NCBI GenBank assembly: GCA_015071005.1
Contig: SVIG01000004.1
Coordinates: 124,001 to 188,000, forward strand
DNA from: Clostridiales bacterium
Lineage (GTDB): Bacteria > Bacillota > Clostridia > Christensenellales > Borkfalkiaceae
Direction of reading: 5' to 3'
DNA: 64,000 bases
Part shown: positions 1-64,000 of the stretch, piece by piece
How the letters are laid out: each line of letters starts with the position of its first letter
Numbering within the stretch: position 1 is the first letter of the stretch
Translations under genes and position numbers: made by a program
The notes under the pieces: model-generated
Database searches by the model: none
The model's input: only the letters and a program-made list of their open reading frames with translations
Told to the model about the DNA's origin: nothing

Positions 1-8
1 GAGGCGTT

Positions 9-854
9 ATGATGGAGACAACATCCATAGGAGCAAAGATTGTAGCATTAAGAAAAAAGAAGGGTTGCACGCAGGCGGACTTAGGCGCGTACTTGAATAT
101 ATCGTATCAAGCCGTTTCGAAGTGGGAACGTGGAGAATCCTTCCCCGACTTTATCACCATGTCGCGAATTGCACAGTTTTTCAACGTGCCGATCACTTAT
201 TTTGAAGAGGGCGGTGAAGCGGAAACGGCGGTGGCAGAGAAACCCGCTGTGGTTGCGAATGCGGATAATGATATTTTAGGCGTTTGCAAGAGCTGTGGAA
301 AATTGATTCGCACGGGCGAAGAGTGGCGTAAAACCCCGTTTATTCAATGCAAGGTTTGCCATGAAAGAGTAGAACAAAAACTTAAGAAAGAAGCGGACGA
401 TATGAAAAAGAAGCGCGAATACGAAGAAGCGCTGCAGCGTGACTGGATGGAGTATAAGAAAAAGAAAGGCTATTGGATAGGCGGTATCGTAGGCGTAGCC
501 CTGTTTGTCCTTTTTCTGATTGGAAGCACGAATTTTTGGGTTAAATTGGCGTATGGCGTAGTTTTTGGCGGTTTGGGATTTTTATTCTGCACGCAGTTCG
601 TATGGGGCGGTATCGTCCGTAAATGCGCGGCATGCGGCGGCGCGATTATCGGTACGCCTGGCGTTATTTTCTCTCTGGATTTGGACGGCTTGATTTTCTT
701 GGCGGCGGTAAAAATAGGTTTTGCAATTTTGAGACTTATTATTTTTGCAATCACGTCGCTTTTCATGATATTTATTGCGATATGTATATCGCCGTTTTCG
801 TTCGTGCCTACGCTTTTGCGCGTACATAAGGGTGTGGACGTGGATGACGATTGA
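9..854 (+). CDS. XRE-family HTH regulator with CxxC zinc-ribbon-like segment and C-terminal TM helices
   Basis: N-terminal HTH (GAKIVALRKKKGCTQADLGAYLNISYQAVSKWERGESFPD); CKSCGK...CKVCHE pairs; hydrophobic C-terminus. Confidence 0.85.
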   Translation: MMETTSIGAKIVALRKKKGCTQADLGAYLNISYQAVSKWERGESFPDFITMSRIAQFFNVPITYFEEGGEAETAVAEKPAVVANADNDILGVCKSCGKLIRTGEEWRKTPFIQCKVCHERVEQKLKKEADDMKKKREYEEALQRDWMEYKKKKGYWIGGIVGVALFVLFLIGSTNFWVKLAYGVVFGGLGFLFCTQFVWGGIVRKCAACGGAIIGTPGVIFSLDLDGLIFLAAVKIGFAILRLIIFAITSLFMIFIAICISPFSFVPTLLRVHKGVDVDDD

Positions 855-882
855 TATAAATTAAAATATAAGGAGTGTTGTT

Positions 883-3180
883 ATGAAAAAGTTTTTGCTA
901 CTTTTATTTTCAATGTTTGCCACATTATGTTTTTTTTCGTGTGATGACGCTTCCAAGATTGAAAAATATTATTTAGATCCCAATGGGATTCTAGTTGTAC
1001 AATATGACGATGGGGAAACGGAAAGTCTAGGAAGGCTTACCGATACTATCGCCAACGGCGTAGAAAATATTGAAATCAATGCTGACGGATACTACGTTAT
1101 CAATAATATTGTTACGGACATTAAAGCCAAATGTCCCCAATCTTATTCCATCGATACGGATGGCAATTTGATTGTTAGGTATACGGACACAACCACCGAA
1201 AATTTAGGAAAATTCGGCAGTGATTCAATCAATACAATTGATAAGATTTCCATTTCCGATGATGGATTTTATGTTTTGAACGGAATAAAAACGGATATTG
1301 TTGCCGTTGAAGTATTTGACGTAACGTTTGAAACAGGTTACAACGAAAAAGTATCAAAACAAACCATTAAAGACGGCTATAAAGTTGAACGCCCTAAAAT
1401 TGAAAGAGCGGGCTACACGTTAAATGGTTGGTACTGCAACGGCGAAGAATGGCGTTTTAATTCCGATGTCGTAAAAAATGACATGACTTTAACGGTGGAG
1501 TGGTCGGCTAATGAATATATTGTTTCTTTTGTTACGGGTATTGATGGTACTGAAAGTCCTATTACCGTGACATACGATAGTGAATATACTTTACCCGAAT
1601 TAGAACAAACTGGTTATACTTTTGACGGCTGGCTTTATAACGGTAAACTTGTAACTGCGGATAAATGGGATATTGACGAAGATTGCACCTTAACGGCTAA
1701 ATGGACGGTAAATAAATACACTGTATCCTTAAATGCAAACGGTGGCAACGTGTCCGTTGCAAGCAAAAAAATAGAATATGGTAAGCCATTTACTTTACCA
1801 GTTGCTACAAATTCTTACGGCGCATTTATTGGCTGGTTTTATAATGGCGAACAAATAACGGATAGTAATGGCAATTCTTTATCTAATTGGACGTATACAA
1901 CTGATATTGAAGTAACCACGTCTTGGACTATTGAGCTTTCGTCAGTTGAAGATTTGCAACAATTATATAACTACCCTAACGGGCATTTTGAATTAACAAA
2001 TAGTTTAGATATTTCCTTAATAGAGTGGGAACCTATTGGGACAGAAACAAGACCTTTTACAGGTCAAATTGACGGCGGTAATTTCATAATTAACGGCTTA
2101 AAAATAACGCAGTTGCAAGAAAATCAAAAATATTACGGTTTAATTGGTTATGCTCAAAGCGGTAAAATTTTCAATCTTGGATTAACTAACGTTAATATAA
2201 ACTTACCTGCAATTTCAAACACGATATATGTTGGCGGTGTAATTGCTAAAAACGAAAACGCAATGCTTGAAAATATTACTGTTTCGGGTAGTATTTCAAT
2301 AGCAAATCATAGTTCGTCTTATGAAAGTTATGCTGGCGGTTTAATAGGTTATAGTAGCACAGATGACGTAAAATCTTGCATAAATTCTGCAAATATTACA
2401 GCAAAGAGTGTCGCAGGTGGCTTAATTGGTTATAAAAAGGCAACAGCAGAAATAAACCATTTTGTTGGAAATAAAAACAGCGGGAATATTAGTGCCAATA
2501 TTGCAGGTGGCTTAATTGGAGACGGTGTGCTTTGTTTTGCCTTTGAATGTGAAAACAAAGGGGGTATTATAGGGAAGAATTATGCGGGTGGTATTATTGG
2601 AAGAAGCGATCTTCTTTCGGTTGTCGAAAGTTGTTTAAATATAGGAAATATCACAACTATATCAGATACCAATTATTTGTATGAAGGCGCAGGTGGTATT
2701 ATTGGTGCTATTATATCTTCTACATATATTGAACTTGCGGTTCAAATAACAAATTCTTATAATACGGGCAATATTATGGGGCATTATAATGCCGGTGGTA
2801 TTGTTGGTGCGAGTGCAAACAATAAAACTACTATTCAAAACTCTTATAATTGTGGTAATATTGATGGAAATTGGTATATTGGTGGTATAGCAGGTCTTAA
2901 TATTGGTATTACAATACGGCAATGTTTTAATAGTGGAAAAATTACAAGTGATAATCTTTCTGCAATTTTTAGTTTCACATTGCCAAGTTATACGTGTACG
3001 ATTACTGATTGCTATTATAATTGTAGCACAAGTAGCGTAAGTCAACTTCAAGGAACCGAAACGACCGAAGATTATTCGGCAACATTCTATACTGAACAAT
3101 TATTCTGGGATAATTCGGTTTGGGATTTCCATACGGATAAAATGCCGACATTAAAAATGGAAAGTGTCTTTAATAATTAA
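883..3180 (+). CDS. Secreted lipoprotein with InlB B-repeat-like (GYTFDGW) and GLUG-like repeats
   Basis: Signal peptide with lipobox (CFFSC); repeated RAGYTLNGW/TGYTFDGW; repeated AGGLIGY/AGGIIG motifs. Confidence 0.85.
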   Translation: MKKFLLLLFSMFATLCFFSCDDASKIEKYYLDPNGILVVQYDDGETESLGRLTDTIANGVENIEINADGYYVINNIVTDIKAKCPQSYSIDTDGNLIVRYTDTTTENLGKFGSDSINTIDKISISDDGFYVLNGIKTDIVAVEVFDVTFETGYNEKVSKQTIKDGYKVERPKIERAGYTLNGWYCNGEEWRFNSDVVKNDMTLTVEWSANEYIVSFVTGIDGTESPITVTYDSEYTLPELEQTGYTFDGWLYNGKLVTADKWDIDEDCTLTAKWTVNKYTVSLNANGGNVSVASKKIEYGKPFTLPVATNSYGAFIGWFYNGEQITDSNGNSLSNWTYTTDIEVTTSWTIELSSVEDLQQLYNYPNGHFELTNSLDISLIEWEPIGTETRPFTGQIDGGNFIINGLKITQLQENQKYYGLIGYAQSGKIFNLGLTNVNINLPAISNTIYVGGVIAKNENAMLENITVSGSISIANHSSSYESYAGGLIGYSSTDDVKSCINSANITAKSVAGGLIGYKKATAEINHFVGNKNSGNISANIAGGLIGDGVLCFAFECENKGGIIGKNYAGGIIGRSDLLSVVESCLNIGNITTISDTNYLYEGAGGIIGAIISSTYIELAVQITNSYNTGNIMGHYNAGGIVGASANNKTTIQNSYNCGNIDGNWYIGGIAGLNIGITIRQCFNSGKITSDNLSAIFSFTLPSYTCTITDCYYNCSTSSVSQLQGTETTEDYSATFYTEQLFWDNSVWDFHTDKMPTLKMESVFNN

Positions 3181-3197
3181 ATAGTTACCAAAACACA

Positions 3198-3376
3198 GGT
3201 GCCGATTGTTTCGGTTTGTGATTGGAGGTGATGTTTATGAAAGCCTTGCTTAAGGCTCTGATGATATTTTCTTGGGATAATATCAAGCATAAATAAGATT
3301 GGCTCCCGAATGGCACCGCGGGTCACCTCCTATGCGAAATTAAAGGGTGGCGGAATGTTTCCGCCACCCTTTTTTT
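3198..3376 (+). ncRNA. Putative structured orphan RNA/leader ending in an intrinsic terminator
   Basis: Complementary segments GGTGCC/GGCACC and GGAGGTGA/TCACCTCC, hairpin AGCCTT-GCTT-AAGGCT, T-box-like core TGGCACCGCGGGT at 3311-3323, terminal hairpin plus T run. Confidence 0.45.
3345..3376 (+). terminator. Intrinsic terminator
   Basis: GGGTGGCGGAA-TGT-TTCCGCCACCC followed by T7. Confidence 0.9.
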
Positions 3377-3485
3377 CATGCCAAAAAGAAAAGGGGAGTT
3401 AAATTCGTTTTTCCGTCTAAACGGCGTGAAAAATGGGTATAAATAATCAATACGCACTTGGAAAAGAAAGTGAAAATGGGAATTT

Positions 3486-3509
3486 CTTTCCTATAAGGAA
3501 AGGTTTTTT
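3486..3509 (+). terminator. Putative intrinsic terminator in secA upstream region
   Basis: CTTTCC-TATAA-GGAAAG followed by GTTTTTT. Confidence 0.5.
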
Positions 3510-3640
3510 GGGAAAAGCGCGTAAAAACGCTTTCATTTTGTATAAAAATATTGTACAATAGAAAATGACGATATAATGCCGTAGTATGGGCTATGCCCAT
3601 TTTTACGGCGAGTTTTTCGGAAAATAAAAACATCGGAGTT

Positions 3641-6592
3641 ATGAAGATGGGATTGATTAAATATCTTATGAGCGGCGACGGTAGACGCGCGCTTAAAAAA
3701 CTCAACAAAATGGCGGATCAGGTAGAAGCGTTAGAGCCGAAGTATCAAGCGATGGACGAGCAAACCCTTCGCAGCCAAACGCAGGTCTTGAAGGATAGAC
3801 TCGCCGCTGGCGAAACCCTTGACGACATTTTGTACGACGCATTCGCGGCACTCCGCGAAGCGGCAAAACGCGTACTCAATATGCGCCACTTCCGCGTACA
3901 GATTATCGGCGGTATCTGTTTGCATCAGGGCCGTATCGCGGAAATGCGTACGGGTGAAGGTAAGACGCTCGTTTCTACCTTGCCTGCATACTTGAACGCA
4001 CTTTCGGGTAAGAGCGTGCATATCGTTACGGTCAACGATTACCTTGCAAAACGTGACGCGGAATGGATGGGTAAACTCCATAAATATATGGGTCTTACCG
4101 TCGGCGTTGTCGTACCTGGTATGGACGACGAACAAAAGCGCATTGCGTACAATTGCGATATTACGTACGGTACGAACAACGAATTCGGCTTCGACTACTT
4201 GCGTGACAACCTGAAAACGGACGTCAACAAGATGGTACAGCGCGATTTGACGTTTGCGATCGTCGACGAAGTCGACTCCATCTTAATCGACGAAGCGAGA
4301 ACGCCGCTTATCATTTCGGGTAAGGGCGAAAAATCGTCCGACTTGTACGTACAAGTGGACAAATTCGTGCGCACGATTTCGGGTGGTTTTGACGACGAGC
4401 TCAAGGACGCGGAAAACGAAGCGTATGCGGCAATGCGCGCGAACAAGAAAAACAAAAAGAAGAAATACGTAGAAGAATCGGAAGAGGACGAGGAAGAATA
4501 CGTAGACTATACCAAGCTTTCCTTGGAAGAACAGGCGAATTACGAAGCGCGTATGGCGGAAAAGAAAGCCGCGGCGCTTGCGGCGGCGCCCGAGGGGAAG
4601 AGATCCTTGGCGGCGGCGAAGGATTGGGATTATATCGTCAATAGAAAGGATAAGACGGTCGAGCTGACCGACAGCGGTGCAAGAAAGGCGGAAAGATTCT
4701 TCCGCATTGACAACATCGCGGAATTGGAACACGCAGAGCTTAACCACCATATCCAACAAGCTCTTAAAGCGCACAAGCTTTTCAAGCTCGACGAAGACTA
4801 TATCGTGAAAGAAACGGATAAGGGCATGGAAGTCGTTATCGTTGACGAATTCACCGGCCGTTTGATGGACGGCAGAAGATATTCCGACGGTTTGCACCAA
4901 GCAATCGAAGCAAAGGAAGGGGTGGAAGTCCGCAGCGAAAACAAGACGTATGCGACGGTCACCTTCCAAAACTATTTCCGTTTGTATGCCAAGCTTTCGG
5001 GTATGACGGGTACGGCAAAGACGGAAGAAGCGGAATTTAGAACGATTTACTCGCTCGACGTTGTCGAAATTCCCACCAACCGTCCCATCAAGCGTGTGGA
5101 TTTGCCTGATATGGTGTACTCGACGGCGGAAGGTAAAAAGCGCGCGCTCGTGGACGAAATTATGAAACGCCACGAAAGCGGTCAGCCGATTTTGGTCGGT
5201 ACGTCGTCCGTTGATAAGTCGGAAGAAATTTCCCGTTTGCTTAAGAGAAACGGCGTTAAACATAACATTTTGAACGCGAAAAACCACGAACGCGAAGCGG
5301 AAATCGTTGCGCAGGCAGGTAGACTCAATGCCGTTACCATTTCCACCAATATGGCTGGTCGTGGTACCGACATTTTGCTCGGCGGCAACCCCGAGTACCT
5401 TGCGAAAAAGCGCTTGCGTGAAGAAGGCGCAAACCACGAAGATATCGAGCTTGCTATGAGCTTGTATATCACCGAAGTTAGCGATGAAATCATGGCGCTT
5501 CGTGAAAGATATAAAAAGGTTTACGAATATTATAAAGCGCAAACCGACGCGGAAAAAGAACAGGTTATCGCGGTTGGCGGTCTTTGCATTTTGGGTACGG
5601 AACGCCATGAATCCCGCCGTATCGACAATCAGCTCCGCGGCCGTGCGGGTCGTCAAGGGGATATCGGTATGTCGGTGTTCTTCCTTTCCCTTGAAGACGA
5701 TTTGATTATGCGCTTCGGCGGCGAAAGAATGAAGGCGCTCTATCGCTTCTTCAAGATTGACGAGGATACGCCTTTGCAGTCTAAGATGCTTTCGCACGGT
5801 ATTGAAAACGCGCAAAAGAACATCGAAGGCAGAAACTTCGGTATCCGTAAGAACGTCCTTCAATACGACGACGTTATGAACAAGCAGCGTTTGGTTATGT
5901 ATGGAGAACGTATGAACGTACTCCGTGGCGCGGACGTGCACGAGCAAGTGCTCAAATATATCCCCGATTACGTTGCGGAAACGGTTTCGGCGGCGGTCAA
6001 CGTAGACGCGATGCCCGAGCTTTGGAACGAAGAAGAACTCAACGCGGCTTTGGAAGCGAAGGTTCTTCCCGAAGGTACGAACTATATCACGCGCGAACGC
6101 TTGATGAAGTGGGATTACGAAATCGCGCTCAAAAAGATTACGAAGAAGGTAATCAAGGAATACGAAAAGAAGATCGAAGATTTGAAAGAACAGGGCGTAG
6201 ATTTCAGCGCCGTAGAAAGACGTGTTCTTTTGATGACGGTAGATAGAAACTGGATCGACCATATCGACGCGATGGATCAGCTCCGTAAGGGGATTTCCCT
6301 TCGTGCGTACGGTCAAGTAGATCCCGTTATTTCCTATAAGAAGGAAGGCTTCGATATGTTCGAAGAAATGATCGCGCGTGTACAACGCTCGATTATCAGC
6401 GTGCTTTTGAAGGTGAAAATTGAGACGCGTCCTGCGCCGCAGGTCATCCGTCCCACTCAACCTACGCAGCCTGCGCAACCTACGCAGCCCCAAGCAGGCG
6501 CACCGCGCACCTTCCGTCGTTTGATGCCTTCGCCCTTGTCGAGCATGTCCTCGTTCAAGCCGGCTGAAAAACCCGAAGATAAGAAAGAATAA
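3641..6592 (+). CDS. secA: Preprotein translocase ATPase SecA
   Basis: MRTGEGKTLV, TVNDYLAKRDAEWM, GRAGRQGD motifs; start trimmed from the ORF to ATG after a GGAG-type RBS. Confidence 0.97.
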   Translation: MKMGLIKYLMSGDGRRALKKLNKMADQVEALEPKYQAMDEQTLRSQTQVLKDRLAAGETLDDILYDAFAALREAAKRVLNMRHFRVQIIGGICLHQGRIAEMRTGEGKTLVSTLPAYLNALSGKSVHIVTVNDYLAKRDAEWMGKLHKYMGLTVGVVVPGMDDEQKRIAYNCDITYGTNNEFGFDYLRDNLKTDVNKMVQRDLTFAIVDEVDSILIDEARTPLIISGKGEKSSDLYVQVDKFVRTISGGFDDELKDAENEAYAAMRANKKNKKKKYVEESEEDEEEYVDYTKLSLEEQANYEARMAEKKAAALAAAPEGKRSLAAAKDWDYIVNRKDKTVELTDSGARKAERFFRIDNIAELEHAELNHHIQQALKAHKLFKLDEDYIVKETDKGMEVVIVDEFTGRLMDGRRYSDGLHQAIEAKEGVEVRSENKTYATVTFQNYFRLYAKLSGMTGTAKTEEAEFRTIYSLDVVEIPTNRPIKRVDLPDMVYSTAEGKKRALVDEIMKRHESGQPILVGTSSVDKSEEISRLLKRNGVKHNILNAKNHEREAEIVAQAGRLNAVTISTNMAGRGTDILLGGNPEYLAKKRLREEGANHEDIELAMSLYITEVSDEIMALRERYKKVYEYYKAQTDAEKEQVIAVGGLCILGTERHESRRIDNQLRGRAGRQGDIGMSVFFLSLEDDLIMRFGGERMKALYRFFKIDEDTPLQSKMLSHGIENAQKNIEGRNFGIRKNVLQYDDVMNKQRLVMYGERMNVLRGADVHEQVLKYIPDYVAETVSAAVNVDAMPELWNEEELNAALEAKVLPEGTNYITRERLMKWDYEIALKKITKKVIKEYEKKIEDLKEQGVDFSAVERRVLLMTVDRNWIDHIDAMDQLRKGISLRAYGQVDPVISYKKEGFDMFEEMIARVQRSIISVLLKVKIETRPAPQVIRPTQPTQPAQPTQPQAGAPRTFRRLMPSPLSSMSSFKPAEKPEDKKE

Positions 6593-6601
6593 GGAAATTG
6601 T

Positions 6602-7699
6602 ATGTTCAAAGCTGACGATTATAGATTAAAAATTCAAGGTATGCGCGAAGTGCTCAAAGAAGCGGAGTACGCTTTGGATATCGAGCATTTGCGCCCCCGT
6701 CTTGCGGAGCTTGAAAAGGAGCAGGAAAACCCCGAGGTTTGGCAGGATTTGGAAAGATCCACCAAAATCGGCAAGGAAGCTTCTGCAATTCGCAATAAAA
6801 TCAAATCCTACGAAGCAGGCGCAACGGCGCTTTCCGACGCTTTGGACGTAGTCGATTTGATTGAAGAAACGGAAGACGAAAGCTTGATTCCCGAGCTGGA
6901 CGATATGCTCGCTACGGCGGAAAAGGATATTGAAGATATGCGTATTCGCGCGATCTTGAAAGGTCCGTACGACAACCATAACGCTCTGCTTTCCCTGCAT
7001 GCTGGCGCTGGCGGTACGGAAGCTTGCGACTGGTGTCAAATGCTTTACCGTATGTACTGCCGTTATTGCGAAAAGATGGGGTTCAAGGTATACGAGCTCG
7101 ACCGTGAAGCAGGGGACGGCGCAGGCTATAAGAGCGTGGAATTCCGCGTGGAAGGGGAAAACGCTTACGGCTATTTGAAAGCGGAAATGGGGGTACACCG
7201 TTTGGTGCGTATCTCGCCTTTCGACGCGAACAAACGCCGTCAAACGTCCTTTTGCTCGCTGGAAGTTATGCCGGAAGTAGAAGAAGACGACGAAGTGGAA
7301 ATCAACGACGACGATATCCGTATCGATATCTACCATTCGGGCGGCGCAGGCGGTCAGAACGTCAATAAGGTTGCTTCGGCGGTGCGTATCACCCACTTCC
7401 CGACGGGCATTGTGGTACAATGCCAAAACGAGCGTTCGCAGCTTCAAAATAAAGCGATGTGCTTTACGATGCTTCGTTCCAAGCTCTTGGAAATCAAGAT
7501 TCAGCAACGTCAAGCGGAAGCGCAAGCGATGAAAGGGGACGTAAAAAAGATCGAGTGGGGTTCGCAAATCCGCTCCTACGTGTTCTGCCCTTACACGCTT
7601 GTTAAGGACACCCGTACGGGTTATGAAAAGGGCGACGTGCAGGCGGTTATGGACGGTGAAATTCACGGTTTCGTAATCGACTATTTGAAGAAATTTTAA
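6602..7699 (+). CDS. prfB: Peptide chain release factor 2
   Basis: GGAGGQNVNK motif and SPF tripeptide; downstream of secA; single uninterrupted ORF. Confidence 0.96.
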   Translation: MFKADDYRLKIQGMREVLKEAEYALDIEHLRPRLAELEKEQENPEVWQDLERSTKIGKEASAIRNKIKSYEAGATALSDALDVVDLIEETEDESLIPELDDMLATAEKDIEDMRIRAILKGPYDNHNALLSLHAGAGGTEACDWCQMLYRMYCRYCEKMGFKVYELDREAGDGAGYKSVEFRVEGENAYGYLKAEMGVHRLVRISPFDANKRRQTSFCSLEVMPEVEEDDEVEINDDDIRIDIYHSGGAGGQNVNKVASAVRITHFPTGIVVQCQNERSQLQNKAMCFTMLRSKLLEIKIQQRQAEAQAMKGDVKKIEWGSQIRSYVFCPYTLVKDTRTGYEKGDVQAVMDGEIHGFVIDYLKKF

Positions 7700-7707
7700 T
7701 AAAGGTA

Positions 7708-7727
7708 GGGGGCAGGTATGGGTTTAT
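7708..7727 (+). repeat. Degenerate copy of dispersed repeat inside the prfB terminator
   Basis: GGGGGCAGGTATGGGTTTAT, 16/20 to GGGGGCAGGTACGCGTTGAA. Confidence 0.5.
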
Positions 7728-7739
7728 ACTTGCCCTTTT
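7710..7739 (+). terminator. Intrinsic terminator after prfB
   Basis: GGGCAGGTAT-GGGTTT-ATACTTGCCC then TTTT. Confidence 0.8.
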
Positions 7740-7775
7740 GCATAAATTAGTGGACGGAACTCCGTCTTTTAGGGA

Positions 7776-8876
7776 ATGGAAAGAACTATGTACGATCCTT
7801 TGAAAAATTTGGATATCAATAAGAAAGATCCGATTATTTTGGGTATTGAATCGTCCTGTGATGAAACGGCGGCAGCGGTGATTCGGGGTAGAAAAATTCT
7901 ATCCGATGAAATCGCTTCGTCCGCGAGCGTACAAGCGCAGTTTGGCGGCGTCGTGCCTGAAATCGCTTCTCGTGCGCATACGGACGCGGTAGCGGAAGTG
8001 GTGGAGCGAGCGGTGAAAAACGCAGGGATTTCGTATGCGGATATCGACGCGGTGGCGGTCACCTACGGCGCAGGGCTTTTGGGTGCGCTCCTTGTAGGCG
8101 TGTCCTTTGCCAAGGCGTTTGCGTATGCGCTTAATAAACCCTTGATTGCGGTCAATCATATTCGCGGACACCTTGCGGCGTCCTATCTTTCCGCGCCCGA
8201 ATTAAAGCCCCCGTTCGTTACGTTACTCGCAAGCGGCGGGCATACGGCGATTTTGTATGCAAAGTCAGAAGCGGAGTTTGAAATTCTTGGCGCAACGTTG
8301 GATGACGCGGCGGGCGAAGCGTTTGACAAGGTGGCGCGCGTTTTGGGTTTGAAGTACCCCGGTGGACCGAATATTGAGAAGTGTGCGCTTGATGGAAAGG
8401 CGAACGTGCCGATGCCGAAAATGCTCAAAGGCGGCGGTGGGTATAACTTTTCTTACAGCGGTTTGAAAACGGCGGTCATCAACTACTGTCATACGAAAGA
8501 GCAAAAGAAAGAGGAATTTTCGAAAGCGGACGTGGCTTGTTCCTTTCAAAAAGCGGCGGTGGACGTACTCGTGGAGAAAACGGTGTCCGCGGCAAAGGAA
8601 AAGGGCGTGAATACGGTGACGGCAGGCGGCGGCGTCGCGGCGAATACCTATTTAAGAAGCTCTTTACAGGCGGCGTGTGAACAAAACGGTTTGACGTTGG
8701 TGTTGCCCGAAAAACGCTATTGTACCGACAACGCGGCGATGATTGCATCGGAAGGCTTGGTGCAGTACCGCTTGGGTAATTTTGCGGAAATGGATTTGAC
8801 GGCAAAGGCGTCCATTCCCTTGGCGGCGACCTTGGAAACGGTGCAAAGCCGTAGAGCGGAAGAAAGAAAGGTGTAG
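7776..8876 (+). CDS. tsaD: tRNA t6A threonylcarbamoyltransferase TsaD
   Basis: GIESSCDETAAAV, PEIASRAH, NHIRGHL motifs. Confidence 0.96.
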   Translation: MERTMYDPLKNLDINKKDPIILGIESSCDETAAAVIRGRKILSDEIASSASVQAQFGGVVPEIASRAHTDAVAEVVERAVKNAGISYADIDAVAVTYGAGLLGALLVGVSFAKAFAYALNKPLIAVNHIRGHLAASYLSAPELKPPFVTLLASGGHTAILYAKSEAEFEILGATLDDAAGEAFDKVARVLGLKYPGGPNIEKCALDGKANVPMPKMLKGGGGYNFSYSGLKTAVINYCHTKEQKKEEFSKADVACSFQKAAVDVLVEKTVSAAKEKGVNTVTAGGGVAANTYLRSSLQAACEQNGLTLVLPEKRYCTDNAAMIASEGLVQYRLGNFAEMDLTAKASIPLAATLETVQSRRAEERKV

Positions 8877-8879
8877 GCT

Positions 8880-9851
8880 ATGTGGGAAAGGATAGAGCAT
8901 TTCTTGCAGGAAGCAGGGCATCATTTAGGACATTCGTTGGAGCATACGTTGCCCCTTTTGCCCTTCGTTTTTTTAATCTATGCGATTATTGAACTGATTG
9001 AAACGAAGGCGGATATGCAAAAGGTGACACGGCTCGGCGGTAGATTAGGTCCGCTTGTCGGTTCGGCGACGGGGCTTGTGCCGCAATGCGGTTTTTCCGT
9101 AATGGCGGCGAAACTTTTCGAGCAAAAATATATCACCGTTGGCACGCTATTCGCCATCTTTATGGCAACGAGCGACGAAGCGTTTATCATTATGCTTTCT
9201 TCGGGGGAAGGGGCGGCTTGGGTACTGCCCTTGCTCCTTTCTAAAATCATTATCGGCGTTGCGGTCGGCTATGCGGCGGATGGGGTGATGAAACTGTTTG
9301 GGCGTAGGCAGGTATGCGTTCAAATGCCTAAAACGGTGAACGGACTCCCCGAAACCACGCACGAAATCTTTATGCAGGCGTATTTGGAAGAGCGGGACGT
9401 GGAAACGAACTGTTCTTGCGGTAGAAAGCACGACGGCGAGAGCGCGTGGAAGAATTATCTATTGTATCCGCTTTTGCACACGCTCAAAGTCGGCTTGTTT
9501 ATCTTGCTTGTGAATTTTGCGTTAGAGTTTATTATACACGGCGTCGGCGGCGAAAAAGTGTTTGAAAGCTTTATGAAGCGCAACCGTTTTTTGCAACCCG
9601 TTGTATCCTGTGCGGTCGGTTTGATTCCAAACTGCGCCTCGTCCGTGGTAATTACGGAAAGCTTTTTAAGCGGCGCGATTACGTTCGGCTCATGCTTGGC
9701 GGGGCTTTGCGCGAATGCGGGTATGGGGTTTGTCGTGTTGCTTCGCAACGCTCGGAAATGGAAACGGAATTTAATTATGATTCTCGTTTGCTATCTCGTT
9801 TCCGTGAGCGTGGGTTTGCTTTTTAACTTGGTCGCGCCCATTCTTGTTTAA
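8880..9851 (+). CDS. Putative heavy-metal/arsenic efflux permease (ArsP_2-like)
   Basis: Polytopic; duplicated GLVPQCGFSVM / GLIPNCASSVV motifs. Confidence 0.7.
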   Translation: MWERIEHFLQEAGHHLGHSLEHTLPLLPFVFLIYAIIELIETKADMQKVTRLGGRLGPLVGSATGLVPQCGFSVMAAKLFEQKYITVGTLFAIFMATSDEAFIIMLSSGEGAAWVLPLLLSKIIIGVAVGYAADGVMKLFGRRQVCVQMPKTVNGLPETTHEIFMQAYLEERDVETNCSCGRKHDGESAWKNYLLYPLLHTLKVGLFILLVNFALEFIIHGVGGEKVFESFMKRNRFLQPVVSCAVGLIPNCASSVVITESFLSGAITFGSCLAGLCANAGMGFVVLLRNARKWKRNLIMILVCYLVSVSVGLLFNLVAPILV

Positions 9852-9906
9852 GCACGAAAATTTTGTGGTATATATTATATAAGGAAGACTTTTCGGAGGA
9901 AAGACT

Positions 9907-10215
9907 ATGCAAGAAGTAAAAATTCTCGGTCTTGAAAACGGCGTGTTGAACGCGGCGCTTTCGGGGGATATTGATTTGGGAAACGCGGAGGCGTTTTATC
10001 AGGAAATTGCGGCGGCGTACGAACAGTCGCACGCTAGCATTTGCTTTGATTGCACGGAGCTGAACTTTATCGACAGCACGACGCTTGGTACGTTCGTGAA
10101 AATTTTGAAGATGGTAAAATCGGACGGTTTTACTCTTCGTCTTACGAATTTACAGCCGAAAATCAAGAAATTATTTGTGATTTGCTCGTTGGATAGTATT
10201 ATGGAGCTTGCATAA
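9907..10215 (+). CDS. STAS-domain anti-sigma factor antagonist
   Basis: ICFDCTELNFIDSTTLGTFVKI STAS signature. Confidence 0.85.
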   Translation: MQEVKILGLENGVLNAALSGDIDLGNAEAFYQEIAAAYEQSHASICFDCTELNFIDSTTLGTFVKILKMVKSDGFTLRLTNLQPKIKKLFVICSLDSIMELA

Positions 10216-10217
10216 CG

Positions 10218-10571
10218 ATGGAAAAATTTACGGTGACGTTGCCCTTGACGGGTGAATATTTAACGACGGTACGTTTGACGACGGGCGGACTTTGTGCGCT
10301 TGCAGGCTTTGACGTGGATACTGCGGAAGATTATAAGGTTTGCGTGACGGAGAGCTTGTTGATTTTGAAACGCAACGGTTTTTCGACGGCAAGCATTGAA
10401 TTTACCGTAGGCGACGCGCTTGGCTGTGCGGTGAGCGGCGTGGGCGAAGTCGGTGAAATGGGCGATAGCTTGGAAGATGGGATTTCCAGGGCGCTTTTGC
10501 TTGCGCTTTTGGGGACGGTGGATTTCGTAAAGGAATCGGATAGAGTGGTAAAAATCGTATTTGAAGGCTAA
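10218..10571 (+). CDS. RsbW/SpoIIAB-like HATPase-fold protein, probably degenerate
   Basis: Position in cluster and AEDYKVCVTESLLIL resembling an HATPase N-box region without the Asn. Confidence 0.6.
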   Translation: MEKFTVTLPLTGEYLTTVRLTTGGLCALAGFDVDTAEDYKVCVTESLLILKRNGFSTASIEFTVGDALGCAVSGVGEVGEMGDSLEDGISRALLLALLGTVDFVKESDRVVKIVFEG

Positions 10572-10575
10572 ACAA

Positions 10576-11316
10576 ATGACGGAAGAACGCATTAACGAGC
10601 TATTCAAGCGGTACAAAGAGAGCGGTGATATTACGATTCGTAATCAAATCGCCGAGCATTATCTCTACATAACCGAAATCCTAGCCAAGAAATTCGTAGG
10701 GCGAGGTGTGGAGTACGACGATTTGCAGCAAATCGCCGCGATGGCGCTTGTCCGTGGAATCGATCGATTCGACGTAGAGCAGGGCGTACAGTTTTCCACC
10801 TTTATCACGCCGACGATTACGGGGGAAATTAAGAACTATTTCCGTGATAGCTCGCGTATGGTGAAAGTACCGAGAAGGTTGAGCGAGCTAAATCTCGCCG
10901 TTCGGAAATTCTCGCTTGAATACGAAAAAGAAAAGGGTGAAAAACCGAAAATTAAGACGATTGCGCAGTCCTTGAAGGTCGACGAAGAAGAAATTGTAAA
11001 AGCGCTCGAAGTGGGCGGTACGGTGTCTTTGGACGGTATGACGGCAAACGACGAAGAAAATGAGAAATCGTTGTACGGCGTACTCGCAAGCAGCGAAGAT
11101 CGTTACGAACGTTTTGAAACGAAGGAAACCTTGTCTTCGGCGATGCAGGATTTTAGCGACGAGGAAAAAGCGCTTGTCAAATATCGGTTTGTGGACGGAC
11201 TTTCGCAAAGCGACACGGCGTTAAAGCTTGGCGGTAAATCGCAAATGTACGTATCGCGCATGGAAAGAAAATTGCTCGAAAAATTAAAGGATAGATTAAA
11301 AGACGTATTTAGTTAA
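10576..11316 (+). CDS. SigB/SigF/SigG-type RNA polymerase sigma factor
   Basis: DDLQQIAAMALVRGIDRFD, FSTFITPTITGEIKNYFRD, region 4 GGKSQMYVSRMERK. Confidence 0.93.
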   Translation: MTEERINELFKRYKESGDITIRNQIAEHYLYITEILAKKFVGRGVEYDDLQQIAAMALVRGIDRFDVEQGVQFSTFITPTITGEIKNYFRDSSRMVKVPRRLSELNLAVRKFSLEYEKEKGEKPKIKTIAQSLKVDEEEIVKALEVGGTVSLDGMTANDEENEKSLYGVLASSEDRYERFETKETLSSAMQDFSDEEKALVKYRFVDGLSQSDTALKLGGKSQMYVSRMERKLLEKLKDRLKDVFS

Positions 11317-11339
11317 AAAACAAAAGGGGGGAGCGAAGT

Positions 11340-11693
11340 ATGAAGTATGAAATCATCGATTACGAAACGTTGCGGCTTGCCGTGGACGGACTTTGCGACT
11401 TTCTTTTTGCGCAAGAGATTGCGCCCGAGCGCGTATTTGACAGCAGGCTTGTAGCGTACGAGTTATTAAGCAACGTATTAAAGCACGCGGACGGGAACGC
11501 AAAATTAGATTTTGGTTTGACGCCCGAGTTCGTGGAGTTAAAGATTGCCACGGCGGAAGTTTTCTTTCCTGTGAAAAAGGAAACCTGCTCGGACGTGTAT
11601 GCGGAAAGCGGCAGGGGATTATTTTTAGTCGACCGCTTGGCGGAAAGATTTATCACGGAAGACGGCGTATTGCTAATCCGTATCAAAAGATAA
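11340..11693 (+). CDS. RsbW-like anti-sigma ATP-binding protein
   Basis: N-box YELLSNVLKHADG and G-box ESGRGLFLVDRLA. Confidence 0.8.
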   Translation: MKYEIIDYETLRLAVDGLCDFLFAQEIAPERVFDSRLVAYELLSNVLKHADGNAKLDFGLTPEFVELKIATAEVFFPVKKETCSDVYAESGRGLFLVDRLAERFITEDGVLLIRIKR

Positions 11694-11700
11694 GAAAAGA

Positions 11701-11734
11701 AAAACGGGCGAACGTATCGTTCGCCCGTTTTATT
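11701..11734 (+). terminator. Intrinsic terminator
   Basis: AAAACGGGCGAACG-TAT-CGTTCGCCCGTTTT. Confidence 0.9.
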
Positions 11735-11751
11735 ATTTATATAAATAAGTA

Positions 11752-11784
11752 TAAAAAAACGAGCCGACTGAAAAGTCGGCTCGT
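11752..11784 (-). terminator. Intrinsic terminator for the 11801-13084 minus-strand gene
   Basis: ACGAGCCGACT...AGTCGGCTCGT with T tract on minus strand. Confidence 0.85.
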
Positions 11785-11800
11785 AATTATTTTCTAGAGA

Positions 11801-13084
11801 TTAGGAAAGCTTTTGCGAGAAATCGTAGATCTTGCCAAGAAGTTCGCTGGAAACTTTTTCTCTGTATTGACCAAGGTAAATAAATACCTTGTTGAAGAAT
11901 GCCTTGTTGTTTCCGCCTACAACGTATTCGGGAATTTCGGGCATATCGCCGTTCGTACGAAGCACGTAAACGTCGATGAATTCTTCTCTTTCAGCCTTGG
12001 AAAGGGTACCGATGAACGCGTCGAACTTACCGGAGTAATCTTCTTCCGTTTCTTCTGCGGTAGCGTCAGCTTCGTCAGCATTTACCAATTCAGCTACTTC
12101 CACGCCAGCAACAGGGCCGCCTTCGTAGGGGATCGCTTCAATCGTTTCTTCCAATTCGAATTCGTTCATAGCGTCTTTCTTCGCAGCTTTCACAGCGCTC
12201 TTGCGACGAACGCCGAGTTGGCTGAGCGTGATAACGATTTGAAGAAGGGAAACGCCGATTGCGCAAATCGTGAAGAAGAGGAAAGGCTTGCTTTCAAGCT
12301 TGATTGCGTGATAGATATAGATCGCGCCAAGCGCAACGATTACTTGGAAAATGTAGCGAATAGGATCGCCTGCAAGGCCCTTTCTGGAGTTTGCACGGCA
12401 GCTCGCGATACCAAGGTTGAGGAGGGAAAGACCGACTACAACGAGTACCAAAATCTTCCAAATATTCTTGGATGCGCCCAAAGCTGCGCTTACTTTGCCG
12501 CCTTCATACGTGAATGCAAGCATCAAACCAGCGGTGTAAGCAAGGGAAAGGATGAAGTGGATCGCGTTGAACCAAGCCGCCTTACCCGTGTGTGCGATTT
12601 GAAGCACGAAATAGAAGAATGCCGCGCCGAGTGCAATACCGGTCGTGAGCCAATCGAAGGTCAATTCGACAACGGAGCTGTACGACGTGATGCAAAGAAC
12701 GGAAAGCGCGTAAGCCGCTGCGCCCCAAGTGATTACGAACGTTGCGAAACGAACGAGCGCGGGAGCTTTCTTTCTCGTAAAGATAGCGATGAACGCGCAA
12801 ACGAATGCAACAACGATCGTTGCCGCGAATACGTAAAGAGCAAGCGTTGCAGCAACGCCCAAATACGTACCGTCATCGCAGAAGGAAGGGAGTACGCCCC
12901 AAAGTTTCATACCGGTATCAAAAATGTCCTGTGCCACTTCGTACAAAGCGAGTTCGCCAACGAAGAAGTAACCTTGAATGCCAGCCAATACTTTGATCGG
13001 CAAAACAGCAAGTACAACACACGCCGCAACCAAAAGCACAGCAAGTAAGCGATAGCTTACGTTCTTTTTAGCCTTGTTAGCCAT
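11801..13084 (-). CDS. Polytopic membrane protein of unknown function
   Basis: Long ORF with many hydrophobic segments, acidic C-terminal domain, own terminator. Confidence 0.8.
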   Translation of the reverse strand: MANKAKKNVSYRLLAVLLVAACVVLAVLPIKVLAGIQGYFFVGELALYEVAQDIFDTGMKLWGVLPSFCDDGTYLGVAATLALYVFAATIVVAFVCAFIAIFTRKKAPALVRFATFVITWGAAAYALSVLCITSYSSVVELTFDWLTTGIALGAAFFYFVLQIAHTGKAAWFNAIHFILSLAYTAGLMLAFTYEGGKVSAALGASKNIWKILVLVVVGLSLLNLGIASCRANSRKGLAGDPIRYIFQVIVALGAIYIYHAIKLESKPFLFFTICAIGVSLLQIVITLSQLGVRRKSAVKAAKKDAMNEFELEETIEAIPYEGGPVAGVEVAELVNADEADATAEETEEDYSGKFDAFIGTLSKAEREEFIDVYVLRTNGDMPEIPEYVVGGNNKAFFNKVFIYLGQYREKVSSELLGKIYDFSQKLS

Positions 13085-13380
13085 AACAAATCTCCTGAAA
13101 GTTATTTTTAGAGTTCCCGTTTCGCTCTCACTACACGGGGTAAACTTTTACAATTTATAGTATTATAACACTTTCGGCGAAAGATGTCAATACTTAAAAA
13201 GTATTTTTTTAAGTCTTTCCGCAAAAAAAAGTTAAAAAAATTAAGTATTTTTGCTTTTTCATCAAGGAAAAAAGTCAAAGATACAAAAAACCCCTTGAAA
13301 AAATTTTCCGTTTGCGTTATAATAGGTTTGGATAAAAAATTAAGGCGGCGCGAGAGAAGTGCTCGCCAAGGAGAGCCTAT

Positions 13381-14397
13381 ATGACGGAAATTGAAAAAAT
13401 CGTCAAAGAGCTTATGGAAAAATTTAATATTCGTTTGTCCTACTATGCGGAAAACTCCCCTGCGGCGGATTTACCCGTTTGCGATTGGCAGTTTGATAAA
13501 GTAACGGACGACGGTAGCCATACGTTTTTCCGCTTTTTATATAGAAACGTCGGGTATATCGGCATTTTGGACGGTTGCGGGGAGACGGAGAAAAACTACG
13601 CGCTGCTTTTGCCTTCCTATATCGAGGGCTTTGCGGAAAAAGTTTCCGAGTTACCGAAAACGGAACAACTCAAACGCATTCTCATGGGGGAATATTCCTC
13701 GATGGGGATTTATAAGTACGTGACCAAATATTCCGTGAAAAACACACCTTGCTTTGCGATTGTATTGCGCGTGCCTAAGCTTATGGGTGAAGCGATTTCG
13801 GCTTTGGAGCAGTACGGCGGCAACAGCTTGGATACCGTCGTGCAAATCAGCGATGATATTTGCGTTTTGGTGCGTTTTGAAGAAGAAACGGCGGAAGAAT
13901 CCAATTCGGCTGTAGAGTATGCGGAATTTTTAACGCAGTCTTTGAAAGAAGAACTGGGCGTGGACGCGCAAGCAGGGGTTGGTCCTACCGTGCGCGAATT
14001 GAAGGATATTGCCGTATCGTACGCAAGCGCGGAAAACGCGCTTCGTTATGCCGACGTTTTTCAAATCCAAGGCAACGTACATTTCTATCGCGACTTTATT
14101 TTGATGAAAATGCTTGAAGACGTACCTGAAAGCCGTTTGCGCGAGTACCTTTCGGAAATCAGCGACGAGCGTTTTAAGGAAGTCTTTGAAGACGAGGAAA
14201 TGCTTGCGACGGCGGAAGTATTTTTACAGTGTAGCTTGAACGTGAGCGAAACTTCCCGTCAGTTGTATTTGCATAGAAACACCCTTTTGTACCGTTTGGA
14301 CAAAATTGAAAAGGCGACGGGCTTGAATATCCGTCTTTTCTCGGGCGCGGTTTCCTTCCGCGTGCTGACGGTGCTTTACAAGCTCTTGAAAAAATAA
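13381..14397 (+). CDS. PucR/CdaR-type transcriptional regulator
   Basis: C-terminal HTH NVSETSRQLYLHRNTLLYRLDKIEKATGLNIR. Confidence 0.85.
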   Translation: MTEIEKIVKELMEKFNIRLSYYAENSPAADLPVCDWQFDKVTDDGSHTFFRFLYRNVGYIGILDGCGETEKNYALLLPSYIEGFAEKVSELPKTEQLKRILMGEYSSMGIYKYVTKYSVKNTPCFAIVLRVPKLMGEAISALEQYGGNSLDTVVQISDDICVLVRFEEETAEESNSAVEYAEFLTQSLKEELGVDAQAGVGPTVRELKDIAVSYASAENALRYADVFQIQGNVHFYRDFILMKMLEDVPESRLREYLSEISDERFKEVFEDEEMLATAEVFLQCSLNVSETSRQLYLHRNTLLYRLDKIEKATGLNIRLFSGAVSFRVLTVLYKLLKK

Positions 14398-14405
14398 ACG
14401 AAATG

Positions 14406-14446
14406 AATCCGTCCACGGGTATTTTATGCGGACGGATTATATTTTT
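14406..14446 (+). terminator. Putative intrinsic terminator
   Basis: AATCCGTCC...GGACGGATT then ATATTTTT. Confidence 0.7.
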
Positions 14447-14480
14447 ATCCTAAAAAGGATATAAACTTGGAGTGAAGAGT

Positions 14481-15884
14481 ATGGATAACCAAGAAAACAA
14501 CGAAAAATTCGATAAAAACAATCTTCCTGAAACGGACGATGGATTTTTCACGGAACTTCCGAAAAAGGAGTTTCAACGCGTACCTGCCCCCGACAAAAAA
14601 GGCAAAACAGCGAAAAAGGTATGGAAAATCGTCGGGTGCATTTTCCTTGCCGTGGCGATTTTTGCGTCGGGCGCTTTGACCTTTTGGCTCTCGCTGGATA
14701 AGGGGATGCGGAAGTTGATTTGGATTAAGGATAAAATCGACGAGGAATATTATCAAGATATTTCCGACGACGAATTTTATTCGACTATTTACGACGCGAT
14801 CAATAACGATTTGCTCGATCCCTATTCCTACTATATGACGGCGGACGAATATAAAGCGAGCGAACAGACGTTGGCGGGGAAAAAGGGGGGCATCGGTACG
14901 ATGCTTTTGACCAAGGACGCAGAGGATAACGAACAAATTTTAATCACGCGCGTGAGCGGTAACTCGCCTGCGGAAAGAGCGGGCTTAACGGAAGGTGACA
15001 AAATCATCGGGTTTGGTTTGTCGGAAGACGCGATGACGGAAAGCCAAGATTTCCAAGCCTTTTCGGATTTTTTAGGAGCTTTGGACGTTAACGAAAGCTT
15101 TTACGTGAAAGTGCTTTCGGGCGGCGTAAAAAAAAACCTTTCGCTCGCAAAAGAAATTTACGTGGAAAATTATGTCTTTTACCGCACGAACAATTCGTCC
15201 TACGCTTTTTCAGGAGATAAGAACGAATGGACGGCAAGGAGCGACCACCTTGCAGCGTTGCCCGATCAAACGGCGTATATTCGTTTGATACAGTTTGGTG
15301 GGAGCGTGTCGAAGGGTTTTGCAAGGGCGATGAAACAGTTCCGTCAAGACGGTAAAACCGATTTAATTTTGGATCTTCGAGGCAACACGGGCGGTTATTT
15401 GGACCTGATGCAGGAAATCGCCGCGTATTTCGGGAAGAATGCAAAGGGAGATTCGCCCGTAGCGGTGCTTGCGGATTACGGGGATAAAATGGTGGCTTAC
15501 GACGCGCGCGGGAACGTTTACGACGAGTATTTCAAGCCCGAAAGCCGCATTTGCGTACTTGCGGATATCGACACGGCTTCGGCGTCGGAGTGTTTGATTG
15601 GATTTATGCTCGATTACGGCGCACTTTCGTATGAAAACATTTGCTTATCCGAGCGCGGCGGCGTGGCGAAAACGTACGGCAAAGGGATTATGCAAACGAC
15701 CTATTATTTGGATTGGTTTGAAAAGGACGCGTTAAAACTCACGACGGCGGAAATCCGTTGGCCCGTCTCAAAAACGAGTATTCACGGCAGGGGGATCTTG
15801 CCTGAAGACGGTGCGAAAACGGTGCAAGAAGCGTACGGCAAGGATTTGGAAATCAACGCTGCAATCGCGCAGTTATACCCCTAA
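14481..15884 (+). CDS. S41 C-terminal processing peptidase with PDZ domain
   Basis: TM anchor, PDZ (VSGNSPAERAGLTEGDKIIGF), LDLRGNTGG. Confidence 0.92.
   Translation: MDNQENNEKFDKNNLPETDDGFFTELPKKEFQRVPAPDKKGKTAKKVWKIVGCIFLAVAIFASGALTFWLSLDKGMRKLIWIKDKIDEEYYQDISDDEFYSTIYDAINNDLLDPYSYYMTADEYKASEQTLAGKKGGIGTMLLTKDAEDNEQILITRVSGNSPAERAGLTEGDKIIGFGLSEDAMTESQDFQAFSDFLGALDVNESFYVKVLSGGVKKNLSLAKEIYVENYVFYRTNNSSYAFSGDKNEWTARSDHLAALPDQTAYIRLIQFGGSVSKGFARAMKQFRQDGKTDLILDLRGNTGGYLDLMQEIAAYFGKNAKGDSPVAVLADYGDKMVAYDARGNVYDEYFKPESRICVLADIDTASASECLIGFMLDYGALSYENICLSERGGVAKTYGKGIMQTTYYLDWFEKDALKLTTAEIRWPVSKTSIHGRGILPEDGAKTVQEAYGKDLEINAAIAQLYP
14572..14591 (-). repeat. Dispersed repeat, exact consensus copy
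   Basis: Plus strand TTCAACGCGTACCTGCCCCC; inside the S41 peptidase N-terminal tail. Confidence 0.85.
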
Positions 15885-15888
15885 CGAG

Positions 15889-15908
15889 CGGTACAGGTAT
15901 GCGTTGAA
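15889..15908 (+). repeat. Dispersed repeat, diverged copy
   Basis: CGGTACAGGTATGCGTTGAA, just after the S41 stop codon. Confidence 0.7.
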
Positions 15909-15923
15909 TATAAAAATGCAAAC

Positions 15924-15954
15924 AAAAACGCACGCGGGAAGAGCGTGCGTTTTT
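15924..15954 (+). terminator. Intrinsic terminator
   Basis: AAACGCACGC...GCGTGCGTTT. Confidence 0.85.
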
Positions 15955-16085
15955 GCGTTGTTATGGAGGTGTTCTTACTCAAGCTTGAAAGCTTGATTGG
16001 AAACGGATAAGCTTGATTGTCAAACGTAGTATACCAAACGATTAAGGAAATTGCGTTGTGAAAATGTGATAGTTTTTTGAAAAAT

Positions 16086-16119
16086 AAAGCAGCCGCGTTC
16101 AAAAAACGCGGCTGCTTTT
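16086..16119 (-). terminator. Terminator downstream of tkt (bidirectional hairpin)
   Basis: AAAGCAGCCGCGTT..AACGCGGCTGCTTTT. Confidence 0.85.
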
Positions 16120-16130
16120 ATCCGATAGGA

Positions 16131-18131
16131 TTAGTTTTTGGATTTTTCGATGGACGCAAGCGCTTTCGCTACAACGTTTTCTACCGTGAAACCGTAGTAG
16201 TTGAAAAGCTGACCTGCAGGCGCGGACGCACCGAACGAAGTCATGCAAACGAGTTCGCCGTTGTCTCCTGCGTATTTATACCAGCTGTACGGACAAGCCG
16301 CTTCCACGGCTACTCTTGCTTTTATGCTCTTGGGCATAACGCTTTCCTTGTATTCCGCGCTTTGCTTTTCGTATTCTTCGAAGCAGGGCAGGGAGATAAC
16401 TCTTGCCTTTACGCCTTGTTCATTAAGTGCCGCTTTCGCTTTCACGCAAAGCTCGACTTCCGAACCCGAAGCCATCAAAAGTACGTCGGGCGTACCGTCG
16501 CAGTCTTCCAAAATATAGCCGCCCTTCAAAGCGAGTTTGCCGCTGTTTTCGTATTGAGGCAAGTTTTGACGGGTAAGCACGAGTGCGGTGGGTTCTTTCC
16601 CGCTCAACGCCGAAACCCAAGCCGCCGCCGTTTCTTTACCATCCGCAGGACGGTAGACCTTTAACCCAGGCACCGAACGAAGCATAATGAGCTGTTCTAC
16701 GGGCTGATGGGTAGGGCCGTCTTCTCCAACGCCGATAGAATCGTGCGTCATAATATAGGTGACGGGTGTTTTCATGAGCGCCGAAAGTCGCATAGCGGGC
16801 TTGCAGTAGTCGGAGAATACGAAGAAGGTCGCGCAGTACGCTTGTACGCCGCCGTGGAGCTGCATACCGTTCGCAATCGCTGCCATCGCGTGTTCGCGGA
16901 TACCGAAATGCATATTTCTGCCTGCGAAATTCTCGGGTGAGAATACGCCGTATTGCATTTCCGCCGTGTCCTTCATATCCGAAAGGTTGGAAGGGGCGAG
17001 GTCTGCCGAGCCGCCCATAAGTTGGGGTACGTGCGGTGCGAGCGTGTTGAGCACTTTCGCAGACGTTTGACGGGTTGCCATCGGTTTTTCGAAATCGTAA
17101 AGACCTGCAATTTCGTCGAAGTTGGGCATTTCGCCTGCCATCGCCTTTTTATATTCCGCCGCAAGCTCGGGGTATGCTTCTTCGTAAGCTTTGAAGGTTT
17201 CCGTCCATGCTTCCTGTGCTTTTGCGCCTGCGATTGCCGCTTTTGCGCAATGCTCGAAAACCTCTTGAGGACATTCGAAAGGAGCGGATTCCCAGCCGAG
17301 CTTTTCCTTGGCTTTCGCAAGGTTTTCCGCGCCAAGGGGTGCGCCGTGTGCCTTTGCCGAGCCTTCCAAGGGCGAGCCTTTACCGATGCGGGTATGGCAA
17401 ATAATGACGGACGGTTTGTCCGTGCGCGCTTTCGCTTTTTCGATTGCCGCAGAGAGCGCCGCTACGTCGTCCGATTGCGTAAGGTCTACGTGCTGTACTT
17501 GCCAATGCTGCGCCGCAAAACGCGCGCCTACGTATTCCTTAAACGTGACGTCCGTGTCCCCTTCAATGGTGATTTCGTTATCGTCGTAGAAAAGAATGAG
17601 CTTGCCGAGCTTATGCGTGCCTGCAAACGAGCAAGCTTCGTAGGAAATACCTTCTTCCAAGCATCCGTCGCCGCAAAGCGCGTAGGTGTAGTGGTCTACG
17701 ATTTTGAATTCCGGTGTATTGAACTTCGCCGCAAGGTGTGCTTCGGCCACTGCCATACCAACGGCGTTTGCAATCCCTTGACCGAGCGGTCCCGTCGTCG
17801 TTTCCACACCTGCGGTGTGTCCGTATTCGGGATGACCGGGGGTTTTGGAGTTAAACTGACGGAAACTCATCAAGTCTTCCTTAGTGAGCCCCATACCGTA
17901 CAAGTGGAAAAGGGTATAATCGAGCATTGAGCCGTGCCCTGCGGAGAGAATGAAGCGGTCGCGGTTGTCCCATTGCATATCGTTAGGGTTAAACTTCAAA
18001 AAGTTTTGGAACAAAGTGTATGCAATCGGCGCGCAGCCCATAGGCAAACCGGGGTGACCGGATTTCGCTTTGTCAATCGCTTCCGCGGATAAAATTCTTA
18101 TCGCGTTGATGGTGGTTTTCTGTACGTCCAT
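16131..18131 (-). CDS. tkt: Transketolase
   Basis: GHPGLPMGCAPIAYTLF, GDGCLEEGISYEA, HDSIGVGEDGPTHQP motifs. Confidence 0.97.
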   Translation of the reverse strand: MDVQKTTINAIRILSAEAIDKAKSGHPGLPMGCAPIAYTLFQNFLKFNPNDMQWDNRDRFILSAGHGSMLDYTLFHLYGMGLTKEDLMSFRQFNSKTPGHPEYGHTAGVETTTGPLGQGIANAVGMAVAEAHLAAKFNTPEFKIVDHYTYALCGDGCLEEGISYEACSFAGTHKLGKLILFYDDNEITIEGDTDVTFKEYVGARFAAQHWQVQHVDLTQSDDVAALSAAIEKAKARTDKPSVIICHTRIGKGSPLEGSAKAHGAPLGAENLAKAKEKLGWESAPFECPQEVFEHCAKAAIAGAKAQEAWTETFKAYEEAYPELAAEYKKAMAGEMPNFDEIAGLYDFEKPMATRQTSAKVLNTLAPHVPQLMGGSADLAPSNLSDMKDTAEMQYGVFSPENFAGRNMHFGIREHAMAAIANGMQLHGGVQAYCATFFVFSDYCKPAMRLSALMKTPVTYIMTHDSIGVGEDGPTHQPVEQLIMLRSVPGLKVYRPADGKETAAAWVSALSGKEPTALVLTRQNLPQYENSGKLALKGGYILEDCDGTPDVLLMASGSEVELCVKAKAALNEQGVKARVISLPCFEEYEKQSAEYKESVMPKSIKARVAVEAACPYSWYKYAGDNGELVCMTSFGASAPAGQLFNYYGFTVENVVAKALASIEKSKN

Positions 18132-18328
18132 ACGATTCTCCTAAATCTAAATATTTTCTCGCGTATTCGCGCGGTTTTTTTCAAAGACCGTCTATTTCTA
18201 TTATACATATTTCTCTTTGTTTTTTCAAGTCTTTGACAAAAAAAACTGTGAATTATTTTCTTATTTTTATTGGAAAGAGTTTTTTGTGCGGTTGTCATAA
18301 AAAATCGTGACAAGGGATAGTGAAATTG

Positions 18329-18357
18329 TTGACAATATATTTGCGCTATGATATAAT
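18329..18357 (+). promoter_or_regulatory. Sigma-A-like promoter for the DegV gene
   Basis: TTGACA-17 nt-TATAAT. Confidence 0.8.
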
Positions 18358-18393
18358 AAATCGGTACAAAAGGAAAAAAAGGAGAAAGAAAAA

Positions 18394-19299
18394 ATGGCGT
18401 TGTTTGACGTATCGACGGATTCGACCTGCGATTTGAAAAAGGCGTACGTGGAAGAGAGAAATATTTGGTTTGTACCCTTGACGTTCACGATGGAAAAGGG
18501 CGGACAAATCGAAGAATACTTCGATAACTTTGAAAAAGAAGAAGAATACGTAGCGTTTTACGAAAAGGTTGCGGCAGGGTACTTCCCTCGCACGGCGAAG
18601 CTCAATTATGAAGCGCACATGGAGCACTTCACGAAGATGGCGGAAGCAGGTGTGAAAGATGTCGTGCATTTTATGATTTCTTCGGGGCTTGCGAATACGA
18701 TCACCATTACCGAGCAAGCCGCTCGCGATATGAAGGAAAAGTACCCCGATTTTAACGTGTACGCAGTCGATCCTTTGACGGCGACTATCGGACAAGGGAT
18801 TTTGGTTTCCTTGGCGGCGGACTGCCGTGATAAGGGTATGACCGCGAAAGAAACGTACGACTATTTGATGGAAGTACGTAATCGTATCCAGCATTGTGTT
18901 TTCCCTAACGACTTATTTTATCTGAAAAAAGGCGGTAGAGTTTCGGCGGCGGCTGCGGTGTTTGGCTCGATGTTGAATATTAAACCCATGCTTGCATTCG
19001 ACGCGGAAGGTAAGCTTAAAGTGCAAGAAAAATGCAAGGGTATGAAGAAAGCCTTTGCGCGCGTTATCGATCACATGGCGCTTGCGCCCGTAGATGAAAC
19101 GGGGATTGCGGTCGTTGTGCATACGAATAATGAAAAGGGCGCGCAGGAATTGGCGGCTTTGGTGGAAGCGAGAACGGGTGTGAAACCGCAAATTACGATT
19201 ATGGGTCCTGTCATCGGCTCGCACGTTGGCCCTGGCGGCGTCGCTTGCGGTTGGGTATCGACGAAAACGAGATCGGAGCTTTTCGATTTGTTGAAATAA
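18394..19299 (+). CDS. DegV-family fatty-acid-binding protein
   Basis: STDSTCDLKKAYVEERNIWFVPL; YLKKGGRVSAA; GSHVGPGGVACGW. Confidence 0.92.
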   Translation: MALFDVSTDSTCDLKKAYVEERNIWFVPLTFTMEKGGQIEEYFDNFEKEEEYVAFYEKVAAGYFPRTAKLNYEAHMEHFTKMAEAGVKDVVHFMISSGLANTITITEQAARDMKEKYPDFNVYAVDPLTATIGQGILVSLAADCRDKGMTAKETYDYLMEVRNRIQHCVFPNDLFYLKKGGRVSAAAAVFGSMLNIKPMLAFDAEGKLKVQEKCKGMKKAFARVIDHMALAPVDETGIAVVVHTNNEKGAQELAALVEARTGVKPQITIMGPVIGSHVGPGGVACGWVSTKTRSELFDLLK

Positions 19300-19307
19300 G
19301 GTATACA

Positions 19308-19337
19308 AGAAACGGTGTTTGCACCGTTTCTTTTTTC
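19308..19337 (+). terminator. Intrinsic terminator
   Basis: AAGAAACGGTG-TTTG-CACCGTTTCTTTTTT. Confidence 0.9.
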
Positions 19338-19391
19338 TTGACTTTTTTCTTTTGCGGTGGTATACTATTTATACAACCGAATACGAACGAA

Positions 19392-19592
19392 CGGTACTTT
19401 GTCTAAGGACAAGGTTTAATAGGGAAGAGGGAAATCGGTGTTTTCCGAATTGCTCCGCTGCCGCCACAACCGTAAGAACGTCCGTCCGCTTTCACTGCGT
19501 AAAACGTGGGAAGGAAGGGGGCAGGTACGCGTTGAATGCGTACAAGGGCGTTGTAAGCCGGGAGACCTGCCGCGCGTTTTAGAAAACGATTT
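19392..19592 (+). promoter_or_regulatory. Cobalamin riboswitch aptamer
   Basis: TTTAATAGGGAA...CGGTG...TGCCGCCACAACCGTAA...GTAAGCCGGGAGACCTGCC conserved elements. Confidence 0.88.
19517..19536 (+). repeat. Dispersed repeat, exact consensus copy inside the cobalamin riboswitch
   Basis: GGGGGCAGGTACGCGTTGAA. Confidence 0.9.
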
Positions 19593-19655
19593 TCTGCGGA
19601 CGGGCGGAAAGGCGTTATTTACCGCTTGAAAGCCGAGCGGAGATTTTCGCATACC

Positions 19656-19694
19656 ATTCCCCGAAAGCAAGAGGTTGCTTTCGGGGAATTTTTT
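19656..19694 (+). terminator. Riboswitch expression-platform terminator
   Basis: ATTCCCCGAAAGCAA-GAGG-TTGCTTTCGGGGAATTTTTT. Confidence 0.9.
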
Positions 19695-19710
19695 AAGGAG
19701 TGGCGAAGAA

Positions 19711-20124
19711 ATGAAAGTTTTTCGTAAAGTGTTGGTAGGTTTGTTGCTCGCTTTGACGGCTGTCCTTTCGTCCGTTTTGTTTTTTGCGTGCGGCAAGAGC
19801 GCGGACGGGGTGGAGCCGTTGGTGATTGTCGCGGACGAGAATGCGGCAGGGAAGACGTTGCTGGAAGTGATGTCGGAAATGGAAGAAAACGGAGAGTTTT
19901 CCTATAAAGTAAAGGATGGTATGATTGTAGAGATTAACGGCACGGAAAACGATTTGGATTACAATCCTTGCTGGATGCTCTATACGTCCGACCAAGAAAA
20001 CTCGAATACGGCGTGGGGGGAATATGAGTACGGCGGCGAAACGCTCGGTAGCGCGAGCGTCGGCGCGGATAGCTTGATTGTAAAATCGGGTGAAGTGTAC
20101 GTTTGGGTGTATCAAGAATTTTAA
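19711..20124 (+). CDS. DUF4430-type lipoprotein (putative ligand-binding partner of ECF system)
   Basis: Lipobox FFACG; WMLYTSDQENSNTAWGEYEY...VYVWVYQEF; after cobalamin riboswitch; start trimmed. Confidence 0.8.
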   Translation: MKVFRKVLVGLLLALTAVLSSVLFFACGKSADGVEPLVIVADENAAGKTLLEVMSEMEENGEFSYKVKDGMIVEINGTENDLDYNPCWMLYTSDQENSNTAWGEYEYGGETLGSASVGADSLIVKSGEVYVWVYQEF

Positions 20125-20133
20125 TCAAAAGAA

Positions 20134-20153
20134 GGGGGCATGTACGCGTTGAA
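20134..20153 (+). repeat. Dispersed repeat overlapping the annotated start of the S component
   Basis: GGGGGCATGTACGCGTTGAA (19/20). Confidence 0.85.
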
Positions 20154-20727
20154 TAGCGAAAATAAGCAAACACAAACACGGGAAAAAACCGTCAAACAAA
20201 GGGCGGCGCGCACGAGCAAGGAAGTTGCGTACGTCGCGGTTTTTGTCGCGCTCGTGATTGCTGCGCAGCTTGTGTTTGCGATGATTCCAGGGCTTGAAAT
20301 TGTCACCGTGCTATTCGTTTCCTATGCCTTTGCGTTTGGGATTTGTAGGGGAATGCTCGCTGCGACGTCGTTTTCGCTGCTTCGGCAGCTCGTTTTTGGG
20401 TTTGTGCCGTCTGTTTTAGCGTTGTATTTGCTTTATTTCAATCTATTGACGTTGCTTTTCGGTGTGTTAGGCAGGGCAGTGAAACGCCCGTCGTTAAACC
20501 TTTGGTGGCTCGTCGCAGTTGCTTGCGCGTGTACCGCGCTCTTTTCTATCCTCGATAATCTAATTACGCCTTTTTGGCTGGGGTACGGTTGGAAAGAAGC
20601 GAAGAAATATTTTTTGCTTTCCTTGCCCGTGATGTTTCCGCAAATCGGTTGTACGGGGGTGACGGTTGGATTTTTGTTTTTACCGTTGATAAAGGCGTTT
20701 CGGTTGACAAAAAGGGGCTTGCGTTGA
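20140..20727 (+). CDS. ECF transporter S component (putative cobalamin/corrinoid substrate)
   Basis: Polytopic small membrane protein; S-component-like N-terminal VAYVAVFVALVIAAQLVFAMIPGLE; under cobalamin riboswitch. Confidence 0.78.
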   Translation: MYALNSENKQTQTREKTVKQRAARTSKEVAYVAVFVALVIAAQLVFAMIPGLEIVTVLFVSYAFAFGICRGMLAATSFSLLRQLVFGFVPSVLALYLLYFNLLTLLFGVLGRAVKRPSLNLWWLVAVACACTALFSILDNLITPFWLGYGWKEAKKYFLLSLPVMFPQIGCTGVTVGFLFLPLIKAFRLTKRGLR

Positions 20728-20916
20728 GCTCTTTTTTTGTTTGAATATAGATATGCGCAAGTGTACAACTGCGCGTGGGAATATTTCACTAAGAAATGCT
20801 TGCGAAAGAATTACATAAAAATAAGAAAGAATTGCGGTTGGATTTTTTGAAAAAAGTATTGCAAATCATCTGAAAATTTGCTACAATAGACACAGTAAAG
20901 AATAAGGAGTATTGTT

Positions 20917-22146
20917 ATGACTTTTGAACAGGCAAAAGCGCTTCTTGCGCAAAAAGGACAAATGCAACTTTTGAAATATTACGACGAATTAAACGCGGAA
21001 GAAAAGAAAAACCTTCTCGACGCGATTGAAAATATCAATTGGAGCTTTGAGGAGGATCTTGCAAACCCCGTGGATATGAGCGGTAAGAACCGTGACATTT
21101 CCCCCATTTCGGGGCTTCGTCTTTCCGCAATCGAAGCAAGAAAGGCAGAGTTTGAAGAAATCGGTGTGCAGGCGATCAAGGACGGCAAGGTAGCGGCAGT
21201 TTTGCTTGCGGGCGGTATGGGTACTCGTCTTGGCGTAGACGGCCCGAAAGGCGCGTATGATATCGGTTTGACGAAGCCGCTTTATATTTTCGAGCAACAA
21301 ATGCGCAACTTGCAGGAAGTCAACGAAAAGTGCGGCGCGATCGTGCCTTTGTACATTATGACGAGCGACAAAAACCACGCGCAAACGACGAGCTTTTGGA
21401 AAGAACATAATTATTTCGGGTATCCCGAAACGGAAGTTAAGTTCTTTAAGCAAGACATGGCGCCTGCTGTGGACTACGACGGCAAAATTATCCTTGAAAG
21501 AAAGGATATGCCTGCGCTTTCGCCCAACGGTAACGGCGGTTGGTTCGCTTCCTTACAAAGAGCAGGGCTTTGCGAAGACTTGCATAAACGCGGCGTGGAA
21601 TGGTTGAATATTTACGCGGTGGACAACGTATTGCAACGGATTGCCGATCCCGTATTCGTGGGTGCGACGATTGAAAGCAAGGTAAATTGCGGCGCGAAGG
21701 CGATTTTCAAAACCAATCCTTACGAAAAGGTAGGTGTTTTGTGTAAGGACGGTAATCAGCCCGATATTATCGAATACTACGAGCTTACGGATGAAATGGC
21801 GAACGAACGCGACGAAAACGGCGACCTTGTATACAGCTACGGCGTAATCATGAACTACCTTTTCAGTCTTGCGAAGCTTGAAGAAATCGTAGATAAGAAA
21901 ATCCCCGTACATATCGTTGAAAAGAAGATTGAATGTCTTTGCGAAGACGGCGTGACGAGAAAACCTGAAAAGGAAAACGGCAAAAAGTTTGAAACGCTCG
22001 CGGTGGATTTGATCAAGCTTATGGGCAGCGTACTCCCTTACGAAGTCGTTAGAGAAAAGGAATTTGCCCCCATTAAGAATAAGACGGGTGTAGACAGCGT
22101 AGAATCGGCAAGAGAGCTTTTGAAATTGAACGGAGTGGAACTCTAA
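20917..22146 (+). CDS. UDPGP type-1 family nucleotidyltransferase
   Basis: VAAVLLAGGMGTRLGVDGPKGAYDIG; NIYAVDNVLQRIADP. Confidence 0.92.
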   Translation: MTFEQAKALLAQKGQMQLLKYYDELNAEEKKNLLDAIENINWSFEEDLANPVDMSGKNRDISPISGLRLSAIEARKAEFEEIGVQAIKDGKVAAVLLAGGMGTRLGVDGPKGAYDIGLTKPLYIFEQQMRNLQEVNEKCGAIVPLYIMTSDKNHAQTTSFWKEHNYFGYPETEVKFFKQDMAPAVDYDGKIILERKDMPALSPNGNGGWFASLQRAGLCEDLHKRGVEWLNIYAVDNVLQRIADPVFVGATIESKVNCGAKAIFKTNPYEKVGVLCKDGNQPDIIEYYELTDEMANERDENGDLVYSYGVIMNYLFSLAKLEEIVDKKIPVHIVEKKIECLCEDGVTRKPEKENGKKFETLAVDLIKLMGSVLPYEVVREKEFAPIKNKTGVDSVESARELLKLNGVEL

Positions 22147-22499
22147 TGGCTGTCGAGCTTGTAGGGAACGAAAAACTCCAGCGTTTCATTCAACTTTTGG
22201 CAAACTTGAACCACGCGTCGGCGGAAATGCTAAAAACGGGGAACACCCGTTATCTTGCGACGTTGAACGACGTGATTGAAGAAATGTACTCGATTCAAAA
22301 CGGTTCGGATGCGGAAGAATATACCGCAATCGATGAAGACGCGCAAATTATTTACAAGAACTTTGACGCGATGGTTGCGATGCTCAAAAGCAATGAGAGC
22401 GATACGCCTGATATGGCGACGAACGTGACCGTCAAGCATTTCTTGCGGAATATTTTTGAGGCAAACGTCCGCATTATCCGCGATTACGGATTGGCGTAA
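22146..22499 (+). CDS. Hypothetical protein
   Basis: 117-aa ORF abutting the UDPGP gene. Confidence 0.65.
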   Translation: MAVELVGNEKLQRFIQLLANLNHASAEMLKTGNTRYLATLNDVIEEMYSIQNGSDAEEYTAIDEDAQIIYKNFDAMVAMLKSNESDTPDMATNVTVKHFLRNIFEANVRIIRDYGLA

Positions 22500-22520
22500 A
22501 AATCGAATAAAAAATTAAAA

Positions 22521-22557
22521 CGGGGCGACCATGTACGAGATGAGCGCTCCGTTTTTT
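22521..22557 (+). terminator. Intrinsic terminator with repeat-like loop
   Basis: CGGGGCG-accatgtacgagatgag-CGCTCCG then TTTTTT. Confidence 0.75.
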
Positions 22558-22561
22558 CTAT

Positions 22562-22939
22562 TTAGAAGATGTTTTCCAAGCCAAAGGCGTAGGATTGGGG
22601 GATATCTTCGCTTAAACACAGCACCACTTCAATTTTGGAAATTGCGCTGTCGTAGTCTTTCACGTATAAATTGCCGATCGCCTCGCTTAATTGAAAATCA
22701 ATTTCGTGCAAAATGGTGTGCGGCAACCAAACGTAAAGGGTGTTTTTCTTGTTTTCCCAAAACTCCCGAACGGCGTCGCCGTCGTCCGCCGTCGCAGTCT
22801 TTGCAAACGATTTATCCATTAAGACTTGCAAACGTGCGGAAAATTCGTCGAACACCTTGTTCACGTACCAAAGCTCCGCGACCGTCGCACCGATGATGAT
22901 GAGTAGGGTGATTAAAATACTAATGAGCGTACGTATCAT
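22562..22939 (-). CDS. DUF4363-like small membrane-anchored protein
   Basis: N-terminal TM; adjacent to a DUF421 gene. Confidence 0.7.
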   Translation of the reverse strand: MIRTLISILITLLIIIGATVAELWYVNKVFDEFSARLQVLMDKSFAKTATADDGDAVREFWENKKNTLYVWLPHTILHEIDFQLSEAIGNLYVKDYDSAISKIEVVLCLSEDIPQSYAFGLENIF

Positions 22940-22949
22940 TTTCTCTCCT

Positions 22950-23636
22950 TTACCATAACCGTTCTTTCCAATCCAAGTGAAAGATTTTATACGAATCTCC
23001 CTTTTGTTGGAAGTAGACTTTTCCGTCGCCGTCTACGGTTGCAACAAGTACTTTTTTCAATTCATCGCAACCCTGTCCTTGTAAGGCTGTCCAAAAATAT
23101 CCTGCGTCTTTGCCCGTGATTTTCAGGTTTTTCTTGTCGAATTTGCCGTCCGTGACAATGACGATGGGAAGGGAGGTTTGCAGTTTTTCATAGTCTTGCT
23201 TGGGCAGGGCGGAAAAGGTGCCTTCCGATTCGTAAAGCGCGTATTCAATTCCATCGAGCGCGAAATACCCCTCGATTCGCAAGCTTGCAATCAAGTCCGA
23301 AACGTCTAAATTGTTCTTTTTAAGTTGGGTATCGTCAATGCCCTTTTTATTGAGTACGATACTCGGCGTGCCGCTTAAAATTGTTTTTGCGCCCTTCCAC
23401 TTCAAGTCGATAAGGCATACGATTTGATGCAAAAGATAGACGGTGAGAATGGCGATCACACCGTATAAAAGGGGCAGGGAGTTGTCGCTCATGGGGATAC
23501 AAGCGAGCTCGGAAATGATGAGCGTGATGACGAGCTCATAGGGCTGCATCTCCCCGATTTGCCGTTTTCCCATTAAACGCATAACGATAAAAAGCGTGAT
23601 AAAAATAATAGTGGTGCGTACAAAAATCAATCCCAT
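22950..23636 (-). CDS. DUF421 (YetF-like) membrane protein
   Basis: FVRTTIIFITLFIVMRLMGKRQIGEMQPYELVITLIISELACIPM; start trimmed to MGLIFVRT. Confidence 0.88.
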   Translation of the reverse strand: MGLIFVRTTIIFITLFIVMRLMGKRQIGEMQPYELVITLIISELACIPMSDNSLPLLYGVIAILTVYLLHQIVCLIDLKWKGAKTILSGTPSIVLNKKGIDDTQLKKNNLDVSDLIASLRIEGYFALDGIEYALYESEGTFSALPKQDYEKLQTSLPIVIVTDGKFDKKNLKITGKDAGYFWTALQGQGCDELKKVLVATVDGDGKVYFQQKGDSYKIFHLDWKERLW

Positions 23637-23723
23637 ACGGATATTTTGTGGAAAAATTCGGGAAATATTCCCCAAACACTTGCCTTTTGCGCGCGTATGC
23701 GGTATAATAATTAAAAAGTAAGA

Positions 23724-23812
23724 GTAGCTTTGACGCGTTAAGTGCTGCCGAACGGGACGTTGTCGGTGGACGAAAGAAGAAATTTTCTGCGGTGTCAAGG
23801 CGCGTCCGCTAC
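23724..23812 (+). promoter_or_regulatory. Tetrahydrofolate (THF) riboswitch
   Basis: GTAGC..GACGCGTTAAGTG..GAACGGGACGTTGTC...GGTGTCAAGGCGCGTCCGCTAC matches the folT-type THF aptamer; TATAAT box just upstream at 23703. Confidence 0.88.
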
Positions 23813-23817
23813 AAAAT

Positions 23818-23840
23818 GGGGCGACCGTGTACGCGTTGAA
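23818..23840 (+). repeat. Dispersed repeat, variant form, between THF aptamer and folT
   Basis: GGGGCGACCGTGTACGCGTTGAA. Confidence 0.8.
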
Positions 23841-23899
23841 CGATAAATACACGAACGCTCACAAGCTTTGCGGACCTTCTTTTTAAGGAGGTTTTTATT

Positions 23900-24496
23900 A
23901 TGCAAAAAAGCACTGCTTTGCGTTGGAAAGAGTTGCTCTTATCCCCAACGCTCGTAGGCAAAAACAAGAGTCATAAGATTGCGTACGTTTCGGTGATGAC
24001 GGCGCTGATTGTCGTCGCGAATATGTTTTTTGAGTTCAAGCTCGCCGATACGCAGTTTTCGCTGACGTTGTTCGTTTCCGCGGTATGCGGCGTGATTATT
24101 GGTCCGCTGTTTGGCTTTGCAGCCTGTTTTTTAGGGGACTTGGCTGGTTTTTTATACAATTCGGGCGGGTTTGCGTATATGCCGTGGATTGGTTTGTCGA
24201 TGGGCTTGACCGCTTTTTTCGCAGGCTTGATTATTGGCGGTATTAAGAGTGAAAAAACTTGGTTTATATACGTAAAGTTGGCGTTGATTTCCCTGCTGAC
24301 GTTCGGGGTTTGTACGGTGGCGATCAACACGACGGCATTTTGGCTGCTCTATTCGAAGGTGAGCTACAAAACCTATTTGGTGACAAGGCTTTTCGTGCAA
24401 GGGCAGATTTGGAATAGCCTATTCAATTACGCGCTTTTGTTTGTTGGAGTACCCGTTTTGGCAAGGGTAAAACCCTTGAAAATCCGCTTAAATTAA
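23900..24496 (+). CDS. folT: Folate ECF transporter S component
   Basis: S-component fold-like hydrophobic pattern (AYVSVMTALIVVANMFFEFKLAD); THF riboswitch upstream. Confidence 0.85.
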   Translation: MQKSTALRWKELLLSPTLVGKNKSHKIAYVSVMTALIVVANMFFEFKLADTQFSLTLFVSAVCGVIIGPLFGFAACFLGDLAGFLYNSGGFAYMPWIGLSMGLTAFFAGLIIGGIKSEKTWFIYVKLALISLLTFGVCTVAINTTAFWLLYSKVSYKTYLVTRLFVQGQIWNSLFNYALLFVGVPVLARVKPLKIRLN

Positions 24497-24610
24497 CGTA
24501 AAATACAAAATATAAAAATCGTCGAGTTCTACTTGACGATTTTTTATTATTATGCTATAATAATAAAAGTGCGTTGGACTTTTCCGCGTACAAAAAGGAG
24601 CAAAAACGCT

Positions 24611-25426
24611 ATGTATGATAAAGAGATACTCGGTTTTTTTCACTTATACGGATTGATGATCGGCGTGGGGCTTTTGGCAGCGTTTGCCGTGTTATTTTAC
24701 ACCGCGAAAAAGAAAAAATTCGACGAAAAATTTATTGATTTTGTCTTTTATAACGGCATTGTATCGATTGCCGTGGGCTTTGGTGCGGCGGCGCTTTTCC
24801 AAGCCTTTTATAACTATATCGAGAACCCCGCCGCGGGCTTTAAGGTGGGCGAAGGGATTACCTTTATCGGCGGTTTGATCGGCGGTATCGTATGCTTCTT
24901 GGCGGTATATTTTATTTTCAGAAAACGTTACAAGACCCGTTTGATCGATGTCGTTTCGGCGCTTCCTGCTTGTATTATTATCGGGCATGCGTTTGGACGT
25001 GTGGGCTGTCTTTTTGCAGGCTGCTGCCACGGCGAACCGACGAACGCTTGGTATGGGATTACAATGAATACAATAGAATACGGCAGAGCAAAAGTCGTGC
25101 CTGTGCAGCTCTTTGAAGCGATTTTCCTTTTCGCATTGTTTGCAATTTGCTTTATTTTGACGATGAAAAAGGATTTTAAGCATAATTTGAGTATCTATTT
25201 GACGGGCTACGGACTTTTCCGTTTCATCATCGAGTTTATGCGCGACGATCCGCGCGGTGAGTTTTTGGGCTTGCCCCCGTCGCAGTTTTGGGCGATCGTT
25301 ATGATTTTTGCGGGCGTTGGCGTATATTTCTTGACCGAATATTTGATGAAAAAGCGGAAGGCGGAGCTGGAAGCGGCGGAAAATCTTGAAAGTGTAGAAA
25401 CGAAGAAAACGGAGGAAGAAAAATGA
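24611..25426 (+). CDS. lgt: Prolipoprotein diacylglyceryl transferase family protein
   Basis: HAFGRVGCLFAGCCHGEPT; RFIIEFMRDDPRG; start trimmed to MYDKE. Confidence 0.85.
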   Translation: MYDKEILGFFHLYGLMIGVGLLAAFAVLFYTAKKKKFDEKFIDFVFYNGIVSIAVGFGAAALFQAFYNYIENPAAGFKVGEGITFIGGLIGGIVCFLAVYFIFRKRYKTRLIDVVSALPACIIIGHAFGRVGCLFAGCCHGEPTNAWYGITMNTIEYGRAKVVPVQLFEAIFLFALFAICFILTMKKDFKHNLSIYLTGYGLFRFIIEFMRDDPRGEFLGLPPSQFWAIVMIFAGVGVYFLTEYLMKKRKAELEAAENLESVETKKTEEEK

Positions 25427-26880
25427 GAAATCTCACCCTTTTAACCGATTTATATCAACTCACAATGGGCTACGGTTTTTACCGTCACGACAAGCACGAA
25501 GAGGAAGTCGTGTTCGACTTGTTCTTCCGTAAAAACTCGCTGATCACCTACTCCCTTGCGGCAGGGTTAGAGCAAGCGATGGATTATCTTTTGAATTGGC
25601 GTTTTGACGATGAAGACATCGCCTATTTGCGCTCACTCAAGCTCTTTGACGAGGACTTCTTGGCATACTTAAAAAATATGAAGTTTACGGGGGACGTGTA
25701 CGCGGTGAAAGAGGGTACGCCCGTCTTCCCTGGCGAGCCGATTTTGACGATTAAAGCGCCTTTGATTCAAGCGCAATTCGCGGAAACCGCGCTTTTGAAT
25801 ATCATCAACCACCAAACCTTGATTGCGACGAAATCGTCGAAGATTTGCCGCGCGACGGCAGGGCAAGGGGTTGTGATGGAGTTTGGCTTGCGCAGAGCGC
25901 AAGCGCCTGACGCAGGTATTTATGGCGCGCGCGCGGCGGTGATTGGCGGTTGCGCGTCTACCTCGAACGTGATTGCAGGGCAAATGTTCGATATTCCCGT
26001 AGCGGGCACGATGGCGCATAGCTGGGTAATGGATTATCCCACCGAGTACGAAGCTTTCCGCGCGTATGCGAATGCGTACCCCGATAGCTGTATGCTTTTG
26101 GTGGATACGTACGATACGCTTCGCAGCGGTATGCCCAATGCGATTAAGGTCTTTAAGGAACTCCGCGCGGCGGGGCACGAACCCAAGGGTGTACGCTTGG
26201 ACAGCGGCGACTTGGCGTATCTTTCCAAAAAAGCGAGAAAAATGCTCGACGACGCAGGCTTTGAAAACGCGATCGTTTGCGTTTCGGGGGACTTGGACGA
26301 ACGCTCGATTAGTTCCCTTATCCAACAGGGCGCAAAAATCGGTTCGTGGGGGGTAGGTACGCGTTTAATCACGTCGGAAGATCTGCCTGCACTCGGCGGC
26401 GTGTATAAATTGGCGGCGGTTATTGAGAAGGACGGCACGGTCACGCCGAAGATCAAGCTTTCGGATAACACAGCAAAAATCACGAACCCTGCTTTCAAGA
26501 GCTTGTACCGCTTGTACGACAAGGAAAACGGTATGGCGATTGCCGATTTGATTACGCTCAAAGACGAAACGGTGGACGAAAGTAAGCCGTTGACTCTTTT
26601 CCACCCGATTGAAACTTGGAGAGAACACGAAGTAGAAAATTTCTACGCCGTACCTTTGCAGGAAACGATCGTAAAGAATGGAAAACTCGTCTACGAGTTC
26701 CCCAAGCTTATGGAAGTGCAAGCGTATTCCAAAGCGGAGCTTGCGAAGTTCTGGGAAGAATATTTGCGTTTGGATTTGCCGCAGGTGTACAAGGTCGACT
26801 TGTCGAAAAAACTGCACGATTTGAAATTCGGTATGATAGACGGTATTCGTAAAAAAGCGAAAAAGGAAAGCGAGAAATGA
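25423..26880 (+). CDS. pncB: Nicotinate phosphoribosyltransferase
   Basis: LTDLYQLTMGYGF, GVRLDSGDLAYLSKKAR, GSWGVGTRLITS. Confidence 0.95.
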   Translation: MRNLTLLTDLYQLTMGYGFYRHDKHEEEVVFDLFFRKNSLITYSLAAGLEQAMDYLLNWRFDDEDIAYLRSLKLFDEDFLAYLKNMKFTGDVYAVKEGTPVFPGEPILTIKAPLIQAQFAETALLNIINHQTLIATKSSKICRATAGQGVVMEFGLRRAQAPDAGIYGARAAVIGGCASTSNVIAGQMFDIPVAGTMAHSWVMDYPTEYEAFRAYANAYPDSCMLLVDTYDTLRSGMPNAIKVFKELRAAGHEPKGVRLDSGDLAYLSKKARKMLDDAGFENAIVCVSGDLDERSISSLIQQGAKIGSWGVGTRLITSEDLPALGGVYKLAAVIEKDGTVTPKIKLSDNTAKITNPAFKSLYRLYDKENGMAIADLITLKDETVDESKPLTLFHPIETWREHEVENFYAVPLQETIVKNGKLVYEFPKLMEVQAYSKAELAKFWEEYLRLDLPQVYKVDLSKKLHDLKFGMIDGIRKKAKKESEK

Positions 26881-27542
26881 GTGAAGCATTGTTAGCGAAA
26901 AAACAGAAAAACGCGGCGAATGCGTGGGGCGTATTCTGGTTTGCCGTGTTGATTCTTATCGACTTGGTGTCCAAATTGATTGCGGACGTGTACTTTGCGC
27001 AACCCAATGCGAGCCAAGAAATCACGATTATTCCGAACGTAGCGGTGTTGCGCATGGCATATAACCGCGGTATCTCGTTTGGGGTGGGCTCGGGCGCGTC
27101 GATGGCGGTGAAGCTTTCCGTGCTCATCGGTACGGGCGTTTTGATGCTCATTTTCTCGATCGTGTTTTTCCGCCTGGACAGCAAACGGAAATTTTTGCGA
27201 GTCGCGCTTGTGTTGGTTATTGCAGGCGGTATTGGGAATTTGATCGATAGACTTTACTATCAAGTATGGGATCCTGCAAGCTATCAAGGCGGTTTTAGAG
27301 ACGGTGTGCGCGATATGGTAGATTTGACTTTCTCGTTCATCGGTTTTTCGGCGGTGTGCAACTTGGCGGATTTTTGGATTACCTTCGGTGCGGCGGTGCT
27401 GATTTTGGCGCTCTTATTTTTTGACCGCGACGCGGTGTTCCCCTTAGGGAAATATAGAGCGATGGCAAAGGCGCACGAAGAAGAAACGGAAAAAGCCAAA
27501 GCGGAAAAATTGGCGAAAATGGAAGAAATAAAGAATGGATAA
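26877..27542 (+). CDS. lspA: Signal peptidase II
   Basis: AYNRGISFG, GGIGNLIDRLYY, FSAVCNLADFWITFG. Confidence 0.88.
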   Translation: MSEALLAKKQKNAANAWGVFWFAVLILIDLVSKLIADVYFAQPNASQEITIIPNVAVLRMAYNRGISFGVGSGASMAVKLSVLIGTGVLMLIFSIVFFRLDSKRKFLRVALVLVIAGGIGNLIDRLYYQVWDPASYQGGFRDGVRDMVDLTFSFIGFSAVCNLADFWITFGAAVLILALLFFDRDAVFPLGKYRAMAKAHEEETEKAKAEKLAKMEEIKNG

Positions 27543-28491
27543 ACGGCTCTTCGTTGCGGAAGACAATTACAAACGTTTGGACTTGTTTTTGAGCGAGCAA
27601 ACGGACGAGTTTACCCGTTCGCGCTTGAAAAAGCTCATCGAGGACGGACACGTTTCCGTGCGCGGAAAGGTGACGACGAAAGCGGGCGCGGATATCAAAA
27701 TCGGCGACGAAGTTGTGTTAGACGTACCCGATGCGGTGGAGTATTCGGTACAGCCCGAAAATATTCCCATTGATATCGTCTACGAGGATAGCGATTTCGC
27801 GGTGGTGAATAAGCCCTGCGGCATGACCGTACACGTCGGCAACGGAAATGAGAGCGGTACGCTCGTCAACGCGCTTTTGTACGCGCTCGAAAGTTTGAGC
27901 GGTATCGGGGGCGTGTTGCGCCCTGGGATCGTGCACCGTATCGACAAGGACACGACGGGGCTTTTGGTCGTTGCAAAAAACGACAAGGCGCACGTTTCGC
28001 TCGCGAGCCAAATTGCACAAAAGACGTGCAAGCGCACCTATTACGCTCTTTTGGAAGGGAACTTAAAAACGGACAGCGGCCGTGTGGTGACGGATATTGG
28101 CAGACACCCGACCGACCGTTTGAAAATGGCGGTTTTACCCGACGGACAGGGCAAGATTGCGATCACCGATTACGAAGTAATCGCTCGTTTTGGCGCGGAC
28201 TTTACCCTTTGTAAATTTGATTTGCAAACGGGGCGCACCCACCAAATTCGCGTACACGCGAAGCACTTAGGGCATCCGATTGCCTGCGATCCCGTGTACG
28301 GGTATAAAAAGCAAAAACTGAAAGGGGACGGGCAACTTTTACATGCACAGCGTTTGGAGCTGACGCACCCGAGTACGGGGGAGAAAATGTCCTTCAACGC
28401 GCCCCTGTCCACGGCTTTTGCGGAAATTTTAAGAAAACTTTGCAAGCAATATGCGGTGGATCAAGCCGCTTTTGACGATATTTTGGAATAA
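27535..28491 (+). CDS. RluA-family pseudouridine synthase with S4 domain
   Basis: HRIDKDTTGLLVVAKN; LQTGRTHQIRVH. Confidence 0.94.
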   Translation: MDKRLFVAEDNYKRLDLFLSEQTDEFTRSRLKKLIEDGHVSVRGKVTTKAGADIKIGDEVVLDVPDAVEYSVQPENIPIDIVYEDSDFAVVNKPCGMTVHVGNGNESGTLVNALLYALESLSGIGGVLRPGIVHRIDKDTTGLLVVAKNDKAHVSLASQIAQKTCKRTYYALLEGNLKTDSGRVVTDIGRHPTDRLKMAVLPDGQGKIAITDYEVIARFGADFTLCKFDLQTGRTHQIRVHAKHLGHPIACDPVYGYKKQKLKGDGQLLHAQRLELTHPSTGEKMSFNAPLSTAFAEILRKLCKQYAVDQAAFDDILE

Positions 28492-28519
28492 GAAACGGGA
28501 GTGGAAATTACGCGACGTT

Positions 28520-29854
28520 ATGCTGAAAATTACGAAGGTAAAACGGAATAGCATTGGCAAAGAACTCGGCTTAGAGGTCGGGGATTGTATCGTCGCGTTC
28601 GACGGACATCCTTGCGAGGACGAGCTCGATTATTTGTACTATTGCGAAACGGACGGTTTTTCCATGACGGTACGCGATAAGCGCGGCGAAGGGGAAGTGA
28701 CGGTCGAAATTGAAAAGGACGAAGGGGAAGATTTGGGCTTGGAGTTTGAGAAAAACACCGCCATTCGCACCTGTCATAATCGTTGCGTCTTTTGCTTTGT
28801 CGATCAAATGCCTAAGGGTATGCGCGAGAGCTTGTACGTCAAGGACGACGATTACGGCATGAGCTTTTCGTGCGGAAATTTCGTCACCCTTACCAACCTT
28901 TCGGACGAGGGTTTAGAGCGGATTATTCGCTTGAAGCTTTCCCCGTTGTACGTATCGGTGCATACGTTGAACCCCGAGCTGCGCGTAAAATTGTTGCGAA
29001 ACCGTTTTGCTGGCAAGATTGTCGAGCAAATAAAACGGCTTGTGGAAGGCGGGATACATTTGCATTGTCAAGCGGTGTTAGTGCCGAATGAAAACGATGG
29101 CGAGGAGCTTGCTTATACGGCGCGCGAGCTTTTCAAGTACTACCCTTACGTCGAAGATATCGCGTGCGTGCCAACGGGGCTTACCAAGTACCGCGAGGGC
29201 TTGTACCCGATTGCGGACGTGGACGGAGAGTACAGCGCTAAACTCCTTGATCTCGTAGATGAATTAAACGAAGAATTCGGGGTAAACTTCTTGCTCCCTG
29301 CCGACGAGTATTTCGTTAAGTCGGGGCGGAAGTTCAAGGACGCGAGCTTTTACGGCGACTTTGAACAAATCGAAAATGGGATCGGTATGACGGCAAAATT
29401 CCTTGCCGAAGCGAACACGGCGCTTGCCGAGCTTATCGGAAACGGTGGGGGCAGGTATGCGTTGAAAACGCCGAAAAAGTCCTTAATCGTGTGCGGCACG
29501 AGCGCGGAAGGGCTGAATAGAGAGCTTATAGCGCGTTGCAACGGCAGTATAGAAAGCCTGCACGCGGACGTGCTTGCGGTAGAAAACGATTACTTTGGGC
29601 ATACCGTTACGTGTACGGGACTTTTGACGGGCGTGGATATTTTACGCGCGCTTGAAAAGTACCGCGAAAGGGGCGGCGAGTTTGACGAAGTGGTGTTGGC
29701 TGGCAACGTTTTGAAGGAGTTTGAGGACGTGTTCCTTTGTGGAATGACGTTGAGAGAATTGAAGAAAAAATTAGCTTTTGAGAATATCCGCATCAACCGT
29801 GACGGGGGTTATGGTTTGATAGAAATATTAGCAAGTGACGGAGGTGATAGATAA
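28520..29854 (+). CDS. DUF512 / PDZ radical-SAM-like protein
   Basis: PDZ start; TCHNRCVFCFVDQMPKGMRESLYVKDDDYGMSFSCGNFVTLTN. Confidence 0.88.
   Translation: MLKITKVKRNSIGKELGLEVGDCIVAFDGHPCEDELDYLYYCETDGFSMTVRDKRGEGEVTVEIEKDEGEDLGLEFEKNTAIRTCHNRCVFCFVDQMPKGMRESLYVKDDDYGMSFSCGNFVTLTNLSDEGLERIIRLKLSPLYVSVHTLNPELRVKLLRNRFAGKIVEQIKRLVEGGIHLHCQAVLVPNENDGEELAYTARELFKYYPYVEDIACVPTGLTKYREGLYPIADVDGEYSAKLLDLVDELNEEFGVNFLLPADEYFVKSGRKFKDASFYGDFEQIENGIGMTAKFLAEANTALAELIGNGGGRYALKTPKKSLIVCGTSAEGLNRELIARCNGSIESLHADVLAVENDYFGHTVTCTGLLTGVDILRALEKYRERGGEFDEVVLAGNVLKEFEDVFLCGMTLRELKKKLAFENIRINRDGGYGLIEILASDGGDR
29447..29466 (+). repeat. Dispersed repeat inside the DUF512 CDS
   Basis: GGGGGCAGGTATGCGTTGAA (19/20). 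Confidence 0.85.
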
Positions 29855-31167
29855 TGGCGAATCCATTGATTGCGTTGGTAGGTAGACCCAACGTGGGGAA
29901 AAGTACCTTTTTTAACAAAGTGGCAGGCAGAAAAATTTCCATTACGGAAGATAGACCTGGGGTAACGCGTGATAGATTATATACGGACGCAGTATGGCGG
30001 GATAAGCATTTCACAATGGTCGATACGGGCGGTATCGAGTTGAAATCGGAAGATATCATGTGGAAAGAAATTGCCAAGCAAGCGGACGTGGCGATTGAAA
30101 CGGCGGACGTAATTTTGTTCTTTACGGACGGAAAGGAAGGGTTGCACCCGTCCGATTACGACGTGGCAGATATCCTTCGTCGCAGCAAAAAACCGGTCAT
30201 TCTCGTCGTGAATAAAATCGACGATTATTCGCCCGATAAGGTGTTTGAGTTCTATTCGTTGGGGCTTGGCGAGCCGTACGCGATTTCCGCGGAGCATTCC
30301 AAGGGGATTGGCGACGTACTCGACGAGGCGATTTTGCATTTCCCCGATACCACGCAAGAGCCCGTGCCGTCCTTGAAAATTGCCGTAGTCGGCAAACCGA
30401 ACGCAGGGAAATCGAGCTTGGTAAATAAGATCCTTGGTCACGAAAGAAGCATCGTCACCCCCATGGCAGGTACGACGCGAGACGCGATCGATACCCTTTT
30501 CTATCGCGGCGACAAGGCGTATACGATCATCGATACGGCAGGTATCCGCAAGAAGAAAAACGTGGACGACGACGTGGAATATTATAGCAATATGCGTGCT
30601 TTTGACGCGGTACGCCGCAGCGACGTGTGCTTGCTCGTGGTGGATAGCGCGGAAGGCTTGACCGAGCAGGACGTAAAGATCATCGGTTACGTACACGAGC
30701 AGGGCAAACCGTCCGTCATCGTTATGAATAAGTGGGATTTGGTGGAAAAGGATACCCACACGGTCAATCGCTTTGAAGAACAGCTCAAAGAAGATTTGAA
30801 ATTCATGGATTACTTTAAGTCCATCTACATTTCGGCAAAGACGGGTCAGCGCGTAGAAAAGATGCTTGCGGCTGTGGACGAAGTGTACGCAAACGCGTCG
30901 TTTAGAGTGCCTACGGGCGAGCTGAACGATTTGATTAGCGACGCGGTAAGATTGCAAGAACCGCCTTCCTATTTGGGTAGAAGAATGCGCGTATTCTTCT
31001 CTTCGCAAGTGGGCGTTTGTCCGCCGCTTTTCGTCTTGCACGTCAACGACGAGCGATTGCTCCATTTCTCTTATGCGAGGTACTTGGAAAACCAAATTCG
31101 CCGCGCGTACGATTTCACGGGCACGCCTATCAAAATCGTCGTGAGAGAAAAGAAGGACGAGGATTGA
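29854..31167 (+). CDS. der: Ribosome biogenesis GTPase Der (EngA)
   Basis: Tandem G domains: GRPNVGKST and GKPNAGKSS; DTAGI. Confidence 0.97.
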   Translation: MANPLIALVGRPNVGKSTFFNKVAGRKISITEDRPGVTRDRLYTDAVWRDKHFTMVDTGGIELKSEDIMWKEIAKQADVAIETADVILFFTDGKEGLHPSDYDVADILRRSKKPVILVVNKIDDYSPDKVFEFYSLGLGEPYAISAEHSKGIGDVLDEAILHFPDTTQEPVPSLKIAVVGKPNAGKSSLVNKILGHERSIVTPMAGTTRDAIDTLFYRGDKAYTIIDTAGIRKKKNVDDDVEYYSNMRAFDAVRRSDVCLLVVDSAEGLTEQDVKIIGYVHEQGKPSVIVMNKWDLVEKDTHTVNRFEEQLKEDLKFMDYFKSIYISAKTGQRVEKMLAAVDEVYANASFRVPTGELNDLISDAVRLQEPPSYLGRRMRVFFSSQVGVCPPLFVLHVNDERLLHFSYARYLENQIRRAYDFTGTPIKIVVREKKDED

Positions 31168-31220
31168 TTTTTTGGCGGTGAAAATCGCGTTGTATTGCTT
31201 GGAAAATAAGGAAAAAGATT

Positions 31221-31943
31221 ATGAAAGCATTTGATTTTTCACAAAATTGGTGGCAATTTATCGTCATTGCAGTCGTATGCTATTTCGTCGGTTGTTTCAA
31301 TTTCGCGCGCTTGATTTCCAAAATCAAAAAACGCGATATTACCAAAATCGGCAGCGGAAATCCCGGTACGATGAATATGAGCCGAGAATTTGGCTTGAAA
31401 GTGGGCTTGATTACCTTCCTTTGCGATGCGGTGAAGGGCGGTTCGCTTGCCTTGATTAGCTATTTTATCTACCGCGATTATTATTTCGAAGACTCGTTTG
31501 TGCGCGTGTCGGACGTTACGAGATATTTTTGCGGACTGTGCGTAATCATTGGGCATATTTTCCCTGTGACGATGAAGTTTAAGGGCGGGAAGGGTATCGC
31601 TTCCACGCTCGGGCTTTTTTGGTTTTGCCTGCCTTGTGAATGGGGCTGGTGGGCGCTCATTTGCTTTGCACTTTTGGTCGGCGTAGTGTTCTTTATCGCG
31701 TATACCGAATGGGGCTCGCTCGGCTCGCTTTTGGGCGTTTCGGGATTGAGTATTATCCAGCTCGTAATTTTCTTCAAACGGTACGGAAACGTATTCAACG
31801 CGTACTTGGTATGGTTGTACATGCTGATTTTGGCGATTAACGTACTCACGTGGGCGGCGCATCATCAAAATATTGCGCGCTTATTCTCGGGCGAAGAACA
31901 TCATACTTCCGTTAAAAAATTGGCAAAAAAGAAGGTAAAATAA
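31221..31943 (+). CDS. plsY: Glycerol-3-phosphate acyltransferase PlsY
   Basis: GSGNPGTMNMSREFG; GHIFPVTMKFKGGKGIAST. Confidence 0.92.
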   Translation: MKAFDFSQNWWQFIVIAVVCYFVGCFNFARLISKIKKRDITKIGSGNPGTMNMSREFGLKVGLITFLCDAVKGGSLALISYFIYRDYYFEDSFVRVSDVTRYFCGLCVIIGHIFPVTMKFKGGKGIASTLGLFWFCLPCEWGWWALICFALLVGVVFFIAYTEWGSLGSLLGVSGLSIIQLVIFFKRYGNVFNAYLVWLYMLILAINVLTWAAHHQNIARLFSGEEHHTSVKKLAKKKVK

Positions 31944-31963
31944 AATCCATATAGGTAAAGGAT

Positions 31964-33319
31964 ATGAAAGTAATTATTGTTGGTTGTGGTAGGGTTGGCA
32001 ATAACCTCGCCGAGAAATTGAATAATGACGGCAACGAAGTGACGGTCATTGATATGCAAGCGTCGAAGGTGCGCGAAATTACGGGTAGATTCGACGTTAT
32101 GGGCATCATTGGAAACGGCGCTACGCCGAATACTTTGCGTGAGGCTGGGATAAAAAATACCGACCTTTTCATCGCCGTTACGAATTCGGACGAGTTGAAC
32201 TTGCTTTGCTGTATGATTGCGAAAAAGGAAGGGGAATGCCAAACGATTGCGCGTGTTAAAAACCCCGAATACAGCACCGAGTCCGCATACCTTAAAGAAG
32301 AGCTTGGGCTTGCGATGGTCATCAATCCCGAGTACGAAGCGGCGCAAGAAATCGCGCGCGTGCTCCGTTTCCCTGCGGCAATTAAAATTGAGCCGTTTGC
32401 AGGGGGCAGGGTCGAGTTGATTAAGTTTAAGCTTGCCGCGGATAGTCCGATTGTAGGGCTTTCCATTAAGGAAGTGATGATGAAATATCATGCGGACGTA
32501 CTCTTTGCGACAATCGAACGCGGCGAAGAAGCGTATATCGCGAACGGCGACTTCGTCTTTGCGGATAAGGACGTTGTTTCCATTGTTGCGTCGCCGAAAA
32601 ACGCGCACGACTTTTTCTCGACGATTCGTTGCAAAGGGCATTCAATCAAAGACGCGCTTGTGGTAGGCGGCGGCGTAATTACCCATTATCTTTGCGAGAT
32701 TTTGGAAAAATCGAGCTTGGCATTAAAAATTATTGAAAAGGATAGAGAAGTTTGCGACGAATTGGCAGGCTTGTTCCCCAAATTCAATATCATTCACGGC
32801 AAACCCACGGATAAAGAGCTTTTGACGGAAGAAGGTCTTGCGCGGACGGGCGCGTTTGTTGCGCTTGCACAGCAAGACGAAGAAAACGTGCTCCTTTCTC
32901 TTTTTGCGCAGGACGTTGCGAGCGGAAAATTGATTACAAAAATCAATCGCACCGATTACGATAGCGTAATTAGTCGTTTAGATTTGGATACGACGATTTG
33001 TCCCGTCAACATTACGTCCGATCAAATTTTGCGTTATGCGCGCTCCACGCAAAGCACGAGCGGTAGCAACATTGAAACGCTTTATAATATTATCCCTGGG
33101 CAAGTGGAAGCGACGGAATTTATCATCAAGGAAAACTCTCCGATTATCGGCAAACCCTTGTGGGAATTGAAGTTTAAGGAAAACGTACTCGTCGGCGCGA
33201 TTTACCGCAATAAGCAGGTGATCGTTCCGCGCGGCAACGACGTAATTGAAGCGGGGGACGCGGTCGTTATCATTTCCAAAAAACTTGGTATCACCGACGT
33301 TGCGGAAATTTTAAGGTGA
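31964..33319 (+). CDS. trkA: Trk potassium uptake regulator TrkA
   Basis: MKVIIVGCGRVGNNLAEKLNNDGNEVTVID; tandem RCK halves. Confidence 0.95.
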   Translation: MKVIIVGCGRVGNNLAEKLNNDGNEVTVIDMQASKVREITGRFDVMGIIGNGATPNTLREAGIKNTDLFIAVTNSDELNLLCCMIAKKEGECQTIARVKNPEYSTESAYLKEELGLAMVINPEYEAAQEIARVLRFPAAIKIEPFAGGRVELIKFKLAADSPIVGLSIKEVMMKYHADVLFATIERGEEAYIANGDFVFADKDVVSIVASPKNAHDFFSTIRCKGHSIKDALVVGGGVITHYLCEILEKSSLALKIIEKDREVCDELAGLFPKFNIIHGKPTDKELLTEEGLARTGAFVALAQQDEENVLLSLFAQDVASGKLITKINRTDYDSVISRLDLDTTICPVNITSDQILRYARSTQSTSGSNIETLYNIIPGQVEATEFIIKENSPIIGKPLWELKFKENVLVGAIYRNKQVIVPRGNDVIEAGDAVVIISKKLGITDVAEILR

Positions 33320-33325
33320 CGGATT

Positions 33326-34789
33326 ATGAATTTTTCGATTATTAAAAGAACGCTCGGTTGGATACTCCTATTTGAAGCGGTATTCTTCCTTGTGCCGATG
33401 ATTACGGCGGCGATCTATTGGGAAGAAGAATTCTTCGCCTTTATGATTACCATGCTCGTGTGCGGCGTATTTGGTGGATTTTGTTTGATAGGGAAACCGA
33501 AAAATACGAATATTTATGCCAAGGAAGGCTGCGTAATCGTTGCGCTTTCTTGGATTGTGATGAGTCTTTTTGGTGCGTTGCCCCTCTTTTTTTCAGGCGT
33601 GGACGCATATAGCAATTACGTAGACGCGCTGTTTGAAATCGTGTCAGGCTTTACCACGACGGGCGCAACCATCGTGCCTACGGGCGCGCAGGTGGCGGCA
33701 TTGCCGAAGTGTATTTTAATGTGGCGAAGTTTTTCCCATTGGGTAGGCGGCATGGGTGTACTCGTCTTTATTATGGCGTTCTTGCCTTTGAGTGGCGCGC
33801 GGAATTTGTATATCATGAAAGCGGAATCTCCGGGCCCAGAGGTGAGCAAGCTTGTGCCGAGAGTTCGTAAAACGGCGTTGATTTTGTACGTCATTTATAC
33901 GGGTATGACGGTAGTGGAATTTGTTATGCTTTTGTGCGGAGGTATGTCTATTTTTGAGGCTATTAACGCTTCCTTTGCAACGGCAGGTACGGGTGGATTT
34001 TCTGTGAAAGCGGACGGGTTTTTGGGTTATTCGTCCTACTTGCAAATTGTTGTCACCGTATTTATGCTGCTCTTCTCGATGAATTTTACGTCTTACTATT
34101 TGATTGGCAAGGGTAAATTTAAGGACGCGTTTAACGCGGAGATACGCGCTTTTCTTTGGATTGTGTTGGCGGCGATTACGCTTGTCACCTTGAATTTGCA
34201 TTTCACCCAAAGTCAAGTCCTTTCGGGCGGCGCGGCGTTGAAACACTCGGCATTCTCGGTCGCGTCCGTGATTTCTACGACAGGCTTTGCGACGGTAGAC
34301 TTTGCAGAGTGGCCTGCCTTTGCGCAAACGGTGCTTGTTGTGATTATGTTTATCGGCGCGTGTGCAGGCAGTACGGGCGGCGGCATAAAAGTTTCGCGCG
34401 TAGTGATTATGGGGAAAGGGGCGTACCACGAAGTTGGCAGAATGCTTCATCCCAAGCTCGTGAAAAAAATTACGATGGATAAGCAAGTGGTGAGCCACGA
34501 AGTCGTGCGCTCGGTCACCGCTTTCTTTATGGCGTACGTGCTCATTTTCGTCGTTTCACTCTTGTTGATTTCCTTGGACGGAATGGACACGACGACGAAC
34601 TTTACGGCCGTTGCGGCGACGATTAACAATATTGGGCCGGGGCTTGGTAGAGTTAGCCCGGCAGGCTCGTTTGCGGACTTTTCAGGTTGGTCGAAAATCG
34701 TATTCATTTTCGATATGCTCGTCGGGCGTTTGGAAGTCTTCCCGATGCTTGTTTTGTTCGCACCCAAGACTTGGAAAAAAGGCGCGTAA
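33326..34789 (+). CDS. trkH: Trk potassium transporter TrkH
   Basis: SGFTTTGATIV, ATAGTGGFSVK, GACAGSTGGGIKVSR. Confidence 0.95.
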   Translation: MNFSIIKRTLGWILLFEAVFFLVPMITAAIYWEEEFFAFMITMLVCGVFGGFCLIGKPKNTNIYAKEGCVIVALSWIVMSLFGALPLFFSGVDAYSNYVDALFEIVSGFTTTGATIVPTGAQVAALPKCILMWRSFSHWVGGMGVLVFIMAFLPLSGARNLYIMKAESPGPEVSKLVPRVRKTALILYVIYTGMTVVEFVMLLCGGMSIFEAINASFATAGTGGFSVKADGFLGYSSYLQIVVTVFMLLFSMNFTSYYLIGKGKFKDAFNAEIRAFLWIVLAAITLVTLNLHFTQSQVLSGGAALKHSAFSVASVISTTGFATVDFAEWPAFAQTVLVVIMFIGACAGSTGGGIKVSRVVIMGKGAYHEVGRMLHPKLVKKITMDKQVVSHEVVRSVTAFFMAYVLIFVVSLLLISLDGMDTTTNFTAVAATINNIGPGLGRVSPAGSFADFSGWSKIVFIFDMLVGRLEVFPMLVLFAPKTWKKGA

Positions 34790-34806
34790 GATAAGGAATA
34801 AAATCG

Positions 34807-34827
34807 TTCAACGCGTACATGCTACGG
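34807..34827 (-). repeat. Dispersed repeat, variant 5' arm
   Basis: Plus strand TTCAACGCGTACATGCTACGG, 17 nt after trkH stop. Confidence 0.75.
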
Positions 34828-34925
34828 CATAATAGTAAAAATTGTGCGTAATATGTTAAAAAATGCTATTGACATTTTTCATTTTAGCCTATACTATATT
34901 GTCATAAGATGATTTGGAGGTATTT

Positions 34926-37142
34926 ATGAAGAAAAAATGGTGGCTTTTAGCTTTGGCAAGCGTTGCGGCGTTAGCACTCGTTGCTTGCGGAAAATCGAGC
35001 GATAAAGGTTCGCAAGGCGAAGGCGATAGCACGAGCATAGAAAGCAGCGAAGACGTTGGAAATAGCGAATCGAGCGGGAATACGGATACTTCGTGCGTAC
35101 ATAAAGGGATGAGGAAAATTAACGCGATTGAGCCGACTTGCGCTTATTCGGGTAACCTTGAGTGTTGGGTTTGCAACGATTGCAAGACGTACTTTTTAGA
35201 TGAAGAAGGTACGCAAGCAACCACGCGTGAGGAAATTAAACTTCCACAGCGTTCGCACGATAGTATTTTTGTGGAAGCGTTGGCGGCGTCCTGCGGCAAA
35301 GAAGGGAATCACGAGTATTATACCTGTTCGATGTGTGAAAAATATTTCGAGGACGAAGCGTGTACGGTACTTTTGGAGAAAACGGACGTATTTTTGCCCG
35401 CCTTGCCGCACAATTTGACGCACGTGCCTATGGTATATGGCAAGGGTTATGAGCAGGGCCGCTTAGAGCATTGGTATTGTGACGCTTGCGAGGGGTATTA
35501 TGCGGATGAAAACGCAGATACGGAAATCGATTCTACGGAAACCGTGCTTGCCGCGCCCTATGACATCACCGATTTTATCGTAGAAGTACCCGAAGATAAA
35601 ACGCCCGTTGTCTTGCAGCTTTCGGATACGCAAATTATCGACGCAGGGCAAACCCGTCCTGGACGCGACGGTGTGCTTTACGATTGGTGGGCGACTGGCA
35701 AAACCGAAGAGCGTTGTTATAAGTACGTTAGAGAAACGATTAATGCGACGAAGCCCGATTTTATTATCATTACGGGGGACGTAATTTACGGCGAGTTCGA
35801 CGATAACGGCAGCGTTTGGACGGACTTTATCGCGTTTATGGAATCCTTCCAAATTCCTTGGTCGCCGGTATTTGGCAACCACGATAACGAAAGTAAAATG
35901 GGTGTGGATTGGCAATGTCAGCAGCTTGAAGCGGCAGAATATTGCTTCTTCGAGCAAAAGACGCTCAGCGGCAATGGGAACTATTCCGTTGGTATCGCGC
36001 AGGGCGGTGTGATCACGCGCGCGTTCTATCTTATGGATACCAACGGTTGCGGTCACGCAAGCGAGGAAAGTCTTGCAAACGGGCATACCTATGCAACCTT
36101 TGTTGGGTTTAAGCAAGACCAAATCGATTGGTACACGGCGCAAATTCAAGAATTAAAGCTTTCTTGTCCGAATACGAAGATTTCCTTTGCATACCATATT
36201 CAGCAGTATGTTTTCGAGGACGCTTATGCAAAATATGGGTTCAAGCAATCGAATCCAAAACAAGATATCAATGTCGATTGGTTGGATGATAAAGCGGAAG
36301 GGGATTTTGGCTATATCGGCAAACAAATGAAAGGCCCTTGGGATTACGATCGGTCGGTTTATAAAGGGATGAAAGCGCTTGGCGTGGATTCGATTTTCGT
36401 CGGGCACGAGCATTGCAATAGCGCGAGCGTCGTATATGAAGGAATCCGTTTCCAATACGGTCAAAAATCGAGTGAGTACGATCGTTTTAATAGTATCGCG
36501 GAAGACGGCACGGTTATAGAAGCTTGGACGCGTCCCGAAGGGGCGGTTTCCATGATCGGCGGTACGGTTATCCCCCTTTCCGAAGACGGTACGATCACCG
36601 AGCCGTACATTTATCTTTGCGGCGACGAAGCGGATAAGCGCAACCAAAAGCCTGCGCCCGAGCCCGAAGTAAACGGATTGAAAAAGGGTGCGGATTTATA
36701 TGGCGACAGCGTGGTGACGATCAAAGCGGTAGCTTTTGACGAAACGACGAATGCGTATGCTGTCACGGCAAACTCGCAAGGGAAATTGTATATCAACACG
36801 GCGTTGTTGACGGGGAAAACGAGCTTCACGTTTAGCGTATACGTTGCAAGCGGATACAACTGCTTGGCGGGTTGCGGTCCTTTTTCCATTCGAGTCAAGC
36901 CGGACGATCACCGCGTAGATAATATCCCTGGCGGTGTGACGGATAGTCAAAATAAGCAGTACATTAACTTTGAAGAGGGCGGAAACGCGAGTGCGGACGA
37001 AGTGAGATTGCAAACGAATACGTGGCAAACCTTCACCGTAGACATTACGGATATCACGAGTGCGGCAACGCCTTGCACGGAATTTTCGTTTATTATTGCG
37101 GCAGGGAATACGATTTATTTGAAAGACCTTGCATTGAGCTAA
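34926..37142 (+). CDS. Metallophosphoesterase lipoprotein with N-terminal CxxC modules
   Basis: Lipobox ALVACG; VLQLSDTQI, ITGDVIYG, GNHDNE, GHEHCN. Confidence 0.88.
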   Translation: MKKKWWLLALASVAALALVACGKSSDKGSQGEGDSTSIESSEDVGNSESSGNTDTSCVHKGMRKINAIEPTCAYSGNLECWVCNDCKTYFLDEEGTQATTREEIKLPQRSHDSIFVEALAASCGKEGNHEYYTCSMCEKYFEDEACTVLLEKTDVFLPALPHNLTHVPMVYGKGYEQGRLEHWYCDACEGYYADENADTEIDSTETVLAAPYDITDFIVEVPEDKTPVVLQLSDTQIIDAGQTRPGRDGVLYDWWATGKTEERCYKYVRETINATKPDFIIITGDVIYGEFDDNGSVWTDFIAFMESFQIPWSPVFGNHDNESKMGVDWQCQQLEAAEYCFFEQKTLSGNGNYSVGIAQGGVITRAFYLMDTNGCGHASEESLANGHTYATFVGFKQDQIDWYTAQIQELKLSCPNTKISFAYHIQQYVFEDAYAKYGFKQSNPKQDINVDWLDDKAEGDFGYIGKQMKGPWDYDRSVYKGMKALGVDSIFVGHEHCNSASVVYEGIRFQYGQKSSEYDRFNSIAEDGTVIEAWTRPEGAVSMIGGTVIPLSEDGTITEPYIYLCGDEADKRNQKPAPEPEVNGLKKGADLYGDSVVTIKAVAFDETTNAYAVTANSQGKLYINTALLTGKTSFTFSVYVASGYNCLAGCGPFSIRVKPDDHRVDNIPGGVTDSQNKQYINFEEGGNASADEVRLQTNTWQTFTVDITDITSAATPCTEFSFIIAAGNTIYLKDLALS

Positions 37143-37150
37143 AAAATGCG

Positions 37151-37170
37151 TTAAACTCGTACACGGTAGC
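37151..37170 (-). repeat. Dispersed repeat, diverged copy
   Basis: Reverse complement GCTACCGTGTACGAGTTTAA; 8 nt after stop codon. Confidence 0.6.
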
Positions 37171-37288
37171 ATCAAATACGCGCGGAATGATGAATTCCGC
37201 GCGTAAATTTTAAGAAAAAAGTCCAAAAAGCGGACAAAAAATTGTTTACATTTTCCTATAATGTGTGTATAATAAGATAACCGAATAT

Positions 37289-37657
37289 GGGGATGCACCG
37301 GATTCGATTGCCGGTGAGCGAAGAAATAAGCATACCGTAGACGGAGCGGCTACGATAAAACGTTCCACCTAAATTTAAATGCAGACAGAAATGCAAACTA
37401 CGCTCTTGCAGCGTAACTCGTTTTTATAAAAACGATCGTCGCGCCTGATTTATCCGTCGGTTAGGGTCGCGGCGTCAATTAGACGGAACACTCTCGTTTG
37501 AATCGGAAGGTGTTTGCGCGAGAGTATTTAGCCTTCTGCGTTGCGCAAAGCGTGTTCACCCGCGTTGTGTAATTAAGAAATAATAGATGAAATAAGTATG
37601 TAGAAAGTTTTTTGGCAGCCGAGTAAGACGTGAGTTCAACTCTCACCATCTCCACCA
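37289..37657 (+). ncRNA. ssrA: Transfer-messenger RNA
   Basis: GGGGATGCACCGGATTCGATTGCC start; tag frame GCA GAC AGA AAT GCA AAC TAC GCT CTT GCA GCG TAA = ADRNANYALAA; end GAGTTCAACTCTCACCATCTCCACCA. Confidence 0.96.
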
Positions 37658-37703
37658 ACGAAATGACGCCTTTGGGGCGTCTTTTTTCGTTGGTGGAGAT
37701 GGT
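37645..37703 (+). repeat. Perfect 19-bp inverted repeat of tmRNA 3' end flanking the terminator
   Basis: ACCATCTCCACCAACGAAA (37645-37663) and TTTCGTTGGTGGAGATGGT (37685-37703). Confidence 0.9.
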
Positions 37704-37889
37704 AAATGGAGAAGGTAAACAAATTGTCGTGAGTTCGCGCGCAGCAAAGCCCTTTTCTTTCCTTTGTCGCGGCAAAAAAATATACCGTAGACAATATTTT
37801 TTTTCTTTCCCTATTGCAATCGAAAAATTTTTATGCTAAAATAAAGCAAATAGAGTTTGCATAACAATGCGGCAAAAATCGCAAAGGGG

Positions 37890-39629
37890 GTGTGCATTAT
37901 AAAAGACGAATTTTATTACGCAAACGAATATAACGTAATTTCGGAATATAAGCATTTCCCTGCGGAAGTATATACGTTTACCAAGGAAGTGACGGACGTC
38001 GGCAAAGAAATTGCCGATACGGGCGCGGAAGTCACCACGCTCCAAACAAGCGATAGGAAAAAACGAACGAGAAAAACCGTTGACAATAGCACGGTGAATA
38101 AGTTTATGAACTCCGTTAAAGGCGTTGCTGCGACTTCTGCGGTGGTTGCCGTTGCGGCGTTGGGCGTGATCCCCGCTTCCACACAGCCTAAAGTGGCTTT
38201 GCAGGAATTCGCGGTTGGGGGTACGTACGTCGAATATCAAATCTCGATTGACGAATTACAAGATAATTTAGATTATTTTATCATCATCAGCACCCCGAAG
38301 GAAAGCGATCGCACGTTCGAGGTGGAAGAAAACGGCGTCTATCAAAATAGGGTAGAAGGGTTAACCCCTGCGTGCGAGTATTCCCTCGCTTTTGTTGGGT
38401 ACAACGAATATTTGGGCAAGACGACGTATTTTGAAGAGAAGTTCCAAACGACAGCCGCGCTCGATTATGAGATGGGTATATCCAACGTCAGCGCGTCGAG
38501 CCTAAACGAAGTCCGCATTGATTTTTGGCATACCGCTTTAGACGATACATGCACAGCGGAATTGTTGCTCGATTATGGCAACGGCGAACCGCAAGAGAGA
38601 TTGCCGATTACAAAATTTGATTTGTCGCGGGGCTTCGTGACCGTTCCCGTTTCGGAAACAACGACGTTTCTTTCCGTAAAGCCCATTGTCAGGTATGGAG
38701 CAGAGGAACAATCGGCAGAGTTCACGCCATACGAACACGCCTTTGACAGCGCGTTGGACGTTGACGTGAAAGTGGATAGCTACAATGGGAATATCGTCCT
38801 CTATCTTAAAGGCATCACGGGCAACGCAACGCACGTAAACGTAGTCGATACGGAAACTTCGGAAACGGTTTTGCAAGAGGAATTATACAACAATTACGTA
38901 CAAATTCCTTATAACGTTGGCGAGGCGGTGGTTGCACAGTATACGGTATTTTTAACCGACAGCGCTGGGGAAACGAGTTCAAGATCGGTAAATACGGTGG
39001 TTGATACGGCGATACAAAGACCGGAATCCTACACGTTTAACTATAAAAACCCTGCGGACGTCGGTATCACGTATAACGAAGACGGCACAATCAACGTTTA
39101 TATCAAGACGGATTTTGCGTGCGAGGACGAAAACTTGTATTATCAAGTCACGTTGGGGGATAAGGTTTTCCAAACCCGTGATCCGATTCTCGCCGTAGAA
39201 AATCTTCCAAACGAAACTTATCCCTTAATTTACGAGGTTTGCTATGACAAGAACGGAATTCGGTACGTCCTTTCTAGCACGGCGGTATCGGGCAGCGTCA
39301 ACGAGTTTTATTACGACAGCGTATTCTCGTCTAGCGTGGAAAATCAATACGTTTTCATAAGCATTAACAGCTATTTGTTAGACGACATTGATAGAAACAG
39401 TATTCGGCTTGTCAGCTCCACGGGTGAAGAAATTCAAGTGAGTGAGTCCGAGCTTGTTTACAACGAAGAATACGATATCTATACGTATGAAACGGAATTT
39501 GCAACTGCTTTTGAATTTATAACGATCTACGCAAAGTGTTCTCCGTTCGTGCAAAACATGGCGGGGATAGAGGATTACGCAGGCAGCTTATCAATAGAAA
39601 TGCAAACGACAATTTACAATAACGGATAA
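37890..39629 (+). CDS. Hypothetical protein with one TM segment and extracellular beta-rich/FN3-like repeats
   Basis: Long ORF; hydrophobic VAATSAVVAVAALGVI; GTG start after AAAGGGG RBS is one option (ORF track begins 37857). Confidence 0.7.
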   Translation: MCIIKDEFYYANEYNVISEYKHFPAEVYTFTKEVTDVGKEIADTGAEVTTLQTSDRKKRTRKTVDNSTVNKFMNSVKGVAATSAVVAVAALGVIPASTQPKVALQEFAVGGTYVEYQISIDELQDNLDYFIIISTPKESDRTFEVEENGVYQNRVEGLTPACEYSLAFVGYNEYLGKTTYFEEKFQTTAALDYEMGISNVSASSLNEVRIDFWHTALDDTCTAELLLDYGNGEPQERLPITKFDLSRGFVTVPVSETTTFLSVKPIVRYGAEEQSAEFTPYEHAFDSALDVDVKVDSYNGNIVLYLKGITGNATHVNVVDTETSETVLQEELYNNYVQIPYNVGEAVVAQYTVFLTDSAGETSSRSVNTVVDTAIQRPESYTFNYKNPADVGITYNEDGTINVYIKTDFACEDENLYYQVTLGDKVFQTRDPILAVENLPNETYPLIYEVCYDKNGIRYVLSSTAVSGSVNEFYYDSVFSSSVENQYVFISINSYLLDDIDRNSIRLVSSTGEEIQVSESELVYNEEYDIYTYETEFATAFEFITIYAKCSPFVQNMAGIEDYAGSLSIEMQTTIYNNG

Positions 39630-39646
39630 AAAAAGAGGTATATACA

Positions 39647-40690
39647 ATGGATAAAAAAGAAAGAAGAAAAAAAACGTTTCTCCTTGTGGAAGTGATTCTG
39701 CTTACGGTATTTTTGCTCGCTGTAATCGGTTGCTTTATTGTACAGCTCGCGTTTCCCGATTTGGATTTTGCAAACTGGATACGTGAAAACGTTTGGGATG
39801 TGAAAAAGTCCTATAACGGCTTGAAAGCGCACGTTCCCACGCTGATTCGAAGCTTAATTTATATCTTTATCGTCTATGCGGTATGCCGACTTTTAAGGGT
39901 ATTTTTCAGCGCGAAGATGAAAAAGAGCTATCGCGCAAAAACCGTTTTCTCCCTTTTGGACGGGTTTGTTAAATACGCCTGCGCCATTGCGATTATCATT
40001 CTTATATTAAAGGCGTGCGGCGTAAACACGGCGGCGTTGGTTGCGTCTATCGGCGTGCTGACTCTTATCGTCGGTCTTGGTGCACAACCCTTGATCTCGG
40101 ATATTATTGCAGGGATCTTTATCATCTTTGAAAACGAGTATCAAGTCGGGGAAATTGTCACGATCAACGATTTCCGCGGTAGCGTTGTAGAGATTGGTAT
40201 CCGCTCCACTAAGCTTTTGGACGCGGCGGGGAATATCAAAATTATCAATAATAGCGCAATCGGCGACGTTATCAACTTGTCGCGCGAGCTTTCCTTGGCG
40301 ATTGTGGATTGCGATTTCCCGTACGACGTACCTGTGGAGATTGTCGAAAATATCTTAAAAAATAACTTTGAAGACATTGCGAAAAATATTCCTGCGATTA
40401 AGGAAGGGCCGTATTATAAAGGCGTTTGTATGTTCAAGGATTCCAACGTGACCATCAAGATCGTTGCGAAATGTTTGGAAGAGGACCGTTTCCAAGTGGA
40501 AAGAGATCTCAATCGAGAATACCGTAGATTGCTCGTTGAAAACGGTATTGACATTGCATATCCGCAGGTGGTTATCAATTATCCAACGGAAAAGACTTTC
40601 AAGGTGAGCAAAAAAGATAAAGTGTCCGCCGAAGAGTTCACGCAAGAGCAAACGCAATTGTCCAAAAATATGGAAGAACAGCAAACTTAA
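39647..40690 (+). CDS. MscS-family mechanosensitive ion channel
   Basis: SIGVLTLIVGLGAQPLISDIIAGIFIIFENEYQVGEIVTI. Confidence 0.93.
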   Translation: MDKKERRKKTFLLVEVILLTVFLLAVIGCFIVQLAFPDLDFANWIRENVWDVKKSYNGLKAHVPTLIRSLIYIFIVYAVCRLLRVFFSAKMKKSYRAKTVFSLLDGFVKYACAIAIIILILKACGVNTAALVASIGVLTLIVGLGAQPLISDIIAGIFIIFENEYQVGEIVTINDFRGSVVEIGIRSTKLLDAAGNIKIINNSAIGDVINLSRELSLAIVDCDFPYDVPVEIVENILKNNFEDIAKNIPAIKEGPYYKGVCMFKDSNVTIKIVAKCLEEDRFQVERDLNREYRRLLVENGIDIAYPQVVINYPTEKTFKVSKKDKVSAEEFTQEQTQLSKNMEEQQT

Positions 40691-40734
40691 TTGAACGTAC
40701 TTTTTTAGGTGTATATTTTTTTGAGGCTAGAGAA

Positions 40735-41763
40735 ATGAGAGAAATTAATAACGATATCATCCACGATAAACTTTTTGATAAAAAACCTCTTTTGGCGTAT
40801 GACGAGAGCCGCGATTATAAGGCTTGGAAGGAAGAAGTCCGCCAAAAATACGTAGAGCTTTTGGGTATCGACCGCATTAAGGAAAACGCATGCGAAATCA
40901 AAATCGAAATCGAAGAAAGGGTAGAAAAGGACGGCTACACCCGTTATCGCTACGTGTTTGAAAGCGAACACGATTGTTTCGTGCCCTGCTATCTGCTTAT
41001 CCCTAACGAAAAGAAGGGGAAATTCCCCGTGTGCATTTGTTTGCAGGGGCATACGACGGGTTTTCATATTTCCATTGGCGAAGCGAAGCACGAAGAAGAC
41101 CAAAAATCTTTGCAAACGGACACGTTTGCTTTGGACGCGGTGAAAAACGGCTACGCGGCGCTATGTATCGAGCAGCGCGGTATGGGCGAGCGTACGACTC
41201 CCCATCAACGCCGCGGTCCTGCGCTGACTTGCGGTTGCTATATCACGGCAATGACCGCGCTTTTGCACGGTAGAACGCTGCTTGGCGAACGCGTTTGGGA
41301 CGTTTCTAAGAGTATCGATAGCTTGCAGTATTTTGCGGATGAGTTGGATTTGGACGATATCACGCTGTTGGGGCAATCGGGCGGCGGTACGGCGACCTAT
41401 TATTCCGCTTGCTACGACGAGCGAATCAAGATTGCGGCACCCACCTGTTCGATTTGTACGTATAAGGACAGTATCGGGGATATTTGGCATTGTAGCTGCA
41501 ATTACGTTCCGTCCATGGCGAGATATTTTGATATGGGCGAGCTTGCGGCGTTGATTGCGCCTCGAAAATTGCTCGTTTCCGTTGGCGAAACGGACTGGAT
41601 TTTCCCGTTGCACGGCTCGAAAAAGGTGTACTCGGTGATCGAGAAAATTTACGAGCAAGAAAACGCGGCGGAGCGTTGTAAGCTCGTGATATTTCCAGAC
41701 AAACCGCACTATTTTGACAAGACGGTGGTATTCCCCGAGCTTGCAAAACTGCGTGAAATTTAA
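40735..41763 (+). CDS. Alpha/beta hydrolase (acetylxylan-esterase/dienelactone-hydrolase-like)
   Basis: GLGQSGGG-type nucleophile elbow (LLGQSGGGTATYYSA). Confidence 0.85.
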   Translation: MREINNDIIHDKLFDKKPLLAYDESRDYKAWKEEVRQKYVELLGIDRIKENACEIKIEIEERVEKDGYTRYRYVFESEHDCFVPCYLLIPNEKKGKFPVCICLQGHTTGFHISIGEAKHEEDQKSLQTDTFALDAVKNGYAALCIEQRGMGERTTPHQRRGPALTCGCYITAMTALLHGRTLLGERVWDVSKSIDSLQYFADELDLDDITLLGQSGGGTATYYSACYDERIKIAAPTCSICTYKDSIGDIWHCSCNYVPSMARYFDMGELAALIAPRKLLVSVGETDWIFPLHGSKKVYSVIEKIYEQENAAERCKLVIFPDKPHYFDKTVVFPELAKLREI

Positions 41764-41776
41764 CGTTATAGAGAAG

Positions 41777-41803
41777 AACGCCCCTTTTAGGGGCGTTTTC
41801 TTT
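41777..41803 (+). terminator. Intrinsic terminator
   Basis: AACGCCCCTTTTAGGGGCGTTTTC. Confidence 0.85.
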
Positions 41804-41873
41804 ACTTTCTTATTGACTTTTTCGTAAAAATTGGCTATAATGAGTATGAAGATATAAGGGGGCGAAAAACACA

Positions 41874-42626
41874 ATGACGATGGTATTATTGACGGCGCTT
41901 GGTGTTGGCGGCGCGACCGTGATTGGCGCGGTGATTGGTTTTTTATGCAAAAATATATCCCATAAATTTTCCGATATTGTGCTTTCGTTTGCGGCAGGCG
42001 TTATGCTTGCGGCGGCGGTGTTGGGTTTGATTTTGCCTGCCATTGATTACGGCGGGAAATGGGGATTGCTTATTACGGTAATCGGGATTTTTTCGGGCGC
42101 GCTGTGCTTAAATCTCGTGGATAAGCTCGTGCCGCACTTGCATAAGCTTATGGGCGTAGAGCAAGAGAATCATCACAATGCGAATTTGAATAAAGTACTT
42201 TTGTTCGTGCTTGCAATCGCCATTCACAATCTTCCCGAAGGGCTTGCGGCGGGCGTGGGCTTTGGCGCAGGGAACGATGCGCAAGCGCTTATTATTGCAG
42301 GCGGTATTGCCCTTCAAAATATTCCCGAGGGGATGGTCATTATCGGGCCGATGCTTGCGGCAGGCGTTTCTAAGAAAAAGACCTTTTTCTGCGCACTCGC
42401 GACGGGGCTTGTGGAAGTTATTGGGACGTTGATCGGCTACTTCGCGGTGAGCATTTCGCAGGTGATTTTGCCGTTTGCATTGGCGTTTGCGGGCGGTACG
42501 ATGCTGTACGTAGTCAGCGATGAAATGATACCCGAAACGCACGCGCACGGAGCACAACGGGGCGCGACGTACGCCTTGCTCGTTGGGTTTTGCCTGATGC
42601 TCGTCATGGACGTGCTGCTCGGTTAA
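41874..42626 (+). CDS. ZIP-family metal transporter
   Basis: IAIHNLPEGLAAGVGFG; GIALQNIPEGMVI. Confidence 0.93.
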   Translation: MTMVLLTALGVGGATVIGAVIGFLCKNISHKFSDIVLSFAAGVMLAAAVLGLILPAIDYGGKWGLLITVIGIFSGALCLNLVDKLVPHLHKLMGVEQENHHNANLNKVLLFVLAIAIHNLPEGLAAGVGFGAGNDAQALIIAGGIALQNIPEGMVIIGPMLAAGVSKKKTFFCALATGLVEVIGTLIGYFAVSISQVILPFALAFAGGTMLYVVSDEMIPETHAHGAQRGATYALLVGFCLMLVMDVLLG

Positions 42627-42700
42627 TAGAATACGCTTGTTTCAGCGTATCAATTGGTACGTAAGCGTATTACAAGCTCTTTATGGTAAAGAACAGTTTA

Positions 42701-42730
42701 TAACGCCCAAAAAATCGGGCGTTATTTTCT
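42701..42730 (+). terminator. Intrinsic terminator
   Basis: TAACGCCC...GGGCGTTATTTT. Confidence 0.8.
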
Positions 42731-42778
42731 TGGCTTGATAGTATTTTTGTGGTATAATAGTCGTATAGGAGCAGAACT

Positions 42779-44155
42779 ATGCAAACGAACGTAAAAGAAC
42801 TTATCAACGCGCAGCGTGCGTTTTTTCAAAGCGGAAGGACCTTGTCTATCGATTTCCGTATTGAAGCGTTAAAGAAACTTTATAAGGCTGTGCAGGAGTC
42901 CGAAAAAGAGATTTTAGACGCTTTGCAAGCGGATTTGGGGAAGAGCGAAACGGAAAGCTATATGTGCGAAGTGGGTATGGCGCTTTCGGAGATTCGCTAT
43001 ATGTGCAAGCACGTGAAAAAATGGTCGAAGGGGAAGAAGGTGCATACGCCCATCGCGCAATTTGCGGCAAAAAGCTATCAAAAGCCGTCGCCGTATGGGA
43101 ATGCACTCATTATGAGCCCTTGGAATTATCCCTTTTTATTGACGGTCGATCCGATTGCTAATGCAATCGCGGCAGGAAACACCGCTATTGTAAAGCCAAG
43201 TGCTTACGCACCCCAAACAAGCGCGACGATAGAAAAACTGCTTTCCAAGACTTTTCCGAAGGAGTATATCGCCGTTGTAACGGGCGGAAGACAGGAAAAC
43301 GCGGCGCTTTTGGACGAGAAGTTTGATATTGTATTCTTTACGGGCAGTCAAGCGGTGGGGAAAGAGGTGCTGCGTAAATGCGCTGAGCATTTAACGCCTG
43401 CGGTGCTGGAATTGGGCGGCAAAAGCCCGTGTATCGTGGACGAAACGGCGAAGCTTCCGCTTGCGGCGAAACGGATTGTCTTTGGGAAATTCCTAAACTG
43501 CGGTCAAACCTGCGTCGCGCCCGATTACGTCTTATGCCATAGTGCGGTAAAAGACGAGTTACTTGCGGAAATCAAAAAGCAAATCAAGCTGCAATTTGGC
43601 GAAAAACCGCTTGAAAATCAAAGCTATGGAAAGATAGTGAACGAAAAACATTTCGAGCGTTTGGTGGGGATAATGGATCGTGAAAAAGTAGTCTACGGTG
43701 GGGGCGTGTACGCGTTGAAGCAAAAAATCGAGCCTACCGTGATGGCGAACGTCACTTGGGACGATCCCGTGATGCAAGAAGAGATTTTTGGCCCGATTTT
43801 GCCGATTTTGACCTTTGAAGAATTCGATGAGATTTATACGCTCCTGCAAGATAAGCAAAAGCCGCTCGCGTTCTATCTTTTTACGGAAAATAAACGCCGC
43901 GCACGTGCAGCTTTTGAAAAATGTAGATTTGGCGGCGGGTGTATCAACGATACGATTATCCATCTTGCTACAAGCGAAATGGGTTTTGGCGGCGTTGGAG
44001 AAAGCGGTATGGGCGCGTATCACGGTAAGACGGGCTTCGACGCCTTTTCCCATTATAAGAGTATCGTGAAAAAGGGCACGAAAATCGATTTACCCATGCG
44101 CTATCAGCCGTATAAAAAATCCAAAGAAAAACTCATTCGAAAGTTCTTGAAATAA
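42779..44155 (+). CDS. Aldehyde dehydrogenase (class 3-like)
   Basis: SPWNYPFLLTVDP, LELGGKSPCIVD, NCGQTCVAPDY, PVMQEEIFGPILPIL. Confidence 0.95.
   Translation: MQTNVKELINAQRAFFQSGRTLSIDFRIEALKKLYKAVQESEKEILDALQADLGKSETESYMCEVGMALSEIRYMCKHVKKWSKGKKVHTPIAQFAAKSYQKPSPYGNALIMSPWNYPFLLTVDPIANAIAAGNTAIVKPSAYAPQTSATIEKLLSKTFPKEYIAVVTGGRQENAALLDEKFDIVFFTGSQAVGKEVLRKCAEHLTPAVLELGGKSPCIVDETAKLPLAAKRIVFGKFLNCGQTCVAPDYVLCHSAVKDELLAEIKKQIKLQFGEKPLENQSYGKIVNEKHFERLVGIMDREKVVYGGGVYALKQKIEPTVMANVTWDDPVMQEEIFGPILPILTFEEFDEIYTLLQDKQKPLAFYLFTENKRRARAAFEKCRFGGGCINDTIIHLATSEMGFGGVGESGMGAYHGKTGFDAFSHYKSIVKKGTKIDLPMRYQPYKKSKEKLIRKFLK
43700..43719 (+). repeat. Dispersed repeat inside the ALDH CDS
   Basis: GGGGGCGTGTACGCGTTGAA (identical to copy at 48870). 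Confidence 0.85.
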
Positions 44156-44165
44156 GGAGTAAATT

Positions 44166-44873
44166 ATGAAACCGAAAATGATATTATTTGATTTAGACGG
44201 TACTCTTTTGCCGATGGATCAAGACGTGTTTGTAAAGGCGTATTTCGGTGCGATTGCTAAAAAACTCGCCCCCCGCGGCTATGAGCCGCAAAAGCTCGTG
44301 CAGTCTATTTGGATTGGTACGAAGGCGATGATTAAAAATGACGGTTCGAAGAAAAACGAGCAGGCTTTTTGGGATACGTTTGCAGGCATTTATGGGGAGC
44401 AGGTACGCGATGAAATCGTTTATTTCGATGAATTCTACGTACAAAACTTCGACGACGTACAAGCTTCCTGCGGCTTTAACGTAGAGGCGGCGAAAACCGT
44501 CCGCGCTTTGAAAGAGGCGGGGTATCGCTTAGCGCTTGCGACCAACCCGATTTTCCCGTCGATTGCAACGGAAAAGCGTATGCGTTGGGCAGGGCTTGAT
44601 AAGTCCGATTTCGAACTGTACACCACCTACGAAAATTCCCGTTATTGTAAGCCGAATTTGAAGTATTACGAAGATATTTTGACGGCGCTTGACGTCAAGG
44701 CGGAAGATTGCTTGATGGTAGGCAATGACGTAGGGGAAGATATGATTGTGGAAAAATTGGGGATGAAGGTTTTTCTTCTCACCGATTGCTTGATTAACCG
44801 CGAAAATAAGGATTTATCCGCTTATCCGCACGGTAGTTTTGTAGATTTGCTCGCTTTTGTGGAAAGTCTTTAA
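44166..44873 (+). CDS. HAD-family hydrolase
   Basis: LFDLDGTLLPMDQD; MVGNDVGEDM. Confidence 0.9.
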   Translation: MKPKMILFDLDGTLLPMDQDVFVKAYFGAIAKKLAPRGYEPQKLVQSIWIGTKAMIKNDGSKKNEQAFWDTFAGIYGEQVRDEIVYFDEFYVQNFDDVQASCGFNVEAAKTVRALKEAGYRLALATNPIFPSIATEKRMRWAGLDKSDFELYTTYENSRYCKPNLKYYEDILTALDVKAEDCLMVGNDVGEDMIVEKLGMKVFLLTDCLINRENKDLSAYPHGSFVDLLAFVESL

Positions 44874-44894
44874 CGAAATGGGGGCTTGGATGAG

Positions 44895-44922
44895 AAACAC
44901 ACCTATTAGGTGTGTTTTTTTG
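44895..44922 (+). terminator. Intrinsic terminator
   Basis: AAACACACCTATTAGGTGTGTTTTTTT. Confidence 0.9.
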
Positions 44923-44943
44923 TGATTATTTTGCATAAGACTA

Positions 44944-44972
44944 TTGACAAAACAGGGTGCGCGTGATACAAT
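44944..44972 (+). promoter_or_regulatory. Sigma-A-like promoter for GH38 gene
   Basis: TTGACA-17 nt-TACAAT, followed by hairpin GTTTTTCC-TGCAA-GGAAAAAC at 44980-45000. Confidence 0.75.
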
Positions 44973-45020
44973 AAAAAGGGTTTTTCCTGCAAGGAAAAAC
45001 GTTATCAAACGATAGGTGTA

Positions 45021-47432
45021 GTGATGAAAAAGTTTCATTTGATTTGCAATTCGCATATTGATCCCGTGTGGATGTGGGATTGGGAAGAAGGTATGGGAGA
45101 GGCGATTTCTACCTTTTGGCAGGCGGCGGAGTTTTGCAAGGAGTACGATTACGTATTTTGCCATAACGAGGCGCTCCTGTATGAGTACGTAGAAAAGTAT
45201 GATCCTGCCCTCTTTGAAGAAATTTCCCGTCAGGTGGAAGCGGGGAAATGGCATATTATGGGCGGCTGGTATTTGCAGCCCGATTGTCAGCTCCCTTCGG
45301 GAGAAGCGTTCGTGCGTCAAATTAAATTGGGTAGAGAATATTTCGAAGAAAAGTTCGGCAAACGCCCGACGACGGCAATCAATTTCGATTCCTTCGGGCA
45401 TAGCGTAGGACTTGTCCAAATCTTGAAAAAATGCGGCTACGATAGCTATATGTTTTGTCGACCGATGCCTAATATGCTCACCTTGCCCGACCGTGAATTT
45501 ATTTGGCGCGGCAAGGACGGAAGCGAAGTAAAGGCTTCCCGAATCGAGGACGACACAATCTATTGCAGCGGCTTTGGTACGGCGCTTGCCGACATCAAGC
45601 GCAAGGCGGAAAAGTGCGGCGTTTCGGATATCAAAGTCGCCCTTTGGGGGGTAGGTAACCACGGCGGTAACCCTTCCCGTAAAGACCTTGCGGACGTCGC
45701 TTCGTACATGGAAGAACAAGCTAAAGAAGGGGTGGCAGTTTTGCACAGTACCCCTGAAAAATATTTCGCGGACGTGCATCCGACGGCGGTATGGGATAAA
45801 TCATTGCCCTGCTTGATCGGTAGCTATACGTCCATGAGCCGCATTAAACGCAAACACGTGGAGTTGGAGCATAAGCTTTTCACGACGGAAAAACTCTGTT
45901 CGCTTGCGGAAATGCGAGGTCTTTATAAGAAAGACCCCACGCCGTTCGCTGTTGCGGAAAAGGCGCTTGCAGGGATGGAATTCCACGACGTTGGTTCAGG
46001 TACTTGCGCTGCCGATGGGGAAGCGAGCACTCTTCGCCGCGCGGACGCTGCTGCGGAAGGTTTGCAGGTGGAATTTGACAAGGCGTTCTTTGCGATTGCG
46101 AGTCAAGACGTAAAGGCGGCGGAAAACACCTTCCCCGTGTTCGTATTTAATCAGCAACCGTACGTGCGCGACATGATCGCGGAAATGGAAATTTTAATTC
46201 CGACGTGGATTGATAACGATGATTTTCAATACACGGAAACGGTGCGTGTAAACGGTGAAATTGTGCCCTCGCAATGTATTAAAGAGCTTTCGAATATCAA
46301 TTACGATAGAAGAAAGCGCTTGGCGGTGCGGTTCAACGCACCGGCGATGGATATCGTGCGTTTGGACGTGACCTTTGAAAAGACGGCGAAAGAGCCTGCT
46401 CCCACGCAACCGGACGGGGATATCGTGTATAAGGACGAAATGAAGCAAGTCCGTATCGGTAGAAAGAGCGGTTTGATCGAAAGCTATATTGTAGACGGTA
46501 AGGAGCTTGTTAGCGGACCTGCGTTTGCGCCGGTGCTGTTTGACGATAACGCTGATCCTTGGGGTTGGGATTTGGATCACATTGGCGATAATCCCGTGCC
46601 GATGCAGCTTTCCGACTGCACGAAAGGGGTCTTCCGCAACTTCCATAACGTCCGCGTAATTGAAGACGGGAACGTGCTTATGCACGTAGAAAGCTTTTTC
46701 GAAGGCGGCGGTAGCTACGTGCGTGTGGATTATAAAATTTACAAGCATTTACCGTACACGGATATTACGCTCGACGTCTTCTACAATGAACGCGAAAAGG
46801 CGTTGAAGATTAAAATTCCCACCGCGTTAAAGGGCGAGTTTTTCGGTCAGCTTCCGTTCGGCACGGAAACGTATGAAAAGGACGGCAAGGAAAATCCTGT
46901 GCAAAGATTTTTCGGGGTCGGCGACGGCGAGATGGGTATGGTCGTTTGCAACGACGGCGCGTTCGGTTTTTCGCACGACGGGGATAGCCTATACGCGACC
47001 TTGCTCCGCGGCGTAGCCTATTGCGCGCACCCGATCGGCAAGCGTCCACTCTTAAAAAAGGACATGTTCGTACCTTTCATAGAGCAGGGTAAGCACACCC
47101 TTCGTTTCCGCCTTTCTTACGAAGAAAAGAAGGGTATGGAAAATGCTGCGCAGGAATTTGTAAACGTACCGTTTGCACTCTGTTTCTTCCCGCATGGCAA
47201 GGGCGGGGATGCGACGAACGTGATTTCGTTGGATAATAAAGCAGTTTCGCTCGTGGCGTTCTATCAGGAAAAAGGCGCGTACGTTTTGCGTTTTATCAAC
47301 AACAACGCAGGGGAAGAAACTGTGGAAATTTCCTTACAAGGGAAGAAGTATAGCGTAAAATTTGGCAAGTATGAAGTAAAGACCTTCATCTTTGACGGGG
47401 CAAACTTCAAAGAAAAAGACACTTGGTATTAA
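45021..47432 (+). CDS. Alpha-mannosidase, GH38 family
   Basis: CNSHIDPVWMWDWEEG; FDSFGHSVGLVQILKKCGYDSYMFCRP. Confidence 0.92.
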   Translation: MMKKFHLICNSHIDPVWMWDWEEGMGEAISTFWQAAEFCKEYDYVFCHNEALLYEYVEKYDPALFEEISRQVEAGKWHIMGGWYLQPDCQLPSGEAFVRQIKLGREYFEEKFGKRPTTAINFDSFGHSVGLVQILKKCGYDSYMFCRPMPNMLTLPDREFIWRGKDGSEVKASRIEDDTIYCSGFGTALADIKRKAEKCGVSDIKVALWGVGNHGGNPSRKDLADVASYMEEQAKEGVAVLHSTPEKYFADVHPTAVWDKSLPCLIGSYTSMSRIKRKHVELEHKLFTTEKLCSLAEMRGLYKKDPTPFAVAEKALAGMEFHDVGSGTCAADGEASTLRRADAAAEGLQVEFDKAFFAIASQDVKAAENTFPVFVFNQQPYVRDMIAEMEILIPTWIDNDDFQYTETVRVNGEIVPSQCIKELSNINYDRRKRLAVRFNAPAMDIVRLDVTFEKTAKEPAPTQPDGDIVYKDEMKQVRIGRKSGLIESYIVDGKELVSGPAFAPVLFDDNADPWGWDLDHIGDNPVPMQLSDCTKGVFRNFHNVRVIEDGNVLMHVESFFEGGGSYVRVDYKIYKHLPYTDITLDVFYNEREKALKIKIPTALKGEFFGQLPFGTETYEKDGKENPVQRFFGVGDGEMGMVVCNDGAFGFSHDGDSLYATLLRGVAYCAHPIGKRPLLKKDMFVPFIEQGKHTLRFRLSYEEKKGMENAAQEFVNVPFALCFFPHGKGGDATNVISLDNKAVSLVAFYQEKGAYVLRFINNNAGEETVEISLQGKKYSVKFGKYEVKTFIFDGANFKEKDTWY

Positions 47433-47443
47433 AAAAGGAGTTA

Positions 47444-48826
47444 ATGAATATGCAAACGTTTAACGTACAAGAATTTGGCGCGGTAGCAGACGGCATTACC
47501 TTGAATAGCGAAGCGGTACAAAAAGCCATCGACGAATGCTCGAAGGTGGGCGGAAAGGTCTTTTTCCCGAAAGGGGAATACGTGCTTTCGACGGTGTTTC
47601 TCAAGAGCAACGTGACGATTGAATTGGACGAAGGCGCGGTAATTTTGGGAAGCTTGGATTTCTACGATTATCGCCCCGACGAAAAACTCGATTATCCCTT
47701 GTATCAAGACGCGTCGCACAGCTTTTTTGAATGCTCGATGTTCGTCGGGCTTGGCGTGGAGAACATTCGCTTTGTTGGGAAAGGCAAGGTGGATATGCGC
47801 TCCGTTTGGGATGAAGACAACGTGCGGAATATCGTACACCGCGGCGCGAAGTGTATCGCGCTCAAAAATTGCAAAAACGTAGAGATTCGCGATTGGGATA
47901 TTCGCCACGTGACCGATTTGGCGGTCTATTTCGCAGGTTGTGAAAACGTAGAAGTTGCGGATTTGTTTTTGAAGGTGTATATCGACGGCGTTAGCCCCGA
48001 CAATTCGAAAAACGTAAAAATTCACGATTGCGATATTGAAGCAGGCGACGATGGGATCGTGTTTAAGAGCTCGTACACCTTAAACCGCATTGATATTTGT
48101 AAAAATATCCGCGTTTGGAACTGTAAGATTAAGAGCCGTTGCAGCGCGATTAAATTCGGTACGGAAACGAACGGCGGTTTTGAAGATATTTGCATAGAAG
48201 ATATCGAGATTCGCGATACGCGTATTACGGGGATTGCCATTGAAAGCGTGGACGGCGCGGTGCTCGACGGAATTACGATCCGCAACGTGCGTATGCAAAA
48301 CGTGGGCGCGCCTTTGTTTGTGCACGTAGGTATGCGTATGCGTGGCCCTGAAGGGCGTGAGCTTGGTTGGATACGCAACGTGACCCTTGAAAATATCACG
48401 GCGGTCGGTCCTTACGAGCCTTATGAAATTATCGCATGGAATTATGCGAGTTTTATCGCAAATGATGTGTATCAAGAGCCTTGGAAGGTGAACTTTTCGT
48501 ATACCGATAGCAACTTAACCAAAGACGATCCTTGGCAAATCACCAGCAATATTTGCGGCTTAAAGGATAGACCTTTGCAAAATATCGTATTGCGGAACGT
48601 ACATTTGGAATTGGATGGCGGCGTGCAAAGCTTTAATCCCATTGTACCGGAAATCCCCAAGCCCTATCCCGAAGTGAATACGTACGGCAGAACGTTGCCG
48701 GCAAAGGGTATCTATTTTAGACACATTGAAGGCTTGACTCTTGACAACGTAACGATCAAGGTTTATCGCTCCGACGTGCGCGAAGATTTTGTGTTTGACA
48801 ACGTAAAGGGTTTGAAGAGAATATAA
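47444..48826 (+). CDS. GH28 family glycoside hydrolase (polygalacturonase-like)
   Basis: EFGAVADGITLNSEAVQKAIDEC; parallel beta-helix IEAGDDGIVFKSS. Confidence 0.92.
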   Translation: MNMQTFNVQEFGAVADGITLNSEAVQKAIDECSKVGGKVFFPKGEYVLSTVFLKSNVTIELDEGAVILGSLDFYDYRPDEKLDYPLYQDASHSFFECSMFVGLGVENIRFVGKGKVDMRSVWDEDNVRNIVHRGAKCIALKNCKNVEIRDWDIRHVTDLAVYFAGCENVEVADLFLKVYIDGVSPDNSKNVKIHDCDIEAGDDGIVFKSSYTLNRIDICKNIRVWNCKIKSRCSAIKFGTETNGGFEDICIEDIEIRDTRITGIAIESVDGAVLDGITIRNVRMQNVGAPLFVHVGMRMRGPEGRELGWIRNVTLENITAVGPYEPYEIIAWNYASFIANDVYQEPWKVNFSYTDSNLTKDDPWQITSNICGLKDRPLQNIVLRNVHLELDGGVQSFNPIVPEIPKPYPEVNTYGRTLPAKGIYFRHIEGLTLDNVTIKVYRSDVREDFVFDNVKGLKRI

Positions 48827-48859
48827 AAAAACGGCTCGCCATTCGGCGAGCCGTTTTTA
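48825..48859 (+). terminator. Bidirectional intrinsic terminator
   Basis: AAAAAACGGCTCGCC-ATTC-GGCGAGCCGTTTTT. Confidence 0.9.
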
Positions 48860-48869
48860 TCTGTTCGAT

Positions 48870-48889
48870 GGGGGCGTGTACGCGTTGAA
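48870..48889 (+). repeat. Dispersed repeat, intergenic
   Basis: GGGGGCGTGTACGCGTTGAA immediately abutting the AraC-gene stop codon. Confidence 0.9.
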
Positions 48890-49684
48890 TTAGAATTTCG
48901 CAAGCTGATTTTTGCGATATGTCAAGGGGGAAACCCCTTCTTTTTTCTTAAAAATCAAGCCGAAATAATTGGCGGATGAAAAGCCGCACGCTTCCGAGAT
49001 TTCGTTGATGCTCTTTTTTGTGGATACAAGCTGCTGCTTGGCTTTTGTTAAGCGCACCGTCAGCAAAAAGTCGATTGGAGAGCGGTGGGTATATTTCTTA
49101 AAGTTATAAAGCAGGGTGGGCTTGGAAACGAAAAGCCGCTCGGCAAGCTCGTCTAAATTTACGTTTTCATGATAATGCACGTTGAGATAGTCCAACGTTT
49201 TCAGTACAAGAGGGGGGATGGCGTTTTCCGAAATCGCTTGGGGGGCTTGTCTTTGATCGGCTGATTTGTGCAAAAGATAAATCCCATAGGAAAAGAGCGC
49301 GCGAAGCTCGTATTCCGCGCGCTTGCTCGTTTTGTCTACCGAGTAGGCTTCGTGGATCAAACGCAAAAGCGCCTTTTCTTCCTGCGAGGAAAGCTTCAAA
49401 ATTTGCAAGGCTTTTTTATCTAACGTTTCCTTTTGAAAGGGGTCGAGATAGGCAGGGGAAACGTTGACGTTATGCCGCTCGAAAGAGCCGCCTTCCGTCT
49501 TATGTACCACGCGCGGCGGAATGACCACGAGCGCAGGCGCATCGAGCTTATATAAAGCGTTCGAAAGAAAAAAGGAACGGCTGCCTTTGGCAAGAAAATA
49601 AATTTCGTAATGCGCGTGCGAGTGAAATTCGTGCATCGACCAGTCTTCATCGCGTACGGATTTGTCAATTTCTAAAAAGGGCAT
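48890..49684 (-). CDS. AraC-family transcriptional regulator
   Basis: N-terminal cupin-like HEFHSHAHYEIYFL; C-terminal SINEISEACGFSSANYFGLIFKKKEGVSPLTYRK. Confidence 0.93.
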   Translation of the reverse strand: MPFLEIDKSVRDEDWSMHEFHSHAHYEIYFLAKGSRSFFLSNALYKLDAPALVVIPPRVVHKTEGGSFERHNVNVSPAYLDPFQKETLDKKALQILKLSSQEEKALLRLIHEAYSVDKTSKRAEYELRALFSYGIYLLHKSADQRQAPQAISENAIPPLVLKTLDYLNVHYHENVNLDELAERLFVSKPTLLYNFKKYTHRSPIDFLLTVRLTKAKQQLVSTKKSINEISEACGFSSANYFGLIFKKKEGVSPLTYRKNQLAKF

Positions 49685-49807
49685 TTTTGACTCCTATTTT
49701 ATAATATATATGTAATTCACTAAAATATTATCATTTTTTATATTGAAAGTCAAGCATAATTATGGTATTATAAAATGGCAAAATCAAAAAAGGATTGGAA
49801 AAGAAAA

Positions 49808-51184
49808 ATGGTAAAAATTTTGCAATATGGCGAAGGAAACTTTTTGCGTACTTTTGTGGATGCGTATTTTGACGCCTTGAACAAAGAAAGGCAAGGCGCG
49901 TATGCGGTGAACATCGTAAAACCGATTACGTTCGGTACGCTTGAACGTTTTGAAAAACAAGGGAATAAATATCATATTGTCTTGCGCGGTATGGAAAACG
50001 GCGCGCAAGTGGAAAACGTTTATAAAATCGATTCTCTCGCGCAGGTAATCGATCCGTTTGCGGATGCGGAGAATTATTATGCTTTGGCGAAGGACGCGGA
50101 TTTGAAAATCATCGTTTCCAATACGACGGAAGCAGGGATTTGTTATAACGGCGCGGACGAATTGGACGGTTTTGAAAAAATCACTTATCCTGCAAAGCTC
50201 ACGAAGTTCTTGTTCGAACGTTTTAACGCAGGGCTTGACGGGGTATATCTTTTACCCGTAGAACTGATCGATAACAACGCAGACGAGCTTAAAAAGTGCG
50301 TGGATAAATATATCGAGCTTTGGAATTTGCCGCAAGCGTTCAAGAAATGGAACGACGAGCAAAACTTCTATTGCAATACCCTTGTAGATAGAATTGTTTC
50401 GGGGTATCCTCGCGATGAAGAAACGAAAGCGCACTTGATAGAGCTTATCGGGGAAGCGGACGAGCTTATGTCCATTGGCGAACCGTTTGGACTTTGGGCG
50501 GTAGAAAAGAAAGGAAATATCGCGCAATATATTAAGGAAGGGGTGCATAATATCGAAGTTGTTTTAACGGAAAATATTGGGTACTACAAAAAACGCAAGG
50601 TTCGCGTGCTCAACGGCAGCCATACGAACCTTGTTCCTGCAGGTTTATTGCACGGCGCGGTGACCGTAGACGATTGTATGAAGGACGAAAAACTCCGCGC
50701 GTTCATGGAAAATGCGTTGAAGGAAGAAATCATTCCCTTCGTTTCGGACGATATCGCGGCGACGACGGCGTTTGCGGATAGCGTGAAAGAACGTTTTGAG
50801 AATCCGTTCTTAAATCATCAGCTTACGAGTATCGCGCTCAACTCCATTTCCAAATGGGCGGCGCGCGTACTGCCGAGCTTTAGAGATTATTACGAAAGAT
50901 ATGCAAAACTCCCTGCTTATCTCGTAGTCGGTTTTTCCTACCTTATGGCTTTGTACGCAAAGGTGGTAAAAAATGGCGATAAGTATGAAGTGAACGTTGG
51001 AAACCGCGTAATTCAGCTTTTGGATACGCAGGAATATTTGGACTATTTCGCGGCGAAGAACTCCGTTTCGGCGTTTATGTCGAAGAAGGAAATTTGGGGC
51101 TGTGATTTGACGGCGTTTGACGGTTTTGCAAGCGCAGTAGAAGAAAACGTAGCGAAAATTTTAGGCGGTGCGGACTTATTATGA
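49808..51184 (+). CDS. uxaB: Tagaturonate reductase / altronate oxidoreductase
   Basis: LQYGEGNFLRTFVDAYFD; KVRVLNGSHTNLVPAG; operon context. Confidence 0.92.
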   Translation: MVKILQYGEGNFLRTFVDAYFDALNKERQGAYAVNIVKPITFGTLERFEKQGNKYHIVLRGMENGAQVENVYKIDSLAQVIDPFADAENYYALAKDADLKIIVSNTTEAGICYNGADELDGFEKITYPAKLTKFLFERFNAGLDGVYLLPVELIDNNADELKKCVDKYIELWNLPQAFKKWNDEQNFYCNTLVDRIVSGYPRDEETKAHLIELIGEADELMSIGEPFGLWAVEKKGNIAQYIKEGVHNIEVVLTENIGYYKKRKVRVLNGSHTNLVPAGLLHGAVTVDDCMKDEKLRAFMENALKEEIIPFVSDDIAATTAFADSVKERFENPFLNHQLTSIALNSISKWAARVLPSFRDYYERYAKLPAYLVVGFSYLMALYAKVVKNGDKYEVNVGNRVIQLLDTQEYLDYFAAKNSVSAFMSKKEIWGCDLTAFDGFASAVEENVAKILGGADLL

Positions 51185-52581
51185 GCGACGTAATCATCAA
51201 CAAAAAGGATAACGTTGCCGTCACTTTGCACGGGAAAGGGGATATCCCCGCAGGGCATAAATTTGCCTTGAAAGAGATTGCAAAGGGCGAATACGTTATC
51301 AAATACGGCGAAATTATCGGTAGAGCCACGCAGGATATTGCTTGCGGCGAATGGGTACATACCCACAACGTAAAATCCCATTTGGACGAAAACGTGGCAT
51401 ACAGGTACGAGTTTAACGCTCAAAATGCGGTAAAGGACAAGGCGACCTTCCTTGGCTATAAGCGCGAATACGGTAGAGCAGGGATTCGCAACGAAATCTA
51501 TATTATCCCGACGGTTGGCTGTGTAAATAACGTTTGTATGCGTTTGGCGAAGGACGCACAAAAGCTTGTGGAAGGGAGTATCGACGGGATTTTTGCGCTT
51601 ACCCATCAATTCGGTTGCTCGCAACTTGGCGAGGATAACGAGAATATTAAAAAGCTCCTTTGCGCGATTGCGCTTAACCCTAACGCAAGCTTTGTCTTGT
51701 TCGTAGGCTTGGGCTGTGAAAATAACGGTTTGGACGGTATAAAAGAATATCTCGCGCCCTATAAGCGGGATAATATCGCCTATTATAATTGTCAGGACGT
51801 AGAAGACGAGCATGCGTACGGCATGGAAATTTTACAAAGCTTTGCGCAAAAAGCCAAAGCTTTTAAGCGCGAAGAAGTGGATTTTTCCGAGCTTTGTATC
51901 GGCTTGAAATGCGGCGGATCGGACGGATATTCCGGCTTGACGGCAAATCCGCTCGTGGGGAAAATTTCCGATAAAGTGGTCGGCTTTGGCGGTAGCGCAA
52001 TTTTGACCGAAGTGCCCGAAATGTTCGGCGCGGAGCAGCTCTTGATGAACAAGTGCAAAAATCAAGACGTTTTCGAGCGCTATAAAAAGATGATTGAAGA
52101 TTTCAAAGCGTATTACACAACGCAAGGGTTTCCCGTGTACGAAAATCCGAGTCCTGGGAACAAAAAGGGCGGCATTACGACCTTGGAAGAAAAGTCGCTT
52201 GGCTGTATCGAAAAGGCAGGATCGACGGAAATCGTGGATGTGCTTTCGTACGGCGAACAGGTAAAAGAGAAGGGCGTGTCCGCGTTGAATGCCCCTGGTA
52301 ACGATTTGATTGCCGCGACGGCGCTTGCGGCAAGTGGGTGTCAGCTTGTCCTTTTCACGACGGGCAGAGGGACGCCGTTTAGTACGTTTGTTCCCACGAT
52401 GAAAATCGGCTCGAACGACCGTATTTCGGCCTATAAGAATAATTGGATTGATTTCAACGCGTTTGGAATGGATGAAAACGGACTGTTTGATTTGATTGTG
52501 AAAACGGTCAACGGCGAATACGCTTGCAAAAGTGAAGATATTAGAGAAATTGCATTTTATAAAACGGGAGTTACGTTATGA
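51181..52581 (+). CDS. uxaA: Altronate dehydratase
   Basis: SAF-like N-terminus; HQFGCSQLGEDNENIK; GLKCGGSDGYSGLTANP. Confidence 0.95.
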   Translation: MSDVIINKKDNVAVTLHGKGDIPAGHKFALKEIAKGEYVIKYGEIIGRATQDIACGEWVHTHNVKSHLDENVAYRYEFNAQNAVKDKATFLGYKREYGRAGIRNEIYIIPTVGCVNNVCMRLAKDAQKLVEGSIDGIFALTHQFGCSQLGEDNENIKKLLCAIALNPNASFVLFVGLGCENNGLDGIKEYLAPYKRDNIAYYNCQDVEDEHAYGMEILQSFAQKAKAFKREEVDFSELCIGLKCGGSDGYSGLTANPLVGKISDKVVGFGGSAILTEVPEMFGAEQLLMNKCKNQDVFERYKKMIEDFKAYYTTQGFPVYENPSPGNKKGGITTLEEKSLGCIEKAGSTEIVDVLSYGEQVKEKGVSALNAPGNDLIAATALAASGCQLVLFTTGRGTPFSTFVPTMKIGSNDRISAYKNNWIDFNAFGMDENGLFDLIVKTVNGEYACKSEDIREIAFYKTGVTL

Positions 52582-53957
52582 GTTATATCAAAGAAAACTT
52601 TTTATTGACGAATAAGACGGCGGAAAAACTGTATTTTGGGTACGCAAAGGATATGCCCATTTTCGATTACCATTGTCATTTGCCTGAAAAGCAAATTTTG
52701 GAAAACAAGCCTTTTGACGACGTATTCCAAATTTGGCTCGCGGGCGACCACTACAAGTGGCGTTTGATGCGTAATTTCGGCGTGGATGAAGAGTATATCA
52801 CGGGAAGTAAGTCGAATAAGGAAAAATTCTTCGCTTACTGCAAAACGCTCGGTACGGCGTTTGGAAACCCTCTCTATCATTGGTCGCAGGTGGAATTGAA
52901 AGAGTTCTTTAACTGCGAAATTGAAATCAACGAAGAAAATGCGGAATTGATTTGGAATTGGTGCAACGATTATATCAAGCTTAACGGAATCACTCCCCAA
53001 AGCTTGATCGAGCAATCGAACGTTACCCATCTTTTCACGACGAACGAAATTTTCGACGATTTGTCCACCTTCCCTGCAATCGAAAAGAAGGGGTACAAAT
53101 TCAAGGTAATCCCTGCTTTCCGCGCGGATAAAATTATGAATATTGAAGCGGCGCAGTACAACGATTTTATCGCAAAGCTCGGCGATGTAGCCGATTTGGA
53201 CGTTTTGGAAGCAAAGATCGAGGCGCGCTTGCAGGAATTTATCAAAGTCGGCACGACGGCGGCGGACGTTGCGCTCCAAAGCGTATATCCCGTGGCGGAA
53301 AAAGCGGACGCGGCGAAGGTGTTTGCAAAACGCAGAACAGGCGAAAACGTGAGCGAAGGGGAGAGCGAAATTTTCAAAGGCTATCTCACCTATTTCCTTT
53401 TCAAGCTCTACGCCAAATACAATATCGCGACGGAATTGCATATCGGCGCAATGCGCAATAACAATACGGCAATGCTGAATAAGCTCGGCTTGGACACGGG
53501 ATACGACAGCATCGCGGAAGACAATTCCATCAAGTATATGTCCCGCTTGTTTGATAGACTTAACGAAGAAAATTCGTTGCCCAAGACGATCGTCTTTAAC
53601 TTGAATCCCAAGATGAACGCGGAAATTATGACCCTTATCGGTTGTTTCCAATCGAGCGAAGCAAGAGGCAAGATTCAGTACGGTCCGGCTTGGTGGTTCT
53701 TGGATAACAAGGTGGGTATGGAAAAGCACTTGGAAGACTTGACGGCGACGGGGCACATCGGCGCGTTCGTGGGTATGCTGACGGACAGCCGTTCGCTTTT
53801 GTCCTATCCTCGTCATCATTATTTCCGTCGTATTCTTTGCAATTATTTCGGCGGTATGATGGAAAGAGGGGAAATGACCCAAGATGAAAAGCTGGTCGGC
53901 GAAGTGATTAAAGACGTTTGCTACCGCAACGCGATTGCTTATTTGAATATGAAATAA
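52578..53957 (+). CDS. uxaC: Glucuronate/galacturonate isomerase
   Basis: FDYHCHLPEKQI; AGDHYKWRLMRNFGV; LHIGAMRNNNTAM. Confidence 0.96.
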   Translation: MSYIKENFLLTNKTAEKLYFGYAKDMPIFDYHCHLPEKQILENKPFDDVFQIWLAGDHYKWRLMRNFGVDEEYITGSKSNKEKFFAYCKTLGTAFGNPLYHWSQVELKEFFNCEIEINEENAELIWNWCNDYIKLNGITPQSLIEQSNVTHLFTTNEIFDDLSTFPAIEKKGYKFKVIPAFRADKIMNIEAAQYNDFIAKLGDVADLDVLEAKIEARLQEFIKVGTTAADVALQSVYPVAEKADAAKVFAKRRTGENVSEGESEIFKGYLTYFLFKLYAKYNIATELHIGAMRNNNTAMLNKLGLDTGYDSIAEDNSIKYMSRLFDRLNEENSLPKTIVFNLNPKMNAEIMTLIGCFQSSEARGKIQYGPAWWFLDNKVGMEKHLEDLTATGHIGAFVGMLTDSRSLLSYPRHHYFRRILCNYFGGMMERGEMTQDEKLVGEVIKDVCYRNAIAYLNMK

Positions 53958-53958
53958 G

Positions 53959-53978
53959 CCTACCGTGTACGAGTTGAA
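53959..53978 (+). repeat. Dispersed repeat, variant 5' arm
   Basis: CCTACCGTGTACGAGTTGAA, 1 nt after uxaC stop. Confidence 0.75.
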
Positions 53979-53999
53979 TGAGAAAAAGGAGTAAATATT

Positions 54000-54551
54000 A
54001 TGGAAAAATGTATCCCCGTAGTCGTCATTAAAGAGCTTTCTGAAACGGACAAGATCTTGACGGCATTGAAAAAGCATGGAATCAACACGGCGGAAATCAC
54101 CTTCCGTACGGCATGTGCGGCGGAAGCGATTGCATACGCCTGCAAAAACTATCCCGATATGAGCATTGGCGCAGGTACGGTTATCAACGCAGAGCAATGC
54201 GAAGCGGCGCTCAAAGCAGGCGCGCAGTTTATCGTATCGCCCGGGCTCTCTGTCGCCGTTGCGAAGATTTGTAACGAACGCGGCGTGCCGTATTATCCCG
54301 GCTGTGTGACGCCCACGGAAATTATGGCGGCGTTGGAGCTCGGGATTACGACGGTCAAGTTCTTCCCCGCAAACGTTTACGGCGGCTTGAAGGCGATGAA
54401 AGCCCTTTCCGCGCCCTTCCCCCAAGTGAAGTTTATCCCGACGGGCGGCGTGGATAGAAACAATATCGATGAGTTTTTGGCGTGGGATAAAATTGCCGCG
54501 ATTGGCGGTTCGTTCTTTGTAAAAGAAGCTTTGGAAAAATATGGAGCGTAA
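54000..54551 (+). CDS. eda: KDPG/KHG aldolase
   Basis: AEITFRTACAAEAI; IGAGTVINAEQCEAALKAGAQFIVSPG; VKFFPAN. Confidence 0.94.
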   Translation: MEKCIPVVVIKELSETDKILTALKKHGINTAEITFRTACAAEAIAYACKNYPDMSIGAGTVINAEQCEAALKAGAQFIVSPGLSVAVAKICNERGVPYYPGCVTPTEIMAALELGITTVKFFPANVYGGLKAMKALSAPFPQVKFIPTGGVDRNNIDEFLAWDKIAAIGGSFFVKEALEKYGA

Positions 54552-55506
54552 AATTATATGGCGAGAAGTGCGCGGCTACTTTTTTATGCTTGTCGCGTGC
54601 TGTGCGTATGCATGCAGTACTAGTTTGTTTTTAGCGCCGAATTCCATTGTTGCAGGCGGTATCAGCGGTCTTTCCGTTATGCTCAATATCTTGAACGGAA
54701 AACTGAAAATCGGTATGATGGTCATTCTTTTGAATATTCCGATTTTGTTGCTTGGATTGCGCTTGCAAGGCTGGAAATTTATTTTTCGGTGTTTGGTCAC
54801 GATTGTCGCACTTGGCGTTGTCACCGATTTGTTTGCATATATCAAGCCGATCACCGATAATCCGCTTTTGGCGAGCTTGTACGGCGGCGTGTGCCAAGGT
54901 ATAGGAATAGGGTTGTTTGTAAAATACGAGTTTTCAAGCGGCGGTACGGAGCTCTTGGGCAGGGTGGTTGCTCGAATGACTCCCGTATTAAAAATCCCCG
55001 TATGCGTGGGGATTTTGGATGCGATAATCGTGGTTTTGGGCGCGATCGTGACAGAGTCGCCCGATAATATGCTTTATGCGCTGATTGTCATTTTCGCGAG
55101 TACAAAGGTTTCGGAAGTGGTGCTTACGGGTTTGGAAAAATCCAAGCTTTGCTTCATCATTACGGACAAGGGCTGCGAGATATCCGATTTGCTCGTACAT
55201 AAGAGTCCGCGCGGCGTGACGATGCTGCAAGGGCAAGGCATGTACACGAATAAAGGGCACGATGTCTTGCTTACGTGTGTAAAAAACCGTCAGCTTACCC
55301 AGCTCAAACAATTGGTAAATAGCGTCGATCCTACGGCGTTTATGATTATTAACGAGTCCTTTGAAGTACGCGGAAAAGGGTTTCAATCCTTGCAAGCGGA
55401 CGTGGATGCGGTGATCACCAAAAAACAAAAAACTGTAATCGAGAGCGATACAGCGAAGGAAATTGCCTGCGCCAAGTCGCCTTCTACTGAAAATCAAAAA
55501 GATTGA
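54541..55506 (+). CDS. YitT-family membrane protein (DUF2179 C-terminus)
   Basis: LFLAPNSIVAGGISGLSVMLN; GRGVTMLQGQGMYTNKGHDVLLTCVKNRQ-type C-terminal domain. Confidence 0.9.
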   Translation: MERKIIWREVRGYFFMLVACCAYACSTSLFLAPNSIVAGGISGLSVMLNILNGKLKIGMMVILLNIPILLLGLRLQGWKFIFRCLVTIVALGVVTDLFAYIKPITDNPLLASLYGGVCQGIGIGLFVKYEFSSGGTELLGRVVARMTPVLKIPVCVGILDAIIVVLGAIVTESPDNMLYALIVIFASTKVSEVVLTGLEKSKLCFIITDKGCEISDLLVHKSPRGVTMLQGQGMYTNKGHDVLLTCVKNRQLTQLKQLVNSVDPTAFMIINESFEVRGKGFQSLQADVDAVITKKQKTVIESDTAKEIACAKSPSTENQKD

Positions 55507-55524
55507 ATAAGGAGTAAAATTATC

Positions 55525-56547
55525 ATGAAAAAGGTAGTAACTTTTGGCGAATTGATGTTAAGACTTGCCCCCGAAGGGTATTTGCGTTTCGTGCAGAGCG
55601 ATAAGTATCAAGCGACGTTTGGCGGTGCGGAAGCGAACGTAGCGGTGTCGCTTGCGAACTATGGTGTGGACGCGGCGTTCGTGTCCAAGCTCCCGACTCA
55701 TGAAATCGGGCAATCGGCTGTCAACTCGCTGAGAAAGTTTGGCGTAGACACGTCGAAAATCGTTCGTGGCGGCGAAAGAGTGGGCATTTACTATTGCGAA
55801 AAGGGTGCGAGTCAACGTCCGAGCAAGGTCATTTACGACCGCGCGTATAGCTCGATCGCGATGGCGAAAAAGGAAGACTTTGATTGGTCGAGTATTTTAG
55901 AAGGAGTGGAATGGTTCCATTTCACGGGCATTACGCCGGCTTTGGGCGACAACGTTGCGGAAATTTGCGTGGAAGCGTTGAAGGAAGCGAAAAAGCGCGG
56001 TATCACCGTTTCTTGCGATCTTAATTTCCGTAAAAAGCTTTGGTCGAAGGAAAAGGCAGGGCAAGTCATGGGCGAGCTTTGCAAGTACGTTGATTACTGC
56101 ATCGCAAACGAAGAAGACGCGAAGGACGTATTCGGTATTGAGGCGGACAACACGGATATCTACGGCGGTAAGCTGGATAGAGAAGGCTACATTTCCGTTG
56201 CGAAGAAATTGACGGAAAAATTCGGGTTCAAGGGCGTAGCGATTACGCTTCGTGAGAGCAAGAGCGCAAACGACAACGATTGGTCGGGCATGCTCTACAC
56301 GGACGGCGAAGCGCATTTCTCGAAGAAATATTCTATGCACATCGTAGACCGCGTGGGTGGCGGCGATTCCTTTGGCGGCGGCTTGATTTATTCCCTTTTG
56401 AACGGGTACAGCGCGCAGGGTGCGATTGAGTTTGCCGTAGCGGCGAGCTGCTTGAAGCATTCGATTGAAGGGGACTACAATATGGTTTCCGTTGCGGAAG
56501 TGCAAAACTTGGCAGGCGGCGACGCAAGCGGCCGAGTACAAAGATAA
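55525..56547 (+). CDS. kdgK: 2-keto-3-deoxygluconate kinase (PfkB family)
   Basis: GELMLRLAPEG; FGGAEANVAVSLANYG; DRVGGGDSFGGGLIYSLL. Confidence 0.92.
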   Translation: MKKVVTFGELMLRLAPEGYLRFVQSDKYQATFGGAEANVAVSLANYGVDAAFVSKLPTHEIGQSAVNSLRKFGVDTSKIVRGGERVGIYYCEKGASQRPSKVIYDRAYSSIAMAKKEDFDWSSILEGVEWFHFTGITPALGDNVAEICVEALKEAKKRGITVSCDLNFRKKLWSKEKAGQVMGELCKYVDYCIANEEDAKDVFGIEADNTDIYGGKLDREGYISVAKKLTEKFGFKGVAITLRESKSANDNDWSGMLYTDGEAHFSKKYSMHIVDRVGGGDSFGGGLIYSLLNGYSAQGAIEFAVAASCLKHSIEGDYNMVSVAEVQNLAGGDASGRVQR

Positions 56548-56560
56548 GCTTTATGGAAGA

Positions 56561-56598
56561 GCAAATCGCGGACGAAAATTTCGTCCGCGATTTTTTGC
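56561..56598 (+). terminator. Intrinsic terminator
   Basis: AATCGCGGACGAAAATTTCGTCCGCGATTTTTT. Confidence 0.9.
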
Positions 56599-56657
56599 AT
56601 AGTTTTCTATTGACAATACTAAAAAATATGTTATAATCAAAAAAAGGAGCAGAAATT

Positions 56658-57221
56658 ATGAGAAAAAATTTGAAAGCGAAAGCGTATATGTATCCGTTGC
56701 CTGTGCTTATTGTCGGCACGTACGACGAAAATGGTGTACCAGATGCGATGAATGCTGCGTGGGGTACGATTTGTGATACGGCGCAAGTTGCACTCGTGTT
56801 AAGCGCAAGCCATAAAACGGTGAAAAACCTTTTGAAAACGCAGGCGTTTACGGTCGGGGTTGCCGATGCAAGCAACGTTGTTGCCGCTGATTTTGTCGGT
56901 GTGGTTTCGGCGAATACTATGCCCGATAAGCTTGAAAAAACGGGTTGGCACCTTCAAAAAAGCGAATTCGTCAACGCGCCGATTATTCAAGAGCTGCCGC
57001 TTGTGTTAGAATGTAAGCTCGTCAGCTACGATACCGATACGGAAATTTGTATTGGCGAGGTAGTAAACGTAAGCGTGGACGAAAAAATCTTGGACGAAAA
57101 GGGGAAGGTGGATTTGACACGGTTTGATCCCATTTGCTACGATTGTAGCGGACATGGGTACTACAAATTGGGCGAGAAGGTCGGTAATGCCTTTTCCGAC
57201 GGAAAGAAGCTGAACGTATAA
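56658..57221 (+). CDS. Flavin reductase family protein
   Basis: YPLPVLIVGTYDENGVPDAMNAAWG. Confidence 0.88.
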   Translation: MRKNLKAKAYMYPLPVLIVGTYDENGVPDAMNAAWGTICDTAQVALVLSASHKTVKNLLKTQAFTVGVADASNVVAADFVGVVSANTMPDKLEKTGWHLQKSEFVNAPIIQELPLVLECKLVSYDTDTEICIGEVVNVSVDEKILDEKGKVDLTRFDPICYDCSGHGYYKLGEKVGNAFSDGKKLNV

Positions 57222-57253
57222 TCTAAAACGCGTACCGATTTTTGCAAAAACAA

Positions 57254-57273
57254 AGGGGCAGGTACGAGATGAA
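57254..57273 (+). repeat. Dispersed repeat, diverged; inverted partial copy at 57231-57240
   Basis: AGGGGCAGGTACGAGATGAA (17/20); AACGCGTACC upstream in opposite orientation. Confidence 0.65.
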
Positions 57274-57286
57274 AGACAAAAAGAAG

Positions 57287-57314
57287 GGCGCACTTTATCG
57301 TGATAAGGTGCGCC
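57287..57314. terminator. Hairpin, probable bidirectional terminator
   Basis: GGCGCACTTTATCGTGATAAGGTGCGCC; T-rich on the minus side. Confidence 0.65.
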
Positions 57315-57345
57315 ATATTTATGATTTAGCCGTATTTTTTTGAGC

Positions 57346-58230
57346 TTATACAAGTGTTTTTATGCTCTCGATATCGACTGTCGTCGTGCCGTAGTCACTA
57401 AAATCAAACGCATATTCCATAATAGGCGTTCCGTCGATAGAGGTTTGGAAGCTAAAAAGCATTTTGGCAGAGATCGAGATCACTTTTCCGTCTTGGAATT
57501 TCATAACAACGCTTTCGTAGTGCAAAGTACCGAATGCCGCGCTCTCGCAGTGCATTTCGCTTGCTTCATAGCATTGTGTTTCCTCGTTGAAGGCAAACTC
57601 CGTATATTTATCCGTCAAGGGCATCAGCGCCAAAAATACTTGTCCGTTATAGCCAAAATCGTAGTTTTCTTCTTTTTTCCAATTTGCCCACGTGGAGCGT
57701 TTTCTATACGCCGTATAGCAATCGCCTATATCTTCGTAATACGATTCGAGGCTGTTCGTTTCGGAAAACTCCATGTATTCGTAGCTCTTGTCGTTTTCCA
57801 CCATGATTTTCATAGGGATTGCCAGATTTTGCGGATCTACAATACGACCGTTCAGCGTCACGTTGTTTAAGAGGGCAGGGTCAAAGGAAGCGATCCAGCC
57901 TTGTTGTGAAACTTGATGGTTAGGTACGTACGGAATAGGCTCGGTTTTCTTGTGTTTGCACACCTCGCAGGTGAACGTTCTAACGCCAGGCGCTTGTGAG
58001 GTAGGATATTCGGTGATAACACCGTCATCCCAACTGTGCTTTGCTTTGTCAGTGGTTTTATCGCAACCTTCATCCGTGCATGCGTGCCAATGATGGGTAT
58101 CGTTTTTCGACCATGCAACGTCATATTCGTGTTCTCGTTCAGTAGGCGTTTCCCTGTCGCAACTTGCGAGGGTTGCGCTAATAGAAAAACAAGCACATAC
58201 CGCCAATAAAAGAGAAAGGATTTTTTTCAT
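57346..58230 (-). CDS. Secreted lipoprotein of unknown function with CxxC segments
   Basis: Lipobox ATLASC; HHWHACTDEGCDKTT...RTFTCEVCKHKKTEPIP. Confidence 0.8.
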   Translation of the reverse strand: MKKILSLLLAVCACFSISATLASCDRETPTEREHEYDVAWSKNDTHHWHACTDEGCDKTTDKAKHSWDDGVITEYPTSQAPGVRTFTCEVCKHKKTEPIPYVPNHQVSQQGWIASFDPALLNNVTLNGRIVDPQNLAIPMKIMVENDKSYEYMEFSETNSLESYYEDIGDCYTAYRKRSTWANWKKEENYDFGYNGQVFLALMPLTDKYTEFAFNEETQCYEASEMHCESAAFGTLHYESVVMKFQDGKVISISAKMLFSFQTSIDGTPIMEYAFDFSDYGTTTVDIESIKTLV

Positions 58231-58358
58231 AAAACACCTCCGTATCATTGCTAGGTATAGGTATTATAACACATGAAAGAGAGGATTACAAGACCTTTTT
58301 GTGTATTCGTTAATAAAATTTTGTGAAAATTCTAAGGAAAAGTAACGTTTTGAAAAAG

Positions 58359-58387
58359 AAAAGCCGCCCCTTATAGGGGCGGCTTTT
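58359..58387 (-). terminator. Terminator downstream of nadE
   Basis: AAAGCCGCCCCTTATAGGGGCGGCTTTT. Confidence 0.88.
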
Positions 58388-58398
58388 AGGCTTTTGTT

Positions 58399-59136
58399 TT
58401 ATTCGGGACTGTATTCGTAGCAAGGGATCGGTTTGAGCTTAAATTCGTTCAAGACGTGCAAGCGGTCGATTTTTGCTTTCTTTTCCTCGTCCTCGCATAC
58501 GCCCGTGCGAATATATTGATCGAGCATTGCGTAGGTGAAGCCGAGATTATCTTCGTCCGTGCGGTCGGTGAGTCCGTCCGACGGCACCTTATCTACGAGA
58601 TTTTCAGGCAGCTCTAAATATTTCCCAATCGCTTTTACTTCTTGCACGGTCAGCTTGCCAAGCGGCGAAAAATCGCCAGCGGCGTCGCCGTAGCGCGTGG
58701 AATACCCTACCCAATCCTCTGAAAGATTGCAGGTATTCGCCACCCGCCCGTTCATCGATTGCGAGAGGGCGTAAAGGGTGGACATACGAATGCGCGGGGG
58801 GAGATTGATAATTGTTTGTCGGCTGATTTCCACACCCGACGTTTTTAACGATTCAAGCACGCCATCCACCGCTTTTTTGATATTGCAAACGTAATAGGGG
58901 ATACCCAGGTGCGCGACGAGTTGTTTGGAGCAGTCAATATCTGCCTGCTCACCGTTGGGCATCAAAACGCCGATCACCCGTTCTTTGCCGAGTGCTTTTA
59001 CGCACAGCGCCGCGACGATGGAAGAATCCTTACCGCCCGAAATCCCGATGACCGCGTTGCAGCCCTTTCCGTTCTTTTCAAACCAATCTTGGATCCATTG
59101 AACTGCCTCGTTCGTTGTTTTTTCTACGTTGAACAT
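58399..59136 (-). CDS. nadE: NAD synthetase, ammonia-dependent
   Basis: GISGGKDSSIVAALCVKALG; no glutaminase domain; LSEDWVGYSTRYGDAAGDFSPLG. Confidence 0.95.
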   Translation of the reverse strand: MFNVEKTTNEAVQWIQDWFEKNGKGCNAVIGISGGKDSSIVAALCVKALGKERVIGVLMPNGEQADIDCSKQLVAHLGIPYYVCNIKKAVDGVLESLKTSGVEISRQTIINLPPRIRMSTLYALSQSMNGRVANTCNLSEDWVGYSTRYGDAAGDFSPLGKLTVQEVKAIGKYLELPENLVDKVPSDGLTDRTDEDNLGFTYAMLDQYIRTGVCEDEEKKAKIDRLHVLNEFKLKPIPCYEYSPE

Positions 59137-59138
59137 AT

Positions 59139-61232
59139 TTACACCTCAAAGAGCAAATCGCCGTAGGTCGGAATCGGCCAATAGTCGGCGGAAACGAGAT
59201 TTTCAAGTGCGTCTACGTCCTTGCGAAGCAAGGTCATCGCAGGCAAAACGTTCGTCTTGTACGCAATCGAGCGCTTTTCCGCGTCCTTTTCTTTTTCGGC
59301 GGCTTGAATAGAGTTTTCCAAATATTTGAGCATATTATACGCGCTTGCCGTCAAAGCGGAAATGTCCGTCAAAATTTCCGTTTCATAGGTGCAATCCAAC
59401 GTTTTGCAAACGGCAGTCTTTGCCAAAATCGTATTCGAAAGGACTTGGCTATACTCACTCACCGCAGGCAAGATTTCCTTCTTTGCCATATCGACCATTG
59501 TTTTTGCTTCGATGTTGACGAGATTGCAGTAGTTGTTGAGCTGAATTTCAAGACGCGAACGCATTTCACGCTCGGTGTATACCTTATGCGCCGTGAAAAG
59601 GGCTACGTTCTTTTCGTCGGTGAAATGGGGGAGAGCGTCGGGGGTTGTTCTGTAATGGGACAAGCCGCGTTTTTCCGCTTCCAAAATCCATTTATCGTCG
59701 TAGCCGTTGCCGTTAAAGATAATGCGTTTATGCGCCGCAATCACGCGCTTAATCAAATCGTGCAGCGCCGCTTCGAAGTTTTCCACGCCTTCCAATTCGT
59801 CGGCAAACTGCTTTAAGCTATCCGCTACCGCAGTGTTAAGCGCCGTATTCGCGCCCGAAACGGACGCACTCGCGCCGAGCATACGGAATTCGAACTTGTT
59901 GCCCGTGAACGCGAAGGGGGAAGTACGGTTTCTATCCGTAGTATCCTTGGGGAATTTGGGGAGCGTATGCACGCCGACGCGCAAAAGCTCCTTTTCCTTT
60001 GCTTCATGATGAGGCTGATCCTTTTCAATGCTTTCTAAAATTTCCGTCAGCTCGTTGCCAAGGAATACGGAAACAACCGCAGGAGGCGCTTCGGTTGCGC
60101 CCAAGCGGTGGTCGTTGCCTGCCGAAGCCACCGAAATGCGCAAAAGATCCTGATACTCGTCCACCGCTTTGAGAACTGCGCAAAGGAAGAGCAAAAACTG
60201 CGCGTTTTCGCCCGGCGTGTCGCCCGGTTCAAGCAGGTTTACGCCCGTATTCGTCGAAATCGACCAGTTGTTATGCTTGCCGCTACCGCTTACTCCCTTG
60301 AAAGGCTTTTCGTGCAAAATACATACTAAACCGTGTTTTTTGGCAACCTTTTGCATGATTTCCATCGTGAGCTGGTTGTGGTCGGCGGCGATGTTTGCCG
60401 TAGTGAAGATGGGAGCAAGCTCATGCTGCGAGGGCGCGGCTTCGTTGTGCTCGGTCTTTGCGAAAACGCCGAGTTTCCAAAGCTCCTCGTTTAAGTCGTT
60501 CATATACGCCTGCACGCGCGGCTTGATAACGCCGTAATAATGCCCTTCAAGCTCTTGACCCTTGGGGGCTTCCGCGCCAAAAAGTGTACGTCCCGTATAA
60601 ACGAGATCCTTGCGGCGCTTGAAAATTTCTTTATCCACCAAGAAGTATTCCTGTTCAGGGCCGACCGTCGTTTTCACGGACGTCACGTCCTCATTGCCAA
60701 AGAGCTTCAAAATTCGAAGTGCTTGACGGTTGATCGCTTCCATAGAACGAAGAAGGGGAGTTTTTTGGTCGAGCGCGTCGCCGCCGTACGAGCAAAACGC
60801 CGTGGGAATACACAAAACGCCGTCCTTGATAAAGGCATAGGAAGTGGCGTCCCAAGCGGTGTAGCCGCGTGCTTCAAAGGTCGCGCGCAAACCGCCCGAA
60901 GGGAAGGACGAAGCGTCCGTTTCGCCCTTGATGAGCTCCTTGCCCGAAAATTCCATAATCGCTCTGCCGTCTTTATCGGGGGAGATGAAACTATCGTGTT
61001 TTTCAGCGGTGATACCCGTCATCGGTTGGAACCAATGGGTAAAATGGGTCGCGCCGAGAGAGATTGCCCAGTCTTTCATAGCCGAGGCAACCGCGTTTGC
61101 AACGGATAAATTCAGGCTTCTGCCGTCTTTAACCGTGCGTTTTAAGGTGTTGTAATCTTCTTCGGAGAGCATGGATTTCATGACTTTATCGTCAAAAACC
61201 ATCGAGCCGAAGTAATCGGAAACGAGTTTCAT
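59139..61232 (-). CDS. glnN: Glutamine synthetase type III
   Basis: 697 aa; HNEAAPSQHELAPIFTTANIAADHNQL; KPFKGVSGSGKHNNWS. Confidence 0.96.
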   Translation of the reverse strand: MKLVSDYFGSMVFDDKVMKSMLSEEDYNTLKRTVKDGRSLNLSVANAVASAMKDWAISLGATHFTHWFQPMTGITAEKHDSFISPDKDGRAIMEFSGKELIKGETDASSFPSGGLRATFEARGYTAWDATSYAFIKDGVLCIPTAFCSYGGDALDQKTPLLRSMEAINRQALRILKLFGNEDVTSVKTTVGPEQEYFLVDKEIFKRRKDLVYTGRTLFGAEAPKGQELEGHYYGVIKPRVQAYMNDLNEELWKLGVFAKTEHNEAAPSQHELAPIFTTANIAADHNQLTMEIMQKVAKKHGLVCILHEKPFKGVSGSGKHNNWSISTNTGVNLLEPGDTPGENAQFLLFLCAVLKAVDEYQDLLRISVASAGNDHRLGATEAPPAVVSVFLGNELTEILESIEKDQPHHEAKEKELLRVGVHTLPKFPKDTTDRNRTSPFAFTGNKFEFRMLGASASVSGANTALNTAVADSLKQFADELEGVENFEAALHDLIKRVIAAHKRIIFNGNGYDDKWILEAEKRGLSHYRTTPDALPHFTDEKNVALFTAHKVYTEREMRSRLEIQLNNYCNLVNIEAKTMVDMAKKEILPAVSEYSQVLSNTILAKTAVCKTLDCTYETEILTDISALTASAYNMLKYLENSIQAAEKEKDAEKRSIAYKTNVLPAMTLLRKDVDALENLVSADYWPIPTYGDLLFEV

Positions 61233-61261
61233 CTATCTTAACTCCTTGTAAAAAAACGAAA

Positions 61262-61297
61262 AACGGCAAAGGCAAACTCTATGGCGCCTTTGCCGTT
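61262..61297 (-). terminator. Leader hairpin with T tract upstream of glnN (putative attenuator)
   Basis: Minus strand ACGGCAAAGGC...GCCTTTGCCGT then TTTTCGTTTTTTT before the RBS. Confidence 0.75.
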
Positions 61298-61303
61298 GTG
61301 GAT

Positions 61304-61333
61304 ATTATACATTATTTCTACGCTTTTTGTCAA
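61304..61333 (-). promoter_or_regulatory. Sigma-A-like promoter of glnN-nadE
   Basis: Minus strand TTGACA-18 nt-TATAAT. Confidence 0.85.
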
Positions 61334-61405
61334 CGTTTTGAAAGGAATTTTTTAAGAAAAGAAGGGTTGAAGACATAAGCTCCCAGATTTAGGCGTTTGA
61401 ATCAT

Positions 61406-61606
61406 TCAAAACTCCAATCCAAAAAGTGAATTGGGACTTATATCGAATTTTTGATACAAAAGCAAAATACTGTCATATCCAGGCTTTTTCTTTCCTAAAA
61501 GCCATTGACTTACCGTAGTCTGATTTACTCCCAAAATATCCGCTAATTTTTGTTGGCTTAAATTATGTTCAAGCATAAGTTGTTTGATAACTTCAATATA
61601 AGGCAT
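61406..61606 (-). CDS. XRE-family HTH regulator
   Basis: NLSQQKLADILGVNQTTVSQWLLGKKKPGYDSI. Confidence 0.88.
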   Translation of the reverse strand: MPYIEVIKQLMLEHNLSQQKLADILGVNQTTVSQWLLGKKKPGYDSILLLYQKFDISPNSLFGLEF

Positions 61607-61627
61607 ACTTAAATTATATGCATTTTT

Positions 61628-61668
61628 AGGTCAAAAGTCTTGACATAGGTCAAAAGACCTGATATAAT
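61628..61668 (+). promoter_or_regulatory. Promoter with embedded operator-like repeats
   Basis: AGGTCAAAAG (61628) and AGGTCAAAAGACCT (61647-61660) around TTGACA-17-TATAAT. Confidence 0.75.
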
Positions 61669-61697
61669 ATGAATACTTGCACATAGAAGAAAGGGAA

Positions 61698-62015
61698 ATG
61701 AACTATAAAGAAATATGCAAACGCGGACTATTGCTAATCGGCGTGTTAATCGTTGGGATTGCAGTTGGGTGTCCAATATATAAAATTTTTAAGATACCAT
61801 GTCCTTGTTGCGGTGTCACGAGAGCGTGGCTTTGCCTTTTTCGTGGGGATATAAAAGGGGCGTTTGCCTACAATTCACTCTTTGTGTTGATTGCGCTTGT
61901 AGCGGTAGCGTTTGTTTTTGAAGAGTACTTATTCAAAAAAACGTGGAAGAAAAATGTGTCTTTTTGTGTGTTAGGCGGCATTATTTTTTTGCAGTATATC
62001 GTCCGCATATTGTAA
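61698..62015 (+). CDS. DUF2752 domain membrane protein
   Basis: CPCCGVTRAWLCLFRGDIKGAFAYN. Confidence 0.85.
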   Translation: MNYKEICKRGLLLIGVLIVGIAVGCPIYKIFKIPCPCCGVTRAWLCLFRGDIKGAFAYNSLFVLIALVAVAFVFEEYLFKKTWKKNVSFCVLGGIIFLQYIVRIL

Positions 62016-62060
62016 AAACGGCTTACACCAAAGATAAAAGAACAAAATGGAGGTTGTTTT

Positions 62061-62402
62061 ATGGAGGAGCAAAAGGTCAATATGTATATGGCGTCTCTTA
62101 TGGGGTATTTCAAGGAAAGGGATGCAATCCTGATTCGTGAGAAGCTCTTGGAGGTAGACGACAGTAAATATGGGATGTTATCGGTCGTGGATTTGAAAAA
62201 TCCGACGACGGTATTTGTTGGATCGCTTTTGGCGGGATGCTTTGGGGTTGACCGTTTTATGATTGGAGATGTGGGATTAGGGGTATTAAAACTCTTAACG
62301 TTCGGTTTATGCGGGGTTTTAACCATTATCGATTGGTGTTCAATTATTGGAAGTACCAAAAAAAAGAATTTCAAAAAAATAATGAAAATGCTTTCATTAT
62401 AA
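62061..62402 (+). CDS. TM2 domain-containing protein
   Basis: AGCFGVDRFMIGDVGLGVLKLLTFGLCGVLTIIDW. Confidence 0.88.
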   Translation: MEEQKVNMYMASLMGYFKERDAILIREKLLEVDDSKYGMLSVVDLKNPTTVFVGSLLAGCFGVDRFMIGDVGLGVLKLLTFGLCGVLTIIDWCSIIGSTKKKNFKKIMKMLSL

Positions 62403-62409
62403 GTCAATT

Positions 62410-62448
62410 AAAGGTTCTCGAGAGTTTCGAGAGCCTTTATATTTTTCT
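62410..62448 (+). terminator. Intrinsic terminator
   Basis: AAGGTTCTCGAGAGTTTCGAGAGCCTTTATATTTTT. Confidence 0.75.
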
Positions 62449-62463
62449 ATGTTACATACAAAA

Positions 62464-62492
62464 TAAGGCAGTCGCACATGCGACTGCCTTAT
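62464..62492 (-). terminator. Terminator of the 62494-63240 gene
   Basis: AATAAGGCAGTCGCACATGCGACTGCCTTAT hairpin. Confidence 0.7.
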
Positions 62493-62493
62493 A

Positions 62494-63240
62494 TTATACT
62501 TCCTCAAAGCCTTTAGGCTTTTCCTGCCGTTCGGGCAAGAATTCCCAGTAACGAACGGGCATATATCCCTTCATTTGTTTGAGCCGTTCTCGGCATGGAA
62601 TATTTACCGCTTGATAGTACCCCTTCCAAAGACTTTGCCATTCCGTTTCGTCGGCGGAAATTAAGACGTTTGCCTGGGGCAGGTATGCGTTGAAAGTGTT
62701 TTTTCCATCATACACGGTCGCCTTTTTTCGCTTGACGTCGTGCAGGACGAACGGGAATTCGGGCAAGCGCTTTCTAAAATGGGGCGCGAGCAAATCGCAA
62801 ATATCGTTGTCGGGAGAAAAGGGGGCGTACAACGCGCCGCTCGCCGTTTCCATAAACCGAATAAAGCCGTGAAAACGGTGAATTTCAAACCCGACTTTCT
62901 TTATGTATGCAATCGCTTTGAAAACGCACGGCTCGGTTAGCCGTCTACCGACGGGGGCTTTCATCTGCGCTAAAAAGCGCAGGTATTCAAAGGCGACTTG
63001 CTCGTTATCCTCTTCGCCTGAGCGGAGCAAGCGATCTAAATCGCGCATACAATCCCGATCGAACGAGAGTAGGCGATTTTCCGCTTTTTCCGCCTTTTGA
63101 ACGTCCGTTTGCACTTGGATAAGCGGCTCGTCTAAACGTAGCTGCGTTTGTTTGGACGTGACGAGGGCGCGTGGGTCTTTGAACGCTTGCAAAAAGGCGC
63201 TCAAAAATCCGTTTTTCGTGCCGTCGTATACGTAAATCAT
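62494..63240 (-). CDS. Putative DNA metabolism/repair protein (TIGR03915/DUF4130-like)
   Basis: MIYVYDGTKNGFLSAFLQAF; RFHGFIRFME; paired with a radical-SAM repair gene. Confidence 0.82.
   Translation of the reverse strand: MIYVYDGTKNGFLSAFLQAFKDPRALVTSKQTQLRLDEPLIQVQTDVQKAEKAENRLLSFDRDCMRDLDRLLRSGEEDNEQVAFEYLRFLAQMKAPVGRRLTEPCVFKAIAYIKKVGFEIHRFHGFIRFMETASGALYAPFSPDNDICDLLAPHFRKRLPEFPFVLHDVKRKKATVYDGKNTFNAYLPQANVLISADETEWQSLWKGYYQAVNIPCRERLKQMKGYMPVRYWEFLPERQEKPKGFEEV
62675..62694 (+). repeat. Dispersed repeat inside the TIGR03915-like CDS (antisense to it)
   Basis: TGGGGCAGGTATGCGTTGAA (18/20). Confidence 0.8.
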
Positions 63241-63278
63241 ACTTTCACCTAATACATGGTAGTGGGGTTTTCAAAAAA

Positions 63279-64000
63279 TCACAGCTGTCCGTGCAATGCG
63301 ATTAAGGCGTTTTGCGGCGTGGAAAGCATACTGAAAATATCCAGCTGTTCTTCGCTTTCTTGCGTTTCGATTGCCGTCAAAAGTCCGCGCACTTGGCTTT
63401 CGTGCGCCGCGCCGAGATACTTACCGCCGCAAGTGATAAAATGCTTTGCCCGCTTGAGTGCGATACGCATTTTAAGTAGGTCTTCAAAGGTCAGCTTGGC
63501 GTATTTTCGCGCTTGCAAAATTTTATGCGCGTTTTTCGCACCGATTCCCGGTACGCGCAAAAGCATTTCAAGAGGTGCGCGGTTGATTTCCACGGGGAAA
63601 AGGTGCATATTCCGCAAAGCCCACGCGCATTTCGGGTCAAACTCCATAGAAAGATTTTCTCCCTCTTCGACGATTTCTTCCACCGAAAAACCGTAAAATC
63701 GGAGCAGCCAATCCGCTTGATATAAGCGGTGTTCGCGCAGTTGACCTGCGCCCACTTCGGGGAGTAAACGATCCTGCACGACGGGTACGTAAGAGGAATA
63801 ATAGACCCGCCGTAAATCGTTCTTGCGATAGAGCGCTTGGGTAAGCCGAAGAATTTGTCCGTCCGATTCGGGGGATGCGCCTACGATCATTTGCGTGGTT
63901 TGCCCTGCGGGTAAAAAATGCCCCTTGAAAAGCCCTTTTTTCTTGTCTTCGCGGTATTGCTGTGTTTGCATCGCGAGCGTTTTCATAGGGGAGAGTAAGC
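63279..64000 (-). CDS. Putative DNA modification/repair radical SAM protein, C-terminal part, truncated by window edge
   Basis: VPGIGAKNAHKILQARKYAKLTFEDLLKMRIALKRAKHFITCGGKYLG; reading frame likely continues past 64000. Confidence 0.82.
   Translation of the reverse strand, partial: LLSPMKTLAMQTQQYREDKKKGLFKGHFLPAGQTTQMIVGASPESDGQILRLTQALYRKNDLRRVYYSSYVPVVQDRLLPEVGAGQLREHRLYQADWLLRFYGFSVEEIVEEGENLSMEFDPKCAWALRNMHLFPVEINRAPLEMLLRVPGIGAKNAHKILQARKYAKLTFEDLLKMRIALKRAKHFITCGGKYLGAAHESQVRGLLTAIETQESEEQLDIFSMLSTPQNALIALHGQL

Follow-up and report, generated by a model that had tools for sequence, protein, structure and literature searches.

A dispersed, genus-specific DNA motif with helically phased arms, probably a site for a wrapping protein, is accommodated in the peripheral arm of a cobalamin riboswitch

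Within the 64,000-nucleotide stretch of DNA analysed here (the window), the peripheral arm of a cobalamin riboswitch houses a copy of a long motif that recurs throughout the genome and is restricted to the genus. We consider this motif to be, more likely than not, a dispersed DNA site for a wrapping protein, which the riboswitch has accommodated in this arm. Around the conserved core, A/T tracts are arranged in helical phase on both sides, and orthologous riboswitches without the motif lack this phasing.

The motif copy in the cobalamin riboswitch

The cobalamin riboswitch aptamer (RF00174) spans positions 19375–19588 of the forward strand, where the covariance model is matched across the whole aptamer (model positions 1–189 of 189) with a cmscan score of 69.5 bits, as against a gathering score of 31.5, and it is the sole cobalamin riboswitch in the window. 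It resembles other members of RF00174 in this end-to-end match and in its place ahead of a DUF4430 gene and a putative transporter gene, but differs in that a DNA motif lies inside a variable side arm in 25 of the 45 orthologous sequences. The leader closes with an intrinsic-terminator-like hairpin and a run of T's at ~19659–19694 (forward strand; from sequence and fold), in keeping with the downstream terminator of the original prediction. Under the riboswitch lies a lipoprotein-like DUF4430 gene (19711–20124, forward strand; PF14478 with E=1.9e-5 on the open reading frame 19675–20124, the ATG at 19711 being taken from the sequence), followed by a second operon gene (20140–20727, forward strand), an open reading frame whose orthologs follow the riboswitch at related loci. 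Its product, for which there was no Pfam match, is a hydrophobic protein that appears to resemble an ECF-type S component. A second strong copy of the motif (20132–20154, forward strand; weight-matrix score 39.4) merges with the ribosome-binding site and the start ATG of this second gene, and in many orthologs (loci L079–L123), the ribosome-binding site and start codon remain motif-like, for example as GGCAGGTACGAGATGAAC.

Positions 19517–19550 read GGGGGCAGGTACGCGTTGAATGCGTACAAGGGCG and lie between GGGAAGG and GTAAGCCGGGAGACCTGCC. The original prediction had placed an exact consensus copy here, after the GGGAAGG segment of the aptamer, and indeed the conserved core of the dispersed motif, in this case GAAGGAAGGGGGCAGGTACGCGTTGAA (19510–19536, forward strand; index -8 to +18), is a perfect match to the core of the genome-wide consensus and has the best weight-matrix score in the window (42.9), with the “exact consensus” status of the copy varying with the sequence set used. 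Moreover, as 19517–19537 (GGGGGCAGGTACGCGTTGAAT) is followed by TGCGTAC, the hairpin that had been proposed from the repeat and these following bases can form, and it recurs in the predicted fold, where 19525–19532 pairs with 19536–19543. In this peripheral hairpin, GTACGCGT-TGA-ATGCGTAC (19525–19543, forward strand), the 5′ strand and the loop consist of motif letters, and the 3′ strand does not.

The hairpin belongs to a local three-way junction that emerged from the predicted folds (41 orthologs folded). In the minimum-energy fold of the segment, the helix closing this junction has its 5′ strand at 19477–19483 (forward strand), pairing with 19546–19552. A further stem is predicted between 19484–19493 (5′ strand; forward strand) and 19513–19522, the latter holding the motif GGGGC, both from the fold of the window's genome and from orthologs with changed pairs. 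This stem, whose 3′ strand is supplied by the motif GGGGC, recurs in the folded orthologs, and the 5′ strand of the second hairpin is supplied by GGTAYGCG. In the Rfam alignment (cmscan), 19 nt of the copy form an insert relative to the model, between its positions 151 and 152. The view that the repeat is tolerated in, or was added as, a peripheral helix thus stands as regards the largely variable, peripheral location; a conserved core helix of identical sequence in repeat-free relatives was not what we found. Simple addition of the repeat, on the other hand, does not hold up: the stem to which the motif contributes its 5′ GGGGC is present in folded orthologs, a second hairpin of unrelated sequence is frequent in motif-free species too, and where coding copies could be traced, their origin lay in substitution or in loops of variable length.

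The riboswitch is present, nearly always singly, in 44 congeners (the window's genome included). Directly after GGGAAGG, the 45 distinct orthologous sequences comprise 25 with the motif, one intermediate, and 19 that are motif-free, the last having at the same place a second hairpin of unrelated sequence or an open, plain linker. Among the motif-bearing species, the partner strands of the motif stems differ from one species to another in the predicted folds, and therefore it is changes outside the motif that maintain the pairing. Such compensated pairing suggests that RNA pairing was kept while the DNA motif was imposed, with cobalamin sensing and the aptamer fold probably being unaffected. 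When mapped on a tree built from a neighbouring protein, which was poorly resolved, the presence of the motif called for 11 changes as compared with 12.5 when shuffled, which suggests that the riboswitch motif is hardly clustered and was repeatedly gained or lost. Motif-rich genomes also tended to carry the motif in the riboswitch (Fisher p=1.8e-4; Spearman -0.48; both without tree correction), but with only two independent pairs on supported branches, this is not established independently of descent.

A dispersed motif confined to the genus

The motif has the consensus AAAnnRnGGGGGCAGGTAYGCGTTGAA. Searched as a 20-mer across the whole genome (1.69 Mb in 12 contigs), it occurs at 102 places with at most three mismatches versus one place for a reversed control, a high-copy, genome-wide spread far above chance of the kind seen with DNA uptake sequences (DUS/USS). 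In the window, the 23-mer AAGGGGGCANGTACGCGTTGAAT gave four matches with at most three mismatches (shuffle mean 0.00), and a weight matrix whose training set excluded the window gave 22 sites at a score of at least 12, as against 0.3 in shuffles; weaker recurrences of the core number about twenty. Site density is about 0.22–0.34 per kb with a fairly even spread, and the 0.22 per kb found on two other contigs extrapolates to ~400 weight-matrix sites per genome. The site-score thresholds were of our choosing (12 in surveying the genome and, in the tests on orthologs, 18 and 6), and all sequences are draft metagenome-assembled genomes (MAGs).

As for its distribution, the motif is found in 54 of 56 congeners, at up to 130 places, and almost entirely missing from genomes beyond the genus, these copy counts resting on one motif dialect and so understating species with variants. 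In the motif-free genome G001, no alternative dialect was found in 262 kb. A scan of GTDB r220 listed matches (at least 80 records) that were all from uncultured Clostridia or Clostridiales MAGs, and among these listed matches, the titles that name a host refer to deer, sheep, or goat hindgut. No match to the motif letters was found among the papers searched.

A tetrahydrofolate (THF) riboswitch (RF01831) at 23718–23841 is also accompanied by a motif core, which falls within ~10 bases after it (23822, weight-matrix score 18.9).

A/T tracts phased to the core

Around the core, A/T content oscillates with a period of ~11.6 bp (11.5–11.7 per arm), and it does so over 75 bp or more in either direction. 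The A/T peaks, at -73, -62, -50, -40, -26, and -15 and at 25, 37, 49, 60, 71, and 82, are symmetric about core index +5. The phasing amplitude is 0.061 and 0.062 in the two arms, whereas random sets reach at most 0.014; the phasing is equally strong inside and between genes, and it is seen as well in independent public MAG copies that were selected by the core alone. Background periodicity as a cause was rejected, in that the genome's own 11.5-bp signal is weak and matched A/T anchors away from motifs have an amplitude of ~0.004, as opposed to 0.05–0.06 at the motifs.

At the riboswitch, the upstream arm (19443–19508, forward strand) has a z of 1.86, as scored with a template from other contigs and in line with the population profile, and the downstream arm (19538–19603, forward strand) a z of 2.72. 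For both arms together, z is 3.21; in the comparison of the 22 window sites, which have a mean z of 1.79 (template trained on two other contigs), the riboswitch site scored 3.27. Among the riboswitch orthologs, the mean arm z is 2.43 for the 25 with the motif versus 0.50 for the 19 without it (p=1.2e-6, a value that is indicative only, the species being related). At other loci, namely the aldehyde dehydrogenase and radical-SAM neighbourhoods, some motif-free orthologs are partially phased, and hence the arms may partly predate the core. As a stand-alone predictor, the arms recover few sites, with motif sites making up only 5–10 of the top 200–400 arm-only peaks. Dispersed motifs with roles in uptake, repair, and segregation have been described, but to our knowledge, none of them combines a long conserved core with helical phasing of the arms on either side.

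Origin of the copies

Within the aldehyde dehydrogenase gene (42779–44155), a copy of the motif at 43701 can be followed in an ortholog alignment, where it aligns without gaps to 12 other orthologs (13 aligned in all, with no indel at the site). These 12 share only GGG-GGC-AGG or a similar start, and, as judged from this alignment, the remainder of the motif is a product of substitution in place. The copy at 29448 in a radical-SAM gene sits within a loop whose length varies between species, and therefore indels also contribute there. USS are likewise known to evolve by point mutation (PMC7811141), which is the mode seen at the dehydrogenase site, the radical-SAM site being mixed.

These two genes bear directly on whether the motif is a small mobile palindromic element (REP-, MITE-, or RPE-like) that brought a ready-made hairpin into the riboswitch by insertion. 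The core and its following bases can pair as a hairpin, perfect inverted pairs stand at several gene ends, and the radical-SAM copy lies in a loop of variable length, all of which would suit such an element. Against it, the dehydrogenase site has no indel, the hairpin in the riboswitch has a 3′ strand that varies from species to species, and the flanks beyond any plausible insert are phased too. In fact, no inserted unit with defined ends or a clean indel was found; beyond the core, only the A/T phase is shared, and no sequence. The motif is like REP/BIME, MITE, and Rickettsia palindromic elements in being short, dispersed, hairpin-forming in places, and also present within genes, but unlike them it has no unit with fixed ends, the core alone being shared, and it arose mainly by substitution where traced. 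We regard a mobile element as very improbable. As the general mode, insertion of a mobile hairpin was rejected on the strength of the dehydrogenase site, with the radical-SAM loop allowing mixed origins.

Genomic location and orientation

Sites are most frequent in convergent spacers (1.73 per kb), followed by tandem spacers (0.57), divergent spacers (0.21), and genes (0.18), and the convergent and divergent densities differ with p=1.6e-4, these rates being approximate as the gene calls came from a simple codon-score script. There are also seven overlapping opposed pairs, mostly at gene ends, such as just after gyrA, and these could serve as terminators.

Copies are found between genes and also within them, there in several reading frames, and they run in either orientation. 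This is hard to reconcile with a motif that acts in RNA, whether as a hairpin that tunes the riboswitch or as a site for a small RNA or protein. The copy does lie within a folded leader (fold z = -3.94), and pairing is kept in motif-bearing species; however, the aptamer is retained, with other hairpins, in orthologs that lack the motif, and the flanks are phased at the DNA level. There is, in our estimate, very little chance that the motif works in this way, and an RNA-level element as such was rejected in view of copies in several frames, on both strands, and in coding and intergenic regions, along with the phased A/T flanks.

Like the oriented motifs Chi and KOPS, ~70% of the copies run along the G-rich (leading) strand. 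Unlike these, the motif is much longer, is enriched between genes, and has only a mild polarity, which may be explained by G-richness and gene direction. For genes on the lagging strand, 13 copies follow the direction of the gene and 12 that of replication, and a Chi- or KOPS-type motif was rejected.

Tail-to-tail enrichment and opposed pairs at gene ends are, moreover, features of the self-DNA transfer signals of Neisseria and the Pasteurellaceae (PMC1852404). If the motif were a signal of this DUS/USS kind, preferred uptake or donor packaging followed by recombination would raise its copy number by point mutation. Several of its traits agree with the Neisseria DUS and Haemophilus USS: it is dispersed, limited to the genus, and present in genes and spacers, it arises in place by point mutation, and its A-rich start and A/T flanks are as in USS. 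ComEC is encoded in 57 of 57 genus genomes (G000–G056). Furthermore, for hundreds of highly optimised sites, biased DNA transfer is an easier explanation than selection on supercoiling, and this counts against a wrapping site. On the other side, seven congener genomes (drafts, from which genes may be missing) contained ComEC alone of the uptake machinery, with neither a type IV pilus/competence ATPase (T2SSE) above cut-off nor an N_methyl pilin, whereas the same profile search was clearly positive in a genome of the same order. Strong HHH_3 matches were confined to a ~727-aa protein, which is not of ComEA size. The core is also longer than in DUS/USS, the density of ~1 per 4 kb is about a quarter of that of USS (1 per ~1 kb), and symmetric phased arms of at least 75 bp on both sides would be unexpected for an uptake receptor. 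Taken together, a transfer signal seems to us rather unlikely, but if it were one, an uptake-like system would exist in bacteria seemingly without type IV pili.

A putative DNA-wrapping site

A genus-specific site for a wrapping protein is the reading that we favour as probable. Here, a DNA-wrapping protein complex would bind a site of ~170 bp, in which A/T tracts at ~11.6 bp per turn flank an asymmetric 27-bp core on both sides and are centred on it. From the features above we infer the binding by a protein, the binder's identity, and a benefit to the cell. Such sites would build up mainly by substitution where the sequence is already similar or tolerant, as in gene 3′ ends, protein loops, and the riboswitch side arm. 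In the riboswitch, the 5′ half of the core would double as a strand of the conserved stem and its 3′ half as a strand of the optional hairpin, with the opposite strands being adjusted lineage by lineage. More tentatively, as a proposal about which we are slightly more doubtful than confident, several hundred evolved sequence-specific wrapping sites, spread by substitution, may make up a nucleosome-like positioning code that is read by gyrase or another wrapping protein.

Taken on its own, DNA gyrase is a possible binder and the first candidate, by analogy with known gyrase sites. The E. coli gyrase motif has a central 36 bp and two 47-bp arms with a 10.75-bp GC periodicity (PMC6379681), gyrases of other species have 10–11 bp periodic preferences (PMC12324340), and gyrase wraps DNA positively (PMC12393610). 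A period above 10.5 bp would, we suggest, fit a right-handed wrap such as that by gyrase. The likeness to the E. coli gyrase cleavage motif, Mu SGS, and BIME-2 lies in a central segment of ~36–40 bp with two symmetric, helically periodic A/T-G/C arms, and in an accumulation of sites between convergent genes and at 3′ ends. By contrast, the period here is 11.6 rather than 10.75 bp, the arms are longer (at least 75 versus ~47 bp), and whereas the E. coli motif has a degenerate and symmetric centre, the core here is asymmetric, strongly conserved, and restricted to the genus. GyrA with a GyrA box is encoded in the genus; the close relatives G001 and G002 have GyrA and lack the motif, which counts against gyrase. 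We classed the motif as neither a known type of gyrase site nor an uptake sequence.

In these two motif-free genomes (loci L320 in G001 and L317 in G002), the GyrA box reads QGRAGKG, as compared with QSRGGKG or a close form in most others, a difference that may reflect descent only.

A nucleoid protein other than gyrase, for instance an Lrp/AsnC-type octamer or another wrapping factor, might instead nucleate on the motif along the chromosome. This agrees with the symmetric phased arms and their period above 10.5 bp, with the fairly even spread (~0.22–0.34 per kb), and with the weak genome-wide 11.5-bp periodicity. However, the enrichment at convergent ends and the low density at divergent promoters fit topological stress better than a regulator, and we think such a protein unlikely.

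If a wrapping protein does read the motif, the ~57 genus genomes would constitute a natural experiment on how topology sites originate and move, with the riboswitch as a case in which motif and fold are reconciled inside a structured RNA. Either way, hairpins in riboswitch side arms call for a check at the DNA level before an RNA function is assigned to them.

Other repeats

An unrelated second repeat family, made up of clustered CGTGAATTGCATTGC-like units, occurs on contigs C2 and C6 of the window's genome (e.g., C2:156526–156723, L279), in several clusters with spacings of ~20 nt and 89 nt and with no exact copy in the window. In G001, a tandem array of a 69-bp unit containing ATCGTCACGCTCGTTAAAC is found at L347:17924–18653. 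Finally, at the tmRNA in the window (37645–37703), a 19-nt sequence made up of the last 13 nt and the six following bases is repeated 21 nt downstream as a perfect inverted copy, and base pairing between the acceptor end of the tmRNA and its 3′ flank would thus be possible in the precursor.
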